Shown: piece after piece, positions 1-64,000 of the stretch
Layout of the letters: the number at the start of each line of letters is the position of its first letter
Position numbering within the stretch: the stretch's first letter is position 1
Assembly: GCF_032925565.1 (NCBI RefSeq)
Contig: NZ_CP136708.1
Coordinates: forward strand, 1,984,001 to 2,048,000
Length of the DNA stretch: 64,000 nt
From: Alteromonas sp. CI.11.F.A3
GTDB lineage: Bacteria > Pseudomonadota > Gammaproteobacteria > Enterobacterales > Alteromonadaceae
Direction: 5' to 3'
Notes under the pieces: model-generated
Databases searched by the model: none
What the model was told of the DNA's origin: nothing
The model's input: only the letters and a program-made list of their open reading frames with translations
Made by a program: the position numbers and the translations under genes

Positions 1-439
1 ATCCCCCGTTTATAAGGTTAATGCCAATTACCATGGCGAAAATACCCATGATAGCTTTGGGAGTAATAGGTTTAATTGGTTGCTCAAACCAGCCAAAATG
101 CCCCGCGACAATTGCAAGAATTAACTGTCCGCTCAGTGCAAATGACATCATGCTGCCCACACCCATTTTCGGGATCAGGTAATAATAGCTGCCAACACCA
201 AACGCACTCAGAATACCGCCAAACCATAAGTAAGTTGGAATAGACTTAATATCCGCATATACCGGAAGTTGCCTTTGATTTATCAGCATAAACAATACGG
301 TAAAAAAGCAGGCAAATAAAAACGCAATAGCTGTCGCTAGCACTGGGTTTTTAAGAAGAACTCCTAAACGAGCGTTCATACTGGCCTGAAAAGTGATAGC
401 GGCACCGGCGAGTACTGCTAATGCAGGGAAGGCCCACAT
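1..439 (-). CDS. DMT-type (DUF606/YdcZ-like) inner-membrane transporter, partial
   Basis: The reading frame starts at the ATG complementary to 437-439 and stays open to the window edge, so the C-terminus is missing. The roughly 146 visible residues are almost all hydrophobic and form four to five membrane segments. They start MWAFPALAVLAG and carry an early QASMNARLG motif typical of the small YdcZ/DUF606 branch of the drug/metabolite transporter superfamily. The start lies 1 bp beyond the stop of the upstream nitroreductase gene, so the two are probably cotranscribed. The substrate cannot be told from sequence; family members are thought to export or import small metabolites. Confidence 0.72.
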   Translation of the reverse strand, partial: MWAFPALAVLAGAAITFQASMNARLGVLLKNPVLATAIAFLFACFFTVLFMLINQRQLPVYADIKSIPTYLWFGGILSAFGVGSYYYLIPKMGVGSMMSFALSGQLILAIVAGHFGWFEQPIKPITPKAIMGIFAMVIGINLINGG

Positions 440-440
440 A

Positions 441-1067
441 TTATATCTCCATCACTAGATGTTGATGATCAAAACGAACTTTGCGGCGTTGGCTGTATTT
501 ATCATTTGGGTCACGAATACCAATAGGGCAAATAACCGTGGAAGCGAGGTTGTTGGCTGTAAGATTGAGTATGGCGTCAAATTCTTGAGCGTCGAATCCC
601 CCAATTGGGCAAGTATCAATTTTCATCATAGCTGCGCTGGTCAACATGTTTCCTAGTGCGATAAAAGCCTGCTGCTGTGCCCAGTGCAAACCTTCTTTTG
701 TATTCATAGTTTCTAGCGCTTTTTCAGCCATTGCAGCAAAACTTGTTAGAGATTCAGAAGACGTATCATTGTTTTTCGATGCCTGCTGAATATAGTCACT
801 GACTAAGTGGGAACCAATATCAGTCCTGGCAGCGAATACAAGTAAATGAGAGCTTTTAATTACTTGCTCTTGGCCATAAGCAAAAGACAATAAACGTTGC
901 CTCACGCTTTTTGATTCGATAACGATGACCTTATAGGGTTGAAGTCCGTAAGAAGAAGGGCTCAATCGAGTTGCTTCAAGGAGTTCGCGTAACTGCCATT
1001 GCTGTAGCTTTTGTTCGGAAAAACTTTTAACTGAATAGCGCCAGTTTAATGCGTTTATTACATTCAT
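441..1067 (-). CDS. NAD(P)H-dependent nitroreductase family oxidoreductase (NfsB-like)
   Basis: This 208-residue protein has the usual length of a single-domain FMN nitroreductase. Residues 10-16 (RYSVKSF) match the N-terminal FMN-phosphate binding motif. The stretch around 35-46 (LSPSSYGLQPYK) is the conserved segment after helix B, and CPIGGFD near 153-159 is the typical late motif. The enzyme would use NAD(P)H and FMN to reduce nitro compounds or quinones in the cytoplasm. It is followed after 1 bp by a DMT-type transporter gene, and a Crp/Fnr-type regulator lies just upstream on the same strand; a common role in detoxification is plausible but inferred. Confidence 0.88.
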   Translation of the reverse strand: MNVINALNWRYSVKSFSEQKLQQWQLRELLEATRLSPSSYGLQPYKVIVIESKSVRQRLLSFAYGQEQVIKSSHLLVFAARTDIGSHLVSDYIQQASKNNDTSSESLTSFAAMAEKALETMNTKEGLHWAQQQAFIALGNMLTSAAMMKIDTCPIGGFDAQEFDAILNLTANNLASTVICPIGIRDPNDKYSQRRKVRFDHQHLVMEI

Positions 1068-1156
1068 GTCATATCCCGTATTTTGTCTTTGTTGTACTTC
1101 AACTAAGATTATCGGGGTATGAAATGTACTTCCTTTACATAGGTTGATTTTGAAAG

Positions 1157-1753
1157 TTATTTTTCATTATTGAGACTTTTGCGTATCCGGCTTAGTTGTG
1201 TTGGCGTTACGCCGAGGTGTGAAGCAATTTGGTATAGTGGCAGCCTGTCCGCCAAGTTGGGAAACTCAGAGGTAAATTGCTGGTATCGTAGCGTGGCATT
1301 ATGCTGAACTAGTTCTATTTCTCGAGCATCTTTGTGCAGTAACCAATTTTTTTCCAGATAAATGATTTGATATTTCATCAACTCGTTATTGGAAAAAAGT
1401 AATTGGCGAAAGCCTGCAAAATCGATTTCCAACAACAGACTGTCTTCAACAGTCTCAAATGCCAAACGAGAAGGTTGCGAGGTAAGTAGGGCTGTCATTG
1501 AACCGGGAAACTGCCCTTCGACAAAGAAGTTTTTATTGTATTCATGCCCTTGCTCACTAATAACATACCCTCTGACCAGCCCTTTCACCACAAAAGCAAA
1601 ACTTTTTGGATGTTTTCCCGCTTCATAGAGAAGAGCCCCCTTTTTTAATGTTCTTACTTTGCAAAGATTGGAGAAGTTATCCCAGGTTTCATTTGATAGG
1701 GGAGCGTAGCTTTCCATAACAACTTTTAACGCTTCAAAACTTTCTTTCTTCAC
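1157..1753 (-). CDS. Crp/Fnr-family transcriptional regulator
   Basis: A 198-residue protein with an N-terminal cyclic-nucleotide-binding-like beta-roll (about residues 25-125, with the glycine-rich turn KGALLYEAGKHPKSFAFVVKG). A C-terminal helix-turn-helix lies near 174-194 (YQIASHLGVTPTQLSRIRKS). This layout is typical of the small Crp/Fnr regulators next to nitroreductase or transporter genes. There is no N-terminal cysteine cluster, so it is not an Fe-S Fnr. The canonical cAMP-binding signature is not obvious, so the ligand is unknown. It lies upstream of the nitroreductase-transporter pair on the same strand, 89 bp away, and may regulate it. Confidence 0.85.
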   Translation of the reverse strand: MKKESFEALKVVMESYAPLSNETWDNFSNLCKVRTLKKGALLYEAGKHPKSFAFVVKGLVRGYVISEQGHEYNKNFFVEGQFPGSMTALLTSQPSRLAFETVEDSLLLEIDFAGFRQLLFSNNELMKYQIIYLEKNWLLHKDAREIELVQHNATLRYQQFTSEFPNLADRLPLYQIASHLGVTPTQLSRIRKSLNNEK

Positions 1754-1892
1754 TTAAAGAGGCCCTTTACTAATTTCTGCAAAAACGTGACGGTTTTATT
1801 TTTATTAATGATATCGCTTATAGTGGGGTTAAGCCTTTGCTCTAGTTTTCCAACAATACTAACATCACGCTAACACCCACCAAGTCGGAGAA

Positions 1893-2378
1893 TTAAGACA
1901 ATTTCCGTTCAACGAAACGTTTTAAACAAGCCCACTCTTTTTTTGCTGAAGTTTTCGTACCGTCAAGAATGGTAAAGCTGGCAAACCAGCCTAGCATCAG
2001 AACCATTAGCACAGCTCCATTAGTGTCTTTATCATCAACCACTAACGCCATTGCAAGCATTACGCTAGCCCATATTATTGCGTGACCTATGACCAAAGGT
2101 GAATCTGAAGAGGGATTGCCTTCAATTTTATTTAATACTCGACATATTCTTTGGATAATTTTGGCTCGGCCAGAAGATGCCTTAATTTCTGCTTCGGGAT
2201 AGCCTAAATCACTGGTCGCTTTTTCAAAAGCGAGTTTTTCATCGGTGCCCGAATTGACATCTTGTTCGATAATGCAATATAGGTGATCTTTCAATTCATC
2301 AATTTTATCTGCATCCCAGATGTTGTGAGAGACAACCTTATTACACCAATTTTCAACAGCGTTATCGAGATCAAACAT
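1893..2378 (-). CDS. Permease-prefix-like membrane protein paired with a PadR regulator
   Basis: 161 residues. The N-terminal about 70 residues are soluble and helical, ending in a DLGYPEAEIK-type motif of the 'permease prefix' kind found in proteins encoded beside PadR regulators. Two hydrophobic segments follow near 96-114 and 120-138, then a basic tail. It starts 3 bp after the stop of the PadR gene, so the pair is one operon. Families with this arrangement tend to act with ABC permeases or as membrane effectors of PadR circuits. No specific activity can be assigned. Confidence 0.7.
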   Translation of the reverse strand: MFDLDNAVENWCNKVVSHNIWDADKIDELKDHLYCIIEQDVNSGTDEKLAFEKATSDLGYPEAEIKASSGRAKIIQRICRVLNKIEGNPSSDSPLVIGHAIIWASVMLAMALVVDDKDTNGAVLMVLMLGWFASFTILDGTKTSAKKEWACLKRFVERKLS

Positions 2379-2381
2379 ACG

Positions 2382-2729
2382 TTATTCTCCTTTGAAAGAC
2401 ATAAGTAAAGTGTATAGCTGATGCCACTGATCTTGCATCTTAAGTAGTTCTTTGCGGCCTTCATCCTGCAAGGTGTAATACTTTCGCTTTCTACCCGTGT
2501 CGGCCTTACCCCAATAGGATTCAATGAAGTCGTTTTTCTCCATGCGATGCAAAATGGGGTATAGCATTCCATCTGCCCATTCAAGCAAACCGTTCGAATG
2601 CTCTTTTACCTGCTGAATAATTTCGTAACCGTAACTGTCTCCATTCTTCAAAATAGAGAGGATTAACGGCGTTGCTGAAGCAGCGACTAAGTCTTTTGCA
2701 ATTGTGGAAGCCATAGCGTCTCTTTGCAT
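2382..2729 (-). CDS. PadR-family transcriptional regulator
   Basis: A 115-residue winged-helix protein of the short PadR type. The opening LVAASATPLILSILKNGDSYGYEIIQQV is diagnostic: the family starts its DNA-binding domain with a short helix and a GYEI motif. The wing follows with GMLYPILHRMEKNDFIESYW and KRKYYTLQDEGRK near 60-95. PadR proteins usually repress their own promoter and the adjacent membrane or transport genes. Here the downstream gene is a two-helix membrane protein 3 bp away, which fits that pattern. Confidence 0.92.
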   Translation of the reverse strand: MQRDAMASTIAKDLVAASATPLILSILKNGDSYGYEIIQQVKEHSNGLLEWADGMLYPILHRMEKNDFIESYWGKADTGRKRKYYTLQDEGRKELLKMQDQWHQLYTLLMSFKGE

Positions 2730-3188
2730 AGGAGTGTTATGTATAAATTACATAGTACTTCTATGCATTGCAATGGTTGTTTTTTAAGCAGAGGCTAAGG
2801 TGTTAAAAAGTAATAGAAAATAGAGCTTTTATTTTAAATTATAGTCCGTGTTTAGCTATTAAAATGGAAGTAGACATACAAGATAATGCAGAAGAGTGAA
2901 ATGATGAGTGAAATGAGACACCCACATTATAAGCGGGAGCGAATTACACACACGAACTGCTATCAGGTTTGAACATAGCCTTAGTATTTCGAAGTGTTAC
3001 GGTACTCGGAAAACCTACCTTTTACTCACCGATTACAGTGGGTGTCCATATAGCTTTTCATAAATCGGATATAAAATCACTCGACTCAATCGTAATATTT
3101 ACTGACAATTAAACTGCTTTTTGTGATTTCATTTTGTGATATAAAAGCTAATTAAAAGCTGTTGTAGTAATCGTTTAGGAGTAGGTAA
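2730..3188. other. Intergenic spacer with a 130-bp inverted-repeat-bounded segment
   Basis: No convincing gene is seen. The spacer separates the PadR gene from the divergent SPFH gene and should hold both promoters. A 9-bp inverted repeat (GACACCCAC at 2917-2925 and GTGGGTGTC at 3038-3046) bounds about 130 bp, which could be a degenerate mobile or REP-like relic. AT-rich sequence at 3110-3160 probably holds the promoter of the SPFH gene. Confidence 0.5.
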
Positions 3189-4133
3189 ATGGAATTAGAA
3201 ACCTTATTAGGATACGTTTTTTCGTACCAAGTCATCTTACTTGTGCTTATTGTTATTGGTCTTAAATCGTCAATAAAATTTGTACCTCAAAACCGCGCGT
3301 ACATTATCGAACGTTTTGGTAAGTACAACACCACCTTGGAAGCCGGTCTAAATTTTATCGTTCCCTTTATTGATACTGTTGCGGCAAATCGCTCTTTAAA
3401 AGAGCAGGCGGGTGACGTACCTGAACAGTCTGCCATTACTAAAGACAACATTACGTTAAGCGTTGATGGCGTGTTGTATTTTAAAGTCGTTGACCCTTAC
3501 AAAGCCACTTACGGTGTAGAAGACTATACATTTGCGGTAACGCAGCTGGCACAAACCACCATGCGCTCTGAGCTCGGAAAAATGGAGTTAGATAAAACTT
3601 TTGAAGAGCGAGACTTATTAAACACGAATATTGTGTCTGCGCTTAACGAAGCCGCTGCTCCGTGGGGCGTTCAGGTGTTACGTTACGAGCTAAAAGATAT
3701 TAACCCGCCGAATTCAGTGCTAGATGCTATGGAACAGCAAATGAAAGCGGAACGATTGAAACGCGCACAAATTTTAGAATCTGAAGGTGATCGTCAAGCG
3801 GCCATTAACCGTGCAGAAGGTGACAAACAAGCTATAGTGCTTGCCGCAGAAGCTGACAGAGAAGAACAAATATTAAAAGCCGATGGTGAGGCTCAAGCTA
3901 TTATTCGCGTTGCACAAGCGGATGCAGAAGCTATTGATACTGTAGGTAAAGCGGCAGCCACGATAGAGGGCCAAAAAGCGGTACAGCTTGAACTGGCGAA
4001 AGGCGCGATTCAAGCAAAAGAGAAAATTGCCAAAGAGTCTTCAATTGTATTGTTGCCTGACAGCGGAACAGAAATAGGTAGCGTTGTAGCGCAAGCAATG
4101 ACTATTGCGAACGCAATAGGCAAAAAGGCATAG
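3189..4133 (+). CDS. qmcA: SPFH/band-7 domain membrane protein (QmcA/stomatin-like)
   Basis: 314 residues. One N-terminal membrane helix (about 12-28) is followed by the band-7 domain: the opening FVPQNRAYIIERFGKYNTTLEAGLNF-type signature near 30-57, then RSELGKMELDKTFEERD near 132-148. A long Ala/Glu-rich coiled-coil region follows at about 190-270. Such proteins form oligomeric cages or rafts at the inner membrane and assist membrane protease FtsH or membrane fluidity control. The NfeD-like partner follows after 2 bp, the conserved SPFH-NfeD operon layout. A GGAG ribosome site lies about 9 bp before the ATG. Confidence 0.93.
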   Translation: MELETLLGYVFSYQVILLVLIVIGLKSSIKFVPQNRAYIIERFGKYNTTLEAGLNFIVPFIDTVAANRSLKEQAGDVPEQSAITKDNITLSVDGVLYFKVVDPYKATYGVEDYTFAVTQLAQTTMRSELGKMELDKTFEERDLLNTNIVSALNEAAAPWGVQVLRYELKDINPPNSVLDAMEQQMKAERLKRAQILESEGDRQAAINRAEGDKQAIVLAAEADREEQILKADGEAQAIIRVAQADAEAIDTVGKAAATIEGQKAVQLELAKGAIQAKEKIAKESSIVLLPDSGTEIGSVVAQAMTIANAIGKKA

Positions 4134-4135
4134 CA

Positions 4136-4585
4136 ATGGATAATATGTTTACCAACTTACCTCATTTTTTAATCGGCATAGGCTTAGCATTGCTTATTCT
4201 CGAAGTAATGATGGGGTTCACCACCATATTACTTTTGACGTTGGGCATCTCCATGATACTCGCGTCGGGCCTTATGTATATCGGGATTTTAGATGAGGAA
4301 TTGTTAGACGCATTTATTGCTATAGCTATTATCGATTCGGTACTTACCTTTGTGCTGTGGCGGCCAATGAAGTTGCTACAACGAGATCGAGCGCCTAAAG
4401 AAGTGAAGTCAGACTGGATTGGTACCCAATTCGAATTAGAAAGTGATGTAGCGCCTGGCGAGCCGGGTAAAGCGCGCTTTTCTGGCGTGGTATGGTCTGT
4501 TAAGTCTTCGTCTATTCTAAAAAAAGGTGCAACGGCTGAAGTGGTGAAAGTGGAAGTAGGTGTTCTACACGTTAAACCTGCATAA
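4136..4585 (+). CDS. NfeD-like membrane protein (YbbK-type partner of SPFH protein)
   Basis: 149 residues. Two to three membrane helices occupy about residues 8-80 (LIGIGLALLILEVMMGFTT is the family opening), followed by an OB-fold-like soluble domain (85-149) ending in VEVGVLHVKPA. It lacks the ClpP-like protease domain of long NfeD proteins, so it is the short type. The start is 2 bp after the stop of the SPFH gene; the two products are expected to bind each other in the inner membrane. Confidence 0.9.
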   Translation: MDNMFTNLPHFLIGIGLALLILEVMMGFTTILLLTLGISMILASGLMYIGILDEELLDAFIAIAIIDSVLTFVLWRPMKLLQRDRAPKEVKSDWIGTQFELESDVAPGEPGKARFSGVVWSVKSSSILKKGATAEVVKVEVGVLHVKPA

Positions 4586-5001
4586 CAATCGCTAAAAGGG
4601 GCAGAGTTAACTTACGGTTTCAAAGTACTCTGATCCTCTTACTTCCTTAGCGTTTTCTCCTAAAGGCTTTCCTCTTCATTAAATACTGGCGGTGGGTGTC
4701 CACAAAATTAACCCAAAATTAGTCTCCACAAAATTAATCCCACAAAGCCTCTACAAAACTCCTCTCAAATTTTAACTCGATTTCGACATCTTTATCTCCG
4801 TGTTTGATGTAAAATAGTGTTATCACGCATAAGGTGTTGTTCTAGTTTATTTGTGCGAAGGCATCTGAGTATAAAGGGTGCGCTTTTTCCTTATCTTGCC
4901 TTAATTTGCAAACTCGGCAAGAAGTTGAACCGCTACACATCTATTCACGTTGAAAGCTAGAACCGCTGTAATATTGAACATACAAAATATGAGATTTATA
5001 A
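4586..5001. other. Intergenic spacer with short direct repeats
   Basis: I see no gene here. It contains GTGGGTGTC at 4692-4700 (also present at 3038-3046) and a 13-bp direct repeat TCCACAAAATTAA at 4699-4711 and 4725-4737, with further decayed copies to about 4765. The right part should contain the promoter of the small basic protein gene starting at 5002. Confidence 0.45.
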
Positions 5002-5139
5002 ATGACAAAATTTGATGACAGAGTTAAAGAAATAGTGGCTAAACACCCTAACTTAACGCAAGAAGAAGCGATTAAGATCGTAACCGATAAAAACGAGCGG
5101 AAAAAAAAGAAAAGAGCCGAGCGCTCTGACAAGAAATAG
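5002..5139 (+). CDS. Small basic hypothetical protein (45 aa)
   Basis: The ATG at 5002 opens a 45-codon frame ending in TAG at 5137-5139. The product begins MTKFDDRVKEIVAKHPNLTQ and continues with an amphipathic helix containing EEAIKIVTDKNERK, followed by a KKKKRAERSDKK tail. The helix-turn-helix-like spacing 'HPNLTQEEAIKIV' and strong lysine tail make it look like a genuine small protein, perhaps nucleic-acid or membrane binding; no family is recognised. No strong Shine-Dalgarno is visible (GAG about 8 bp upstream). Confidence 0.5.
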   Translation: MTKFDDRVKEIVAKHPNLTQEEAIKIVTDKNERKKKKRAERSDKK

Positions 5140-5460
5140 CCCGTTTAAAACCTAGCGATAAAAGTGGGTGTTTTAGGTGTGATTGATATTTAGTTGCTAC
5201 GTTTGAATATGCCAAAACTAGCGCTGAGATTCAGCCTTGTTAAAAACTATACTATTTTTCCCTTGTTCACCCATATTCATTTTGCCTCGTGATATGGAGA
5301 CTATCGACTTGTGTGGGGGCAAGGGACAATGGAGACGCAGTTTAAGCGTAACGTTACATCCACTACTAATTTCAATTAGACGAAAAGCGTTTAGAAAATT
5401 ACACCAATTAATAATAAAACTACACGAAGAGATAAGTAAGATAAACACCAATCTGCTTTA
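5140..5460. other. Intergenic spacer, no supported gene
   Basis: Overlapping frames on both strands exist here, but their products have no domain-like character and no ribosome site. I see no repeats, terminator or tRNA. The segment separates the small basic protein gene from the convergent unknown gene ending at 5461. Confidence 0.4.
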
Positions 5461-6036
5461 TCAAGGTATCTGGACTTGTTCTTTACCTAAAGAGAACAGG
5501 TAAGACTTTGTTTTAATTGGATTGGCAATAATGTCGAACATGTAATCGCCGTTCCATTCAATTGTTCCAACATTAAAGCCGTCAAAGCATTCGAAAGGGA
5601 TCAAGTTGAAAGCTTTAAGTATTACCGCGAAGCGCTCAATACCACCGAACGGGTAATTTCCAGTAGAGAATGCTACCTCTCCCTCGACATCGCTAACGTA
5701 TGACAATGAGTCAATTTCTACTTCAAAGTCATTCTCGATGTAGCTGAACATATTCTCTAAACCGTACCCATAAACCTCAGAACGCTTAGCAAATTCATGA
5801 ATTGCGTCTTGTACGTAACTGGGTAACTGTTGATTTAATCTTAATTCGGTAGGGTCTTGTAAGGTGCGCTGTGCGGCTATAGATATTTCCTCTTCAGTCA
5901 TATTGTCCCAATCATAATCTGGCGTCTGGACATCAAATTCGTAATGTGGAGCTCGCACTTCCTGCATATAAAAAAACAAGGAAGTAAAGTCTTCAACCCT
6001 TGAAGAAGAGCTGATACCGAACTTAATATAAAGCAT
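5461..6036 (-). CDS. Hypothetical protein, cytoplasmic (191 aa)
   Basis: 191 residues, acidic and without signal peptide or membrane helix. Residues 45-80 contain NMTEEEISIAAQRTLQDPTELRLN. The C-terminal half (about 100-185) is a beta-rich region with FDGFNVGTIEWNGDYMFDI. The length, codon use and stable composition suggest a real gene. It is 27 bp downstream of a small exported-protein gene on the same strand, so they may be cotranscribed. I do not recognise the family. Confidence 0.6.
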   Translation of the reverse strand: MLYIKFGISSSSRVEDFTSLFFYMQEVRAPHYEFDVQTPDYDWDNMTEEEISIAAQRTLQDPTELRLNQQLPSYVQDAIHEFAKRSEVYGYGLENMFSYIENDFEVEIDSLSYVSDVEGEVAFSTGNYPFGGIERFAVILKAFNLIPFECFDGFNVGTIEWNGDYMFDIIANPIKTKSYLFSLGKEQVQIP

Positions 6037-6063
6037 ATGCTCATAAATCCTATGGCGATAACC

Positions 6064-6360
6064 CTAACAATCAGCTGCTATGATAGATTTCAGTAGGGTT
6101 TTAATTATATCAGGAACCGGTTCACTAATAACTTGTTCGGCAGCTAACGACACTTTGTAATTGGCACTTTGCCCCTGCATAACGAGGGCAGCATTAAGAT
6201 CGTCAGATAAGTAGGGTTCTACAAGGGTTTGAATGTCTGACCACGCGATGTCTTTGCACTCCACTATAACCTTGTGCGATTGCCGTGCTTGCTTGGGATC
6301 AAAAGCATAGCTGTTTACTGAAAGCGTTATAAATAAAAGTAAAAATGCAAAGTATCTCAA
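6064..6360 (-). CDS. Small exported hypothetical protein (98 aa)
   Basis: The first 19 residues (MRYFAFLLLFITLSVNSYA) form a clear Sec signal peptide with an AYA-F type cleavage site. The mature part of about 79 residues has two cysteines (near 35 and 98) that could form a disulfide in the periplasm. No family is recognised. It precedes the 191-residue unknown gene by 27 bp on the same strand. Confidence 0.6.
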   Translation of the reverse strand: MRYFAFLLLFITLSVNSYAFDPKQARQSHKVIVECKDIAWSDIQTLVEPYLSDDLNAALVMQGQSANYKVSLAAEQVISEPVPDIIKTLLKSIIAADC

Positions 6361-6447
6361 TATTTGTGCCTTATCGTTTCAATTAAGGGCGTTGTAAAAA
6401 GTTACACTATTTAAGTAAGCAATAGCCAATGGTAGTCTCGGCTTACT

Positions 6448-7962
6448 TCAGTTCAATGAAATAGTAAAAGGGTCTTTAAATTGGGCTCTAGGGTTTTCGT
6501 TGGCATCCGTTTTCCTAATTAACCACGCTTGAACGGTCATTTTCACTATACCGTCTATCTTGTTAAAGCCTATTGTCATCATGTGTTCATTCGTTCTTTC
6601 TCGCCAATATGAAGAAAACCATCTGCCCTTCGTGGTGGATAGTTTGTATGGTTTATCATAATACTCAACATCACGTTCAGGCCAATTTATGTCTAACTTG
6701 GCTTTTGGGTCGGGAAACTTTTCAGGGCAATAGCTTGGCTCAGATGAGGCAACAGAGTTAACGCCTGTGAGGTTCGATGTTGGCGAAGCAACTACTTCAA
6801 TGAGTTTTACGCCCTGTGTACCAATATCTACCGAGCATATACGGCCAAAGTGCACGTCACCCGACAGCACAACAATGTCATGGCTGGCAGTAGCAAGGGC
6901 ATTTAAAAGCGCGGTATATTGTTTTTTAAAGCTGAGTAAATTGCGTTCTAATTTATTTTCTTGGGTAACTAAAACTTGCGGGATGACCAATACGCCAGGC
7001 GTGGTAAGTGTGGTTATCCATTTGATAAGCTCCGCAAACCCCGCTTTGTTGATAAACTGGGTTTTTGACCGCGAAGAGCGCAAATCGGCAATGCAAAAAG
7101 ACAAATCATTGCCAATGGTGAAAGTGTCAACCAGCGCTTTGGTTTGCTGAATGTGCTTTACACCATCTTCAGATGCACCTTTCCACGCAGCGCGAATTTT
7201 AGGAATCTTTAACATGTACAGGGTAGGTACAATGCCATCGTAAAAAGGATAATCGTTCCAATACTCGTGATCGTCGGGCAGCATCCACGCCCCACCTCGC
7301 GAAAGCATGCTCCCTAATGCCTGCCAATGCTTGGCGTAGTCATCAGCAATTCGAAGTCTAACTTCGTTGGTTAGCGGGGAAAGAGAGTCTGCGCCAATAT
7401 CTAAGTAAACTTGGTCGCCTACCATGAACTTTATGTCTGGCTTAAACACGTTTTTATCATTGGCGTAAAGCATCTTGAAGGCCTGGGCAGTTTGACCATA
7501 GTCTTTGTGTTCATAGAAGCAGCTGCTTAACGAAACCGTAAATGCATCATTTTCGCTAGTGGGAAGTGCCAAAGGTAAGGTGCTGAAATAAGCCGTTTTT
7601 AATAGAAGCCAATCGCCAGCGTAATTTAGAGCATCGTCTTCTAATTGTTGAAAAAGAACCGCTTTATATTCTTGATTTGGCTGTAAGTTATTCAACGTCA
7701 ACAGCGTATAGAATCGCTTACTCACACGCCTAAAAGGTCGCTGCCATTGGTCTAGGGTAATATCTATTCGGCTTACTTCTGTATTATTGATATAAACAAT
7801 TATACGGCTAAGCGCTGGTTTTCTTAAATAAGGGAATAAAGTGCCCGCCCAAATCTCTGCAGTGGTTTCAGAAACCTTATGAGGCACTAGGCTCCAAACT
7901 GATGTGTCAGAAAGTACATCGGGTATTTCGTTCTCGATACTGCTTCGATTGACTATTTCCAT
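6448..7962 (-). CDS. PhoD-like metallophosphoesterase / alkaline phosphatase D family
   Basis: About 504 residues with the PhoD-type fold. Metal-site motifs occur in order: SLSSCF near 150, VGDQVYLDIG near 185-194, DDHEYWND near 245-252, and SGDVHFGR near 370-377, followed by VVASPTSN. These are typical of PhoD phosphodiesterases/monoesterases that use Fe and Ca. Unlike classical PhoD it has no Tat signal peptide, so it may be cytoplasmic or belong to the bacterial PhoD-like subfamily of unknown substrate. A GTG at 7974 would add four residues; the ATG at 7962 was preferred. Confidence 0.82.
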   Translation of the reverse strand: MEIVNRSSIENEIPDVLSDTSVWSLVPHKVSETTAEIWAGTLFPYLRKPALSRIIVYINNTEVSRIDITLDQWQRPFRRVSKRFYTLLTLNNLQPNQEYKAVLFQQLEDDALNYAGDWLLLKTAYFSTLPLALPTSENDAFTVSLSSCFYEHKDYGQTAQAFKMLYANDKNVFKPDIKFMVGDQVYLDIGADSLSPLTNEVRLRIADDYAKHWQALGSMLSRGGAWMLPDDHEYWNDYPFYDGIVPTLYMLKIPKIRAAWKGASEDGVKHIQQTKALVDTFTIGNDLSFCIADLRSSRSKTQFINKAGFAELIKWITTLTTPGVLVIPQVLVTQENKLERNLLSFKKQYTALLNALATASHDIVVLSGDVHFGRICSVDIGTQGVKLIEVVASPTSNLTGVNSVASSEPSYCPEKFPDPKAKLDINWPERDVEYYDKPYKLSTTKGRWFSSYWRERTNEHMMTIGFNKIDGIVKMTVQAWLIRKTDANENPRAQFKDPFTISLN

Positions 7963-8201
7963 ATAGCAGCCCACGAAAGTTAGCGGAGGGGGAACAGCAA
8001 TTAGTTATTGTTAGCATAGCGCTAACACATTAATTGCGCCATTTTTTCGTACTGTCATTAACATAGGTAGACGAAAGTATAATGCCTGGTCGAGCACAGG
8101 GTACATAACCAAAATTTTAACAAAACGTCGTTGATAATCGTTCATCGGTTAAGTAAAGTGTATCGCAAAAATAACTAGAAAAAATCAAAGGAATGAACTG
8201 C

Positions 8202-8741
8202 GTGAAAGCTGTTTTACTAGCAATATTTGCCTTATTTTCTGCTGAGGCATTTTCAGAAATAGAACCCCTTGGGCCTGATGAAGGGTACGTTGCCATTGCA
8301 CTGTATTCTAAAGGCTACTCAGAAAGTATTGTTTTGAAAGGCAATGGTTTCGGTAACAAGCTTACGTTTGGTCCATTAAACTACTCCCAACATATCGAAG
8401 TTATAAAAATGCCAGCAGGTACCTATTCGTGGACCGAGGTATACGAGCGTACGGGATCCAGAAAAAATGGTAATTTACTAAAGGTTTATTACGATTTATC
8501 TGACGATAATTTAACCTTTTCCGTAAAGCCGGGTGTGTTGAACTACACTGGCCTACTGATGATTGAAAAGCTGGGCAGCCGACTTCAGGTTAGACAGCTA
8601 AACAGAGCATCGATTATTCTCAAAATTCTAGAGCAAGATCACCCTGGTTACATTGGCAAATTCGATGTAGTAAACAGTATTTATCCGAACGATCATTATA
8701 TCGATTTCTATCTCACCCACGCATTAAAAGAGGGGGAGTAA
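8202..8741 (+). CDS. Exported hypothetical protein upstream of S9 peptidase
   Basis: An unrecognised protein of about 179 residues with a clear signal peptide (MKAVLLAIFALFSAEAFS). I prefer the GTG at 8202 because the AAAGGA ribosome site is 9 bp upstream; the ATG at 8193 is too close to it. The mature part is beta-rich, with a DUF-like segment FGPLNYSQHIEVIKMPAGTYSW near 55-77 resembling proteins that handle periplasmic cargo, but this is not a firm match. It ends 3 bp before the S9 peptidase gene, so the two form an operon. Confidence 0.65.
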   Translation: MKAVLLAIFALFSAEAFSEIEPLGPDEGYVAIALYSKGYSESIVLKGNGFGNKLTFGPLNYSQHIEVIKMPAGTYSWTEVYERTGSRKNGNLLKVYYDLSDDNLTFSVKPGVLNYTGLLMIEKLGSRLQVRQLNRASIILKILEQDHPGYIGKFDVVNSIYPNDHYIDFYLTHALKEGE

Positions 8742-8744
8742 AAT

Positions 8745-10754
8745 ATGTCACATCTTAAATTGATATTTTTGGTAATGCTTTCAAGCTTAGTATTACTTTG
8801 CGAACCCGTTCTGGCTGCAGATAAAGAAGCCGGTGGTGAAAATATAAGCGACTTTTTCAAAGCATCTAAGTACAAGTTATTTTCTATAAACCCTTCAGGC
8901 ACAGCGGTAGCATTTATTGAGCCTAAAGAAGCTACTTACGACCTTATCGTTTATGACCTGAAACGGGGCACTATGGACGACCCCATAACGTTCGAGCGTC
9001 AGCAGCTTCAAGTTCAACATAAAAACAAGATAATGAGTTGGGAAACTCACTATAATAAAATTTATGAGCTCAAGTGGCTCTCAGATAGTTTTCTTTCGCT
9101 TAAGCAACATTCTAATGGCCGCTTTCACCGCTATGTTCTTGTTGAGTTCGCAGACAGAAGCCAGCAGCCTAATCCAGCTTTTAGACTTTCTTATCTTTCC
9201 CAGAATGGTTATTGGGTTGATACATTGCCTAATCAGGCACACAAGGCTATTTTTGCCCGTTACGAACATTCTGATGATTACGATTATTACATCGACTTAT
9301 TTAAGCTAGATCTTACTGAAAAGATTTCTGAGTCAAATTTTCGTAGAAAACTACGACTTAATAAAACGGGGCCGAAACTTCACAATTGGGTATTTGACAG
9401 TAAAGGTTGGCGATTGGCTGGTACACGAACTGTTGATGAAGTCACTGAGCTGTTTGCAAGAACAGGAAGCAAGCCCAGGAAATATCGTTACAAATCTGTG
9501 TGGAAGAGTAAAAAAGGTGATGTTCTAAAAGTTGTTGGTGGTAATGCGGAAAAGCTACTTTTGCTCACCAATCACAATAGCGACAAAATCAATTTACGTA
9601 CCTTCGATATAGAATCTCAACAATTTGCTGAGGTTGTTTTTGAGCACCCATTTTACGATTTAACTGCTGCCATTAGGCATCCTGAAACGAAAGATATCAT
9701 CGGTGTGTCTTTTATTGAAAAAGGCATGGCGAAGCAGGTCTATTTTTCTGACGACTACAACGCGCTAACCACTAGGCTTAGTAAATCAACGGAAATCGAA
9801 GGGGTTTATGCAGTAGATATGGATAAGTCGGGGAACAATATTATTTTCGTGGCGGATGATAGCGCGAACCCAGGCCAAACTTACTATTACAATCGAACTA
9901 CTGACAGTTTCAGTCACCTTATTGATTTGTATCCTTGGCTTTCCAATAAGTCGCTTAGTAAAACAAAGCTACTGCGCTTAGAAGCGGAAGATGGGGTAAC
10001 GTTAGAAGCGTTCCTAACCCTGCCAAGTACCAAAAATCCTCCCTTGGTGGTTATTCCTCATGGCGGCCCTATAGGCGTGAGTGACTCGCGTCATTATTCG
10101 GGCAATATACAAGTATTGGTTGATGCAGGCTTTGCCACACTGCAAGTTAACTACAGAGGCTCTGCAGGTTATGGAAAGGCATTTAAACAACAGGGGCTTC
10201 AGCAGTGGGGGCGGCTTATTGAAGATGATATTGAGCAAGCGCTCGCCTTCACTAAAGATAACTACGAGGTAAATGCGAACCAAGTGTGTATTGTGGGAGG
10301 CAGTTATGGCGGCTATTCAGCATTGTACAGTGTTATTCGCTCTCCTCAGCTCTATAAGTGTGCAGCGTCTTTTGCTGGAGTTACCGATCTTGCTTTACGG
10401 TTCCAACGAAGCGATGCCCAACGGGATGACATGATGCGAGCACTGACAGAGATAATGGGCGACCCTAAAACTCAGCAAGATGAGTTATTTAAATACTCTC
10501 CTTTATATCAATTTAAAGGTATCACAAAGCCTGTCTTTATTGCCCATGGCACAGACGATAATAATGTCGATATCGAGCATTCTTATCGTTTGCATTTTGC
10601 ATTGAAAGACCATGGTATAAAACACAAGTGGATGGTGATGGACGACGTGGGCCACGGCTTTTCAGATCCTAATGATGCGGCGGTATATTACAATGCACTC
10701 ATTGAGTTTCTTAATACGCACCTTGAAGAAGAGCAACTGGTTCTTAATCACTAA
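8745..10754 (+). CDS. Prolyl oligopeptidase family (S9) serine peptidase, exported
   Basis: 669 residues with a signal peptide ending near residue 24 (LLCEPVLAADKE). The first about 400 residues are a beta-propeller-like region that gates the active site. The C-terminal alpha/beta hydrolase domain carries the oxyanion motif HGGP (about 445), nucleophile in GGSYGGYSA (Ser near 520), Asp in HGTDDNNV (about 604) and His in VGHGF (about 634). This is the S9C acylaminoacyl/dipeptidyl type. It would cleave short peptides in the periplasm or at the surface. An AGGGGGA ribosome site overlaps the end of the preceding gene, which suggests coupled translation. Confidence 0.92.
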   Translation: MSHLKLIFLVMLSSLVLLCEPVLAADKEAGGENISDFFKASKYKLFSINPSGTAVAFIEPKEATYDLIVYDLKRGTMDDPITFERQQLQVQHKNKIMSWETHYNKIYELKWLSDSFLSLKQHSNGRFHRYVLVEFADRSQQPNPAFRLSYLSQNGYWVDTLPNQAHKAIFARYEHSDDYDYYIDLFKLDLTEKISESNFRRKLRLNKTGPKLHNWVFDSKGWRLAGTRTVDEVTELFARTGSKPRKYRYKSVWKSKKGDVLKVVGGNAEKLLLLTNHNSDKINLRTFDIESQQFAEVVFEHPFYDLTAAIRHPETKDIIGVSFIEKGMAKQVYFSDDYNALTTRLSKSTEIEGVYAVDMDKSGNNIIFVADDSANPGQTYYYNRTTDSFSHLIDLYPWLSNKSLSKTKLLRLEAEDGVTLEAFLTLPSTKNPPLVVIPHGGPIGVSDSRHYSGNIQVLVDAGFATLQVNYRGSAGYGKAFKQQGLQQWGRLIEDDIEQALAFTKDNYEVNANQVCIVGGSYGGYSALYSVIRSPQLYKCAASFAGVTDLALRFQRSDAQRDDMMRALTEIMGDPKTQQDELFKYSPLYQFKGITKPVFIAHGTDDNNVDIEHSYRLHFALKDHGIKHKWMVMDDVGHGFSDPNDAAVYYNALIEFLNTHLEEEQLVLNH

Positions 10755-10773
10755 TCCTCTACTTACGCTTGTT

Positions 10774-10802
10774 CACGGGTTATCGCTTCAAGATAACCCG
10801 TG
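10774..10802 (+). terminator. Hairpin after the S9 peptidase gene
   Basis: A perfect 11-bp stem (CACGGGTTATC / GATAACCCGTG) with a 7-nt loop lies 20 bp after the peptidase stop. The following tract is not a clean T-run, so this may be a weak or Rho-assisted terminator or an mRNA-stabilising hairpin. Confidence 0.6.
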
Positions 10803-11005
10803 TATTTAGCGATACGGCTTTATCGTTTTTCATTTCATTGTTTCCTATTTCACTTTTCCTCTTTTTCTATTTCATTTTTCATTGTAAATCAATGCCCTTG
10901 GCAAGTGTTTTGCTTTCTTCCATTTTACTTTGCACTATAAACCCAGTGTCTTGCATTGAAGCCTGAGAAACAACAAAACAGAACAAAACAAATTGAGGAA
11001 TGGGC

Positions 11006-12142
11006 ATGGTGAACAAACCACTAAAACGCCGAGCGTTTATACAAGGTATTGGTGCGGGTTCATTAGCAGCATCACTTGCCGCGTGCACTGCATCACCCAC
11101 TAAAACCACAACGAACAAAAGGTTTCAGCGCCCATTTTCCCGCAAGCCCATGGTGGCGCCGAAAATTTCTGCCAATAATATCGTGACTGAAATTGTGGGG
11201 CATCGCCCTTATAGGCCCGAAGGCTTTGTGGTGCGAAGTGAAGTATTCGGGAATAAAACCTTGGTGCACAATTATGGGCATGGAGGTGGTGGTATTTCAC
11301 TATCTTGGGGCTCTTCAGCACTGGCAGTGAATGAAGTTGCTAATTTTGAAACTAAAGAAGCGGCTATTATCGGTAGCGGGGTAATGGGGTTAACCACAGC
11401 TCGTTTGTTGCAAGAAGCGGGCTGGAAAGTGACCTTGTACACCAAAGCGATGCCGCGCTTTACCACGTCGCAAGTGGCAGGCGGAGAATGGGGGCCATAC
11501 AGTGTGCACGACCCCTTGGTATCTAGCAGTACGTTTAAAACCCAATTACAGCAAGCAGCAAAAATCGCACACAGCACTTTTGCGAAAATGGTGGGGAAGG
11601 ATTACGGTATTCAATGGAAAGAGTTATATACCGCCGGAAATACAAAGCCAGATAGTGAAGGAGCTTTTCGCCAATACTACCCTTACACACACGTGTATGG
11701 GCCAGATCAGCACCCATTTCCAACCGATTACTGCACATCATCTGCCACTATGTTGGTGGAAACCACTACCTTTTTAAGACGCTTAGTGACCGATATTAGA
11801 TTATCGGGTGGTGAGTTTATAATTCGTGACTTCAAAGATGAAGACGACATACATTCGCTTGCCGAGCCCATTGTATTTAATTGCACCGGGTTGGGCTCAA
11901 GAACATTATTTAACGATGAAGGTATTATGCCAGCAAAAGGGCAGCTGGTATTGTTACCGCCAGACCCCGCCGTCGACTATTTAACGGTTGGTGGCGGTTC
12001 AGACGTTTTGTACATGTTCTCTAGAAACGACTATATGATTTTAGGCGGAACCTACAAACTGAACGACTGGACTACCGAGCCGGACCCGGTTGAAACGGCG
12101 CGCATAATAAGTGAAAGCCAAGCTTTCTTTTCAACCTTGTAG
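11006..12142 (+). CDS. Tat-exported, circularly permuted D-amino-acid-oxidase-like FAD oxidoreductase
   Basis: About 378 residues. The N-terminus has KRRAFIQG followed by a hydrophobic stretch ending LAAC, i.e. a twin-arginine signal with lipobox. Next comes GHRPYRPEGF and the D-amino-acid oxidase signature VHNYGHGGGG (about 85-100), which normally lies at the C-terminus of this family. Only then follows the FAD dinucleotide motif IIGSGVMGLTTARLL (about 122-136). The C-terminus stops at ILGGTYKLNDW plus a helix, exactly where canonical enzymes continue into the RPYRPEG segment. An FAD-dependent oxidation of D-amino acids or similar amines in the periplasm is inferred. The start was placed at 11006 because GAGGA is 6 bp upstream; an ATG at 11000 is also possible. 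Confidence 0.85.
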   Translation: MVNKPLKRRAFIQGIGAGSLAASLAACTASPTKTTTNKRFQRPFSRKPMVAPKISANNIVTEIVGHRPYRPEGFVVRSEVFGNKTLVHNYGHGGGGISLSWGSSALAVNEVANFETKEAAIIGSGVMGLTTARLLQEAGWKVTLYTKAMPRFTTSQVAGGEWGPYSVHDPLVSSSTFKTQLQQAAKIAHSTFAKMVGKDYGIQWKELYTAGNTKPDSEGAFRQYYPYTHVYGPDQHPFPTDYCTSSATMLVETTTFLRRLVTDIRLSGGEFIIRDFKDEDDIHSLAEPIVFNCTGLGSRTLFNDEGIMPAKGQLVLLPPDPAVDYLTVGGGSDVLYMFSRNDYMILGGTYKLNDWTTEPDPVETARIISESQAFFSTL

Positions 12143-12224
12143 TAAGAAGGGGGCGATAACCCATTATAATTCGATGTTAAAACCGCTCACTCGCTAACGG
12201 TAAACAATTTATTTGGAAAATTAC

Positions 12225-13316
12225 GTGAAATACATAAGTACGTTACTGCTTATTTTGATAATGAGCGGCTGTCAGTTTAATCAAAGCCAGTTTAATCAAA
12301 GCCAGTTTAATCAAAGCCAGTTTAATCAAAGCCAGGTTCATCACAACCCAGCTCAACAAGGCATTCAAACACAAACGAATAGCAGTATGTCGCCGGCGTT
12401 CGAACTTATTACCTTAGGCGATACGGGCGGCATTGAAGACGGTAATTTAAGTTCGTTTTTACTACGTAGCGTAGACGATGAAAACTTTATTGGATTAGAC
12501 GCGGGGTCGTTAGTGAATGGCATTAACGTGGCGCTTCAAAACAATGCGTTTGATAGCTTAGCTACCACACCAGACCCTGCGTTAAACCCAAACGGTAATA
12601 TTCTGCATCATCACGTTAAAGCTTACTTGCTTAGCCATGGACACCTTGACCACGTTGCCGGATTATTGATTGCCTCTCCTGATGACAGTAGCAAGCCTAT
12701 TTATGCCCTTTCGTCTGTAAACCAAACCATGAGCGATACTTACTTTAATTGGCAGGCATGGGCTAATTTCACCAACCGTGGCATAGCCCCAATGTTAAAT
12801 AAGTACGACGTTATCGACCTAGCGCCTCAAGAAACGGTAGAAATTAAAGATACCGCACTTACGGTAACGCCGTTCAGCTTAAGCCATCCATTAGAGTCCA
12901 CCGCATTTGTGATTGAGCACAATAACGATATGTTTGTGTATTTTGGTGATACCGGGCCTGATGAAGTAGAAAAGCAAGGAAAGCTAGATGCAGTATGGCG
13001 TTATCTCGCACAGCAAATGCAGCATAAAACCCTTCGCGGTATTTCCATTGAAGTGTCGTTCGATAATACACGGCCTGATAACCTGTTATTCGGCCACCTT
13101 ACACCTAAATGGTTGATGCAAGAACTCACCAAGTTTCACGCCTTAGTAGAAGACAAATCGCAGCTTACCAACATGAAGATTATTATCAGCCACATAAAAT
13201 ACAGTTTAAAAAGTGGGGCTGATCCGCGCGCTGTAATTGCGCAAGAATTAGAAGGAGCTAACGCATTAGGCTTTAACTTTATACTAGCGAAACAAGGGCA
13301 GGTGCTAGCGTTATAA
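12225..13316 (+). CDS. Lipoprotein class II cyclic-nucleotide phosphodiesterase (MBL-fold)
   Basis: About 363 residues. The GTG at 12225 gives MKYISTLLLILIMSGC, a standard lipoprotein signal; the TTG at 12213 would lengthen the n-region. Four perfect QFNQS repeats follow the lipidated cysteine. The catalytic motif HGHLDHVAGLLIASP matches the class II cAMP phosphodiesterase signature, and later metal ligands appear as YFGDTGPDE and FGHLTPKW. The enzyme should hydrolyse 3',5'-cAMP or similar cyclic nucleotides. As a lipoprotein it would act in the periplasm or at the cell surface, scavenging or clearing extracellular cAMP rather than controlling the cytoplasmic pool. Confidence 0.85.
   Translation: MKYISTLLLILIMSGCQFNQSQFNQSQFNQSQFNQSQVHHNPAQQGIQTQTNSSMSPAFELITLGDTGGIEDGNLSSFLLRSVDDENFIGLDAGSLVNGINVALQNNAFDSLATTPDPALNPNGNILHHHVKAYLLSHGHLDHVAGLLIASPDDSSKPIYALSSVNQTMSDTYFNWQAWANFTNRGIAPMLNKYDVIDLAPQETVEIKDTALTVTPFSLSHPLESTAFVIEHNNDMFVYFGDTGPDEVEKQGKLDAVWRYLAQQMQHKTLRGISIEVSFDNTRPDNLLFGHLTPKWLMQELTKFHALVEDKSQLTNMKIIISHIKYSLKSGADPRAVIAQELEGANALGFNFILAKQGQVLAL
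12273..12332 (+). repeat. Four perfect 15-bp tandem repeats (coding QFNQS)
   Basis: The unit CAGTTTAATCAAAGC occurs four times without mismatch directly after the lipobox cysteine codon, then decays into CAGGTTCATCAC. Because the unit is 15 bp, copy-number change would only shorten or lengthen a flexible linker without frameshift. Confidence 0.97.
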
Positions 13317-13407
13317 AGTAATTTTTTGACTAAATGGTCAATATTTTTGTGGGTGGCATTGTTGTTTCGGTTTTAACTAGGTATAAAAGAGTATTACTAG
13401 CACCTAG

Positions 13408-14598
13408 GTGACAGAATTGAATCGAATTTTTCTTACCGCAATAGCGTTCATTAGCTACATGATAATGTCGGGTTTACTCACCCAAATTGGCATTATTTTG
13501 AATGCTGTGTCGTCTTCGTTAAATGCCACACCCGCCGCCACCGTTGGCGTGTTTTCATGGCTAACTGGCGGGGCTTTATGTGGAACATTCGCCTCACTTT
13601 TCTTGTATGCTCGCCACTCGCTGAAACAAGTGCTTATTGCAAACTACACGCTATTTTTGTTGATCATGCTGGTATTGGTTGTAGTAGCGCCTACTTCGTA
13701 TTGGCCCCTTGCCGTATTGCTTTGGGGGCTTGGTGTAGGTTGTGGTTGCGGCCTTGCGGGTGGGGCGGTCATTCTATCCAAAATTTATCATGAAGCAAAA
13801 AGAGCGTCAGCATTTTTAGCCACCGACTGCGCATTCAGTGCAGCAGGGTATCTCTTTCCTTCCTTAGCGGCTGTGATTATCGCCGCGCAATTTGATTGGG
13901 TTTATAGCTATGGGGCGGTAGGTGCGCTGGCTTTGATACTATGGGCCACACTATTTTTTGTTCGCTTTCCTACCACAGAGGCTGACGATACCAATGCTGC
14001 CTCTGCATTCTTACAATTTAAAAGCGTATTAACCCCTAGGGTGTGTTCAATCGCCGTGGGCGTTTGTGCTTATTTAGTTGCGCAAACTACTTTTCTTACG
14101 TGGTCACCTAATTACTTACAACATGCATTCGGAGTAAGCGAAAAAGTGTCGGCGCAGGCCGTCGGGAATTATTGGGGCATGTCGATTTTTGGTTTAGTTA
14201 TCGCAGCTATCTTTGTAAATAAAATTCCGCAGCGTTTTTTATTGATGTCGGTTACCGTGCTAGCTAGCATAATCACCTTCTCGTTTATGCTGGCTCCCTC
14301 TGCAAAATGGTTTCTATTTACCAGTTATCTATTTGGATTTATCACTACCTGTATATATAAAATTGCGATATCTGTCGGTTCACAGCAGCTTGCGTCAGCA
14401 CCCGCCGTGCTAGTCACTTTTTTATTATTCAGTGGCAACGTAGGCAGCACTATTGCGCCCATGTTATCTGGTTGGGTGGTGCAGTTATTTGGCGTACAAA
14501 GCGCGATTATTATGACTTGGGTAGGCTATACCTTAGTGGCGCTTGTGTTCGGCTTTTGTTTATTGTTGGAACAACGTGAGCTGCGAGCCCACGCGTAA
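13408..14598 (+). CDS. MFS transporter, TsgA-like
   Basis: 396 residues with 12 predicted membrane helices. The opening (NRIFLTAIAFISYMIMSGLL), the glycine-rich GLGVGCGCGLAGGAVIL segment and the helix-5 region ACLATDCAFSAAGYLFP-like sequence resemble TsgA and related MFS proteins. Translation starts at GTG (13408), with only a weak AGGT upstream. It ends 10 bp before the nucleoside hydrolase ATG, so this pair is an operon and a nucleoside or nucleobase substrate is a reasonable inference. Confidence 0.82.
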   Translation: MTELNRIFLTAIAFISYMIMSGLLTQIGIILNAVSSSLNATPAATVGVFSWLTGGALCGTFASLFLYARHSLKQVLIANYTLFLLIMLVLVVVAPTSYWPLAVLLWGLGVGCGCGLAGGAVILSKIYHEAKRASAFLATDCAFSAAGYLFPSLAAVIIAAQFDWVYSYGAVGALALILWATLFFVRFPTTEADDTNAASAFLQFKSVLTPRVCSIAVGVCAYLVAQTTFLTWSPNYLQHAFGVSEKVSAQAVGNYWGMSIFGLVIAAIFVNKIPQRFLLMSVTVLASIITFSFMLAPSAKWFLFTSYLFGFITTCIYKIAISVGSQQLASAPAVLVTFLLFSGNVGSTIAPMLSGWVVQLFGVQSAIIMTWVGYTLVALVFGFCLLLEQRELRAHA

Positions 14599-14608
14599 GG
14601 ATTTAAAA

Positions 14609-15574
14609 ATGGAAAAGATTATTTTTGATACCGACCCCGGTATTGACGATGCCATGGCGATTTTGTTTGCACAGGCAAGCGCTGATATTGATTTGGTGGC
14701 CATTACCACCGGCTTCGGGAATGCGAATATCGACACCGCCACACGTAATGCTTTATACCTTAAAAAACGCTTTAATCTTAGTGCTGACGTAGCTCGTGGT
14801 GCTAAAGAACCTCTGGTGATACCGGTAGATGAACCCGCTGATTTTGTCCATGGTGATAATGGCTTGGGTAACGTTGAAATAGATGAATCCAACTTACCAA
14901 GTGAAGTGTCGCTTGCCGCTCACGATTATATTATTGAGAAGGTGAAAGCCAGCCCAGGTGAAATTACACTAGTGGCTGTTGGCCGCATGACTAACTTAGC
15001 GCTGGCACTTCGAAAGTGCCCTGAAATTGTTAAGTTAGTGAAGCGAGTGGTGATCATGGGCGGAGCATTTGGTTACCATGGTAATACAGGTAACGTTACC
15101 CCCTTTGCCGAGGCAAATATTATAGGCGACCCTCATGCCGCCGACGAAGTACTTACCGCTGACTGGCCGGTAACCGTAGTGGGGCTAGATGTAACCAAAA
15201 AGGTGATAATGAGTAACGATTACTTGGCAAACCTTGCCGAGTGCTCGCCTAAATATGGGCCATTCATTTATGACATTACCCGCTTTTATGCGAACTTTCA
15301 TCAGCAGACAGATCAAGTCGATGGCATATACGTTCATGATTCATCAGCGATCATGCAGGTAATAGCGCCCCAGTTATTTGCAACGGTAAGTGGCCCAATT
15401 CGTGTTATCACAGAAGGTCCTGCTATAGGTCATACTATGCAAAAAACCGTAGCAAAGCGTTTTCCTATCGATGAGTGGGCCGATTATCCTGCTCAATCGG
15501 TGTGTTCAGAGGTAGATGTAGAAGCCTATCTGGCTAAGTATAAAGACATACTTAGCCAAGCGGCTTTTGATTAA
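14609..15574 (+). CDS. Inosine/uridine-preferring nucleoside hydrolase
   Basis: 321 residues from the ATG at 14609; an upstream in-frame ATG at 14543 lies inside the MFS gene and is not credible, whereas TAAGGA precedes 14609. The calcium-binding motif FDTDPGIDDAMAIL (residues 6-19) is perfect for the IU-nucleoside hydrolase family. NVTPFAEANIIGDPHAA (about 162-178) and the late VHDSSA motif supply further substrate and metal ligands. The enzyme cleaves ribonucleosides to base plus ribose in the cytoplasm. It is cotranscribed with the MFS transporter and faces an 8-oxoguanine deaminase gene, pointing to purine salvage. Confidence 0.94.
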   Translation: MEKIIFDTDPGIDDAMAILFAQASADIDLVAITTGFGNANIDTATRNALYLKKRFNLSADVARGAKEPLVIPVDEPADFVHGDNGLGNVEIDESNLPSEVSLAAHDYIIEKVKASPGEITLVAVGRMTNLALALRKCPEIVKLVKRVVIMGGAFGYHGNTGNVTPFAEANIIGDPHAADEVLTADWPVTVVGLDVTKKVIMSNDYLANLAECSPKYGPFIYDITRFYANFHQQTDQVDGIYVHDSSAIMQVIAPQLFATVSGPIRVITEGPAIGHTMQKTVAKRFPIDEWADYPAQSVCSEVDVEAYLAKYKDILSQAAFD

Positions 15575-15608
15575 TGAGGTGCTAGGTCACTTATTTCAGG
15601 GGACTAGA

Positions 15609-17006
15609 TTAGCTAACTAATTGCGCGGCCACTGCTCGGTGGCGCGCCATAAGTGTTTGGGTGTCTAACCCTATTATTTGCCCTTCTTTAACTCGCCACT
15701 TTCCGCCAATCATCACTTGCTCGGCTTTATCTGCACCACATAATAGCAGTGCAGAAATAGGGTCATGGCTGCCACTAAAACGCAGTTCATCCAGCTTGAA
15801 AAAAGCAAGGTCGGCTTGTTTCCCTACGGCAATTTCGCCAATGTCACTTCGGCCAATTAACGACGCAGAACCCTTGGTAGCCCAGCCTAAAATTAACTCT
15901 GGGGTAATTTTCGCTGCACCATATTTTAAGCGCTGTAAGTAAAGTGCTTGGCGCGCTTCATACATCATGTTCGATGCATCGTTAGAGGCAGAACCATCTA
16001 CACCTAAGCCAATAGGCGAACCAGCTTCAATGAGCTCAAGGGTAGGGCACATGCCGGAGGCTAAGCGCATGTTTGAAACGGGGCAGTGAGTAATGCCTGT
16101 GCCCGCTGCGCCCAAGCGGCGAATTTCATCTTCGTTAAAGTGAATACCATGTGCCAGCCAGGTTCTATCGCTTAGCCAGCCCACACTTTCTAAATAATCG
16201 ACGGTGCGCATACCAAACATCTTCAAACAGAAGTCTTCTTCATCTAACGTTTCCGCTAAATGGGTATGTAACCGCACATCTTCGTCTTTTGCCAATTGCG
16301 CGCTGTCAGCCATAATTTCTCGAGTCACCGAGAAAGGGGAACAAGGCGCCAAGGCTATTTGCATCCACGCGCCGTCACCACGTTCGTGGTAGGTATCTAT
16401 AAGCCGTTGGCTGTCTTTTAGTATTGCATCACCACTTTGCACTGTGTGGCGTGGAGGAAGCCCTCCTTCATCTTCACCCAAGCTCATTGAGCCTCGGGTA
16501 AGTAGGGCGCGCATACCCATACGTTTTACAGAGTCTACTTGCACATCTATGGCATCTTCCATACCGGTAGGGAACAGGTAGTGATGATCGGTCGTGGTAG
16601 TACAACCAGACAGTAACAGTTCAGCTAACGCCACATCGCAGGCTAGCGACAATGCATTAGGGGTAAGCTTTGCCCATACTGGATATAAGGTTTTAAGCCA
16701 TGGAAATAGCGGCTGATTAACCACAGGCGCCCATGCGCGGGTAAGGGTTTGGTAAAAGTGATGGTGGGTATTAATAAGCCCTGGAAGCATAACCAACTGA
16801 GATGCATCTTCTGTTGCATCGATAGGCGTTACAGGGGTTTGACCCGCACCCACAAGCTCAATAATTTTGCTACCCTGTACAACAACGCCGCCCGCGGCAT
16901 CGAGATCGTTACCCGTAAAAACGGCTTGCGGGTTTTTAATCCAAAGTGTTTTAGATTTCGATGAGGACTTAACTTCAGGTGTCGCTAAGGGCGAAAATTC
17001 AGACAT
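15609..17006 (-). CDS. 8-oxoguanine deaminase (amidohydrolase)
   Basis: 465 residues of the AtzB/TrzN-like amidohydrolase superfamily. Metal ligands are seen in NTHHHFYQTLTR (about 80-91), HTHLAET (about 245), AHGIHF (about 280) and GVDGSASND (about 332-340). The combination of the HHHFYQTLTRA motif with GCTTTTDHHYLFP is characteristic of 8-oxoguanine deaminase, which converts 8-oxoguanine to urate. This detoxifies and salvages oxidised guanine. It is convergent with the nucleoside hydrolase gene. Start ATG has a GGAG site 9 bp upstream. A triazine hydrolase-like activity is an alternative. Confidence 0.87.
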   Translation of the reverse strand: MSEFSPLATPEVKSSSKSKTLWIKNPQAVFTGNDLDAAGGVVVQGSKIIELVGAGQTPVTPIDATEDASQLVMLPGLINTHHHFYQTLTRAWAPVVNQPLFPWLKTLYPVWAKLTPNALSLACDVALAELLLSGCTTTTDHHYLFPTGMEDAIDVQVDSVKRMGMRALLTRGSMSLGEDEGGLPPRHTVQSGDAILKDSQRLIDTYHERGDGAWMQIALAPCSPFSVTREIMADSAQLAKDEDVRLHTHLAETLDEEDFCLKMFGMRTVDYLESVGWLSDRTWLAHGIHFNEDEIRRLGAAGTGITHCPVSNMRLASGMCPTLELIEAGSPIGLGVDGSASNDASNMMYEARQALYLQRLKYGAAKITPELILGWATKGSASLIGRSDIGEIAVGKQADLAFFKLDELRFSGSHDPISALLLCGADKAEQVMIGGKWRVKEGQIIGLDTQTLMARHRAVAAQLVS

Positions 17007-17260
17007 AACTTGGCTCCATAAAATAATGATATTAAAGATGCCAGCTCAGTTATGCCCTGTCTGCTGATCCAGGGAGCGTGCCTTATTGATTAACTCCACT
17101 TATCAATGATTAACGCCAATTCGTTATGTAATGCTAATGCATTTTAAGTTTAAGTTAAAGCGCTTCTACAAAGGGAGAATTGTACTGTTGTGGTATTACG
17201 CTAAACTTGATTTTAGCTGTTACACTAAAAGCAGCAGCCTAATGGAGAGATGGAAACCAC

Positions 17261-18193
17261 ATGCCTGACAATAAATTTAGACTAGTTACTCGAAGCGATT
17301 TTGATGGATTAGTTTGTGCCGTACTGTTGAAAGACTTAGATCTTATAGACGATATTTTATTTGTGCATCCTAAAGATATGCAGGATGGCAAAATAGATAT
17401 TACCGAAAATGATATAACCACAAACCTTCCTTATGTGGCGGGTTGTCATATTGCGTTCGATCACCATCTTAGTGAAACAGTTCGAAATGCGAGTGATATT
17501 AAAAATCATGTAATCGATCCTGAAGCACCTTCTGCTGCGCGTGTGGTATACGACTATTATGGCGGTGCAGAAAAATTTCCTAATATCTCCGTTGATATGA
17601 TGGATGCCGTAGATAAAGGTGATGCCGCGCAATTCTCTGAAGAAGAAATACTGGAGCCAACCGATTGGGTATTACTGAACTTCATCATGGATGCCAGAAC
17701 GGGTCTTGGCCGTTTCCGAGATTTCAAAATTTCAAATTATCAGTTAATGATGAAGTTAATTGATGCGTGTAAAGACAAAGACATTGAAGAAATTCTGGAA
17801 ATGGAAGATGTTGCCGAGCGTGTTGCTTTATACCATGAGCATAATGAGCTAGCGAAGGTGCAATTAGCTAAATGTGCAACCGTTCATAAGAATCTTGTGG
17901 TGCTTGATTTAACAGAAGAAGAAACCATTTACGCTACAAATCGTTTTGTGATTTATGCCATGTATTCCGACTGTAATATCTCTATTCATAAAATGTGGGG
18001 CCTCAAAAAGCAAAATGTGGTTTTCGCTATTGGTAAATCAATTACCAATCGTAGTTCGAACACCAACGTAGGCGAGCTATGTCTTAAATACGGCGGTGGC
18101 GGTCATTTAAACGCGGGCACGTGCCAAGTAGAAACCAGTAAAGCGGAAGCGGTGCTAGATGAGATAATAAACACTATTACTTCTGATGGTTAA
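17261..18193 (+). CDS. DHH-family phosphoesterase (exopolyphosphatase-like)
   Basis: 310 residues. Motif I is seen as RSDFDGLVCAVLL (about 12-24), the DHH motif as FDHHLSE (about 66-72), and the C-terminal DHHA1 motif as GGGGHLNAGTCQV (about 285-297). These are the metal and phosphate-binding signatures of the DHH superfamily. Proteins of this size are annotated as exopolyphosphatase-like, but relatives also cleave nanoRNA, cyclic di-nucleotides or pAp, so the exact substrate is open. Cytoplasmic. A GGAGAGA site precedes the ATG. Confidence 0.83.
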   Translation: MPDNKFRLVTRSDFDGLVCAVLLKDLDLIDDILFVHPKDMQDGKIDITENDITTNLPYVAGCHIAFDHHLSETVRNASDIKNHVIDPEAPSAARVVYDYYGGAEKFPNISVDMMDAVDKGDAAQFSEEEILEPTDWVLLNFIMDARTGLGRFRDFKISNYQLMMKLIDACKDKDIEEILEMEDVAERVALYHEHNELAKVQLAKCATVHKNLVVLDLTEEETIYATNRFVIYAMYSDCNISIHKMWGLKKQNVVFAIGKSITNRSSNTNVGELCLKYGGGGHLNAGTCQVETSKAEAVLDEIINTITSDG

Positions 18194-18214
18194 TCCGTAC
18201 CTGTAAAACTACGC

Positions 18215-18249
18215 TGGGGGGGTTGTTAAAGTCATTAGCACCCCCCCCA
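18215..18249. terminator. Poly-G/poly-C hairpin after the DHH gene
   Basis: A run of seven G (18216-18222) pairs with a run of eight C (18241-18248) across an 18-nt spacer. It lies 22 bp after the DHH gene stop and could serve as a terminator, though no T-run follows. The one-base difference in arm length suggests slippage. Confidence 0.45.
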
Positions 18250-18379
18250 TACGTTACCCCCGAATACATATCTATAAAAACAAACAATCCATTATCTGGT
18301 TAGCGCTTATTGCATACCTATCTGGCTGTGTTTACTCTATTTTAACAATTGAGAGTAATGACTAAGATAGGAAGTAAGT

Positions 18380-19057
18380 ATGAACTTTGCTGAATTTGCT
18401 GCATCACGTAAAAGCGTGCGTGGTTTTACTAAACAAGCTGTCACTAAAGAAACCGTAGATGCCATTATTAATGCAGCAAAATGGGCCCCTTCATCTTACA
18501 ACACCCAAACGTGGAAAATTCATGCGGTATCGGGTGATGTGCTTGATAAAATTCGCGAAGGTAATACAGAAAGAACGTTAGCGGGAACACCTTACGTAAG
18601 AGACTTTCCGTACAAGGAAGATTATGACGGCGTACATAAACAGCGCCAGCGTGATGTTGCCATGCAGTTATTTGATGTAATGGGCATAGCCAGAGAAGAT
18701 AAAGAAAAACGCATGGATTGGATGATGCGTGGGTTTCGTCAATTCGATGCGCCAGTATCGCTAGTATTAACCTACGATAAAGCCTTAGAGCCAGCGGGCA
18801 TCACGCAATTTGGGTTAGGTTCTTTGGCGTATGGCATTGTATTAGCGGCATGGGATTTAGGTCTTGGTTGCGTGATTAACGGCCAAGGTATTATGCAGTC
18901 AGACGTTGTACACAAGCATGCACAAATTCCTGACTCTGAAGCTATTATGATTTGTATTGCGTTAGGGTACCCCGATGAAAACTTTGCTGCTAACGACGTA
19001 AGGTCGGTACGTGCCGACAATGAAGAGTTCGTCACGTACCATGGGTTTGAATCCTAG
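18380..19057 (+). CDS. Nitroreductase family protein
   Basis: 225 residues. The FMN-binding opening RKSVRGFTKQAV (10-21) and WAPSSYNTQTWKIHAV (about 36-51) are diagnostic. The late segment AWDLGLGCVINGQG (about 158-171) and ALGYPDENFAANDVRS close the domain. It probably reduces nitro or quinone compounds with NAD(P)H in the cytoplasm. It is distinct from the nitroreductase at the left end of the window and is about 17 residues longer. It has its own ribosome site (AGGAAG) and no obvious operon partner. Confidence 0.9.
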   Translation: MNFAEFAASRKSVRGFTKQAVTKETVDAIINAAKWAPSSYNTQTWKIHAVSGDVLDKIREGNTERTLAGTPYVRDFPYKEDYDGVHKQRQRDVAMQLFDVMGIAREDKEKRMDWMMRGFRQFDAPVSLVLTYDKALEPAGITQFGLGSLAYGIVLAAWDLGLGCVINGQGIMQSDVVHKHAQIPDSEAIMICIALGYPDENFAANDVRSVRADNEEFVTYHGFES

Positions 19058-19136
19058 ATTAAAACTAAACTAAGCCCTAGCTAATCTTCGGCGGTTAATT
19101 TTCGGGAGTTAATATTTAGAAGTTAACTTTCGAAAG

Positions 19137-19604
19137 TTAGTCATCGGAGGTAATCACACCGTAAGCCGCAGTTCCCCACAAAGGCACTGTCGATAGGCTG
19201 TGTTTATAACTTCCTGATGTTTCTTTTGTAGAATACGAAAGATACATCAGGGTTTGTGACTTAGCGTCGAATATGCGTCTCACTTTCATGTTCTTAAAGA
19301 AAATACTTTTCGATTTTCTAAAAATAATGTCGCCTGAATCTGACTTGTCGATATCTCGTAGCATTTGTGCGGTAATCTCACCGGTTTGACGACAGGCTAT
19401 AGAGCTATCGGAAGGATCAGACACATCTAAATTCGCTTCAATGCTAGAGATGTGGCAAGTTACGCCAGTCACGATAGGGTCTTGCATGGCATCTAATTTA
19501 ATATCTTTTGTGGTGAATACACCCAACGACACATCTCCCACCTCATTGTCGGTACATGCGCCTAGCCCAGCTACCGCGACTAACACGGCTATTATCTTTT
19601 TCAT
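19137..19604 (-). CDS. creA: CreA family protein (lipoprotein)
   Basis: 155 residues. The N-terminus MKKIIAVLVAVAGLGAC is a lipoprotein signal. Matches to CreA include the VTGVTCHISSIE block, the SSIACRQTGEI block and the long conserved stretch RKSKSIFFKNMKVRRIFDAKSQTLMYLSYS at about 95-125. E. coli CreA is periplasmic and of unknown biochemical function. Here it stands alone, between a nitroreductase and a large FAD protein. The lipobox differs from the cleavable signal of the E. coli protein. Confidence 0.9.
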   Translation of the reverse strand: MKKIIAVLVAVAGLGACTDNEVGDVSLGVFTTKDIKLDAMQDPIVTGVTCHISSIEANLDVSDPSDSSIACRQTGEITAQMLRDIDKSDSGDIIFRKSKSIFFKNMKVRRIFDAKSQTLMYLSYSTKETSGSYKHSLSTVPLWGTAAYGVITSDD

Positions 19605-19730
19605 TTTTATATCCTTTTAAAACACGTTCTAATAGTGCGTCTATCACCAATACGGTAATCACTTAAAAATAGATTTTTCATACCCAAATGATACGGCACT
19701 CTAGCATGGGTGGTGCACAGTTTTATTGAC

Positions 19731-21530
19731 TCACTTGAGCTTGTTTACTATTAACTCGGCCACTTGGTCGCAAAAATCGAAACCTGAATAGTCTGGGTTA
19801 AAGCCACTAATATACGGTACCGCCATAACAAAGTAGCGCTCATTCAGACTACCGTTGGCTAGAATGGGTTGAAAGTCATCGTTAATAGCAAAACCACCTG
19901 TTTCTAAATAGTATTCATCGTCAGAACCTATGCATACACTTTTGGGGTTTTCTTTTAAATGGTGTTTACCTTGGTGTTTATCTTTAAACCGTACCTTAGC
20001 CACTAATGGCTCGGTATCTTCAAACATAGATTTAAAGGGAAATGCATCTATTGGCAGCGACTTCTGTCCCGTGCAATCGACAAAGGTTTTATATGAGTTA
20101 ACAACCGGCTTGTTATCGCTGCCCTTATAAAAAAAATGAAAATCGCAGTCGCCTTCAATTTCAAGGTGGCTGCTGCTATCTACCGCAATAATATCGAGGA
20201 CGCCGCTATCGTGTAGGGCAAGCAATTGTGCCGCTGATGATTGGGGAATGTTCGCAATCATAAGGCCAATAAGCGGTAAAAGATGGTTGCGTAATCGTAG
20301 GGTATCTTCTGCACTAAAGTATTTAGCTGGGTGGTTTATGGTGAAGCTCAGCAGCGCGATGGCTTCTTTCCATTGCAATGTGTGTTTCTGTTTAATCGAC
20401 TGTTCAGCTTGCAGATACTCAATTTTAAACAAGGTGAAGGGCGCATACGCTTTACGCGACTCAAGCATCCATTGGCAAAACGCTTCTATATTTTTGTTCG
20501 CTATTTTTTGATAAAAATCCGCGTCCAGTTGTTTCAAAGCCCTTTTGAAATTGTGCTCAAAAATAAAATCTAAACTTAAGAATCCATCATTATCGGCCCT
20601 ATGCTGAGCAATCTCTTGCTCACTTAGCATGCCCTCATCAGATACCAACGGATCGTCTAAGTGAAAGCGGATATTCGGTAGTAAGCCCTCTAAAGAGTGC
20701 ATGATTATTTTAAAATTTGGAACGTCGTCAAGTAAACGATATTTTAGTTGGTTATCAGTTTGATAAAACTCGCCATTAGCCTCGCTTAGCGTTCGAATTG
20801 CATCAATAGCAGTAAGGGAGCTGCCTTTAAGCGCTATGGTATGGTTGTATTTTCGCTGTAACTTGGTGGGCGGGTAGGGAGAGTCAAAATACCCTTTTAC
20901 TTTACCTTCATGGATTTTCGGCCAAATGTGGCCAGTGCACACCACCACGTTATCAAACCCTGTCACCCATCCACTGTTAGTCAAAATGTTGATGCCTGCA
21001 TGGCTATCGCCGTTTTGAAGCTCAGGGCTGTTCTCATCCTCAGTGCTGGGTTTAATGTCCAAAACGTTGCACTGTAGGTGCACGTTAACCAGTATTCCTG
21101 CTGCACGGCATTTGCCAATTAGTGCAAAAAACTGTGCCTGTAAATATTCACCAAACAGCAGCCGTGGTACCACGTGTTTCTCATGAAGATCCGCTTTACA
21201 AATGTGATATTTCGCGAGGTACTCAGGGCTTTGCTGGCGCAACCATTCAAGTAAGGTTTCGTCAAACGGTGCCAGTTCATCGGATGAAATATTGGTAATA
21301 TGTTCCCACGACGCCCCATCTTTACTGTAGGGCATGCCTTTACCTAGCGCGGTGTTGCGCTCAAAGATATCGAAGGATAAGTGAGGAGATGCCCTGCCAT
21401 CAGAGTTCTCGATATCAAAGCACTCGCCATCCGCAAACTGCTTGCTAAACAAGCTTAGCGCTTTTTTAAGAATAGAAAGGGCGCTGGGGCCGCCGCCAAT
21501 TAACGCAATCCTTGTTTTGTTCATCATCAT
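19731..21530 (-). CDS. FAD/NAD(P)-binding protein (large, HI0933/pfam13454-like)
   Basis: 599 residues. The N-terminal Rossmann motif IALIGGGPSALSILKKAL (about 7-24) binds FAD. A second nucleotide-binding signature VVVCTGHIWPKIH lies near 195-207, and FVDCTGQKSLP near 487-497 is the typical late motif of this family. No signal peptide or membrane helix is seen. The protein probably oxidises or hydroxylates a small substrate, but none can be named. It is monocistronic by spacing. Confidence 0.78.
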   Translation of the reverse strand: MMMNKTRIALIGGGPSALSILKKALSLFSKQFADGECFDIENSDGRASPHLSFDIFERNTALGKGMPYSKDGASWEHITNISSDELAPFDETLLEWLRQQSPEYLAKYHICKADLHEKHVVPRLLFGEYLQAQFFALIGKCRAAGILVNVHLQCNVLDIKPSTEDENSPELQNGDSHAGINILTNSGWVTGFDNVVVCTGHIWPKIHEGKVKGYFDSPYPPTKLQRKYNHTIALKGSSLTAIDAIRTLSEANGEFYQTDNQLKYRLLDDVPNFKIIMHSLEGLLPNIRFHLDDPLVSDEGMLSEQEIAQHRADNDGFLSLDFIFEHNFKRALKQLDADFYQKIANKNIEAFCQWMLESRKAYAPFTLFKIEYLQAEQSIKQKHTLQWKEAIALLSFTINHPAKYFSAEDTLRLRNHLLPLIGLMIANIPQSSAAQLLALHDSGVLDIIAVDSSSHLEIEGDCDFHFFYKGSDNKPVVNSYKTFVDCTGQKSLPIDAFPFKSMFEDTEPLVAKVRFKDKHQGKHHLKENPKSVCIGSDDEYYLETGGFAINDDFQPILANGSLNERYFVMAVPYISGFNPDYSGFDFCDQVAELIVNKLK

Positions 21531-21740
21531 CCTACCCGTAATAAAACACGCTGTTTAATTGAAACGTATTATTTACTCAGTGTTATCGTGCTTGTATTCC
21601 ACGCATCCAACGCAGGCTATTCGCATTGGCAAACACGAAGAGCAAGTTACTTAATCATTTTAACTAAGCAGGTTATATGCCTAATTTCAGGCTGGTATCG
21701 ACGATTTATCTAGAATGGTTGGCGGTTAATTCGCAGAGGG

Positions 21741-23084
21741 TTACTGATTTATTGGCAGTACTATCTGCACACTTAAACCGCCATCAGCAGGGCTAGTCAT
21801 GAGTAATTTACCACTGTGTTTTTCAATGGCTTTTTTCGCAATGCTTAGGCCTAGTCCGAATCCTGAAGTATGCATTTGATTACCAGCACGGTAGAAAGGT
21901 TGAAGCAACTTTTCGATTTCGTCACTATCAACGCCAGGCCCATGGTCGCGAACAGTTATCACGATAGCGTTGTGTTGTTTTGTGGTCGATACTTCAACAA
22001 GTTTGCCTTTAGAAGAGTACTTGCAGGCATTACCGATAATATTTTCTAATGCTTGGTGAAGGGCTTCTTCAAAACCGGTTATGGCTATATGCGGGGCGCA
22101 CTCAAGACTTAGCGGGATACCTGGATAAAGTACAGCCATGTCATCGGCAATTCTTTCGCACAGCGCATTAATGTCACAAATTTCAGGCGTTGGGTTCCCT
22201 TTTTCTAACTTTGAATAGTCCAATATTTGTTGAATAAGCGCATCCATACGAACGCAATCATTATGAATTTGTTTTACATGGCGACTATCAGGCGTGTGCT
22301 GCTCAATAATGGCTGCCGATGCTTGCAAGCGAGCCAGCGGCGCGCGAAGTTCATGGGATACATCATGTAACAGTTGTTGCTGATTAGTAGCTGCTTGATG
22401 GGTTTTATTAACCATAAAACTGATGTCAGCAGCTAAGTCGCCTAGTTCATCACCACGAGCCATAATAGCTTTAGGCGGCGTAGCAACTTCTTGTTGGTTG
22501 GCATACCGGCGACTAAACGCGCCTAGATAGTTAATAGGACGTACAATGCCCCAACTCAATAGCGCACTAACAATGGCTGAGGCAATAAAGATAAAAACGA
22601 ACTGCAAAGATTGAAACCGGTAAAGTACTTGTTTGTAAATACGAGGCGCTTCTGGCAGTCGTGTTTCTACTCGGTAGGGAAGTGTAGATAAACCATAAAC
22701 TAATTTTACCGTACGATCCCTTTTGGGTACCTTGCTCATTCGATAGTGGTAGATGGTTCTACCAGTATTGTCCGATATTTCCATCGCAATAAGATCGCTG
22801 CGATGCCTGACATTATCATTTATCCAATCTTTTATCTTTCCTTTAGGAACATTACCGTTTGCAAGGTCTTGTTCGTATCGCCACACAATACGTTCTGCTT
22901 GGCTAATTACCCCATTAAAATATCGCTGATTGTATTCATCTGACGTGTACTTACTGACCAGTACATAGCCGGTGGCAGTCATCACCACTAGGCTAGCTAA
23001 CCAGAAAGTAAGAAATATTCTCCAAAACAATCGTTTAAACCCAAACGTATGCTTTATTGAATGCCACATTTCTGAACGCTTCAT
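21741..23084 (-). CDS. cpxA: Sensor histidine kinase CpxA-like
   Basis: 447 residues. The domain order is that of CpxA: a transmembrane helix at about 22-45, a periplasmic sensor of about 110 residues, a second helix near 158-178, HAMP linker, then the dimerisation helix with phospho-acceptor in LLHDVSHELRAPLARLQ (His near 244). ATP-binding boxes follow as NIIGNACKYSS, DHGPGV and GFGLGLSIAKKAIE. It lies 8 bp after the response regulator gene. The kinase senses envelope protein misfolding in the family; here this is supported by the CpxR box and the CpxP-like gene. Confidence 0.88.
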   Translation of the reverse strand: MKRSEMWHSIKHTFGFKRLFWRIFLTFWLASLVVMTATGYVLVSKYTSDEYNQRYFNGVISQAERIVWRYEQDLANGNVPKGKIKDWINDNVRHRSDLIAMEISDNTGRTIYHYRMSKVPKRDRTVKLVYGLSTLPYRVETRLPEAPRIYKQVLYRFQSLQFVFIFIASAIVSALLSWGIVRPINYLGAFSRRYANQQEVATPPKAIMARGDELGDLAADISFMVNKTHQAATNQQQLLHDVSHELRAPLARLQASAAIIEQHTPDSRHVKQIHNDCVRMDALIQQILDYSKLEKGNPTPEICDINALCERIADDMAVLYPGIPLSLECAPHIAITGFEEALHQALENIIGNACKYSSKGKLVEVSTTKQHNAIVITVRDHGPGVDSDEIEKLLQPFYRAGNQMHTSGFGLGLSIAKKAIEKHSGKLLMTSPADGGLSVQIVLPINQ

Positions 23085-23092
23085 TTTATGCC

Positions 23093-23806
23093 TTATTGCT
23101 CTGACGGCTGAGTAAGCATTTGATAGCCCACGCCACGAACCGATTTAATCACATCGTTTATACCTACCGCAGCTAGCTTTTGACGTATTCGGCTTACGTG
23201 CACATCCATGGCGCGGTCGTAAGCTTCAAGTGGCCGGTTAAGCACTTCTTCGGTCATTTCTTGTTTAGTGATGGTTTGCCCTACGCGTTCCATCAACAAG
23301 CTTAATGCGTTGAACTCTGCGCCCGTTAGGGGCAAATGGGTGTTGTCTACTAACGCCGTTCTAGCGCCACTATCCAGCACAATGCCGTGAAGTTCTGAAT
23401 GCACAACCGCTTGGGTTGGCGTATTGCCATTTTGGGTACGGCGAATAATGGCGCGAATACGCGCGCCGAGTTCCCGCGGGTTACAAGGCTTCGCTAGGTA
23501 ATCATCGGCACCCATTTCTAAGCCAAGAATTCTGTCTATGTCGTCACCACGACCGGTTAGCATAAGAATAGGAGTCTGTTTTTTTGCGCGTACATTGCGC
23601 AGCACATCAAGGCCCGACATGCCGGGCATCATAATGTCTAACACGACCGTATCGAATTCATCGCTTTGTAATAAGCGGGCAACGGCGGCATCGCCACTAT
23701 TTAAGGTTTCAACTGCAAAACCGTCGGTTTGCAGGAATTCACTCAGTAGCGCGCAGAGTTCTGCGTCATCATCTACCAGTAAGATTTTGTATTTTTCATT
23801 TTCCAT
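23093..23806 (-). CDS. cpxR: OmpR-family response regulator CpxR-like
   Basis: 237 residues from the ATG at 23806; the frame extends to a TTG at 23845 but the receiver domain starts right at KYKILLVDDDAELC, so the shorter form is preferred. The receiver phosphorylation site is in VVLDIMMPGMSG (Asp near 57), with Lys in DDYLAKP. The C-terminal winged helix contains LTGAEFNALSLLMERVGQ and the recognition region YDRAMDVHVSRIRQKL. A perfect CpxR box lies 41-55 bp upstream, indicating autoregulation. Confidence 0.9.
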   Translation of the reverse strand: MENEKYKILLVDDDAELCALLSEFLQTDGFAVETLNSGDAAVARLLQSDEFDTVVLDIMMPGMSGLDVLRNVRAKKQTPILMLTGRGDDIDRILGLEMGADDYLAKPCNPRELGARIRAIIRRTQNGNTPTQAVVHSELHGIVLDSGARTALVDNTHLPLTGAEFNALSLLMERVGQTITKQEMTEEVLNRPLEAYDRAMDVHVSRIRQKLAAVGINDVIKSVRGVGYQMLTQPSEQ

Positions 23807-23846
23807 AAAATAGAGATTAACCGTTTTATTTTGAGGACTTTTCAAC

Positions 23847-23861
23847 TTTACTGAACTTTAC
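23847..23861 (-). promoter_or_regulatory. CpxR box GTAAA-N5-GTAAA
   Basis: Read on the minus strand this is GTAAAGTTCAGTAAA, an exact match to the CpxR-P consensus of two GTAAA half-sites separated by five bases. It sits between the divergent cpxR and cpxP-like genes, 41 bp upstream of the cpxR ATG, and could serve both promoters. Confidence 0.85.
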
Positions 23862-23913
23862 ACTAGCTTAACCCTACTTATCGAATCGTTTATGCATACT
23901 TAGCTCCGTTGAT

Positions 23914-23951
23914 GAAACAAAACAGACGAAACAAAACAGACGAAACAAAAC
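23914..23951 (+). repeat. 14-bp tandem repeat (2.7 copies)
   Basis: The unit GAAACAAAACAGAC is present twice in perfect form followed by a partial third copy, in the spacer between cpxR and the cpxP-like gene, 52-89 bp upstream of the cpxP-like start. Confidence 0.92.
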
Positions 23952-24002
23952 GTTTCCCCCATGTCATGCAGCATCATGACCAAAACAAGTAGGAATATTA
24001 AG

Positions 24003-24473
24003 ATGAAAAAATTAATTGCCGGTGTTTTATTGAGTGCATGTATCGCCACTACAGCTTATGCAGGTGGTAAACATTCTGATGACCGTAAGGGTCCTGACTT
24101 CTTTCCCATTCACAAAATGACGAAAGTGCTAGATTTAACTGACGAGCAGCAAGATGCGCTAAAAGCGTTGAAGGCCGAACTTAAAGCGGAGCGCAAAGCA
24201 AACCGCCCAGAGAAAGGCAGCGAAGACTCTTTCAGAGCACAATTTAAGGCGCTCGATCCGTCAGACGCTAATTACGAGCAAGACTTAAATGAGCTTGCAA
24301 ACCTAAAAGCTGAAAAAGCGAAAGCACGTTTTCTTAAAATCGCCGATGTACGTGTGAAAGTGAGTGAAATTCTAACTGACGAGCAGCTAGAAAAGTTCGA
24401 GTCGATGAAAGAAAAGCGTGGCAAGCGTGGTGAACGCGGCGACCGTGGTGACAAGCGAGAAAGAAACAGCTAG
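24003..24473 (+). CDS. cpxP: Spy/CpxP-family periplasmic protein
   Basis: 156 residues from ATG 24003; the upstream in-frame ATG at 23961 would disrupt the clear signal peptide MKKLIAGVLLSACIATTAYA. The mature protein has two LTXXQ-type motifs (LTDEQQDAL near 45 and LTDEQLEKF near 124) embedded in a helical, highly charged chain, and a basic C-terminus with KRGERGDRGDK repeats. CpxP/Spy proteins are periplasmic chaperones and CpxA inhibitors. The divergent cpxRA genes and the shared CpxR box support the CpxP assignment. Confidence 0.87.
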   Translation: MKKLIAGVLLSACIATTAYAGGKHSDDRKGPDFFPIHKMTKVLDLTDEQQDALKALKAELKAERKANRPEKGSEDSFRAQFKALDPSDANYEQDLNELANLKAEKAKARFLKIADVRVKVSEILTDEQLEKFESMKEKRGKRGERGDRGDKRERNS

Positions 24474-24504
24474 TCGTAACATAGACATGTGTTCTTAATA
24501 AAAG

Positions 24505-24540
24505 CCCCCGCAGTTGGAAAGCCCAACGAGCGGGGGTTAT
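24505..24540. terminator. Bidirectional Rho-independent terminator
   Basis: CCCCCGC and GTTGG pair with CCAAC and GCGGGGG around a short loop. It lies between the convergent cpxP-like gene and the propeller-GGDEF gene and can serve both; the T-run is short on the plus strand. Confidence 0.85.
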
Positions 24541-24588
24541 TTCGTTGGCTATTACCATTTTACGTTCAGTAAACTCGCTTGATGTTCT

Positions 24589-27500
24589 TTATAACTTAGC
24601 GCTATTAGGTTGTTGAACTTGGGCGTATGTAAAAATAGATGAAGGAACCTTGGCAACTTTTTCTAGCGCCTTACGGTTAGTGCTTGGTGGAATCGACGTT
24701 AAGCCCATCCAGGTATTACGACAGTTGTTTTTCGCGCCATAAAGCGCGGTATCTGCAAGTCCTATTGTAGTTTGCCAATCAAAAATATCGTAATGCTGCT
24801 GAGAAAGTGGATAAGCCGCATAACCAATTGAACAGGTGACATGTTTACTTGTTTCTTCTGTAAGTTGAAATTCAATCGACCCCACTATATCTACCGCTCG
24901 CTCTGCCAACACACACGCTTCTTCTCTAGGTGTGTTGTGGACGACGACTAAAAACTCCTCACCGCCCCAGCGAATAAGATAATCAGTTTCACGAAATATA
25001 CGCTTCAAGCGTTTTTGGGTTTCAACTAAAACCTTGTCACCAGCCTGATGACCATAAGTGTCGTTGATTTTTTTAAAGTGGTCTAAATCGATAACGAAGA
25101 ACAGTATGTCATAGTGGTTTTTAGGCTCGGTGTACGTTTGATCGCAGTTAGCGTAATAACGCTGCACAAGGGCAATATCGCGCTCAATATGTTGTGTTAG
25201 ATAGCGCCTGTTGTGTAACCCCGTTAGTGGGTCAGTCAAACTTGCCTCTTTAAGCGCTGCGGCCTGTTCACTGAGTTGCTTATTAGCTATCGATAATTCA
25301 GTAGTTCTCGCATTCACGAGCTTTTCTAGAAATGCTTGACGGTGTCTGTGATGTTTTACCCCCAGTAAATGACCTATGTACACAGCGACACATAAACACA
25401 AGATAGCGACAAATTTTGCTAGTGCGGTTTGATACCACGCTGGCATAACAAGTAACTTTCGATGCAATGCATTTTTTTCCCACGTTACTCCATCGTAAGA
25501 ATACTCAATTTGCAAAGTATAGTCGCCAGGCTGCGGCATCGTAATGACTGCTAAACGTTGCTCAGCATTTGCCTGAATCCAGTTTCCATCTAACCCTAAT
25601 ACACGATAACGATAGTGAGTGTGTTCAGGAGTAAGATAATCAAGTGCCGTAAATTCGAAGGTTATTCGTTTTGTCAGTGGAGGAAGGGTTAAATCAGTCG
25701 CGGCTTGCCCCAGCGATTCGATTGTATCGTCATGGTGAACCAAAGTAATATCCGTAAGCACGACTGGCAGAGGCGGCTTCGCAAACGTAACGTTATTACT
25801 GTCAATAATGGTTAAGCCGTTAATGCCGCCAAAAACAATGTCGTTCTCATTTGTTATTGTAGCTGCTGAAGGTGCATAAGGCGCATTCACCACGCTTGGT
25901 GCAACGACAGCCCAGCTAACAGCAAATTTATGGCGGTTTATTGCGGCAATGCCTTGGGTAGTACTTACCCAAATATGATCTTCACTTTCTCCTGCGATTG
26001 CAGCAATGTTATTGCCTGGCAAACCACTAGTGCTCTCTATTTGAATCCAGTCTGCGTGTGTAGGTTTAACAAATAAACCTGCAGAGCCTGTACCGACCCA
26101 AAGGTAACCATTATCGTCAACGAATAAACTAGATATATATTGCTGTTTTAAAATGGGGTGAGCAATGTAACTTGTCGCCAAGTCGATAGTTTCACCCATT
26201 TGAATGTCACCTTTGACCAATCCTTGCCATGTTCCAATCCATAAGCGATTTTTATCAATTGCTAACGACGCAATACGCCGCTCTGCGATACTGTCAGCAA
26301 ATTCAATGTGTTTTTCTGTAGCATTGTGCTGCACCCATAAACCGTCTGTACCGCCTAGCCACAAACTCGTCTCTGTGGATAAAAAGGCAGTGGTAAATGT
26401 TGAAGGATGGCGTGTTGATACCGCTAACAATAGGGCTTGCTTAGTAGCAGAGTCTACTTTCACTGATGCAAAGTTGCTAGACGCATATACGTCACCATTT
26501 TTAGCCACATGCAAGGTTTCAACGGGGTTTTCTGATGTTTCCCAACGCTGTTCTATTTTGCCTTTTACCGGTGACAGGATTTCGATGCCGGCATTACCGG
26601 AACCTACGAACAGTTCGCCATGATGGGACTGTACCGAATGTACTTTTCGGTAACTCAAGCTTTTATCAATATTTGCACCACCGAATATATTAATTATCGA
26701 TTGGTTATTCGCATCGAAAATATTAAGCGTGTGCCCAGCGCCAATCCACACTAATCCTTTGCTATCGGTAAAGGTAGACCAAATATTGTCGTCAGCAAGC
26801 GAGGCTGGTTGAAGTGGGTTGTGCAAAAACTGGCGGGTTTTATGAGTATTAATATTCACTTCTATCAACCCTTGCCCAAAGGTGCCAAGCAGCAGTAAAT
26901 CAGGTTTTATTTCGCTCATAGTAAAAAGCCAAGGCAATGTCGTGGTACCCATTGCTAATTGGCGAAATGATGCATCTTCATTTTGAATAAACAAACCTTT
27001 GTCGGCAGTGCCTACGACAAGGGAGCCTGAAGCGGTCGAAAGGATACTACTGATACGAGGTTTTTTATAACTACCCACTTCTACCAGTAGCGGAGAATGC
27101 TCAACGCCGCTACTTGCGATATCAACGAGCGGAAACTGAAACAGCCCTTGTCCAGACCCAACCCATAATTGGTGCTTGCTATCTACATGAAGTGCATGGA
27201 TCCTCGCTCTATGAGGTAGTTCAAATCCCAATAGTTTTTTCGTTGTATCATTGAAAATAAACAACGCTCTATCTGATGCAAAAGTGAAAATCTTATTGTT
27301 GGCAATAGAAGTGACGTTGAGGTTAAGTATCGATACATCCGAAAGTAAACTTTCCTCATATGCATTGAGTTGTAGTTTTTCTTGATTTAAACGGTAAAGG
27401 CCTTGTTGAGTACCTACCCATACTTCACCGCTTTTGGTAACAAAGGTGGCTTGAATTTGCGGCGAAGGCGTATCGCTTTGCTTGTTTTCAAATGACACCG

Positions 27501-27738
27501 CTTTTAAAGACTGGGAATCCCATCGCCATAATCCTTTGGAATCAACAATCCATATAAACCCATCGTTAGTTTCCAATACAGATAGGATTGGGCCGTCAAT
27601 TAGTGAAGTCTCGGCTAAAGGCGTGTAAAACGTGGGCTGATGAAGCGTGTGCCAGCTAGAGGTAGCTGAAGCGGGGACACAAAAAAACAATGGCAACACT
27701 GATAAAGTGCAACACAGTTTTAAAAATTTAGTTAACAA
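24589..27738 (-). CDS. Two-component-type propeller receptor fused to GGDEF diguanylate cyclase
   Basis: 1049 residues. A signal peptide (1-25) is followed by about 650 residues of two-component regulator propeller repeats with recurring LWVGT-type motifs. A Y_Y_Y beta-sandwich follows (about 690-760), then one membrane helix (about 768-790), a short coiled coil and a GGDEF domain. DPLTGLHNRRYL and the active-site RWGGEEFLVV (about 920) indicate a functional cyclase, and RETD five residues before GGEEF is the I-site for product inhibition. The layout resembles hybrid sensors of carbohydrate signals in Bacteroidetes and Alteromonadales, but the output here is cyclic-di-GMP. The ligand is unknown. 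Confidence 0.9.
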   Translation of the reverse strand: MLTKFLKLCCTLSVLPLFFCVPASATSSWHTLHQPTFYTPLAETSLIDGPILSVLETNDGFIWIVDSKGLWRWDSQSLKAVSFENKQSDTPSPQIQATFVTKSGEVWVGTQQGLYRLNQEKLQLNAYEESLLSDVSILNLNVTSIANNKIFTFASDRALFIFNDTTKKLLGFELPHRARIHALHVDSKHQLWVGSGQGLFQFPLVDIASSGVEHSPLLVEVGSYKKPRISSILSTASGSLVVGTADKGLFIQNEDASFRQLAMGTTTLPWLFTMSEIKPDLLLLGTFGQGLIEVNINTHKTRQFLHNPLQPASLADDNIWSTFTDSKGLVWIGAGHTLNIFDANNQSIINIFGGANIDKSLSYRKVHSVQSHHGELFVGSGNAGIEILSPVKGKIEQRWETSENPVETLHVAKNGDVYASSNFASVKVDSATKQALLLAVSTRHPSTFTTAFLSTETSLWLGGTDGLWVQHNATEKHIEFADSIAERRIASLAIDKNRLWIGTWQGLVKGDIQMGETIDLATSYIAHPILKQQYISSLFVDDNGYLWVGTGSAGLFVKPTHADWIQIESTSGLPGNNIAAIAGESEDHIWVSTTQGIAAINRHKFAVSWAVVAPSVVNAPYAPSAATITNENDIVFGGINGLTIIDSNNVTFAKPPLPVVLTDITLVHHDDTIESLGQAATDLTLPPLTKRITFEFTALDYLTPEHTHYRYRVLGLDGNWIQANAEQRLAVITMPQPGDYTLQIEYSYDGVTWEKNALHRKLLVMPAWYQTALAKFVAILCLCVAVYIGHLLGVKHHRHRQAFLEKLVNARTTELSIANKQLSEQAAALKEASLTDPLTGLHNRRYLTQHIERDIALVQRYYANCDQTYTEPKNHYDILFFVIDLDHFKKINDTYGHQAGDKVLVETQKRLKRIFRETDYLIRWGGEEFLVVVHNTPREEACVLAERAVDIVGSIEFQLTEETSKHVTCSIGYAAYPLSQQHYDIFDWQTTIGLADTALYGAKNNCRNTWMGLTSIPPSTNRKALEKVAKVPSSIFTYAQVQQPNSAKL

Positions 27739-28118
27739 AGTAGCGTACCACGTTAATCGTTACTATTAACCCAATGCATACTGATGCACTAAATCACTTT
27801 CGTACTTTGAGAATAAAGCGTTGCCATTCGCGTTGCAACGAGAAACAGGCCGTAGCCGAATTAATGTAGGCTTTATTTTATAAGTGCTTGTTTGCGTAAA
27901 CATTACACATTGCGAGTTAAATCGTTACATCTATTCAAAAGCGTCAAGAATGTCTATATCACTAAATTCTTCTTAATGTCTATTTTTCATGGGGTTACAG
28001 CGCGTTAACCACTTGTGGTGCAAATTATGCTCCTTTTAAGGGTAAGTCGTAATGCAAGCTCGTTTAATAATTGCACTGGCTTCATCAATACGAATTTTAA
28101 GCAGAGAAGGAGAACGCT
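27739..28118. other. Intergenic promoter region between divergent GGDEF receptor and sodC
   Basis: No gene is supported in this 380-bp spacer. It must contain the promoters of both divergent genes. I see no clear repeat or palindromic operator; the last 20 bp contain the GAGAAGGAG ribosome site of sodC. Confidence 0.5.
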
Positions 28119-28664
28119 ATGAAAAAGCTTACATTAACCGCCATGGTAGGAGCAGTATCACTAGCCTTAAGCGCAAGTAGTTTCGCCGGTCATCATGAGG
28201 ATGAAGGGAAAAAGATTATGATGAATAATCTGAAAACAGGCGAAGCTATCGGAAGCGTGATGGTAAGTAGCTACGATGACGACGGTGTGGTGTTTACACC
28301 AAAACTATCAGGGCTAACCCCAGGTATTCACGGCTTCCATGTACATGAAAATGGCGACTGCTCAGCAGCAATGAAAGATGGTAAAAAGGTTTTAGGCGGT
28401 GCTGCGGGCGGGCACTTCGACCCTGAAAATACGGGTAGTCACAGTGTACCTTGGTCTGAAGAAGGTCATGAAGGTGATTTACCAACCTTATATGTTGATG
28501 AAAGTGGCAATGCCACTCAACCTGTATTCGCACCTGAATTGGAGCTTGAAGATATTGAAGGGCGCGCCATTATGATTCATGCAGGTGGCGATAACTATTC
28601 AGATTCCCCAGCCAAACTTGGCGGTGGCGGCGAGCGAGTGGCTTGCGGCGTGATTGGTAAATAA
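28119..28664 (+). CDS. sodC: Cu/Zn superoxide dismutase, periplasmic
   Basis: 181 residues with signal peptide (1-23, ending SSFA). Copper ligands lie in HGFHVHENGDC (His 71-76, Cys 81), the zinc-loop histidines in GGAAGGHFDPENTGSHSVP, and the late motif MIHAGGDNYSD supplies another His. GERVACGVIG contains the second disulfide cysteine. The enzyme dismutates superoxide in the periplasm. It is slightly unusual in having a His/Glu-rich start (GHHEDEGKK) of the mature protein that may help capture metal. Monocistronic, with a strong terminator downstream. Confidence 0.95.
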   Translation: MKKLTLTAMVGAVSLALSASSFAGHHEDEGKKIMMNNLKTGEAIGSVMVSSYDDDGVVFTPKLSGLTPGIHGFHVHENGDCSAAMKDGKKVLGGAAGGHFDPENTGSHSVPWSEEGHEGDLPTLYVDESGNATQPVFAPELELEDIEGRAIMIHAGGDNYSDSPAKLGGGGERVACGVIGK

Positions 28665-28668
28665 ACAG

Positions 28669-28702
28669 TATTGAAGGTCAATATTAGTTTTGACCTTCAA
28701 TA
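28669..28702 (+). terminator. Perfect 13-bp stem hairpin after sodC
   Basis: TATTGAAGGTCAA and TTGACCTTCAATA pair perfectly around an 8-nt loop, 5 bp after the sodC stop. A second, classical terminator follows at 28729. Confidence 0.6.
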
Positions 28703-28728
28703 TTAGTACTTAGCAAAAATGAATAACC

Positions 28729-28756
28729 AAAGCGGCAGAAATGCCGCTTTTTTTTG
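28729..28756 (+). terminator. Rho-independent terminator of sodC
   Basis: AAAGCGGCA and TGCCGCTTT form a 9-bp stem with a GAAA tetraloop, followed by a run of T residues. Confidence 0.93.
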
Positions 28757-28875
28757 TGTTTAAGTTACTCAGCGTAAGCCGACAAACCTGAAAAGGGTTA
28801 AGTAGAGAATAGTGAACTTGCGTTTTACTTCAATGCACTATTGAATACGGCTATAGACGTTTAAGGAGAAATAAG

Positions 28876-29391
28876 GTGTTTACATTTAAGTTCGTATCTA
28901 ATGCGTTAAAGCCAGCGTTGAAACCGGTATTAACTGCATTAGTAATATTAGCCTCAGCAAATGTGTTGGCTGCAGATAACATTCCAGATGTTGTAGGGGA
29001 AATTAGCGGTGAAGCATTGCTTGCACAGTATCCAGCTTTTATGGACGAATATAAGTCGTACCAACCTAGCGACGCAGAGATTAAAGCTGTATCTGCTTTA
29101 GAGGACGATACGCTACTCATACTATTTGGCGCATGGTGCCATGACAGTGAAAGGGAAGTACCCCGACTATTGAAAACGCTAGATGCTAGCGGATTAGATG
29201 CGCCTCAATTTACGTTATTCGCGGTTGACAGGAAAAAGAGCGATCCTGAGGGTATGGCAGAAAAGCATGCGCTTAAATATACGCCTACTTTCATATTAAT
29301 GCGTAATGGTGAAGAAATAGGACGAGTGGTAGAACGTGCAGAAACTAGTTTGACCCAAGATTTACAGGCGCTGGCGGCAGTGGCTGAGTAG
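28876..29391 (+). CDS. Thioredoxin-like exported protein with monothiol active site
   Basis: 171 residues, starting at GTG 28876 with an AAGGAGAAATAAG ribosome region. A signal peptide ends at NVLAADN. The thioredoxin fold is indicated by LLILFGAWCHDSEREVPRLL (active site near 85-90) and the cis-Pro segment KYTPTFILMRNGEEIGR. The site is WCHDS rather than WCxxC: the second, resolving cysteine is missing, which rules out ordinary disulfide exchange. It may bind a ligand or metal, or act as a monothiol reductase. It probably operates in the periplasm. Confidence 0.8.
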   Translation: MFTFKFVSNALKPALKPVLTALVILASANVLAADNIPDVVGEISGEALLAQYPAFMDEYKSYQPSDAEIKAVSALEDDTLLILFGAWCHDSEREVPRLLKTLDASGLDAPQFTLFAVDRKKSDPEGMAEKHALKYTPTFILMRNGEEIGRVVERAETSLTQDLQALAAVAE

Positions 29392-29451
29392 ATGCACGGG
29401 TAAAAGTTTGGCAGACAAAGAAGTGGTAAACAAAATAGCCATGAATAAAAG

Positions 29452-29482
29452 CATCAGCAGGCATTCGATCAGCCTGCTGATT
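29452..29482. terminator. Hairpin between thioredoxin-like gene and osmC
   Basis: ATCAGCAGG and CCTGCTGAT form a 9-bp stem around a 13-nt loop. It lies between convergent genes and might terminate either; the T-content after it is moderate. Confidence 0.45.
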
Positions 29483-29569
29483 TATCCGCTATATTGATAC
29501 AGTAGCCTAGATCAAGAGCTAAGCGCTGAGCCCTATCGCAACTGCCTCATTGCGTAATGATAAAGATTA

Positions 29570-29998
29570 CTACTTCAACGTGTACTCAAGGGTGATTTTC
29601 GTATCTAAAAGCTGTGAAACGGGGCAGTTGTCTTTTGCTTCCTGAGCAATTTTAGCGAATTCGTCTTCGGTAATTCCCTCAACGATCGCTTCAAGGCTTA
29701 ACGCTGACTGACTTATTTCATAACCATCGTCTGTCTTATCTAAACTGATTTTAGCGGTAGTGTTTAGCTCTCCGTCATCATAGCCTGCGCCTGATAGTGC
29801 AAAAGATAAGGCCATGGTGAAGCAACTTGCGTGCGCCGCCCCTATTAGTTCTTCGGGGTTGGTGCCTTTGCCATCTTCAAAGCGTGTATTAAATCCGTAG
29901 GGTTGATTAGATAATGCGCCTGTCTCGGTAGAAATACTGCCTTTGCCTTGCTTACCTAAAGGTTTGTATGCTGCACTGCCTGATTTAACTATGCTCAT
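29570..29998 (-). CDS. osmC: OsmC-type peroxiredoxin
   Basis: 142 residues of the OsmC/Ohr fold. The reactive cysteines are Cys59 in GAAHASCFTMALSF and Cys125 in AKDNCPVSQLL. The conserved GTNPEELIGAAHA block precedes the first. The enzyme reduces organic hydroperoxides in the cytoplasm, usually with dihydrolipoyl thiols. The sequence favours OsmC over Ohr (SNQPYGFNTRFEDGKG motif). It stands alone on the minus strand among other oxidative-damage genes (sodC, msrA). Confidence 0.93.
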   Translation of the reverse strand: MSIVKSGSAAYKPLGKQGKGSISTETGALSNQPYGFNTRFEDGKGTNPEELIGAAHASCFTMALSFALSGAGYDDGELNTTAKISLDKTDDGYEISQSALSLEAIVEGITEDEFAKIAQEAKDNCPVSQLLDTKITLEYTLK

Positions 29999-30312
29999 TT
30001 GCTATTTCCTTACGTTTTGACCAAACCGGTTATATGGTTTGAATTTTAAAAACTTAACGATGCAAGTGCTCTGCCGATGTCACCGATTTTCTGCAAACCA
30101 AGGCCATGCGGGCGATAGCGTTGAAGTAATATGAGTTAACGCACCTAGTATTGGTAGTGTAATGTCGTTACAACATGCGTAGGTTACAGGGCTAAATGAA
30201 AATTTTACTCGCAATTATAATGACTCTGAAAATGAAAGTTTTTAGGACTTAATCCGTTCTTTATTAGTGAGCTGTATGTTTTTATCTTCGATAGTTAATT
30301 TTAAGGTTAATA
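29999..30312. other. Intergenic spacer between divergent osmC and msrA
   Basis: No gene supported. It should hold both divergent promoters. I see no strong palindrome or terminator here. Confidence 0.45.
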
Positions 30313-30906
30313 ATGAAATCTATTTTGCCCGCATTATTGTTAAGCACGTTTATCGCTGCCCCAATTGCCACTGCTGACGAGACTGTTCTGGCTGGTGGAT
30401 GTTTTTGGTGCATGGAATCTGATTTTGAAAAATTAGAGGGCGTAACCGATGTGGTCTCGGGTTTTACCGGAGGAGCAGTGCCTAATCCTACTTATAATGG
30501 TAACCATAAGGGGCATTATGAAGCTGTGAAGATAACTTACGATGAAAGCAAAGTGTCGTATCGAGAAATACTCGACCATTACTGGGTGAATATTGACCCA
30601 TTTGATGCAAGGGGGCAATTTTGTGATAAAGGCCCCAGTTATTTAAGTGCCGTATTTGTCGCTAACAATGAAGAACGTGCTATTGCACAAGACACTAAAA
30701 ATGCGGTGAAAGCACAATTTCCAAATCAAACCGTGGTTACCCCAATTTTGGATTCATCGACATTTTATCCTATTAAAGGCGACGAAATAGGTCATCAAGA
30801 TTTCTATAAAAAAAGCCCGGTGCGTTACAAGCTTTATCGCTGGAATTGTGGCCGCGATCAGCGCCTAGAGGAGATTTGGGGAGAGAAAGCAACAGGTAAG
30901 TCTTAG
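30313..30906 (+). CDS. msrA: Peptide-methionine (S)-S-oxide reductase, exported
   Basis: 197 residues. A signal peptide (1-21, ending ATADE) precedes the catalytic GGCFWCMESDFEKLEGV, with nucleophile Cys30. The family motifs GFTGGAVPNPTY and GHYEAVKITYDESKVSY follow, as does the HQDFYKKSP block. A resolving cysteine lies in RWNCGRDQRLEEIWG near the C-terminus. The enzyme repairs oxidised methionine in periplasmic proteins. Cytoplasmic MsrA lacks the signal peptide, so this is the exported version. No MsrB is linked in the window. Confidence 0.95.
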   Translation: MKSILPALLLSTFIAAPIATADETVLAGGCFWCMESDFEKLEGVTDVVSGFTGGAVPNPTYNGNHKGHYEAVKITYDESKVSYREILDHYWVNIDPFDARGQFCDKGPSYLSAVFVANNEERAIAQDTKNAVKAQFPNQTVVTPILDSSTFYPIKGDEIGHQDFYKKSPVRYKLYRWNCGRDQRLEEIWGEKATGKS

Positions 30907-31092
30907 TTACTTGCTTCTTGTCATCATTATTACGTAATGCTGCGGTAGACTTAAATACAGGTCTGCTGTGTGCAGCATTGCGCGGTTTTTAGTTTTATCT
31001 CGGTATTTTTTCTTTATAGTAATTTAAAGTATAGGTAATCGTTGTTTAACACTAAATAGCGATGAAATAACCAAAACGGCTGGATGTAGTAC

Positions 31093-31881
31093 ATGAAAAA
31101 GTGCGTTTTAATAAAGCTTATCTTGCTGTGTTTGGGGCTTTCGTCTTACTTTAGTGTGGCCGAGCAACACCCAAAGCCGCCACCGCTTGATAGCGATACC
31201 CTATTAACTACGGGTTCAAGTTACTTCCCTTATGTTGATAAAGATGCGCAAGATGGTGGCTGGTCTGTTTCATTGGTAAAAGCTGTTTTCAAGCACATGA
31301 ATACCCCCATTTATATCGACATTTTACCCTGGCAACGTGGTTATAAATGGGCACTTGAAGGCAAGTATCAAGGAACATTTCCCTATGTTCATACCGACGA
31401 ACGAGCCAAGTCGTTTATTTACTCTAAACGCATTAATTCAATTCCCGTACGTATTTACACCTCGAAAGAAATGAAAGTTAATACATTAGCTGATGTGACA
31501 GGGGCTCGCCTTTGTTTGCCATATGGCTATAGCTTAAGCAGCGAACAGTCAGAGTTTATCAACGCTTATAAGCTTTCTGTTCAACGAGCGGTTGATGCAA
31601 GAGGCTGTATTGTTCAAGTATCAAAAGGGTGGGGCGATATAGGCTTTACTAATGGTTACTTGAAAAGAGATCATAATTCAAAACTCCTTGAAGTATTTGA
31701 CAGTGTCAGCATTATCGATATTCCTGTAGCCACTATTCCGCTTTACTATATTGTTTCTAAAGAGCTTGAAAATGCGCAGGCGCACATCGATGAATTTAAC
31801 GCTGCATTAGCACTCATTGAACAGTCTGGCGAGCGCGGCCAAATAGATGCGCGTTTTGAAGCCATAGCCAATCAAAAGTAG
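31093..31881 (+). CDS. Periplasmic solute-binding protein (family 3-like)
   Basis: 262 residues with signal peptide (1-23). The fold is that of bacterial extracellular solute-binding proteins of the small amino-acid type: TTGSSYFPYVDKDAQDGGWSVSLVKAVF starts the first lobe, GTFPYVHTDERAKSFIYSKRI and LPYGYSLSSEQSEF are typical. No permease or ATPase genes are adjacent, so it may be an orphan binding protein that works with unlinked transporters or as a sensor. Ligand unknown. Confidence 0.83.
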   Translation: MKKCVLIKLILLCLGLSSYFSVAEQHPKPPPLDSDTLLTTGSSYFPYVDKDAQDGGWSVSLVKAVFKHMNTPIYIDILPWQRGYKWALEGKYQGTFPYVHTDERAKSFIYSKRINSIPVRIYTSKEMKVNTLADVTGARLCLPYGYSLSSEQSEFINAYKLSVQRAVDARGCIVQVSKGWGDIGFTNGYLKRDHNSKLLEVFDSVSIIDIPVATIPLYYIVSKELENAQAHIDEFNAALALIEQSGERGQIDARFEAIANQK

Positions 31882-32097
31882 TACCGGTTGAAAATGTTTC
31901 TAGCCATTAAGCGCTTCTATTGCACTTAAGCAATCGTACTATGCGCAATAGATAGCCTCATTCAATTACCGTAAATCGCCAACTACATTGAGCCTAGGCT
32001 AATGTTAATTGACTGAAATTTATGATTATCCGCATGCTAATAGCGTGATAAGGTTGGTTGGAGTTGTGTTAAAAGTAGTATAGGGAAAGGGGGCGAT

Positions 32098-32697
32098 ATG
32101 GCCATTGATGGTGTAGTACTAGCAGGTGGGCTTTCAAGCCGAATGGGGGAAGATAAGGCGCTTTTGAAACGTGATGAGCGCGATATGCTTACTTACACTG
32201 CGGACTTAGTTTCTTCATTGCCTATTGAGCGTTTATTAATTAGCCGAAATGAAGCGACTACTGTTAGTTATCAGTCTAATAAATATGCTGATAACTACAA
32301 AGTGGTGAATGATGTAGTGGCCAATATTGGGCCTTTGGGCGGAATATATTCTGTTGCTAAACAAAGCAACGCGGATGCACTGATTATCACGCCAGTCGAT
32401 TTGCCCCTGTTGCGAAAAGATGATTTAGAGCAGCTTATCGCCAAAGGCACCAGCGCAAAACGGCCTGCTTATTTTTCCCATCACTATCTACCCTTGTTTT
32501 TGCCGTTAACGACAGAGGTTCGACAGTACCTTGAAGGTGTTGTTAAAGGGCAAGTGGCGCAACGTTCAGTCAATACCATGTGTACAAATTTTGATGCAAT
32601 TGAAGTCTCGCCGGAAAATAACGCGCGGTTAACCAACGTGAACACACCAGCGCAGTGGGATGCCGCTAAAAAATTGCTATCTTTGGCCGGAAATTAA
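32098..32697 (+). CDS. mobA: Molybdenum cofactor guanylyltransferase MobA-like
   Basis: 199 residues. The nucleotide-binding opening GVVLAGGLSSRMGEDKALLKRD (5-26) and the metal motif ITPVDLPLLRKDD (about 98-110) are those of MobA-type nucleotidyltransferases. The enzyme attaches GMP to molybdopterin in the cytoplasm. No other molybdenum cofactor gene is in the window, so it could alternatively be a related nucleotidyltransferase. A GGGGGCG sequence precedes the start. Confidence 0.87.
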   Translation: MAIDGVVLAGGLSSRMGEDKALLKRDERDMLTYTADLVSSLPIERLLISRNEATTVSYQSNKYADNYKVVNDVVANIGPLGGIYSVAKQSNADALIITPVDLPLLRKDDLEQLIAKGTSAKRPAYFSHHYLPLFLPLTTEVRQYLEGVVKGQVAQRSVNTMCTNFDAIEVSPENNARLTNVNTPAQWDAAKKLLSLAGN

Positions 32698-32907
32698 CGA
32701 CACTTCAACGAACATGGCCGTACTTGTTAGTGTGTTTATTCATCAGCTAGCTTATGATTTAAACGGTTGTTACCAAGCCGCTTATAGTAAACGACTTGTA
32801 TAAAATAGTTTGTACCAAAACGCTTGTGCTAAAACGTTAGTAAGACAAAGTTCATCAATTACACCAAATTCAATATTGCTCGTTCAATACATTTAAGGGT
32901 TAACGCA

Positions 32908-34194
32908 ATGCTTTGTATCTCTTTACCATCCGCTAAATCTTTTATGCAGATAGCTGGCTTTTGCATTGGCAGCGTAGTGGTTTCTTTCACGGTGAGTGCC
33001 GCTAATGTCGAGCGCCAAGCCAGCGTTAGAAACCAAGCCTCGGCGAATGGTCAAGAGCTGCTATCCCCCAGCTTGGTTAACGTTGAACGCTATTCTGAAG
33101 CAGATGTTAGCCATCCGGTTCCTCAATTCAAGGTGGATGCAAGCTGGCCTAAAATGCCGAAAACATTGATTATTGGTCAGGTGCCAGGGTTGTCGGTAGA
33201 TAAAAACGATAACCTGTGGTTACTACACCGACCGAATTCACTAAGTAAGCTTGATGTCGGGCTTACCAACAATATGGGGCTTTGCTGTGAAGCTGCCCCT
33301 CACGTTTTACAATTTTCACCACAAGGCGACTTACTGAATGCGTGGGGCGGGCCTGAAATATCACCTTCAATAAACGGTGAAAACCAGTGGCCAGCAACGG
33401 TCCATGGATTATACGTGGATGATGAAAATACGGTGTGGTTGGGCGGAAATGGTGACGGTGACCATGTGGTGCTTAACTTCACGGAAAAAGGGGAATTTAT
33501 TCGCCAGTTTGGTACTCGCGGTAAAACAGACGGAAACTTAAGTAAATCAACGCTAGGTAACCCTGCCGATATTTTTCATAACACCCACACTAATAAAGTT
33601 TTTATTGCTGACGGGTATATAAATAAACGGGTGACGGCGTTTAACACAGAGGCCAACGAGTTTGACCAATTATGGGGCGCGTACGGTACAGCACCTGGCG
33701 GCGGCACCCGTGAAGGTGCGTTCGATGTTTCTCAAGCCACGGCGAATGCCAGTGCTACCAGCACACAAGCACAAAACTTTGGTGATATCGTACATTGTGT
33801 TACTCAAGCAAGTGACGGCAGAATATATGTGTGCGATAGACGAAATAATCGGATTCAAGTATTTAAAGCTGATGAAAGCGGCACGGTTAATTTTATGCAA
33901 GACGTAATAGTGGCGGGCGAAACCGGCGGCTTAGGCACAGCCTCTGATATCGCGTTTTCGCCCGACAATAAATACATGTACGTGGCCGATATGATGAATG
34001 GTCGCATTTGGATTTTATTACATGAAAACTATCAAGTGCTAGGTAGTTTTGGTCGACCTGGTCGCTATCCGGGGCAGTTTACTTGGCTTCATAGTGTGGT
34101 AGCTGATAGCGAGGGTAACCTGTACACCTCAGAAGTCAGTACAGGCCGACGAGTACAAAAATTTGTACTAACCGGCTTTGAGGCTACTCAATAA
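32908..34194 (+). CDS. Exported NHL-repeat beta-propeller protein (PAL-like)
   Basis: 428 residues with an N-terminal signal segment ending near VSAANVER. The chain is made of NHL-type repeats: GLSVDKNDNLWLLHRP, HGLYVDDENTVWLGGNG, GYINKRVTAFN, YVCDRRNNRIQVFK and MNGRIWIL. The architecture resembles peptidyl-alpha-hydroxyglycine alpha-amidating lyase and related six-bladed propellers of bacteria. The family substrate in bacteria is not established. The flanking genes (mobA-like and alpha/beta hydrolase) give no clear pathway. Confidence 0.78.
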   Translation: MLCISLPSAKSFMQIAGFCIGSVVVSFTVSAANVERQASVRNQASANGQELLSPSLVNVERYSEADVSHPVPQFKVDASWPKMPKTLIIGQVPGLSVDKNDNLWLLHRPNSLSKLDVGLTNNMGLCCEAAPHVLQFSPQGDLLNAWGGPEISPSINGENQWPATVHGLYVDDENTVWLGGNGDGDHVVLNFTEKGEFIRQFGTRGKTDGNLSKSTLGNPADIFHNTHTNKVFIADGYINKRVTAFNTEANEFDQLWGAYGTAPGGGTREGAFDVSQATANASATSTQAQNFGDIVHCVTQASDGRIYVCDRRNNRIQVFKADESGTVNFMQDVIVAGETGGLGTASDIAFSPDNKYMYVADMMNGRIWILLHENYQVLGSFGRPGRYPGQFTWLHSVVADSEGNLYTSEVSTGRRVQKFVLTGFEATQ

Positions 34195-34317
34195 GATTAA
34201 TCTACAAGGCTAGTCAATAAAGCTGGGCAGCAGAACTGGGCAACAGAGCTAGCGCTAGACATAAATCCAAACACTTAGCACTCGCGCTAAGCCGAAGAAT
34301 AAATAGCAGTAATAGGG

Positions 34318-35421
34318 ATGACAATGGCTCGCCATTCAAGCGTTAAATCATATTGTGTAAGAAGTAAGCGTAATAAAAATTTGAGCCTTGGGGCTACTCT
34401 ATTTATTAGAGGGGCATTTATTAAAGGGCTATTTAGTACAAGGCCGTTCACTACAAGGCGGTTCACTACAACGCTATTACGTTCAATGCCAGTAAGTTCG
34501 GTGCTAGCAACATCAGTGTTATCAAGCGCATTACTATTAAGCACAGTGGCTGATGCCAAATTAGATGTAGCTGAACATAATCAAAGCCTAAGCCATTCTG
34601 CAGCCTCAAGCCAGAGTGTAAACTTAAGCCAAAACATAAACTTGAGCTCGGGAGCCAAAGGGGTACTGGAAAAGTCTAGCTGCACCGCTAACAATGATAC
34701 CAACCTTGAAATAAAAGGCGCGGTACTGCTAATACACGGTTGGGCAGGGCAAAAAGATGAAGTGGGCGACTTATATAAAGATTTATCGCACCAGTTAAGC
34801 GCGCATTGTATTGCTTCTGTCAGGTTTGATGTTCGAGGGGAAGCGGAACGTGAAGCAAGTAATTATACGCTATCGAGTACCTTTAAAAGCCGGGTAGAAG
34901 ATGCGCAGGCCGGGCTAGATTACTTGCAAGCGCAGTATCCTAACACGCCATTGGTGGTTGTAGGGTTTAGTTTAGGGGGCGCGACGGCTATGGAGTTGGT
35001 TAGTACGCACCCTAAAACCTTTGATGGCATGGTGTTATGGTCTACAGCGCTAAACCCGAATGAAATAGTGACGAATAGTCAAAACTTTAAAGAAGTTCGA
35101 CAGGCTTTAGAACAAGGGCAAAGCACATTAAAAAGCTGGGTTGATTTAACGCTCACCAGAAAGCATTTGTTGGGCATGTTGGGCTACAATCCCATTCGAA
35201 ACTTAGGTGAATTTGAAGGGGAACTATTAGCGATAAGAGGCTCGAACGACTATTTACCCGCTCATGAAAAGGTTATTTTTGATGCGAGTAATGCGGTGCG
35301 TGAAGATGCCTATTACATAGGTGGCGCCGATCATATCTTCAACGTATATGAACCTAATAAAAGCAAAAAAGAAGAAGTGCTGAATTTATCTGTTAATTGG
35401 ATCAAGCAGCTACTAAATTAA
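34318..35421 (+). CDS. Alpha/beta hydrolase with repeat-rich N-terminus
   Basis: 367 residues. The hydrolase domain begins at about 135: LLIHGWAGQKDEV, nucleophile elbow VVGFSLGGATAM (Ser near 217), acid in RGSNDYLPAHE and His in GGADHIFNVY. The first about 80 residues are not domain-like; they include RPFTTRRFTTTL encoded by imperfect 15-bp DNA repeats, and a signal-like segment only at about residue 57 (MPVSSVLATSVLSSALLLSTVADA). The real start might therefore be the ATG at 34486 with an exported product. ATGs at 34318 and 34324 are the upstream alternatives. Confidence 0.77.
   Translation: MTMARHSSVKSYCVRSKRNKNLSLGATLFIRGAFIKGLFSTRPFTTRRFTTTLLRSMPVSSVLATSVLSSALLLSTVADAKLDVAEHNQSLSHSAASSQSVNLSQNINLSSGAKGVLEKSSCTANNDTNLEIKGAVLLIHGWAGQKDEVGDLYKDLSHQLSAHCIASVRFDVRGEAEREASNYTLSSTFKSRVEDAQAGLDYLQAQYPNTPLVVVGFSLGGATAMELVSTHPKTFDGMVLWSTALNPNEIVTNSQNFKEVRQALEQGQSTLKSWVDLTLTRKHLLGMLGYNPIRNLGEFEGELLAIRGSNDYLPAHEKVIFDASNAVREDAYYIGGADHIFNVYEPNKSKKEEVLNLSVNWIKQLLN
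34432..34475 (+). repeat. Imperfect 15-bp repeats in hydrolase N-terminus
   Basis: GTTCACTACAAGGCG and GTTCACTACAACGCT are nearly identical neighbours, preceded by the similar TATTTAGTACAAGGCC. Similar low-complexity words continue upstream around 34195-34260 and downstream to about 34660. Confidence 0.75.
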
Positions 35422-35479
35422 CGAAAGTTGCTGTTTCAGCAAAAGACTGAAACCATCAATTGAATAATTAGTTTCAGAA

Positions 35480-35549
35480 AGTCCAGCTCACAAGGCCCAG
35501 CTTAGAGCGCCCAGCTCAGATAACTCAGCTAAGAACGCCCAGCTCAGAA
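35480..35549. repeat. Degenerate array of ~14-bp repeats
   Basis: About five copies of a unit close to GCCCAGCTCAGA(A): GTCCAGCTCACA, GCCCAGCTTAGA, GCCCAGCTCAGA, AACTCAGCTAAGA and GCCCAGCTCAGAA. It lies between convergent genes with no coding function. Confidence 0.85.
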
Positions 35550-35604
35550 ATGTCAGATCAGTAAGCAAGAGTCGGATAAAGGCGAGGATATAAAAGCTGC
35601 TGTG

Positions 35605-37413
35605 TTAAGTGTTACGGCTTTTCAAAAATTCCATTAACGCGTTTTCGGGTAAGGGTTTTGACCAGAAATAGCCTTGCCCAGTGTCGCAGCCAAGTAACAG
35701 CAGCTTTTGCAAGGTCTCTTCATCTTCAATTCCCTCAGCCACCGTCTGCAAGCCTAAACTGGCTGCCATGTTGATAATAGCGCCTACCAAAGACTCATCG
35801 TGCTCCGAGAAACACAACGGGCTTATAAACGATCTATCTACTTTAAGCTTTGAAGCGTTAAAGTTTCGAAGATAACCCAAGTTAGAGTAACCCGTACCAA
35901 AGTCGTCAATGGCAATGGTAATGCCAAGCTTGCTCAGTGAAGCGAGTTGCTTTTGTATTTGCTCGGTTTCATCAATCAACAACGATTCGGTTAACTCTAG
36001 TTCTAATGCTTCTGGAGGTAAGCCCGCTTCATACAATGCACTTTCAATAGTGCGTTGAAGCTGGTCATCTTTAAATTGCATCACCGATAAATTCACTGCC
36101 ATACGTATGTCAGAATGTCCCTGCTGGCGTAATTGGGCACAAAATTGGGTGGCTTGACGCACTACCCAGCTACCTAACTCATTAATTAAGCCACTACTTT
36201 CTGCCAAGGGGATGAATAAGTCTGGCGGGATCATACTCCCATCAGGTTGAGGCCAGCGTAGTAATGCTTCTAGGGTTTTAATGTTGCCACTCTTTAAATC
36301 TACGATGGGCTGGTAGTGCAGCTCGAATTGTTGTTCACTCAGCGCTGGGCGCAAGAGTTGTAGCATTTTAAACTTGTTTTCGCTGGCTTTGTCTAAACTC
36401 TCATCGTAATGGTGATAGGTATTGCGGCCATCTTGTTTCGCTTTATACATAGCAATATCGGCTTTTCTGCATAGCTGCTTAAAATCGGTGCCGTCTTTTG
36501 GTGCGCTAGCTGTGCCTAATGAGGCTGAAACCCTTACTTGGTTTTGAAATATATCGAAAACAGATGCGCACTGCCCAATCAGAGCATTAGCGAGCGATGT
36601 CAACTCATCACTTTCAGGGTTGAAAGGGGCAATAACCAGAAATTCATCACCACCGAAGCGGATGAGATATTGTTTTGGCGACAAGATTTCTGTGAGCTGT
36701 TGGGTAAGTGATTTAAGCAATTGATCGCCCGCCGCATGGCCTAACGCATCGTTAATTGGCTTAAAATTATCTAAATCAATAAACAGTAATGCTAATGACT
36801 GCCCATGTTCTTCACACTCGCTTAGCGATAAATTAAATAGGGTTTCACCATACAGCCGATTAGGTAAATTGGTTAGGCTGTCGTGGTGCGCCAAATGCTG
36901 AATTTGCGTGCGACTTTGCGCCACTTTGATATTTTCGCCCTGAAGCGATGTCATTAAGTCTTTGATATCACGAACTAAAATGTAAACACTAAAACCTGTG
37001 ACGATAAATATCACTAGTGTGAAAATTAAATGCTCCCAACTAGTTGAAGGGATATGGGGTGTAATAATACCTTGGAGCGACAACCCGACAATAAGCACAC
37101 ATTGCAAAGTAACAAAAGAAAGTAGCGTTATGAACAAGCCTACACCGCCTAAAATAGCGGCGAAAATTACTAGGGTGGGGTAACCCAAAATAGCTATGTC
37201 GAATAACCCTGCACCGGTTGCAGCTAGGGCGAACAACATGGAAGATAATGACACCAGCAGGGTAGATGCTGAGGCAAGTACTTTATGTTTATATGCGAAC
37301 ACAAACGCGGCAATTAAGCAGGTAAGGCCGACGGCAATAATAATAAAGGTAACATTGCGCGCCACAGAAAGAGAAGCCACCAGCCCGAGAGCAGACACTC
37401 CACAAATTTGCAT
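35605..37413 (-). CDS. Membrane GGDEF-EAL cyclic-di-GMP protein
   Basis: 602 residues. Five to seven hydrophobic segments in the first about 150 residues form a membrane sensor. The GGDEF domain carries RFGGDEFLVIAP (about 253) and so looks catalytically competent. The EAL domain has the motif LEALLRWPQPDG (about 365) and DDFGTGYSNLGYL (about 508), the usual metal and loop residues. Both activities may be present, or the GGDEF may be regulatory. It turns over cyclic-di-GMP at the inner membrane. No ribosome site is evident before the ATG, although the frame is open upstream for 21 codons with an IRRRRL sequence but no better start. Confidence 0.92.
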   Translation of the reverse strand: MQICGVSALGLVASLSVARNVTFIIIAVGLTCLIAAFVFAYKHKVLASASTLLVSLSSMLFALAATGAGLFDIAILGYPTLVIFAAILGGVGLFITLLSFVTLQCVLIVGLSLQGIITPHIPSTSWEHLIFTLVIFIVTGFSVYILVRDIKDLMTSLQGENIKVAQSRTQIQHLAHHDSLTNLPNRLYGETLFNLSLSECEEHGQSLALLFIDLDNFKPINDALGHAAGDQLLKSLTQQLTEILSPKQYLIRFGGDEFLVIAPFNPESDELTSLANALIGQCASVFDIFQNQVRVSASLGTASAPKDGTDFKQLCRKADIAMYKAKQDGRNTYHHYDESLDKASENKFKMLQLLRPALSEQQFELHYQPIVDLKSGNIKTLEALLRWPQPDGSMIPPDLFIPLAESSGLINELGSWVVRQATQFCAQLRQQGHSDIRMAVNLSVMQFKDDQLQRTIESALYEAGLPPEALELELTESLLIDETEQIQKQLASLSKLGITIAIDDFGTGYSNLGYLRNFNASKLKVDRSFISPLCFSEHDESLVGAIINMAASLGLQTVAEGIEDEETLQKLLLLGCDTGQGYFWSKPLPENALMEFLKSRNT

Positions 37414-37724
37414 GAGTCTACGACGACGTATTTGATTAAACGCGTCTTTATCTATGGTTAAAGCAAAATTTGGAATTGTAAGCTCTTTCTAGTGACTAAT
37501 GGTATTGAGAGATATATTTATAATAGCGCACTTTCCTAGTAGGGTAGATTAATTCCAGCGCTTGTATTAATACCTTGTGCCGCTTGCCGATACTTTTGTG
37601 CAAAGTGAGAATGTGCTATTGATGGTGTAAAAGCACTTCTTGGTTGCTAGCCCTGCTGCTCTAACAATTTTTTACTCTGCCACTCTGCCACTCTGCCACT
37701 CTGCCACTCTGCCACTGGGCTAGT
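37414..37724. other. Intergenic spacer with 8-bp microsatellite
   Basis: No gene is supported in this 311-bp spacer. It holds the promoter of the GGDEF-EAL gene, and at 37674-37713 an 8-bp tandem repeat close to the stop of the next gene. Confidence 0.5.
37674..37713. repeat. 8-bp tandem repeat, five perfect copies
   Basis: The unit ACTCTGCC is repeated five times without mismatch, followed by a partial ACT. It ends 9 bp before the stop-codon side of the operon-terminal gene at 37725. An 8-bp unit is prone to slippage. Confidence 0.97.
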
Positions 37725-38627
37725 TCAATATATTTGCTTCAATACAGTAGTCACTTCTTTTGACACTTTTTCATACTCTAACGATTCCACAAAGCCTATG
37801 GAAAATGTTTTAGGCGTATTCAAAAACTTGTTTTTTTCTTGGCGGCCAAAGCCGAGCACAGTCATGTAAGGGCGGCTTACGTAGTTGTCGGGGTGAGTAT
37901 CATCGTCATGGTTTAACAAGAAAATCATTCGTGGAGATGATTCATCGCCAAAGGCATACCATTCAGGGTAAGGTAAATCGCCCTTGAATGAATCATTGAT
38001 AGGGTGGCGTATTTCAGTAGCAGAATTATACCAAAAGTCGGTGTCATCCATGCTACCGCCAGGCACACCTTCATATTGCACCCAATAATGATAGCCGGGG
38101 CTTACCGTTGTCATTGTGAAATCACAATGGGTAGGGTAGAAGTCCCACTGTCCTACCCATTTCCCATTCCCGGAAGTAAATGCTATGCGTACGTGATTGT
38201 CCTTTTCAAAGAGAACGGTACTTGTGGCACTGTCAGTCCCCGCATTCATGGCGTGAAAATAACTGCCATCTTGTTTATGGATGGCATTGGGGAAGCCGCG
38301 GTATTCACCTTTGTGGCCTGAACCCTTAATGTTGTTAAAACCAATCCAGTCTACCCCGTCTTTATCAAGCATGCTCGATAACCCACCACCTTGCTTTTCA
38401 AGATAGTAAGTGGCCGACGGGGTTGAAATAATATAGGCAGGTACAGGCCCAGCCGACTCATCTATACCCTCAGTTAAGTTTACCCTGTAATTCTCATTAC
38501 TCATTAAGCAACCGAAAAGCATGAGAGAAAGTAAACCCATACCTAACCAGTGTGCCAATGTTTGTAGGCTTGATACACAAGTAAAAAACTTGCTTATAAA
38601 CGCGGTAAATAGCTTTATTCTAAGCAT
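37725..38627 (-). CDS. Unknown lipoprotein in sugar-acid operon
   Basis: 300 residues. A lipobox is seen in LLSLMLFGC near residue 40. The start at 38627 overlaps the symporter stop by 13 bp, and an in-frame ATG near codon 30 would give a more compact signal. The mature domain is rich in aromatic residues and has short motifs TYYLEKQGGGLSSMLDKDG, WDFYPTHCDFT and YWVQYEGVPGG. These suggest a beta-sandwich carbohydrate-binding or lyase-like fold, but I do not recognise a family. Its place in the operon suggests periplasmic handling of the sugar-acid oligomer. Confidence 0.65.
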   Translation of the reverse strand: MLRIKLFTAFISKFFTCVSSLQTLAHWLGMGLLSLMLFGCLMSNENYRVNLTEGIDESAGPVPAYIISTPSATYYLEKQGGGLSSMLDKDGVDWIGFNNIKGSGHKGEYRGFPNAIHKQDGSYFHAMNAGTDSATSTVLFEKDNHVRIAFTSGNGKWVGQWDFYPTHCDFTMTTVSPGYHYWVQYEGVPGGSMDDTDFWYNSATEIRHPINDSFKGDLPYPEWYAFGDESSPRMIFLLNHDDDTHPDNYVSRPYMTVLGFGRQEKNKFLNTPKTFSIGFVESLEYEKVSKEVTTVLKQIY

Positions 38628-40405
38628 GGCTTTTTACTCAACGATGCGGTGTTACGGGTAAGCTCTTTTTTGGCACTGTGTTTAAGCAGTAAACCTATGG
38701 TTAACATGATAAAAGCGCAACCTAAAAACATGAGTCTGCCCCACAGAGGATTAGGAATTAGCATCATAACGAGCATGCCCGCACTCATAATAATAACCAT
38801 CACACCTAATTTATTGCGTTGTTGGCGGTCGTAATCGTCTTGCTCAAAATCTGCAATTACTGGGGTTTCCACATCGTCAAAGAAACGCTCGGTTTCTGCT
38901 TTATGCGCGTCTTTTTCGGGGTTGTAAAACAAGGAGGTTGCACAGAAAAAGCCAGCGGTAATAACCAGTTGAGCAACGATAATAAGCATGAGATTAAGAT
39001 CAATTGACTCACGGCGGGTAAGTGCTTGTTCTAGCCCAATCCAGCTAGCAAAAAGCTCAGGTGTGAATACATTCATCATTAACCAAGAAACGGTTAGGCC
39101 TATGGCGACGGTTACCCAAGGCGCCCACTGGGGCGTTCTTTTAATAAACAGGCCAAATATTAAGGGAATGAGTAGCGGAACTTGAATCATCGTAGATACA
39201 TTCATCATCAACTCAAACAAACTTAGCTCTTTTAATGATTTAAAGAACAGTGCAACGGCGATAACCATAATACCGCTAATAAAACTGACTAAACGGCTAA
39301 CATTCAACAGGTGTTTATCTGACACTTGTTTCTGTTTTTTCAGCAATAAAGGTTGGTATAAGCTTCGTACAAAAATACCCGCGTTTTTATTAAGCGCTGA
39401 ATCCATTGACGACATAGAAGCCGCGAATAACCCCGCCAGCAACAACCCAACAGTGCCAAGGGGCATAGCATTACGGGTGAATACAAGATACACCGCATCG
39501 CCCGCTTTATTGCCTAACTCAGGGTAGGCGGTTGCGGCATCAGGATACAAGATGGCCGATGCCCAAGGGGGAATAAACCAAATAATACTGCCAACGCCCA
39601 TCAATACCATGGCAAGTAATGCGGCTTTTCGTGCGTTAATGGTGTCTTTTGCGTTTAAAAACCTAAACGAATCGTTCAGGTTCATAATGGTGATCAGTTG
39701 TTTTGCCAAAAAGAAAACAAAAGTGCCAACAAGCAGTAGGCCGTAGTTCATGTCTGGCCCCATAACAAAATCGACAGGGAAATCGGTTACTAAGGCAACG
39801 GGTCCACCTACTTTTACAAGCGCTACAATGGCGCAGGCTATCGAGATAATAGCCACAATAAGGGTTTGTACAAAATCGGACGCTACCACGCCCCAGGCGC
39901 CAGACAATACCGATACAAACAGCACGGTAAGGCCAGTAGCAATAATGGTTACACTGATATCGGCATTAAATACGGCACTAGAGAAAACACCAAGGGCGTT
40001 TAACCACACGCCAGCGTTTATCATGCTAAAGATGATCAGCGCCCAAGAGAAAAACTGTTCGTTCTGGCTACCGAAGCGACGTTTAATGCCTTCGGTGGGG
40101 GTGTCCACACGCATTTGTCTAAAGCGAGCCGAAAAATAGAGCCAGCCACAAAAATAGGCAAAGGTATTAGCGAAGAATACTAAGCTTATGGCAAAGCCAT
40201 CACTAAAGGCTTTCCCCGCTGCGCCCGTAAAGGTCCAAGCAGAAAATTGTGCCATAAAAGCGGTTGAGCCAACCATCCACCATAGCATTCTACCGCCACC
40301 ACGAAAGTAGTCGCTGGTGGAATTTTTGGCCATCGATTTAAACGCAAAACCGATACCGAGGATCAGTAAAAAGTACCCTGCAATAACGAGATATTCATAG
40401 ACCAT
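38615..40405 (-). CDS. Sodium:solute symporter (SSS family)
   Basis: 596 residues with about 14 membrane helices. The opening LVIAGYFLLILGIGFAFKSMAKNSTSDYFRGGGRMLWWMVG is diagnostic of the SSS family, and GLLLAGLFAASMSSMDSALN (about 315-335) contains the sodium-site helix. Located between an oxidoreductase and an unknown lipoprotein in a LacI-controlled operon, it probably imports a sugar acid with Na+. The C-terminus has two extra helices and a charged linker. Confidence 0.93.
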   Translation of the reverse strand: MVYEYLVIAGYFLLILGIGFAFKSMAKNSTSDYFRGGGRMLWWMVGSTAFMAQFSAWTFTGAAGKAFSDGFAISLVFFANTFAYFCGWLYFSARFRQMRVDTPTEGIKRRFGSQNEQFFSWALIIFSMINAGVWLNALGVFSSAVFNADISVTIIATGLTVLFVSVLSGAWGVVASDFVQTLIVAIISIACAIVALVKVGGPVALVTDFPVDFVMGPDMNYGLLLVGTFVFFLAKQLITIMNLNDSFRFLNAKDTINARKAALLAMVLMGVGSIIWFIPPWASAILYPDAATAYPELGNKAGDAVYLVFTRNAMPLGTVGLLLAGLFAASMSSMDSALNKNAGIFVRSLYQPLLLKKQKQVSDKHLLNVSRLVSFISGIMVIAVALFFKSLKELSLFELMMNVSTMIQVPLLIPLIFGLFIKRTPQWAPWVTVAIGLTVSWLMMNVFTPELFASWIGLEQALTRRESIDLNLMLIIVAQLVITAGFFCATSLFYNPEKDAHKAETERFFDDVETPVIADFEQDDYDRQQRNKLGVMVIIMSAGMLVMMLIPNPLWGRLMFLGCAFIMLTIGLLLKHSAKKELTRNTASLSKKPCLE

Positions 40406-40418
40406 GGGACACCTTTAA

Positions 40419-41555
40419 TTACAGTTGGCTAACGTCTATCCAATTGTCATTTCGACGAATGAGATCGATGAGTTGCTGGTATTGCGCTCCTTCTTTAAAG
40501 GTTTGATAAGGCGCAACGGTTTCACCTTTCACATCGTTCACTAATTCGCGAATTAAATAGCGCCAATTACGTTCGGTGTCACCTTCGCCTTCGGGAGTGT
40601 TGTCTATGATGTCTTGCGGTAGTGGCAATTCAGTCCACTGGTTGTTTTCATCATAATAATAAAGTGGGCCGCTGGCATAGTGACCTTTTATAAAGATGGC
40701 ACTCTTGCTGCCGTAAACAACGATATGGTCGTCGGTAAAGCGGGGTTGTAAACCACCATGTTTAAACAACACCGAGACCGGTTTTGCTGCACGTTCACTT
40801 TTTAACTGTGCTAGCACGGTGTACGACCATTCTACATTCGATTCCCCCCATTTGAGATTGGGGTCGTTAAGGTCATTGGGAATAAAGTCGCGGCGCTTTT
40901 TGAAGTTATGTACGCCTTCAACAATCGGGGCTTTACCCAAATCATCCCGTACTTCACCCATCATAGATAAGATTTCTTCACCCACAATGGAAGTGACAAT
41001 TGAAAGCTTATGGGTAAAGTTGTTATTTAAGCGCCCGCCACCGTCTTCTTTGCGGTGCGACCAGCCAAAAGGAATGTCACGCTCTAAGTTAAAGTGTGAA
41101 ATACACTCTACTTCTAGTGGCTCACCAATCATTCCTTGTTCCACTAAACGTTTGGCGTGAATAACATGAGGCATGTAGCGAAAGCTTGAAGCAAAAGCGG
41201 TTTTCACCCCTTTTTCTTTGGCTAATTCATACAGTTTTTTAGCAGAATCACCGGTGGTAGACAGGGGCTTGTCACTAAACACATGGCAGCCAAATTCAAT
41301 AGCTTGAATAATGGGTGTTTCGTGGGCGCCGCCGGGGGTGGCAATAGACACTATGTCTGGCTTGCAATCTTCAAGCGCTTGTTGCCAGTCGGTACTGAAG
41401 TAAGGTATTGAAAGTTCTTTCGCTACGTTCTCTACGACGCTTGGGGTTCTGCCCACAATACCAACCACTTCTGCACCCGCATATCTAAAGGCTTCTGCAT
41501 GCCCTTGGCCTGCAAATCCAGTGCCTTGAATTAATACCTTAATAGGGTTACTCAT
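40419..41555 (-). CDS. Gfo/Idh/MocA family oxidoreductase
   Basis: 378 residues. The N-terminal Rossmann motif is VLIQGTGFAGQGHAEAFRYAG (8-28). The dinucleotide-binding lysine motif lies in HVFSDKPLSTTGDSAKKLYELA. The C-terminal domain contains the GGGRLNNNFTHKL segment, with His as possible catalytic base. The enzyme oxidises or reduces a sugar or sugar acid with NAD(P). Spacing is 13 bp to the symporter gene and 43 bp from the dehydratase gene, so it is in one operon. Confidence 0.9.
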   Translation of the reverse strand: MSNPIKVLIQGTGFAGQGHAEAFRYAGAEVVGIVGRTPSVVENVAKELSIPYFSTDWQQALEDCKPDIVSIATPGGAHETPIIQAIEFGCHVFSDKPLSTTGDSAKKLYELAKEKGVKTAFASSFRYMPHVIHAKRLVEQGMIGEPLEVECISHFNLERDIPFGWSHRKEDGGGRLNNNFTHKLSIVTSIVGEEILSMMGEVRDDLGKAPIVEGVHNFKKRRDFIPNDLNDPNLKWGESNVEWSYTVLAQLKSERAAKPVSVLFKHGGLQPRFTDDHIVVYGSKSAIFIKGHYASGPLYYYDENNQWTELPLPQDIIDNTPEGEGDTERNWRYLIRELVNDVKGETVAPYQTFKEGAQYQQLIDLIRRNDNWIDVSQL

Positions 41556-41598
41556 GTTCTTTCCTTTATCGAATTTGTTATTACAGCGCTAAATAGCT

Positions 41599-42816
41599 TT
41601 ACCAGTTCCACACAGTGCCATCTTCTAATCGGCTCACCGGTAAATAAGAGCGTTTGTAAGGGTATTTTTGCGCTGCTAATTCATCAAAATCTACGCCCAA
41701 GCCAGGTGCGTCTAAAATGGCAACCGTACCGTCTTTAACTTCATAGCGATGGGGAAAGATTTCGTTAAGTTGTGCATTACCAAAACCAACGAACTCCTGA
41801 ATACCAAAGTTTGGTGCCCAGATATTTAAATGCATATGGGCAGCAAAGCACACTGGCGATAAATCGGGTGCTCCATGAGGCGCGGTTTTCACATTATAAA
41901 TATTGGCAAAATCGGCAATGCGGCGAAGGCCGGTTATACCGCCCGCATGGGTAGCTGCTGTACGGATATAATCAATAAGCTGATCTTGAATAAGGTCTTT
42001 GCATTCCCAAATGGTGTTGTAGGTTTCACCTATGGCCAGTGGGGTAGTGGTGTGATGCCTAATTACCTTATAGTTTTCTTGGTTTTCAGCCACGGAAGCA
42101 TCTTCAAGAAATAACAGGTTATAAGGTTCTAATAGCTTACCCAGTCGCGCCGATTCGATAGGGGTTAGCCGGCTATGCACATCATGAAGTAGGTGAACGT
42201 CATTGCCTAAGCGGGCACGGGCTTGCTTGAAAAGGTCTTCCACCATATTAAAGTATTTTAGGGTAGACCAAGGTTCTTCCGGAGGGAGAGGGCGGTTGCC
42301 TTGTAATTCAAAGTAGTCTTTCTTATCGCCAAGCACGCCGTAAGTAACCCCTAACCCGGGGATGGCAGTTTGCAAACGTACGGCTTTGAACCCCGCATCA
42401 ATATGGGCTTGCGCTTTATCAATGGTCTCTTCAATAGTGTCGCCGCTCGCATGTGCGTACAAGGTGACTGCCGTACGGCTTTTTCCGCCCAGCAACTGAT
42501 AAACAGGCATATTAGCGGCTTTGCCTTTTATGTCCCACAATGCCATATCAATAGCAGCAATGGCGGCCATATTTATCGGGCCTTTACGCCAATACACCCC
42601 TTTGTAAAGATATTGCCAGATATCTTCGATGTCGTGAGCATCACGGCCAATCAAGCAAGGTGCAATATGCTCTTCAAGGCATGTGACCACCGCCATTTCT
42701 CTGCCATTTAACGTAGCATCGCCAATACCGTAAATTCCGCTATCTGTAATGACTTTCACGGTAACGAAATTACGTCCCGGACTGCACACAAATACCTTAA
42801 TTTCTTCAATCTTCAC
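41599..42816 (-). CDS. manD: Mandelate racemase/enolase-superfamily dehydratase, ManD-like
   Basis: 405 residues from the GTG at 42816, which has GAGGGA 6 bp upstream; the ATG at 42846 would add 10 non-conserved residues. Motifs match D-mannonate dehydratase: the loop RLQTAIPGLGVTY with Arg and Tyr 12 residues apart, HDVH with metal Asp and catalytic His, LEDASVAENQE and IGETYNT with metal Glu residues, and PHGAPDLSPVCFAAH. The enzyme would dehydrate D-mannonate to 2-keto-3-deoxygluconate in uronate catabolism. The superfamily is broad, so a related acid sugar could be the real substrate. First gene of the operon. Confidence 0.85.
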   Translation of the reverse strand: MKIEEIKVFVCSPGRNFVTVKVITDSGIYGIGDATLNGREMAVVTCLEEHIAPCLIGRDAHDIEDIWQYLYKGVYWRKGPINMAAIAAIDMALWDIKGKAANMPVYQLLGGKSRTAVTLYAHASGDTIEETIDKAQAHIDAGFKAVRLQTAIPGLGVTYGVLGDKKDYFELQGNRPLPPEEPWSTLKYFNMVEDLFKQARARLGNDVHLLHDVHSRLTPIESARLGKLLEPYNLLFLEDASVAENQENYKVIRHHTTTPLAIGETYNTIWECKDLIQDQLIDYIRTAATHAGGITGLRRIADFANIYNVKTAPHGAPDLSPVCFAAHMHLNIWAPNFGIQEFVGFGNAQLNEIFPHRYEVKDGTVAILDAPGLGVDFDELAAQKYPYKRSYLPVSRLEDGTVWNW

Positions 42817-42845
42817 CAGTCTTCCCTCAGCGTTGGATGAAAACA

Positions 42846-42857
42846 TAAAACGTTTTA
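42846..42857. promoter_or_regulatory. LacI-type operator, first palindrome
   Basis: TAAAACGTTTTA is a perfect 12-bp palindrome, 30 bp upstream of the dehydratase start (42816), with a central CG step as in LacI-family operators. Confidence 0.85.
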
Positions 42858-42858
42858 G

Positions 42859-42870
42859 TAAAACGTTTTA
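42859..42870. promoter_or_regulatory. LacI-type operator, second palindrome
   Basis: A second perfect TAAAACGTTTTA copy, 13 bp centre to centre from the first. The pair lies between the dehydratase operon and the divergent LacI-family gene and probably controls both. Confidence 0.85.
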
Positions 42871-42927
42871 GTTGACTAAACCTAGCATACAAATGCATAA
42901 TGTCAACAAGTTGTTAACAATGATTCA

Positions 42928-43983
42928 ATGAACCTCAGGCTCTTCGAAAAAGCTATGCAAAAAGTGAAATTGGCGGATGTGGCGCGCCTAGCCAAAGTGT
43001 CGAACAGTACGGTATCTCAGTACATTAATGGGCGTTTCGACTATATGTCGAAGGAAACTGAGCTTCGAGTTCGGGCTGCTATTAAAGAATTAAACTATAC
43101 GCCTAACCGCTTTGCTCAAGGTTTAAAAACCACTAAAACTAAGACAATAGGGGTTATCGTTCGTGATATTACCGGTTTTGATACCAGTCGAACTATTCGT
43201 GGTGTGGACGACTTCTGTAAAAAAGCGAATTACAACGCACTTATTTACAACACTGATTTTGATCCCGTGGTTGAAGCCAAGTCGCTAGAGGCATTATTTC
43301 AGTTGCAAGTAGACGGAATAATCATAGCGTCATCGGGTAAAAACAATGGCCTCATTGAAGAGTATATTCATAAGGGGCTGCCCATAGTCCACGTGCAATT
43401 AGAGCATGACGGCAGCGAGAAGAATCTTGTTTTATCTGATTACCGCAAAGCCGCTTTTGATGCCACAGACTATTTAATCAAATTGGGGCATGAGCGAATT
43501 TGTTTTGTGACACAAGAATTCCAGAACGTTAAATCGAGGAATGAGCGTTATTTAGGTTATACCGATGCGCTTAAAAAGCATGGTATTCAATACAACGAGG
43601 CGCTAGTGCAGTATTGGCAACGAGAAACAGGATTTGAGCATTCACCAAAGGAAATTCTTCAATCAGATGCGGCACCTACCGCGTTTTTTACTCAGCATCT
43701 TGCCATTACTACAGAGCTTTTAGCGCATTTAAACCAGGAAGGAGTGAGTGTTCCTGATGATGTTTCTTTGTTAGGTTTTGATGATATTCCCATGACAGAG
43801 TTTTTCAAAGTACCTGTTACGGTAGTAAAACAAGAACCCTACATTATAGGAAAGGAAGCTGCCCAACTTCTTCTTGAATTGATAGAAGATAAAGACAGGC
43901 ATTCACAAAAAATTATGATTTCCTGTTCCGTAACACAAAGAGACTCTTGCGCTAGCCCCCCCAAAAAAAGGGGGGGGCGATAA
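42928..43983 (+). CDS. LacI-family transcriptional regulator
   Basis: 351 residues. The N-terminal helix-turn-helix (KLADVARLAKVSNSTVSQYINGRFDYMSKETE, from about residue 13) is followed by the hinge and the sugar-binding core: ELNYTPNRFAQGLKTTKTKTIGVI, DGIIIASSG, PDDVSLLGFDDIPMTEF. The start at 42928 or the internal ATG at 42955 are both possible. It is divergent from the ManD operon and the two TAAAACGTTTTA palindromes lie between. The C-terminus is odd: the last codons (SPPKKRGGR) are written by homopolymer runs C7-A7-G8 that also form a hairpin. Confidence 0.93.
   Translation: MNLRLFEKAMQKVKLADVARLAKVSNSTVSQYINGRFDYMSKETELRVRAAIKELNYTPNRFAQGLKTTKTKTIGVIVRDITGFDTSRTIRGVDDFCKKANYNALIYNTDFDPVVEAKSLEALFQLQVDGIIIASSGKNNGLIEEYIHKGLPIVHVQLEHDGSEKNLVLSDYRKAAFDATDYLIKLGHERICFVTQEFQNVKSRNERYLGYTDALKKHGIQYNEALVQYWQRETGFEHSPKEILQSDAAPTAFFTQHLAITTELLAHLNQEGVSVPDDVSLLGFDDIPMTEFFKVPVTVVKQEPYIIGKEAAQLLLELIEDKDRHSQKIMISCSVTQRDSCASPPKKRGGR
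43955..43978 (+). terminator. Homopolymer hairpin overlapping the 3' end of the LacI-family gene
   Basis: GC followed by C7, an A7 loop and G8 followed by C form a stem of about 8 G-C pairs inside the coding sequence, 3 bp before the stop codon. No T-run follows. Outer arms CGCTAG / CTAGCG extend the symmetry. Confidence 0.55.
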
Positions 43984-44043
43984 ACGCTAGCGGAATACGT
44001 CAAGCGTGATGTGAGGCGTAGGAATATCACTTTACTTATTGGA

Positions 44044-44081
44044 AATAAAAAAGCGCTTTCAATGTCCTCATTAAAAGCGCT
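44044..44081 (-). terminator. Rho-independent terminator of the PstS-like gene
   Basis: Two 13-base arms (AGCGCTTTCAATG and CATTAAAAGCGCT) pair with one mismatch around a 4-nt loop. On the minus strand the stem is followed by a T-rich tract (TTTTTATTT), as expected for the gene ending at 44104. Confidence 0.85.
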
Positions 44082-44103
44082 CTTGTTGCGTTAGTTTATT
44101 TGG

Positions 44104-44520
44104 TTAGAAGCTACCGACTACCGTGACAGAGTCGTTCGCTAAACTCTCATCCACAAAGCCAATAGTATTGGGATTATCAGCAACAAGTTGCAGCATTTCT
44201 TCTTGTGTAGATACCTCTTCAGGAGGTGTGCCTTGGCCAGTAAAAACTAATTTAGACCAAAACGCAGAATATTGGCTCTCCGACTTACCTAAAACGCCCG
44301 TGTTAAAGGCACCACGAACTTCATTACCTTGTTCAAATGTTAAAGGAAGTGCTTTGCTACCGTCAGGAAATGCTTTCATTTTACCAAGGTAGATTCTTTT
44401 GACTGCTTCGGCATCGATACCCGACCCATTTTTTGCACTAACGATAATTACGTTTGCTGCACTTACAGGAAGTGCAAACATTAAACTAAGTAATAGGACC
44501 GCTTTCGCTTTCATTTTCAT
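44104..44520 (-). CDS. PstS-like phosphate-type substrate-binding protein, short
   Basis: 138 residues with a signal peptide (1-21, ending PVSAANV). The mature part has motifs of the PBP-like phosphate-binding domain: AEAVKRIYLGKMKAFPDGSKALPLTFEQGNEVRGAF and DNPNTIGFVDE. It is about half the length of PstS and keeps only one lobe. Such short proteins are common in marine gammaproteobacteria, often near sensors or alone; a function in phosphate or anion capture is only inferred. No permease gene is nearby. Confidence 0.78.
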   Translation of the reverse strand: MKMKAKAVLLLSLMFALPVSAANVIIVSAKNGSGIDAEAVKRIYLGKMKAFPDGSKALPLTFEQGNEVRGAFNTGVLGKSESQYSAFWSKLVFTGQGTPPEEVSTQEEMLQLVADNPNTIGFVDESLANDSVTVVGSF

Positions 44521-45045
44521 TATTCCTTAAAATACTAAATCTAAAGATACTGCTATTGCAGGGAGCATTTGCTCTATCGTAAGGCGTTAGCGCCGCTGCA
44601 TCTGTGTCGTCGAATCTAGCATGTATCCTGCTAGGTGCGATAATATGAATTCATTCTTCGAACTCAGAATAGTATAGGTTCGATGTATTATCAGTGAAAG
44701 TTTACGAAAAATCTTAGACCTTCTGTACTGAGCGTTAGTATGCCTCTTCCTTAATCAACAAAATAAGTAAAGAATCAAGCTAAGGTTACTGCAAGTCCAT
44801 GTTAACTATCGCTAAACTGAATACTTCATACAAATGACTGAATACAAGTATAAGGATAGGTTCCTTATTATCATAATAGGTGAAGTTTTCGCGAACTTCC
44901 ATTTATGGCAGGCTAAGCGTGAACAAACTTGATTGGTATGTTGGTGTATTATCTAAGATTAACCAATGTAGAAAGGTTTCTTATTACATCTACAGATGTT
45001 CAAATTCATCTTTGTGGTAAGCAAATTGATTAATAAAGTGGGAAT
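44521..45045. other. Intergenic spacer, no supported gene
   Basis: This 525-bp stretch contains stop codons in all frames and no significant repeat. It must contain the promoters of the divergent PstS-like and zinc-ribbon genes. A small regulatory RNA is possible but I see no terminator or conserved hairpin that supports it. Confidence 0.45.
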
Positions 45046-45297
45046 ATGGCAAAACCGAACAAGAAAGGGCCAGTTCGAACGGTACAAATAACCTGTGCGA
45101 AATGCAAAACGCCTATTTTCAAATACCGAAAAGGTGGCAAAGGCGCGCTGGTTAAGTGCTTTAAAGAGCGTATTGTTGAAGATTATACCACTACACCCTG
45201 TATATGCCCTAGGTGCGAGCAACCCTTTGCACGGGAAGCCACAATAAGAGGCGCGCCTGCGTTTAAAATTATTGGTGGGAAAGTGCATATGAAGTAG
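45046..45297 (+). CDS. Small zinc-ribbon protein (83 aa)
   Basis: 83 residues, very basic. Two cysteine pairs occur: CAKC (about 18-21) and CICPRC (about 52-57), which would coordinate one Zn in a treble or ribbon fold. The N-terminus (MAKPNKKGPVRTVQ) is lysine rich, and ATIRGAPAFKIIGGKVHMK closes it. This looks like a nucleic-acid-binding protein. I do not recognise a named family. A GTGGGAAT sequence precedes the ATG, without a strong ribosome site. Confidence 0.7.
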   Translation: MAKPNKKGPVRTVQITCAKCKTPIFKYRKGGKGALVKCFKERIVEDYTTTPCICPRCEQPFAREATIRGAPAFKIIGGKVHMK

Positions 45298-45372
45298 TGG
45301 CAAAGCGCTCGAGAGATTAACGCTTCACCACTATCTAGAGGAGGTGATTTCAACTCCTTTAACGGTAGAAAC

Positions 45373-45615
45373 TTATATCGCGGCCTGTAATTTTTCGTAC
45401 AGCGTATCTTTTAGCACGGCACGATCATGCTTCAATTGATGCAATGTTTCGTCGGTGGTTGGGCCACCCTTTAGCTCAAGTTTGCGAATTTCTTCATCTA
45501 AAGCGTTGTACTGTTTGTTTTCGCTGGCAAACGTACTGTCACTTTCTACCAGTTTCTCAATGGTATCTTTGTATTCGGGAAAGTCAGATTGCAATGAGTG
45601 AACTTCACCTAACAT
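45373..45615 (-). CDS. YdcH/DUF465-family protein
   Basis: 80 residues, helical and charged. The pattern HSLQSDFPEYKDTIEKLVESDSTFASENKQYNALDEEIRKLE with KHDRAVLKDTLYEKL is typical of the small YdcH/DUF465 family, which forms a two-helix coiled coil. The function is unknown. It is 45 bp downstream of an enoyl-CoA hydratase gene on the same strand and probably cotranscribed. A TATG start with GGAGC upstream. Confidence 0.87.
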   Translation of the reverse strand: MLGEVHSLQSDFPEYKDTIEKLVESDSTFASENKQYNALDEEIRKLELKGGPTTDETLHQLKHDRAVLKDTLYEKLQAAI

Positions 45616-45660
45616 AATATGCTCCTAAATTTTTCGATGCGTTAATTTGATTGGATAGTG

Positions 45661-46512
45661 TTATTTAATATCTTGTACGGCGACGACTAGATCATTCCAA
45701 TTACGTTGATTTTCCATGTCGTATTCCATGCCTTTAATGTCTGCTTCGTTAAAACGTTTAACAGCGGGGGTTTTACTGGTGGCTTGATATAACCAGTAAG
45801 CTTCTGCACGTAACGCTTCATCTATAGGCTTGTCGATAGATTCGTATACCGCTTGTTTACAGGCATTAATCGATTCTGCGGGAAACAGGGCAATGCGTTT
45901 AGCTAGGGCATCGACATAAGGACCAATTTCGTCAGGCTCCAGGGCTTTATTAATGGTGCCGTAAGCTTCGGCTTCATCGGCGCTGAAATCACGAGCACTT
46001 AGAATAATTTCTAGGGCGCGGCCTAGACCGGTTTGGCGCGCCATGCGAGACGCACCACCGCCGCAAGGCAATATGCCCATGCCGACTTCCATTTGCATAA
46101 ACTTGTATTTACCACGCGCGGCGAATCGCATATCGCAGGCCAGTGCAAATTCATGACCGCCACCTCGGGCAAAACCTTCAAGTTTAGCGATCGTGGCTTG
46201 AGGTAATTTGCTAATACGTTCTAATACCACTTGAAGGTCGAGCAATTTTACATCGCCACGTGCTACCGCTTCTGTAGACATGTCTTTTAGCAGGTTGGTG
46301 TCATAGTGACATACCCAAATTTCAGGGTTAGCTGATTGAAATGCCACCACCTTAACGGTGCGGTCGCGCTCAAGGCGCATGGCAAGACCCATTAAGTCTT
46401 CTAACATCTCTTGACCTTGCACGTTAACAGGGCCGAAATCGAAAGTAATGGTGAGTATTGCACCGTCTTGCTTTGCGGTAAAAGTGGTGTAGCCGTTATA
46501 AGCCATGTTCAT
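45661..46512 (-). CDS. Enoyl-CoA hydratase/isomerase family protein
   Basis: 283 residues. The oxyanion-hole motifs are KLEGFARGGGHEFALACDMRFAARGKYKFMQ (about 118-148) and MGILPCGGGASRMARQTGLGRALEIILSARDFSADEAEAYG. The second lacks a Glu in the canonical catalytic position, so the reaction may be decarboxylation, isomerisation or another thioester reaction. The product is cytoplasmic. ATG codons at 46512 and 46506 are both usable; the AGAGGA site favours the second by spacing. Confidence 0.85.
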   Translation of the reverse strand: MNMAYNGYTTFTAKQDGAILTITFDFGPVNVQGQEMLEDLMGLAMRLERDRTVKVVAFQSANPEIWVCHYDTNLLKDMSTEAVARGDVKLLDLQVVLERISKLPQATIAKLEGFARGGGHEFALACDMRFAARGKYKFMQMEVGMGILPCGGGASRMARQTGLGRALEIILSARDFSADEAEAYGTINKALEPDEIGPYVDALAKRIALFPAESINACKQAVYESIDKPIDEALRAEAYWLYQATSKTPAVKRFNEADIKGMEYDMENQRNWNDLVVAVQDIK

Positions 46513-46926
46513 ATTCCTCTGGTCGCATTCGTTTGTTAATTCATTTTTTAGTTGTGTTTAACTTGCCAATGAAAGACTAGCAGCGATTGAGTGGCTTAAT
46601 AATCGGTAAAACCGTGAATACAGTTTATGTTTTTTGTTGAAGGTAACAGCTAAATAGGGGATAAGTTGTGATTCAGACATAAGAAAACGGGGGGATATAA
46701 AGTGTAAGAGGAATTTTATAAGTTGAACGAACTATCTGTTGCGCTGGACATTTTTCGTAACAATTTCAAATATCATTTGCGACTGCCTACGTTGCGTGAC
46801 ACGCTAAACCTGATTATGCTCCTTCGCGATTATACCTAGGGCAATGCTCCCTTTTTACGGGCAATACTCTCTTTCAAAGGGAATACTCTCTTTAAGGGGC
46901 CCCCTCTCTACATGGAATTATAAGAT
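46513..46926. other. Intergenic spacer with degenerate repeats upstream of M1 peptidase
   Basis: No gene is supported. Three imperfect copies of a ~20-bp unit GGGCAATACTCTCTTT... occupy 46839-46897, just upstream of the peptidase start. Confidence 0.5.
46839..46897. repeat. Three imperfect ~20-bp tandem repeats
   Basis: GGGCAATGCTCCCTTTTTAC, GGGCAATACTCTCTTTCAAA and GGGAATACTCTCTTTAAGG follow each other 30-88 bp before the M1 peptidase ATG. Confidence 0.85.
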
Positions 46927-49497
46927 ATGAGACGAATCATAACGTTGTTTAGTTGTGTTTTGGCGCTGCTAACGACTCAAGTGTTAGCAAAAGATGTGGA
47001 ATACCGTTTACCATCTTCCGTTACGCCAACCTTTCAAGACATTCATTTAAACCTAGATCCTGATGCACCAAACTACTCGGGTTCTACCCGCATTAGCATT
47101 ACGGTTAATTCAGCCACAAAAAAAGTGGGCTTTTATCAGCAAGACCTTACCGTTACACATGCCGAGCTTAGTCAAAATGAGCGCGTAATAGCACTTAATG
47201 TTGAACAAGGTGAATACAATATTAATTGGGGCATGGCTGAAGCTGACATTGCGCCGGGCAAATACACCCTAATCATCGACTTCGAAGGCAAGGTGAATAC
47301 GTCATCTGATGGCATGTATTTGTCTCGATTTGAAGAAACAAACTACATCTTTACGCAGTTTGAAGATATGCATGCACGTAAAGCCTTTCCTAGTTTCGAC
47401 GAACCCGCATTTAAAATACCTTACCAAATGACCATCACGGCGCCCGAAAAACAAGTGGTGGTATCGAATACGCCGGTTGAAAGCCATGATGTAAGCGAAG
47501 GCATGCAGACCGTTAAGTTTGAAAAAACCAAACCTATGCCAACCTACTTAATTGCTTACACTGTAGGGCCATTTGATAGTGTTGAACTAAAAGGTTTGTC
47601 GGTACCAGGTAAAATCTACGTACCTAAAGGCTATGCAGACAAAACTAAGTTTGTGGTGAAGCACACCCCTGAAATTTTAGCCACGCTAGAAGACTTTTTC
47701 GATATTAAATACCCTTACAAAAAGCTCGATTTTGTCGCTGTACCTAACTTCACTCATGGTGCAATGGAAAACGTTGGGCTAATTACTTACCGCGACAGTT
47801 TGTTATTGCTAGCAGACGAGCCGGGTTTAACCGAACGTAAAGGGCCGCTTAACGTTATTGCACATGAGCTGGCGCATCAATGGTTTGGTAACTTAGTGAC
47901 CATGGCATGGTGGGATGATTTATGGTTAAACGAAGCATTTGCCTCGTGGGCGGCAAGCTACACCATGATGGAACTATACCCAGAGCTTAATTTTGCAGAT
48001 CGTATTGTGCAAGAGTCTGCGTTTGGTGCCGATGCTAGCCCTACGGTTAAACCAGTTAAAAAAGTAGTGCGCATTCAACCCGATGTTATGGATGGCTTGG
48101 GGCTGAACTACTCAAAAGGCGAGTCTATTCTGCAAATGATAGAGTCGTTAATTGGTACTGAAAAGTTCCGTGAAGGCGTGCGTAACTATATGAATACCCA
48201 TGCATGGGGTAATACGGTTGCTGATGATTTGTGGGCTGCACTTGATGGTGTATCAGACATTAATTTAAGCGCCATGATGAAAGCCTATTTAGAACAACCT
48301 GCTTACCCACTGATCTCTATAGACGATAAAGGTACTATTACACAGGAGCGTTTCCATTACGCGGGCGCAACCGTAGATGCACAAACGTGGGCAGTTCCGC
48401 TTAAACTTACTTATAAAGTAAACGGTGCAATAAAGCAGGAAGTGGTATTTATTGATAAAGCCAAAACTCAATTGCCTCAACTTGCTGAAGCTGACTGGGT
48501 TTTCCCTAACGATAACGCCACAGGCTATTTCCGCTGGGCAATTACAAGTAAGCAACTTGATAACTTACTTGGCGATTTGAATGTGCTTAACAAGCGCGAA
48601 AAGAAAAACGTGCTTTATAATATGCAAGCATTGCTTAACGCGGGTAAAGTTAACATTGATAGCATAATGCCAGTATTAAATGCCTTGGCGAAAGATAACG
48701 ACCCAGTTGTTAAACGTGCTGCGATAGGTGTTTTGGCTGAGTTTGATTACTTAGTTAATGACGACAATAAAGCAAATTATGCTGCATTGTTGAATCAAGA
48801 GTACTTGCCTTTGCTAAACGAGCTTACGCTTCAGCAAACTAGCGATGAATCGGAAAGCGTTATTAGCCTACGTAACCAGCTTTACAGCCTGCTTGGAAAT
48901 AGAGCAAACAACGAAACCTTGATTAAGCAAAGTGAATCGCTTGCTAAGCAATACATTGAAGATAGCAGTGCCGTTCCAGCGGGTATTGCCGGTACCGCTA
49001 TTGGGGTTACTACGAAGCATAGTGAAGAAGCGCTATATGAAACATTGGTAGCTGCATTTAAAAAAGCACAACTTCCTAATGTTAAACGCACCTTGCTTTA
49101 TTCAATGCGCTATACCGATGAAGCCACGGTAAATAAAATGCTAGATTTAGCATTAACCGACGACATTACTCCGGCGAATACACTTTATATGTTGGTAAGA
49201 GTCTCGCGTAATTTAGAGCTTAAAACCGTGTTGTACAAATGGTTAAACTCAAATCTAGATGCATTGATTGCGAAGATGCCAGATTACCATGTATCGCGTA
49301 TGCCTGAGTTTGTATCAACTACCTGTAGTGCTGAAAACGTAGACATGGCTAAAGCATTCTACGAGCCAATCAAAGATAAGCATGAAGGCATGGCCCGTAG
49401 TTTCGACATTATGTTGGATGAATCGAAACAGTGTTTACGTTTAAAAGCGACATACCAAGAAGACTTTAATAAATTCTTAGCCAAATACGGCAACTGA
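46927..49497 (+). CDS. M1 family aminopeptidase, exported
   Basis: 856 residues with a signal peptide (1-21, ending QVLAKD). The exopeptidase motif GAMENVG (about 278-284) and zinc motif HELAHQWFGN (about 313-322) with the downstream Glu in NEAFASW (about 336) are intact. An ERAP1-like C-terminal helical region of about 300 residues completes the family architecture. The enzyme removes N-terminal residues from peptides in the periplasm or outside. A strong terminator follows. It complements the S9 peptidase for peptide scavenging. Confidence 0.95.
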   Translation: MRRIITLFSCVLALLTTQVLAKDVEYRLPSSVTPTFQDIHLNLDPDAPNYSGSTRISITVNSATKKVGFYQQDLTVTHAELSQNERVIALNVEQGEYNINWGMAEADIAPGKYTLIIDFEGKVNTSSDGMYLSRFEETNYIFTQFEDMHARKAFPSFDEPAFKIPYQMTITAPEKQVVVSNTPVESHDVSEGMQTVKFEKTKPMPTYLIAYTVGPFDSVELKGLSVPGKIYVPKGYADKTKFVVKHTPEILATLEDFFDIKYPYKKLDFVAVPNFTHGAMENVGLITYRDSLLLLADEPGLTERKGPLNVIAHELAHQWFGNLVTMAWWDDLWLNEAFASWAASYTMMELYPELNFADRIVQESAFGADASPTVKPVKKVVRIQPDVMDGLGLNYSKGESILQMIESLIGTEKFREGVRNYMNTHAWGNTVADDLWAALDGVSDINLSAMMKAYLEQPAYPLISIDDKGTITQERFHYAGATVDAQTWAVPLKLTYKVNGAIKQEVVFIDKAKTQLPQLAEADWVFPNDNATGYFRWAITSKQLDNLLGDLNVLNKREKKNVLYNMQALLNAGKVNIDSIMPVLNALAKDNDPVVKRAAIGVLAEFDYLVNDDNKANYAALLNQEYLPLLNELTLQQTSDESESVISLRNQLYSLLGNRANNETLIKQSESLAKQYIEDSSAVPAGIAGTAIGVTTKHSEEALYETLVAAFKKAQLPNVKRTLLYSMRYTDEATVNKMLDLALTDDITPANTLYMLVRVSRNLELKTVLYKWLNSNLDALIAKMPDYHVSRMPEFVSTTCSAENVDMAKAFYEPIKDKHEGMARSFDIMLDESKQCLRLKATYQEDFNKFLAKYGN

Positions 49498-49553
49498 ATA
49501 TAAGATTAAATTAATATCTTTATAAATCAACAATATTACTGTGATTCGACGCA

Positions 49554-49582
49554 AGAGGCTGCCATCCGGCAGCCTCTTTTTT
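49554..49582 (+). terminator. Rho-independent terminator of the M1 peptidase gene
   Basis: AGAGGCTGCC and GGCAGCCTCT form a perfect 10-bp stem with a 4-nt loop and a following T-run. Confidence 0.95.
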
Positions 49583-49843
49583 ATTTTCTACCTCAAAATG
49601 TCACAAAAGAGAGCACTAAGCGTCAATTTTGTTACAAGGCCACTTTTTACACAGAATTTGCACAGTTAGTTTTACCTGTACCGAAGTACACTTGAGTTAA
49701 ACAAAAAATAAACTTATTTAACTAGCGTAAGTTCATGATTTTCATTGTTAAATAAAAAACTGATATTATTTTGCACAAGTTCTTGCTGTGTATACGCAAG
49801 TATATAATTTTATACGTTCCTAAAAAAAGTGGACAATAACAAC
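49583..49843. other. Promoter region of the nuclease operon
   Basis: AT-rich sequence with no gene; it holds the promoter of the nuclease-cohesin operon. I see no clear palindromic operator. Confidence 0.45.
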
Positions 49844-52800
49844 ATGGCACAACTGGGTAAACAAGGGCGAGCGAAGTTGAGTAAGTCAGCTTTGTGCGTA
49901 AAATTAATATTGGGTAGTGTGCTAACTCTGCCACTTTCTTTTAACGCTTTATCAGATGTAATTTGGGAAGAGAACTTCGACGCAGCCGCATTAGACGGCA
50001 AGGGAGCCGTTGGAGGCGACACAGTTACTATCGATATGGATGGTGTATCTCGCTGGAGTATTGATGTTTCAGATGCTGATTTAACGGCGGCTTCTGATTG
50101 GTTTAAAGTCGATGGCGGTCAATTAAGTGCTCGTGATGTAGATGGCGAAGCAGTGTGGTTGTCTGAAGTTATTGTCGTAAACGGCTTGACCGACTTGCAG
50201 CTTGATGTCGAAGTATCAGAAAGTGGTACGCAAGAAGACTTAGATTATGTTGATGTGATGTACTCAGTTGATGGTGGAGAGTTTGTCTTAGTCACTAATA
50301 CATTGGGTACAGACACTCATACTCTGGTAGATGACTACACTGGTATAACCGTTAATTCTGCTATTCCTGATGCAAGCACGGTTCAAATAAAACTCGCTAT
50401 GAAGAACAATGCTGGGACAGAATCTCACTTTGTAAACAGCGTTGTTTTATCAGGCTCAACTGGCTCAGAAGACGGCGGTAGTGAAGGAGAAGGCGGCGAT
50501 GATGGTGAAGTATCTGACGACACACTTCGTACGTTAACCGAAAGTTGCTTTAACTGCCCTGATTTAACTGCGGTTAAATTACCCAGCGAATATGTTGAGG
50601 CTGATTATTATGCGCAGCTTGATACCGCAATAACGAACAATGAAAGCGCTGAAACACTTAAAGCGCTGGCACAAAATATTATCTCGCTAGACCACCATCA
50701 GCTTTCTTATTCAGAAGCATGGACTGCCCTTACCGATACCGATCAAGACCCAGCCAACCCAGACAATGTAGTTTTGTTCTACATGGGAACGTCGTTAGCT
50801 AAATTTAGTAACGGTAGCGGTACCCAAAGCAGCAACCAAGATAACTGGAACAGAGAACACGTTTGGGCAAACAGCCATGGTTTCTCTAGCAATAGCCTTG
50901 CAGCCTACACCGATATTCATCACCTTCGGCCAACCGATATTTCGGTAAATGGTTCTCGGGGTAATTTAGACTTTGATGAAAGCGATGGCGAATTATCGGA
51001 AGCGCCAGCGAACAGCATTGATAGTGACTCTTTTGAGCCTCGTGATTCAGTAAAAGGCGATGTAGCGCGCGCTATGTTTTACATGGACGTACGTTACGAT
51101 GGAAGCGATACCAGTGAATCGGAAGAAGATTTGGTATTGGTTGACCGTTTAACCAGCACTGACGAAGCGGCTCATGGCAAGCTTTGCGTATTGTTGCAGT
51201 GGCATGAAAGCGATCCAGTGGATGAATTCGAGGAAGAACGAAACAGTAAAGTTTTCGAATTCCAAGGTAACCGTAACCCGTTCATTGATAAGCCTGAGCT
51301 TGCTTCACTAATTTTCAATGCAAGTTGTGATGGCAGTGACGCTGGTGATTCAGATGGCGGTGGTTCAGACGGTGGTGATACAGGCGGTTCAGACGGTGGT
51401 GACTCAGATGGAGACACTACGGACGGAAGCACAGGTTCAGGGCATGCAGTATTCATTTCTGAATACATTGAAGGCAGTAGCTTCAGCAAGGCCGTTGAAA
51501 TTTATAATGGTTCTACAGAAGCCGTAGATTTAAGTAACTATAAACTTAAGCTGCTTTCAAACGGCGCAACCGCAGTAGGTGATGAGAAAGTACTAGCGCT
51601 TAGCGGCACATTAGCGTCTGGTGCCGTGGCTACCTTTAGTCATGAGAGCGCTGATGACGCACTGACAACAGGTTCAACGCTAAGTAGCTTTGTGATGAAC
51701 TTCAATGGTGATGATTACATCGAGCTAAGTTACGGCGATGTGACTATTGATGCTGTGGGTACGTTTGGGGTAAAAACTAACTGGGGTAAAGATGTAACCC
51801 TAGTGCGTAAAGCTTCTATTACCGAAGGTAATGCAACCCGCAACCCCGCTTTCGATCCCACTAGCGAATGGGATAGTTACAGCCAAAACACCTTCGATTA
51901 TTTTGGTTCTCACAACGGTAGTGTAGTAGAACCTACAGATCCAACCGACCCAACTGATCCGACAGACCCTGTTGATCCAGTTGACCCAGTCGATCCGGTA
52001 GACCCAACGGTTGAATTGGTACTTATCAGTGAACTGCAGGGTGACGGTGATGCTTCACCATTGGCTGACACAACCGTGATTATTGAAGCGGTTGTGACTA
52101 AGGTAGCTGAAGATTTATCTGGTTTCTTCGTTCAAGAAGAAGCGGCTGACTCTGATGGTAACGATGCAACATCTGAAGGTGTGTTTGTGTATGCAACTTC
52201 GCTTGATACTTACCCTGGGGTAGGTGATTTAGTGCGCATGCAAGGTGATGTAGTTGAGTATAACGACTTAACTGAGTTTGTATTATCAGGTGAAGTTGAA
52301 GTATTAGGTGCGGGCGGCAGTGTGTTATACACCGAACTTAGCATGCCATTTAGTGCTGATACTAACCTTGAAGCCTATGAAGGTATGCAAATTACCTTTA
52401 CACAATCTTTGTTAGTGAATGATGTGTACAACCTAGGCCGTTACGGTCAGTTTAACGTGGGTTCTGAACGCGTGATGATCCCCACTAACCAATATCCTGC
52501 GGGTTCTGCTGGCGCGCTAGCATTAGCGGAAGAAAATGCCCTTAATACGTTATTGGTAGATGATGCTTCAAACAGCCAAAACCTAGATGGTATTCCATTC
52601 CCAGTAGGTGGGCTAACTCACACCAATCCACTTCGCCTAGGCGATACGGTTGAAAACCTAACAGGTGTCATGCATTACTCGTTTGGCGAGTACCAATTAT
52701 TGCCTGTAACCGACCTAGAGTTAGTACGCACAAATGCACGTACAGCTTACCCATTAATCGGCTTAACTGGCGATGTGAAAGTGGCTAGCTTTAACGTACT

Positions 52801-53893
52801 TAACTATTTCGATGGACCAGACTTCCCGACGTCTCGCGGTGCCACCAATGAATTTGAATTGGTACGCCAAGAAGCAAAAATTGTTGCAGCATTAGCGGCA
52901 ATGGACGCAGATGTTGTTGGTCTTGTAGAAGTTGAAAATGATGGGCACGGTGAAGATTCTGCTATTGCAACGCTAACTGCAGCGGTAAATGCTGAAATGG
53001 GCGGCGATGTTTATAGCTATGTGTCAATTGCTGAAGCGTTGGGTACTGATGAAATTGCAGTAGGCATGATTTATAAGCCTGCAGTAGTTACACCATTTGG
53101 TAATGCAGTGACGTCGTCTGAAACACCGTTTGACTATGGTAACCGTCAACCACTTCTTCAATCGTTTACAGTGAACGCCAATGGTGAAGCATTTACTCTT
53201 GCCGTAAACCACTTTAAATCGAAAGGAAGCTGTTCTAGCGCTACAGGCGATAATGCCGATTCAGGTGATGGCCAAGGCTGTTGGAACGCATTGCGTACCG
53301 ATGCGGCAAACGGCTTGGTTGCTATTGTAGAAAACAACAGCGATACCTTGTCTGACCGCTTGTTGATTATGGGCGATTTGAACGCGTATGCCGCAGAGGA
53401 GCCTATTTTGGCCCTTGAAAGTGCAGGCTATACCAACCTAGTTAACACCTTTGGTGGCGACTCGGCGTACTCATACACCTTTGATGGCGAGCTAGGTTAC
53501 CTAGACCATGCACTATCAAGCCCTAGCTTAACCGAATATGTGGTTGATGCGACGGTATGGCACATTAACTCAGATGAGCCTCGAGTGTTTGATTACAACG
53601 AAGAGTTTAAAACGGACGCGCAAATCACCGATTATTATGGTGCTGATGCGTATCGCTCTTCAGACCACGACCCAGTATTGGTAGTACTTAACTTCCCAGA
53701 TGCGGTTCAACCTGGTGATTTTGATGGCGACAACGACGTAGACTACAACGACATTATGGCGTTCTACGGCTTGTTCTTATCAGGTGGCGCGAACGATTTG
53801 GCAAATGATTTTAATAACGATGGCGCGGTGAGTTTTTACGATATCAACGCCTTGATGGCCATGTGTACCCGCGCTGGCTGTGCAGTAGAATAA
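49844..53893 (+). CDS. Giant secreted protein with endonuclease I and ExeM-type nuclease domains and C-terminal dockerin
   Basis: About 1349 residues (a GTG at 49829 would add five). Signal peptide to about residue 38. Residues 40-210 form a beta-sandwich. A Gly/Asp/Glu linker leads to an endonuclease I (EndA) domain at about 230-500 with WNREHVWANSHGF and DIHHLRPTD. A second Gly/Asp linker precedes a lamin-tail domain (about 535-690; VFISEYIEGSS, AVEIYNGS). A PTDP/VDP repeat linker (about 700-724) leads to an OB-fold-like region and an exonuclease/endonuclease/phosphatase domain (about 975-1285; VASFNVLNY, IMGDLNAY, SSDHDPVLV). The last 60 residues are a two-repeat dockerin: DFDGDNDVDYND and DFNNDGAVSFYD. 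It should degrade extracellular DNA. The dockerin replaces the GlyGly-CTERM tail of Shewanella ExeM. Confidence 0.88.
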   Translation: MAQLGKQGRAKLSKSALCVKLILGSVLTLPLSFNALSDVIWEENFDAAALDGKGAVGGDTVTIDMDGVSRWSIDVSDADLTAASDWFKVDGGQLSARDVDGEAVWLSEVIVVNGLTDLQLDVEVSESGTQEDLDYVDVMYSVDGGEFVLVTNTLGTDTHTLVDDYTGITVNSAIPDASTVQIKLAMKNNAGTESHFVNSVVLSGSTGSEDGGSEGEGGDDGEVSDDTLRTLTESCFNCPDLTAVKLPSEYVEADYYAQLDTAITNNESAETLKALAQNIISLDHHQLSYSEAWTALTDTDQDPANPDNVVLFYMGTSLAKFSNGSGTQSSNQDNWNREHVWANSHGFSSNSLAAYTDIHHLRPTDISVNGSRGNLDFDESDGELSEAPANSIDSDSFEPRDSVKGDVARAMFYMDVRYDGSDTSESEEDLVLVDRLTSTDEAAHGKLCVLLQWHESDPVDEFEEERNSKVFEFQGNRNPFIDKPELASLIFNASCDGSDAGDSDGGGSDGGDTGGSDGGDSDGDTTDGSTGSGHAVFISEYIEGSSFSKAVEIYNGSTEAVDLSNYKLKLLSNGATAVGDEKVLALSGTLASGAVATFSHESADDALTTGSTLSSFVMNFNGDDYIELSYGDVTIDAVGTFGVKTNWGKDVTLVRKASITEGNATRNPAFDPTSEWDSYSQNTFDYFGSHNGSVVEPTDPTDPTDPTDPVDPVDPVDPVDPTVELVLISELQGDGDASPLADTTVIIEAVVTKVAEDLSGFFVQEEAADSDGNDATSEGVFVYATSLDTYPGVGDLVRMQGDVVEYNDLTEFVLSGEVEVLGAGGSVLYTELSMPFSADTNLEAYEGMQITFTQSLLVNDVYNLGRYGQFNVGSERVMIPTNQYPAGSAGALALAEENALNTLLVDDASNSQNLDGIPFPVGGLTHTNPLRLGDTVENLTGVMHYSFGEYQLLPVTDLELVRTNARTAYPLIGLTGDVKVASFNVLNYFDGPDFPTSRGATNEFELVRQEAKIVAALAAMDADVVGLVEVENDGHGEDSAIATLTAAVNAEMGGDVYSYVSIAEALGTDEIAVGMIYKPAVVTPFGNAVTSSETPFDYGNRQPLLQSFTVNANGEAFTLAVNHFKSKGSCSSATGDNADSGDGQGCWNALRTDAANGLVAIVENNSDTLSDRLLIMGDLNAYAAEEPILALESAGYTNLVNTFGGDSAYSYTFDGELGYLDHALSSPSLTEYVVDATVWHINSDEPRVFDYNEEFKTDAQITDYYGADAYRSSDHDPVLVVLNFPDAVQPGDFDGDNDVDYNDIMAFYGLFLSGGANDLANDFNNDGAVSFYDINALMAMCTRAGCAVE
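51330..51440 (+). repeat. Gly/Asp/Ser-rich repeat linker in the nuclease
   Basis: Repeated GGTGGTTCAGACGGTGG-like words encode a DGGSDGGD-type linker between the endonuclease I and lamin-tail domains. It is acidic, probably flexible and calcium binding. Confidence 0.8.
51931..52011 (+). repeat. PTDP/VDP tripeptide-repeat linker
   Basis: Tandem 9-bp codon repeats (GAC/GAT CCA/CCG ACC/GTT) encode PTD repeated four times followed by PVD repeated four times. The stiff, acidic linker separates the lamin-tail domain from the ExeM-type nuclease half. Confidence 0.9.
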
Positions 53894-53907
53894 GTAGGAA
53901 TTAGAAA

Positions 53908-54501
53908 ATGAAAAAATTTATTATTGGTTTATTTGCATTAGTTGGTTTTAGTGCTCAAGCAGCGGTTATTAACATTAGTACTGACCAAGCATCGTATAGC
54001 GTGGGTGATACTGTTACGGCTACTGTTAATCTAGATGTAAATGCATTCTTAGCATTGAGTGGAACTCTACCTATAATCGGCTTAGAAAACATTTTTACAT
54101 ATGATCCGATAAGCTTAACTTTTACAGGCGGTTCTGTAACTTTTGGTGACAGTTCAGGTTTTACCTTCTTTGATGGGCTGCTCCCCGGTGTTCCAGGAAT
54201 GCTAGCAGTGTCTTCAGTTGGTTTCTTTCCGCTTTCTTCAATGTTGGAAATTTTAGAGGATCAGCAATCTCTTGCTGGAAGCTTAGATTTATACACGTTG
54301 AATTTTTCAGCAGTAAGCGCTGTGAACGACTTGGCATTCGGTGTTAGTGGTACTGTTCTTAATTCTAATGGCGTACCGTTACAGGCGACGACTTCTTCAT
54401 CGCAGTTTTCAATTACTGAAGTACCAGCACCAAGCACCGGTGTCTTAGCACTACTTGCTTGCTTCGGTATGATGGTATCGCGGGTTAAGGTTCGTCGCTA
54501 A
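53908..54501 (+). CDS. Cohesin-like exported protein with PEP-CTERM-like anchor
   Basis: 197 residues. Signal peptide MKKFIIGLFALVGFSAQA. The mature domain starts with ISTDQASYSVGDTVTATVNL and continues with LENIFTYDPISLTFTGGSV, then YTLNFSAVSA. This is the strand pattern and the 'GDTVT ... YDP..L.F' signature of cohesin and cohesin-like domains. The C-terminus VPAPSTGVLALLACFGMMVSRVKVRR resembles a PEP-CTERM sorting signal: a Pro-containing motif, a hydrophobic helix and a basic tail, with Ala instead of Glu. The gene begins 14 bp after the stop of the dockerin nuclease with an AGGAATTAG ribosome site. The product probably tethers that nuclease at the surface (inference). Confidence 0.75.
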   Translation: MKKFIIGLFALVGFSAQAAVINISTDQASYSVGDTVTATVNLDVNAFLALSGTLPIIGLENIFTYDPISLTFTGGSVTFGDSSGFTFFDGLLPGVPGMLAVSSVGFFPLSSMLEILEDQQSLAGSLDLYTLNFSAVSAVNDLAFGVSGTVLNSNGVPLQATTSSSQFSITEVPAPSTGVLALLACFGMMVSRVKVRR

Positions 54502-54553
54502 TCGAGATATCCTAGCGATAAAGTGAAATAAGCTTTTTACAAAGCGTTTTAAT

Positions 54554-54580
54554 AAAACCCAGCATCTGCTGGGTTTTTTA
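54554..54580 (+). terminator. Rho-independent terminator of the nuclease-cohesin operon
   Basis: AAACCCAGCA and TGCTGGGTTT form a 10-bp stem around a 2-nt loop, followed by a T-run. Confidence 0.93.
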
Positions 54581-54709
54581 TATTTTAAAACTCGCTAATC
54601 ATCTTAAATTTCTCGTTCAAGCGACCCGTAAAAAATACGATCAAATTTCTATTTACAACAAGCTTAAAATAAACCACACTGGTTAAAAATACAGTTTAGT
54701 GAGAATGTT

Positions 54710-55669
54710 ATGTCTGCCACCCAAATGCGAGGTAATGAAGGGCGAGAATTCGGCCTTAACGATGCTTCATCTTCAGAAAATGCCAATCTTGATACCATTA
54801 GTTTTGCTCAGCGTCAGCGGTTGGCGTATATCGATTTTTGTTTGCTGTTTAAAGGGGCGATTTATCGCCAAGATTTAATTGGGCGTTTCGAAGTGGGCTT
54901 GTCTGCGGGCTCTCGCGATTTCAGCCTGTATAAAGTGCTGGCGCCAAATAATCTAACCTACGACGCAAGAGATAAGCGTTACTTTCAAACCGATACTTTT
55001 GTACCTTTGTTCGAGCACGATCCCCGTAGAACCTTGGTGAAGTTGGCGAACGATATATCAGACGGTTTCGATGCTATCGGAGATATTCATTTTCCGGTAG
55101 AAAGTGCATCGTCGTTAAATGTGCCCGATATTTATGTGGTAGCAAAACTAGTGCAAGCCATTGTTAATAATAAAGCGGTGAGTGTTATATATACATCGCT
55201 TTCCAGTGGTTCGGGGGCGCGAGAATTGGTACCCCATAGTATTGTAGATAATGGCCAGCGTTGGCATGTACGCGCGTTTGATAGAAAAACAGGAAGCTTC
55301 AGGGATTTCGTGCTAACCCGTATTAGTAAAGTCACCTTAAAGACAGCACCAGCACTTAGTGAACAAAGTCTTGCCGATGAAGCTTGGCAACGAAAAATAG
55401 CCTTAGAAGTGGTGCCGCACCCGAAGAATATAAATCATCCTACTGCCATAGAGCTTGATTATGGTATGGAAGAGGGGGTACTTCAGCTTGAAGTTCGCGC
55501 CGCTATGGCAGGGTATTTACTTCGCCGGTGGAATGTAGATTGTACTAAACATGCCAGTCTGCGAACGGGTGAATACCAACTGTGGTTGCGAAACCAAGAA
55601 ACGCTGGAAAATACCGATAATCTTGCCATTGCACCAGGGTATATAAGCGAAGAAAAACGCTACGAGTAA
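54710..55669 (+). CDS. WYL-domain transcriptional regulator
   Basis: 319 residues. An N-terminal winged-helix-like part (FAQRQRLAYIDFCLLFKGAIYRQDLIGRFEVGLSAGSRDFSLY, about 30-72) is followed by a WYL domain (about 140-215; IYTSLSSGSGARELVPHSIVDNGQRWHVRAFDRKTGSFRDFVLTRI). A C-terminal WCX-like extension follows. This layout matches BrxR/CapW-type repressors of anti-phage and DNA-damage systems, but no defence genes are adjacent. It sits between the nuclease operon and a convergent hybrid kinase. Confidence 0.85.
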   Translation: MSATQMRGNEGREFGLNDASSSENANLDTISFAQRQRLAYIDFCLLFKGAIYRQDLIGRFEVGLSAGSRDFSLYKVLAPNNLTYDARDKRYFQTDTFVPLFEHDPRRTLVKLANDISDGFDAIGDIHFPVESASSLNVPDIYVVAKLVQAIVNNKAVSVIYTSLSSGSGARELVPHSIVDNGQRWHVRAFDRKTGSFRDFVLTRISKVTLKTAPALSEQSLADEAWQRKIALEVVPHPKNINHPTAIELDYGMEEGVLQLEVRAAMAGYLLRRWNVDCTKHASLRTGEYQLWLRNQETLENTDNLAIAPGYISEEKRYE

Positions 55670-55714
55670 CAGGGTGTCTGTTACATGGCGGTATATTGAT
55701 AGTTTATGGGCGCG

Positions 55715-57850
55715 TTACCACTTTTGTGTAAATTGCTTAATGCTTGAAAGCAGCAAATCTTTATTTAATGGCTTGGTAAGAAAATCATTCATACCTGCGT
55801 TTAAGCACTCTTCTTTATCTTCAGGGAAGGCATTGGCCGTAAGGGCGGCGATAGGGGTGTTCACCTTTAATCCGTTGCGAATGATGCTAGAGGCCATAAT
55901 GCCGTCCATGACGGGCATGTTGCAGTCCATTAATATGAAATCGAATAAGTGCTTAGCACAGGCGGCAACGGCTTGCTCTCCATCTTTTACATGCACAATT
56001 TTATAGCCTTCGCCTTCAAGCATAGCTTTCACAATTTCGGCATTAATATCATTGTCTTCTGCAATAAGAATGCGCAGTCGTGGCGTTGCCTTAACGGGAA
56101 AGCCGGCAGGCTTACTTGCATGCGACACGAGCTTTTGTAAATCGAGTTCTAAATCTTTACGTATGATCGGCTTAGCATGTGAGCGCCAAATAACGTCTTT
56201 TACGGCTTGTTCGCAGTTTAATTGTTCTAGTTCTGCCGAAATCAGAATAATTTTTGGAAATGGCGAGATGTCTAGTTTCACCAATTCGCGTAATAAATCA
56301 ACGCCGCTCATCTCTGGCATTGCTAAATCGAGAATAATAACATCGTATTTGTTGGGCGTATCTTCTAGAAAGTCCTTGGCGCTTGAATAAGACGTAGGAA
56401 TAAGCGACATCGCGGCAACGACGTGTTCTAGGTATTCTCGGCTTGTCAGTAAGTCATCCACAATAGCGCATTTCAATGTGGCATCGGTTTTAACTTCGAT
56501 GGCGGGTAGAGACTGTTCAACCACCGGAAGGATTAGCGTAAATTCACTCCCCGCTCCTAAGGTGGAGGTGGCTAAAATATCACCGTCCATTAATTCCGCT
56601 AATTCTTTAGCAATACTTAGCCCCAGTCCAGTGCCCCCATAATGACGGGTGGTAGATTGGTCTGCTTGTTCAAACTTTTGAAAAATGGTCGACAATTTAT
56701 CAGTATCGATACCTATGCCGGTATCTTTAACTGAGAACCGCAGGGTATTGCCATTCGCTGTCGCAGCCTGGCTAACCGATAAGGTTACGCTACCTGACTC
56801 GGTGAACTTAATGGCGTTGCTTAATAAGTTATGTAAAATTTGTGCAATTCGGGTGATATCACCTTGAATAACGGGCGCTAGTGTTTGCTGTTTATTATAA
56901 TGAAATGCTAAGCCTTTGTTCTGGCAATAAATGCGCTGTATAGATACCACCTCATCAAGCAGTTGAAGCAAGTCGACAGGGCTTTTCTCAACAACAATTT
57001 TTCCCGCTTCAATTTTTGATAAATCTAGAATGTCATTTATAAGGGTAAGTAACTGTCGTCCAGCGGCTTTAGCCTTTCTTAAGTAATTTTCACTCTTGCT
57101 TGGATTATCCATCGCAAGTTCAATCATGCCAAACAACCCGTTCATAGGCGTGCGTAATTCGTGACTCATGCTCGATAGAAATTCAGATTTAGCTCTATTG
57201 GCTTCGTGAGCCTTTTGCGCTTCTGTTTCTGCTTTGTCTGATGCTTCATACAAGTGTTGTATCGTCTTTTTAATTTTTCTATCCATAGGCGCAAAAATGA
57301 AAAAAGCTTCAACCCCTAGCAGGAATAATGTGGCAAGCCACAAATAAAACTCTAGTGATGAGACCGCATCAACATTGCTTTTAGCCTCTTTTTCAAAGAT
57401 GTAAACTACAGTATTTAACTGCTTTAGCAGCCCCGTGGCTTGTTCTATAGGAATGGTAATAGAGGATGAACATTGGGGCGTCTTAACAAGTGCCCTTGCT
57501 TGCGCAATGTATTGATTAACTTTGGCATCGAGTTGGCTAGCACCGAAATACATGTCAGAAACAGAGCTTGGTAAAGAGGGCAAAGAAGTAAGTTTTTTAT
57601 GATTACTTGAAAAGGTACTAATAGCCGCTTCAAGTATGTCAGTAGACGAATCGCTGTCTTCGCCACAGGCATTTATTTTTTGTACAAGTAATGCAATACG
57701 CTGGGAGAGCATTCGCTGCTGTCCTGCAATATTGATGATTTCTGCATCGAGACGCTGATCGTTCAGCAGTGTTCGCATTGTAAACACAGATGCCGTGACA
57801 AGGCAGGCAATGAGAAGCAGCGCTAGCGTGTACCGTATGCGAATGGACAT
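55715..57850 (-). CDS. Hybrid sensor histidine kinase with two receiver domains and PilJ-like sensor
   Basis: 711 residues from ATG 57850; a TTG at 57934 would add 28 residues and is less likely. A membrane helix (7-24) is followed by the periplasmic PilJ/NIT-type sensor with NIAGQQRMLSQRIALLVQK (about 40-58), then a second helix near 168-186. The histidine kinase core has MSHELRTPMNGLFGM (His near 229), the ATP-binding NAIKFTESGSV, DTGIGIDTDKL and GGTGLGLSIAKELAELM. Two receivers follow: one with ILDLAMPEMSG, the second with LMDCNMPVMDG and TKPLNKD. No DNA-binding output or Hpt is fused, so it signals through a partner. Confidence 0.9.
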   Translation of the reverse strand: MSIRIRYTLALLLIACLVTASVFTMRTLLNDQRLDAEIINIAGQQRMLSQRIALLVQKINACGEDSDSSTDILEAAISTFSSNHKKLTSLPSLPSSVSDMYFGASQLDAKVNQYIAQARALVKTPQCSSSITIPIEQATGLLKQLNTVVYIFEKEAKSNVDAVSSLEFYLWLATLFLLGVEAFFIFAPMDRKIKKTIQHLYEASDKAETEAQKAHEANRAKSEFLSSMSHELRTPMNGLFGMIELAMDNPSKSENYLRKAKAAGRQLLTLINDILDLSKIEAGKIVVEKSPVDLLQLLDEVVSIQRIYCQNKGLAFHYNKQQTLAPVIQGDITRIAQILHNLLSNAIKFTESGSVTLSVSQAATANGNTLRFSVKDTGIGIDTDKLSTIFQKFEQADQSTTRHYGGTGLGLSIAKELAELMDGDILATSTLGAGSEFTLILPVVEQSLPAIEVKTDATLKCAIVDDLLTSREYLEHVVAAMSLIPTSYSSAKDFLEDTPNKYDVIILDLAMPEMSGVDLLRELVKLDISPFPKIILISAELEQLNCEQAVKDVIWRSHAKPIIRKDLELDLQKLVSHASKPAGFPVKATPRLRILIAEDNDINAEIVKAMLEGEGYKIVHVKDGEQAVAACAKHLFDFILMDCNMPVMDGIMASSIIRNGLKVNTPIAALTANAFPEDKEECLNAGMNDFLTKPLNKDLLLSSIKQFTQKW

Positions 57851-57950
57851 AAAAATTACGTTTTTCTTAGAGTACCTAAAAGATAATTGATACCAAGCAT
57901 TTACGCAATTTAAGATCTTCTGAATTAGCCTCAAGTAGTAGATATTGTGC

Positions 57951-59129
57951 TTACATTGGGTGCCAGTTTTGTAAAATAGCTGCTTTATTGTAAAAGAGGC
58001 TTTCTACGTCAGTAAGGGTAGGGCGTGCTTCGTTCTCAAGTGCGCCAGGGCCATGGCTCTTAAATTCAGCAAACCTAGCATCGGTAAGCGGACTAAAATA
58101 TTTTTTACTCCCTTCCTTTGTCTTACCCGACATGCTACTCCAACCGCTTGTTGAAATGTGGGTGTCCATATAGGTGTTGATATATAGTGAGTGTCCAATA
58201 GCGTAAGGTGACGCATACTTTCCATCTGTAAAAGCGGTAGTAGGATGCCAAGGGCGGCCAAGGGCAACGGAATGGTTAGGTACACCGGCTTCACGAGCCA
58301 AGTTGCAATTAAAAAATACAAATCCAAATGGCCGAGTGTTAAGGGTGCTTGGCGCCGTTATATAGCCTGTAACGCCTTTCCCAGTATGTCGTTTTCGTGA
58401 AACAATATCTACGCTATCGAAAAAAGCGGTGCCACCACCGAAGATAAAATCAATATGTCCTGCCACTAAGCCACCTTTCATGTAGGCTCTGTTTCCTTTG
58501 AGATAAAGTGTATCTTGATAGCCCCACAGCTCGATATTATCTAAAAGCGTTTTATCTGCGGTTACTGCGGTTTTTAACGCGACCGCTTGAGTCCCTGATA
58601 CGCGATTAAGATCATCTTTTGCGCGAATTTCATTCGCAGGATAATCAAAGCTATTCAATATGCTTAGGTTTGAAAGGTGAACGTTTGATGCGGTTATCTC
58701 GACGGTGGCGGTTCTTCGAGTGCCAAAAACCTCATCGGTATCTGGATGTATTACCTGACCAGCATACCGAGAAAAGACGATTTTAGTTGTCTTTCTTTCT
58801 AAGCCTCTAAGGTGAACGTTAGGCGTTTGAATTACTACCGATTCCTGATAAATGCCAGGTTGAACTTCAATGACCCACATCCCAGAATGCTGGGTAGGAA
58901 TGGCGTTAATTGCATCAGTTACCCGCGTGTATTGTGGAAGGGGGGAATCCAGTGTGACTTGGCTAACAAGCGCATTTGCTTCGGGTTTTTGCGTTGCTTC
59001 TGCGCAACTCATAAAACATAAAAAAAACAGGGCCAAGCGCTTTTGTGAGAAAGCGCTAGCTATATAAAATGCTAACTGAATCCGCTCCTGACATTTACCT
59101 TCAATTATTACGCGTAGCCGTTTAAGCAT
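57951..59129 (-). CDS. Pectin methylesterase (CE8)
   Basis: 392 residues from ATG 59129, which overlaps the GH28 stop by 8 bp; upstream in-frame starts lie inside that gene. A signal-like segment LALFFLCFMSCAEA may be a lipobox. The catalytic motifs are GTQAVALKTAVTADK, GYQDTLYLK (Asp proton donor) and AGHIDFIFGGGTAF (nucleophile Asp), and ALGRPWHPT near the end is the conserved RPW motif. The parallel beta-helix enzyme removes methyl esters from homogalacturonan, preparing it for the GH28 enzyme. Last gene of the pectin operon. Confidence 0.93.
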   Translation of the reverse strand: MLKRLRVIIEGKCQERIQLAFYIASAFSQKRLALFFLCFMSCAEATQKPEANALVSQVTLDSPLPQYTRVTDAINAIPTQHSGMWVIEVQPGIYQESVVIQTPNVHLRGLERKTTKIVFSRYAGQVIHPDTDEVFGTRRTATVEITASNVHLSNLSILNSFDYPANEIRAKDDLNRVSGTQAVALKTAVTADKTLLDNIELWGYQDTLYLKGNRAYMKGGLVAGHIDFIFGGGTAFFDSVDIVSRKRHTGKGVTGYITAPSTLNTRPFGFVFFNCNLAREAGVPNHSVALGRPWHPTTAFTDGKYASPYAIGHSLYINTYMDTHISTSGWSSMSGKTKEGSKKYFSPLTDARFAEFKSHGPGALENEARPTLTDVESLFYNKAAILQNWHPM

Positions 59130-60585
59130 CACGCAATCCCACTTGGTTTCCTGCAATGACAATATTAGATGTCTGTATTGCCTCCACGTTCTCAATGACA
59201 GATGGTTTTTCAACAGAGGCAATAGAAATGTCGTGTAGGGACAACCCTGTAATTGGGGTATGATCATAGCCTCTTAGCATAAAGGCTCGGTCTGCGCGTT
59301 TTACTGTCATATGCTCTACTGTAATTCCCTCTAGTTTCGGTGGGAAATTTCCAGCATCTCCCTCTTCATAAAAGAAGTTAACTACTATTGCGTCTTTTAC
59401 ATCGCCAATTGAGATATGCCGATAATTCAGATTTTTAAGATGACCGCCTCGTATACTGTTGGTTTTAATTCGTATACCTCTGTCTAAGTTAGGGCTACTC
59501 ATCACGCAGCGTTGTGCATAAAGGTTACGAACCCCGCCGGAAATCTCACTCCCTATGACTATCCCGCCGTGACCGGCTTTCATTTCGCAATCTTCTATAA
59601 TGATGTTTTCACTCGGTTGATTTAGCCGTCGGCCGTCTGCATTTCGTCCCGATTTGATGGCAATACAATCATCACCAGTGTCAAAAACACAAGATTGTAT
59701 GAGAACATCAGTACAGCTTTCTGGATCACACCCATCTGAATTAGGGCCAAAACTTTGGCAGTGAATATTGCTTACCGTCACATTTTTACATAACACGGGA
59801 TTAACTAACCAAAAGGGAGAGCGCAGTATGGTGACTCCCTCAATTAATACGTTTTCACACAGGTAAGGTTGAATAAAAGGAGGGCGAAGATAGTTTTCGT
59901 CAAATACCCGTTCAGAAACAGGCGTGCCATCTTCAACCATAACTTGGAGTGTATCTCTGGTGTACTTTTGATTCTCAACGGCATGATCGCCCCATTCAGA
60001 AGTTTTCCACTTTCCTTTCCAAGGCCACCAATTATCGGCAGAAGCCCCGCCATCTAAAGTGCCTTGACCCGTAATGGCAATATTCTTCTGCTTGAAAGCA
60101 TAAATCAAAGGGGAGTAGCCCATTAATTCCATGCCTTCCCAGCGGGTGTGTACATAGGGCTTGTAGTGTTGACTATCAGTAGAAAAGTGAAGCGTGGCTC
60201 CCTCTTCAATATGCAGATTAATATTAGATTTTAAGTGAATGGGCCCTTTGCAAAAAAACTCCCCTTTGGGCACCACGACCTTACCCCCCCCTATAGATAC
60301 GAGATGCGCGATAGCCGCATTGAGCGCGGGTAGGCTATCGCTATGTAGTGCATTGGGTAAGGCGCCAAACTGCTCAATGAACACGGTATTATTGGCAAAG
60401 GTGGGCCTAACTACACGGTCTCGGATTAACTGTGCCTCTTTATCCCACTGTGCTTGGCTTCTTGTCGCGTTTGAGGGCGTACTTGTAGCTGATATAGAGC
60501 AACCTGCAGAAAATGGGATAACAGGGGATAACGTAGCGGCCAGCCCTGCTTTTAAAAGATGACGGCGGTGTCTATTTAATGTCAT
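59122..60585 (-). CDS. Polygalacturonase-like glycoside hydrolase family 28
   Basis: 487 residues from the ATG at 60585 (CGGAG ribosome site; a start at 60606 is less likely). The N-terminus RHRRHLLKAGLAATLSPVIPFSAGC is a twin-arginine-like lipoprotein signal. Catalytic motifs of GH28 are present in order: NSDGCDPESC (about 275-284), GDDCIAIKSG (about 297-306), GHGGIVIGSE (about 327-336) and RGIRIKTN (about 355-362). The enzyme hydrolyses galacturonan or rhamnogalacturonan linkages, probably from the periplasm or the outer membrane. It overlaps the pectin methylesterase gene by 8 bp. Confidence 0.93.
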   Translation of the reverse strand: MTLNRHRRHLLKAGLAATLSPVIPFSAGCSISATSTPSNATRSQAQWDKEAQLIRDRVVRPTFANNTVFIEQFGALPNALHSDSLPALNAAIAHLVSIGGGKVVVPKGEFFCKGPIHLKSNINLHIEEGATLHFSTDSQHYKPYVHTRWEGMELMGYSPLIYAFKQKNIAITGQGTLDGGASADNWWPWKGKWKTSEWGDHAVENQKYTRDTLQVMVEDGTPVSERVFDENYLRPPFIQPYLCENVLIEGVTILRSPFWLVNPVLCKNVTVSNIHCQSFGPNSDGCDPESCTDVLIQSCVFDTGDDCIAIKSGRNADGRRLNQPSENIIIEDCEMKAGHGGIVIGSEISGGVRNLYAQRCVMSSPNLDRGIRIKTNSIRGGHLKNLNYRHISIGDVKDAIVVNFFYEEGDAGNFPPKLEGITVEHMTVKRADRAFMLRGYDHTPITGLSLHDISIASVEKPSVIENVEAIQTSNIVIAGNQVGLRDA

Positions 60586-60622
60586 AAAAACTCCGTGGCG
60601 GAACACTTCTCAATGATTAGAA

Positions 60623-61816
60623 TTACTTGCCTAGGTATAACGCAGCCAGAATAAACGGACCTACGCCTTTTGCATCATTAGCGCGAATAGGCTCACTAAG
60701 GTAATAATCAAAAGAGCCATCTCGATAAGGTTTGCCGCCAAGTCCTGCAACTGCGCAAACTTGGTTTAAGCTGATGACATTATCGGATGGGTTTACGGAA
60801 ATCATCTGATCAATAAGTCCTGCAAATCCCTTTTCCGCATGGTCTCGGTAATGCTCTGGTAACAGTTTCAACGCTACACCCTTTGCGATAGCGTAGGTGA
60901 TCATCGACGTCCCAGAGGCTTCTAGATAATTCCCTTCTCGCTGTGCTAAATCGGTAACTTGATACCAGGTGCCCGTATTGTCTTGATAAGCAAGGGTGGC
61001 ATCAATGAAGGTTTGGAATTTTGATCTCAGCCATACTGATTTAGGGTGCTTTGCTGGCACAATTTCTAACACATCAACCATTGCCATGGCATACCAACCT
61101 AGCGCCCGTGACCAATGATGTGCGGATAAACCGGTAGTTTCATCTGCCCACTTCTGGGCTTTCGATGCGTCCCAACCATGACGAGGTAAGCCAGTTTTTT
61201 CGTCGTATAGGTTAGCTTCTATAAGTTCAAACTGAAGAAACACATCGTCTAGTTCTGCCATGTCGCCATATCGAACGATATATTCGGCATAAAACGGAGC
61301 GCCCATATAAAGCCCATCTAACCACATTTGCTGTGGGTAACGCTTTTTGTGCCAAAAACCGCCTTCGTTGGTTCTTGGATGGCTAACAAGTTGCTTTCTT
61401 AATAAATCCGCTGCTTTTTTATATTTAGTTTGCCCCGTTTCTTCATATAAGAAAAACAATACTTTTCCTGGGTTTACCATATCAATATTATATTTCTCAA
61501 TATCGTATGTACTAATGCTCCCATCGTCATTCACGAGCATGTCGTAGTAGCCAAGTATGTAGTCTAAATAGCGTTGGTCTTTTGTATGCTGGTACACTTT
61601 AGAGACTGCCAAAAGGTTCAGGCCATGAACATAATCCCACTGGGCCGATTCATCCCAATCTATTTGCCACGCTTCTGGAAAACGCACCATTTCAGATTCA
61701 ATCATCCGTTCCGACCATGGTTTGGTGTTATCCAATATTGATGGCTGTGCAACAACCTGTGGGGAAAGAAGTAATACAGTGGCGATCGAAACCACTTTGG
61801 CAATACGTTTAATCAT
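60623..61816 (-). CDS. Unsaturated rhamnogalacturonyl/galacturonyl hydrolase (GH105)
   Basis: 397 residues with a signal peptide (1-23, ending QVVAQP). The alpha/alpha-barrel motifs of GH105/GH88 are visible: MWLDGLYMGAPFYAEY (about 165-180), the catalytic Asp context, and HHWSRALGWYAMAMVDVLEIVP (about 233-254). The enzyme removes the 4,5-unsaturated uronate from oligosaccharides released by pectate or rhamnogalacturonan lyases. It is the first gene of the pectin operon and lies behind the palindromic operator 61849-61864. Confidence 0.92.
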   Translation of the reverse strand: MIKRIAKVVSIATVLLLSPQVVAQPSILDNTKPWSERMIESEMVRFPEAWQIDWDESAQWDYVHGLNLLAVSKVYQHTKDQRYLDYILGYYDMLVNDDGSISTYDIEKYNIDMVNPGKVLFFLYEETGQTKYKKAADLLRKQLVSHPRTNEGGFWHKKRYPQQMWLDGLYMGAPFYAEYIVRYGDMAELDDVFLQFELIEANLYDEKTGLPRHGWDASKAQKWADETTGLSAHHWSRALGWYAMAMVDVLEIVPAKHPKSVWLRSKFQTFIDATLAYQDNTGTWYQVTDLAQREGNYLEASGTSMITYAIAKGVALKLLPEHYRDHAEKGFAGLIDQMISVNPSDNVISLNQVCAVAGLGGKPYRDGSFDYYLSEPIRANDAKGVGPFILAALYLGK

Positions 61817-61848
61817 AATATGACCTTAAAACAAAGTTAAAACTATAA

Positions 61849-61864
61849 ATGCTACCGGTAGCAT
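61849..61864. promoter_or_regulatory. Operator 1, perfect 16-bp palindrome
   Basis: ATGCTACCGGTAGCAT reads identically on both strands, with a central CCGG, 33-48 bp upstream of the GH105 start, where a repressor would block the promoter. Confidence 0.85.
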
Positions 61865-62078
61865 AATGAGGTGCATTTATTATCCTGTCAACGAAAAAAT
61901 ACCATAATCTTAACAGCTTGTTTACGCGGTGTGTTTGTCGTTTAAATTGCATTAACTATCTGAAAATAATAGATAATAATTGTTTCGATTACTTTCTTGG
62001 CTTAGTTTCTTCTTATTCCCGTTTTTAAAGGGCTGTAGAGGATTAACAAGTAAAGGAATGATAATTTAATAAAAATCG

Positions 62079-62094
62079 TTGCCACCGGTAGCAT
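62079..62094. promoter_or_regulatory. Operator 2, imperfect palindrome
   Basis: TTGCCACCGGTAGCAT matches operator 1 in 14 of 16 positions. The centres are 230 bp apart, about 22 helical turns, a distance that would allow DNA looping by a tetrameric repressor. Confidence 0.75.
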
Positions 62095-62454
62095 TTAAAT
62101 ATAGGATGTAAATCAAATGTAAAGCGTGTTGTTTTTTATACATGGTTTATGTTTTCCCGAGAAGCTAATGTATTTAAGAATTACATACTGTATTGCCCTA
62201 CAGGCCTTAAATTTTGTCGGGTTATGAATACTGGAAGTTTAAAACTAAAAGTTAATTGGTGTGAAGTTATCAGGAATGATTAAAGGCATTTAAGATAATT
62301 GATAAGTCGTCTGTGCTACCGTATATTTACTCAGTTTGTAAATGAAATGTTTCACGGTGGCAAAAGGCTGACGGTCTGTATTTTTAAAAAAGCCACACAA
62401 CATGACGTTGTAATTCCTGCACCTCAATAAAATATAAAAACCGGAGAAACAACC

Positions 62455-64000
62455 ATGGTACTTAGAAGAAAACAGCTTGCTGTGCTTGTTGCATTAGCGT
62501 TGTCAGGTGCGCACGTGAATGCTCAACAAGTCGCTAACGAAAGCGCCGAACCACAGGACGAAAACCTAGAGATTATTGAAGTTTCAGGGTTTCGCGGCTC
62601 GCTGAACAAGTCGCTTATGGAAAAGCGTACTTCAGTTAATAATAAAGAATCTATTGTTGCTGAAGACATAGGTAAGTTTCCCGATTTAAATATTGCTGAG
62701 TCAATTCAGCGCGTGCCAGGGGTTGCTATTTCGAGAGAGGGTGGAGAAGGAAGACAAATAACGCTACGTGGGCTTAGTCCCTCATTCACCCGAACCACTT
62801 TAAACGGGATGGAAGTTCCCGCAAGTACAGATGGCACAGATTCAGGCGGTGGTGTTAACGGCGGTCGTGGGTTCGACTTTAACGTATTTGCGTCGGAGTT
62901 GTTTAACCGAGTAGACATTCAGAAATCACCTACAGCCTCAATGGAAGAAGGAGGTATTGCAGGTACAGTCGATTTATATTCTGCCAAGCCTTTCGATTAC
63001 GAGGGGTTTAAGCTAGTTACTTCGGTGCAGGGTGGTTATAACAATGTGACAGAAGAAACTGATCCTCGTGCCGCATTTATGATTTCAAATCGTTTTGCTG
63101 ACGATAAAGTGGGTGTGCTTTTCTCCGCAGCGATGTCTGAACGTACGGTTCGACAAGAAGGCTTCGGTACTGTTCGTTGGACTAACCCCGTCCAAGATGG
63201 TGGTGGGTTGTATGCAGATACATCTGACACGGTCGTTTCCGGTACACCTGATGTTGGAAGTTGCATAGACGATGGCGTTGAGGTAGACCCCCTAAATTGC
63301 CTGTGGACACCACGATTACCTCGGCCAGATTACTTTGGCAATGACCAAGAGAGGGTAGGGTTTACTGGTTCCATTCAGTGGGCACCAAGTAACGATTTAA
63401 CATTTACGCTTGACGGTTTAGTCTCATCACTAGAAAACACGCGGACGATGTATAACTTTTTCCACATGTTCAGAAGTACGTTCGATGAAATTACGCCTAC
63501 CGCAATTACGGTGCATCCGAATGGCAAGCAAGTACTTGCAGGCTCTTATGAGGGCATAAAGTCAAGAATTGAAAGTCGATTACAAGAATCCACGACGGAT
63601 TTTAGCCAGTTTGTTTTGTCCGGTGAATGGTTTGCTTCAGAGAACGTAAAAGTGGAAGCGATGTTTGGTACCGCTGAGTCTGACGCACGTTCAGAGCAGT
63701 ACCGTTACAACATGACGCTGTTAGAAAGTACAACATATGGCTTTGATTTTACCAACAATGAGAATGCACCAGTGCTTACTTATGGTTACGACGCTAACGA
63801 TGCTAGCAATTATAACCTCAGTGATGGACGCTTGCGAGCTACCGATGTTGAACGTGAAAATGACACGTTCAAAGTAGATGTTTCTTATTTTGGCGATGAA
63901 GTAACCATTAAAACAGGCTTTGCGTATAACGATAGAGTGGTTACGTACGCTGAAGAACAAATTAATGGGTTCCCTGATCAAGATTCAGCGGTAGGCTACG
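62455..64000 (+). CDS. TonB-dependent receptor, partial (pectin-oligomer uptake)
   Basis: The frame opens at ATG 62455 behind a CGGAGAAACAACC ribosome region and stays open to the window edge (515 visible codons). Signal peptide MVLRRKQLAVLVALALSGAHVNA. The plug domain follows: EVSGFRGSLNKSLMEKR, ESIVAEDIGKFPDLNIAESIQRVPGVAISRE, GRQITLRGLSPSFTRTTLNGMEV and FDFNVFASELFNRVDI. These are typical of the proteobacterial TonB receptor family TIGR01782-like that imports oligosaccharides. The barrel begins at about 190. Divergence from the GH105-GH28-CE8 operon across palindromic operators points to pectin oligomers as ligand. Confidence 0.93.
   Translation, partial: MVLRRKQLAVLVALALSGAHVNAQQVANESAEPQDENLEIIEVSGFRGSLNKSLMEKRTSVNNKESIVAEDIGKFPDLNIAESIQRVPGVAISREGGEGRQITLRGLSPSFTRTTLNGMEVPASTDGTDSGGGVNGGRGFDFNVFASELFNRVDIQKSPTASMEEGGIAGTVDLYSAKPFDYEGFKLVTSVQGGYNNVTEETDPRAAFMISNRFADDKVGVLFSAAMSERTVRQEGFGTVRWTNPVQDGGGLYADTSDTVVSGTPDVGSCIDDGVEVDPLNCLWTPRLPRPDYFGNDQERVGFTGSIQWAPSNDLTFTLDGLVSSLENTRTMYNFFHMFRSTFDEITPTAITVHPNGKQVLAGSYEGIKSRIESRLQESTTDFSQFVLSGEWFASENVKVEAMFGTAESDARSEQYRYNMTLLESTTYGFDFTNNENAPVLTYGYDANDASNYNLSDGRLRATDVERENDTFKVDVSYFGDEVTIKTGFAYNDRVVTYAEEQINGFPDQDSAVGY

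Follow-up and report, generated by a model that had tools for sequence, protein, structure and literature searches.

The window, a 64,000-nucleotide stretch from the complete genome (4.66 Mb) of Alteromonas sp. CI.11.F.A3, harbors two adjacent genes on the plus strand that encode a large predicted secreted nuclease and a small protein with a probable cohesin fold (Table 1). The first gene product comprises 1349 aa if translated from the ATG at 49844, or 1354 aa if the upstream GTG at 49829 is the start. Its NF033681 score places it among the ExeM/NucH extracellular endonucleases; it is not of the GlyGly-CTERM form of ExeM, as it carries a dockerin tail and reaches 420.7 bits versus 1300 with NF033680. 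In this polypeptide (49844-53893), an Endonuclease I domain is joined to an ExeM/NucH domain, the two being unrelated nucleases. Both genes and the in-frame calcium-type loops were found where the initial annotation had located them, with the second gene beginning 14 bp past the nuclease stop and an AGGA motif 8 nt upstream of its ATG. Hairpins at 49553-49578 and 54554-54577 bracket the two genes, although this evidence is suggestive only, because the pattern scan found 4 terminator-like hairpins and 4.0 are expected in shuffles. Further downstream, minus-strand ORFs (57951-60606) resemble a pectinesterase and a polygalacturonase by eye and are apparently pectin-degrading.

Table 1. Features of the nuclease–cohesin locus (window positions; res., residues of the respective protein).
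Feature	Position	Strand	Evidence
Secreted multi-domain nuclease, 1349 aa	49844..53893	+	NF033681, PF04231 and PF00932 matches
Endonuclease I domain of nuclease	res. 270-485		PF04231, 149.9 bits
Lamin-tail domain (LTD) of nuclease	res. 533-639		PF00932, 49.6 bits
ExeM/NucH nuclease domain	res. 747-1284		NF033681, 622.9 bits (cut-off 300)
Dockerin domain of nuclease, res. 1290-1349: F-hand repeats 1 and 2, then CTRxxC tail	53711..53890	+	PF00404, profile A5
Calcium-type loop 1, DFDGDNDVDYND	53717-53752	+	direct reading, in frame
Calcium-type loop 2, DFNNDGAVSFYD	53807-53842	+	direct reading, in frame; varies among close relatives
Single-cohesin protein of 197 aa with putative signal peptide, cohesin sandwich and PEP-CTERM-like tail	53908..54501	+	model, fold matches, adjacency
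Putative signal peptide, res. 1-19	53908..53964	+	hydrophobic N-terminal helix in model; conserved start
Cohesin body, hypervariable	53965..54415	+	allele comparison with L004
PEP-CTERM-like tail (VPAPST motif, hydrophobic helix, Arg/Lys cluster)	54418..54498	+	tripartite layout
Terminator-like hairpin with T-run, 3' of second gene	54554..54577	+	pattern scan

Cohesin–dockerin assembly is best known from the cellulosomes of anaerobic Firmicutes. In both F-hand repeats of the nuclease, Asp or Asn occupies loop positions 1, 3, 5 and 12, which is the layout of type I dockerins, and a CTRAGC tail follows the two loops. Searching the two single proteins with the Pfam models, as had been proposed along with the initial annotation, gave weak results: PF00404 (Dockerin_1) matches the whole nuclease at E 0.02 (15.5 bits) and the isolated 60-residue dockerin with 21.7 bits, both below the gathering cut-off of 22.9, and PF00963 (cohesin) does not match the second gene product (P0002). 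The assignment of both domains is not due to chance, however, because the tails of relatives, a 24-row cohesin profile and the predicted fold all match. PF00404 matches each of the 41 aligned dockerin tails with an E-value of 1 or lower (minimum 1.3e-10), some relatives exceed the cut-off (e.g. L108, 34.8 bits), and six loop Asp as well as one Cys pair are invariant across the 41 rows. Together with the loop layout, this supports the dockerin on the nuclease. The dockerin profile A5 matches solved dockerins such as 2y3n_B (E 4.5e-8), its single best match being a different EF-hand protein (2lan_A, E 3.2e-8); the AlphaFold2 model of the dockerin, which is based on three sequences, has a pLDDT of 49.7 and was disregarded. 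A second PF00404 match in the same genome (L003) lies in an ORF that resembles an AMP-forming ligase by eye and was taken as chance.

For the second gene product, the AlphaFold2 model (pLDDT 69.3, pTM 0.61) has cohesins as its best matches in both Foldseek and VIA-align, which is consistent with a cohesin β-sandwich, and the profile of 24 relatives matches solved cohesins (3l8q, E 8.4e-9 as the sum over two domains). A cohesin-fold partner, as originally proposed, is supported by model and profile. PF00963 matches 4 of these 24 rows (best E 4.4e-4), and the partner gene in L129 passes its cut-off with 24.4 versus 24.1 bits. The C-terminus reads VPAPSTGVLALLACFGMMVSRVKVRR. PF07589 (PEP-CTERM) does not match this protein, whose motif is VPAPST rather than the consensus PEP, but it does match 15 of the 24 relatives (best E 1.5e-4); with the tripartite tail and an exosortase in the genome, this speaks for the PEP-CTERM-like C-terminal signal. 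Named records with relatives of the second gene belong to Alteromonas, including A. stellipolaris, and one Paraglaciecola is found among the more distant ones; the protein itself was found in none of the plasmid records searched.

The single exosortase of the genome (PF09721, 134.6 bits) is encoded behind an ORF that resembles a sugar transferase by eye. Since an exosortase is present in all 59 genomes of the genus, it permits processing of the PEP-CTERM-like tail rather than proving it. The initial annotation had suggested that this route could be used instead of GlyGly-CTERM and rhombosortase. This holds for the present gene and fails for the genome, which encodes a second ExeM (L083) with the GlyGly-CTERM tail SGGSMG as well as a rhombosortase (173.5 bits, cut-off 84). 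Two ExeM paralogues with different tails in one genome thus provide a ready-made controlled comparison. ExeM genes of this shorter kind were fetched at 14 of 27 loci, and 13 carry a GlyGly tail; at these 13, no ORF of at least 100 aa follows on the same strand within 400 bp.

Relatives of the second gene product occur in 26 of the 59 same-genus genomes, in every case (26/26) directly behind a dockerin-tailed ExeM nuclease, and eight further partners were identified behind other dockerin-tailed ExeM genes by reading the neighborhoods. A cohesin profile (A3) built from 32 nuclease-neighbor cohesins was run against the same genomes. For each of its best 49 matches (E 9.5e-10 or better), a dockerin domain is encoded on the same strand at a distance of at most 4.6 kb; these matches comprise 35 ExeM neighbors and 14 second-site loci absent from profile building, for which 12 neighborhoods were read and two judged by coordinates. 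The next five matches past these 49 (E 2e-9 to 7e-7) are without dockerin neighbor by coordinates; two of the five (L118 and L119) were read, together with three even weaker matches (L120-L122), and all were taken to reflect a shared PEP-CTERM tail. Counted from the dockerin side, an adjacent single-cohesin gene accompanies 51 of 70 dockerin proteins, in 39 of the 59 genomes; these 70 are defined by E 1e-7 or better and exclude EF-hand matches about 400 aa long (E 5e-5 to 7e-4), and two of the 51 partners (L129 and L130) were recognized via PF00963 and reading rather than A3. With PF00963, a general model not built here, 12 matches at E 0.1 or better were obtained across the 59 genomes, of which seven adjoin dockerin genes, including the sole one above the cut-off.

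The pairing extends beyond the genus. In a family sample of 147 genomes, 77 encode such dockerins, and 35 of the 52 genera are represented among them. The best-scoring 80 of 133 other-genus loci were analyzed, and the dockerin ORF was located by script in 79; a single-cohesin gene, called with a body-only profile (signal and tail excluded, E below 1e-5), adjoins it at 63 of these 79 loci, corresponding to 60 distinct cohesin genes, 59 times downstream (median gap 31 bp) and four times upstream. Hence, the survey of genus and family bears out the conserved adjacency proposed initially. In an order sample of 295 genomes, 23 contain a match, 17 of them in the Alteromonadaceae.

Besides ExeM, the dockerin partners in the genus and other genera include porphyranase-type enzymes, which we take to be GH86, BNR_4, thermolysin-type M4, VWA and PKD-repeat proteins, subtilase S8, collagenase M9, M43 metalloprotease, GH98 and F5/8C proteins. 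Across the 79 other-genus loci, partners with and without cohesin number 40 and 11 for ExeM, 4 and 2 for the porphyranase type, 4 and 1 for BNR_4, 4 and 0 for L129-like proteins, and 11 and 2 for others. The initial view of a device dedicated to a nuclease is consequently too narrow, because predicted proteases and enzymes that degrade polysaccharides are found in the same kind of gene pair. Its position beside many predicted digestive enzymes suggests a widespread way to keep secreted enzymes close to the cell.

Absence of the second gene from relatives that retain the dockerin nuclease had been named as evidence against the initial interpretation, and it was indeed found in 17 same-genus ExeM genes; two other genus dockerin proteins also have no adjacent cohesin. 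The ExeM tree (89 rows, without L095 and without 15 no-partner loci whose sequence was too short or showed no ExeM motif) requires about 10 changes of partner state, at least 5 of them on well-supported branches. Of the 17 unpaired ExeM genes, 11 encode at least ten further C-terminal residues past CTRxxC, which none of the 48 paired genus tails read (of 51) does. The extensions, in L064, L066-L070, L074-L077 and L095, are often Ser/Arg-rich, and they are possibly another sorting signal. A weak PF00963 match in a genome with an orphan dockerin (L127) was considered as the missing receptor and rejected as a repetitive putative lipoprotein. Two ExeM-family genes (L057 and L094) have neither dockerin, GlyGly tail nor cohesin neighbor. 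As a separate case, L131 and L132 encode dockerin-tailed proteins of about 740-750 aa, without cohesin, that adjoin a conserved gene; the product of this neighbor, about 430 aa long, resembles a papain-type peptidase at its C-terminus by eye.

The reading that we consider likely is an enzyme-specific cohesin–dockerin pair, in which an exosortase-sorted cohesin retains the nuclease at the surface or in the matrix. The nuclease would be secreted with its C-terminal, presumably calcium-dependent dockerin, and the monovalent cohesin would cross the envelope by means of its signal peptide and PEP-CTERM-like tail, the latter being processed by the genome's single exosortase. Outside the cell, the cohesin could then bind the dockerin and keep the nuclease on the outer face of the cell or within the exopolysaccharide matrix, with each anchor gene serving one or two enzymes. 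The nuclease pair would represent one case of an Alteromonadaceae module for large secreted enzymes whose predicted substrates are DNA, protein and polysaccharide. The observation made in the initial annotation is confirmed, and its interpretation is partly supported overall.

A shared surface platform in the manner of a dispersed cellulosome, on which dockerins bind cohesins in common and adjacency reflects co-regulation only, is an unlikely alternative. It would accommodate the three sampled loci with two dockerin enzymes around one cohesin (in G111, with ExeM and a subtilase, G195 and G105; e.g. ExeM–cohesin–subtilase in L143/L156), the finding that repeat-2 motifs can coincide while the cohesins differ, and the three such dockerin proteins in some genomes. 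Yet, each cohesin protein read is small, has a single domain and is encoded beside an enzyme, and no genus PF00963 match at E 0.1 points to a multi-cohesin scaffold. In the genome of the window itself, no multi-cohesin scaffoldin was detected (one cohesin-profile match, and none with PF00963 at E 0.1); a PF00963 match there at E 0.128 contains internal stops and was dismissed as chance.

The co-variation of dockerin and cohesin likewise speaks against a common platform. Over 72 distinct ExeM pairs, the distances of the two correlate with a partial r of 0.346 once the nuclease distance is removed (0/5000 permutations), with 0.338 in the genus (n=33) and 0.393 in other genera (n=39). Seventeen 60-residue nuclease windows, which as parts of the enzyme domain may be under other evolutionary constraints, served as control and gave a mean of 0.046 (sd 0.065, max 0.136) against the cohesin. 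As these values are low and those of the windows closest to the dockerin are even negative, the correlation seemingly stems neither from history nor from linkage to the end of the nuclease. The contribution of repeat 2 (0.332) exceeds that of repeat 1 (0.220), and without six pairs whose nuclease piece is under 250 residues, partial r is 0.336 (0/5000) and the windows reach at most 0.132. At the level of sequence distances, these values therefore argue for co-variation of the two domains.

Flanked by a conserved signal peptide and a conserved tail, the cohesin body (53965-54415) forms a hypervariable allelic cassette. Between the window and L004, nucleotide identity is 48% in the cohesin body, 97% in the nuclease and 98% in the downstream gene. 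Six nucleases (L006-L011) are 96-99% identical in the fetched C-terminal part, whereas their cohesin bodies fall into three classes that share 30-39% identity; signal peptide (except in L011) and tail are conserved around them. That cohesin alleles are far more variable than the dockerin counts against the enzyme-specific pair. Strict allele-for-allele matching was considered and is contradicted among close relatives, because L007 and the class of L008-L010 have a common repeat-2 motif and differ in cohesin class. The more far-reaching idea that mutually exclusive pairs keep secreted enzymes strain-private, with the body as a swappable cassette between fixed sorting signals, seems rather improbable to us. 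If true, enzymes released by other strains would not be captured, and a would-be public good would become a strain-specific property.

A further alternative is a transport or folding partner, i.e. a cohesin-like protein that binds the dockerin while still in the periplasm, shields the cell from the nuclease or protease and escorts the enzyme through the envelope without anchoring it outside. Immediate adjacency and near one-to-one pairing would fit this equally well, predicted nucleases and proteases are among the partners, and the founding PEP-CTERM paper, in its accessible parts, calls for experiments on localization and processing (PMC1569441). Nevertheless, porphyranase-like and GH98 partners should be harmless to the cell, the 17 unpaired ExeM genes do without an adjacent partner, and the cohesin bears its own sorting tail, so that we regard this role as quite unlikely. 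That the cohesin-like fold serves elsewhere, as an adhesin or pilin-like PEP-CTERM matrix protein, with the F-hands merely stabilizing the enzyme C-terminus, is very improbable.

The enzyme-specific pair has counterparts for each of its components. The best structural matches of the cohesin model are non-cellulosomal glycoside hydrolase cohesins of Clostridium perfringens (2vo8, 2jh2 and 2w1n). There, the cohesin is a module within enzymes, whereas here it is a separate small PEP-CTERM-like protein in a Gram-negative host; the accessible part of a 2026 study states that the organization in C. perfringens seems to mediate contacts between pairs of enzymes and not to provide a scaffold (PMC12997984). 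As in the cellulosome of anaerobic Firmicutes, a cohesin is combined with a type I-like dockerin, but a single cohesin lies beside one or two enzymes, no multi-cohesin scaffoldin was seen, and no cellulase is among the partners scanned. According to the accessible sections of the same study, no cellulosome system has been described outside Firmicutes, and 78 Bacteroidetes MAGs with both cohesin and dockerin domains need further work (PMC12997984). A 2017 review, as far as accessible, regards cohesin and dockerin function outside the cellulosome as not known and refers to Peer et al. 2009 for this (PMC5244752); scattered single genes of the present kind may already have been catalogued by Peer et al. 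This review reports that cohesins, dockerins and exosortase/archaeosortase systems co-occur in genomes of methanotrophic archaea and others, as here, but its accessible text contains neither one-enzyme/one-cohesin gene pairs nor a sorting-tailed cohesin (PMC5244752).

The sorting features resemble those of PEP-CTERM/EpsH (exosortase) systems as described in the accessible parts of the founding paper (PMC1569441), i.e. a signal peptide, a C-terminal motif with helix and basic end, and an exosortase behind a sugar-transferase-like ORF. Unlike there, a cohesin whose partner can be identified is the protein sorted, and the motif reads PAP; the main text of that paper mentions neither dockerin, cohesin, Alteromonas nor nuclease (PMC1569441). 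ExeM of Shewanella oneidensis shares the LTD and nuclease family and ends in GlyGly-CTERM with a rhombosortase, according to the accessible part of its description (PMC6085458), in contrast to the dockerin end and added Endonuclease I domain of the window nuclease. The components are known already. Their arrangement, in which a separate PEP-CTERM-like single cohesin accompanies each enzyme and which recurs with many kinds of enzyme across a Gram-negative family, was not found in the openly accessible literature searched.

The arrangement amounts to a simple, repeated two-gene cohesin–dockerin module in Gram-negatives, whose neighbors are predicted to be nucleases, proteases and enzymes that degrade polysaccharides. 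The module offers a testable explanation of how Alteromonadaceae could retain secreted enzymes and a concrete job for one class of PEP-CTERM-like proteins, and more than 100 natural pairs (51 + 63 dockerins with partner) are available for work on docking specificity. One locus (L161) encodes a small secreted protein with two tandem dockerins beside one cohesin.
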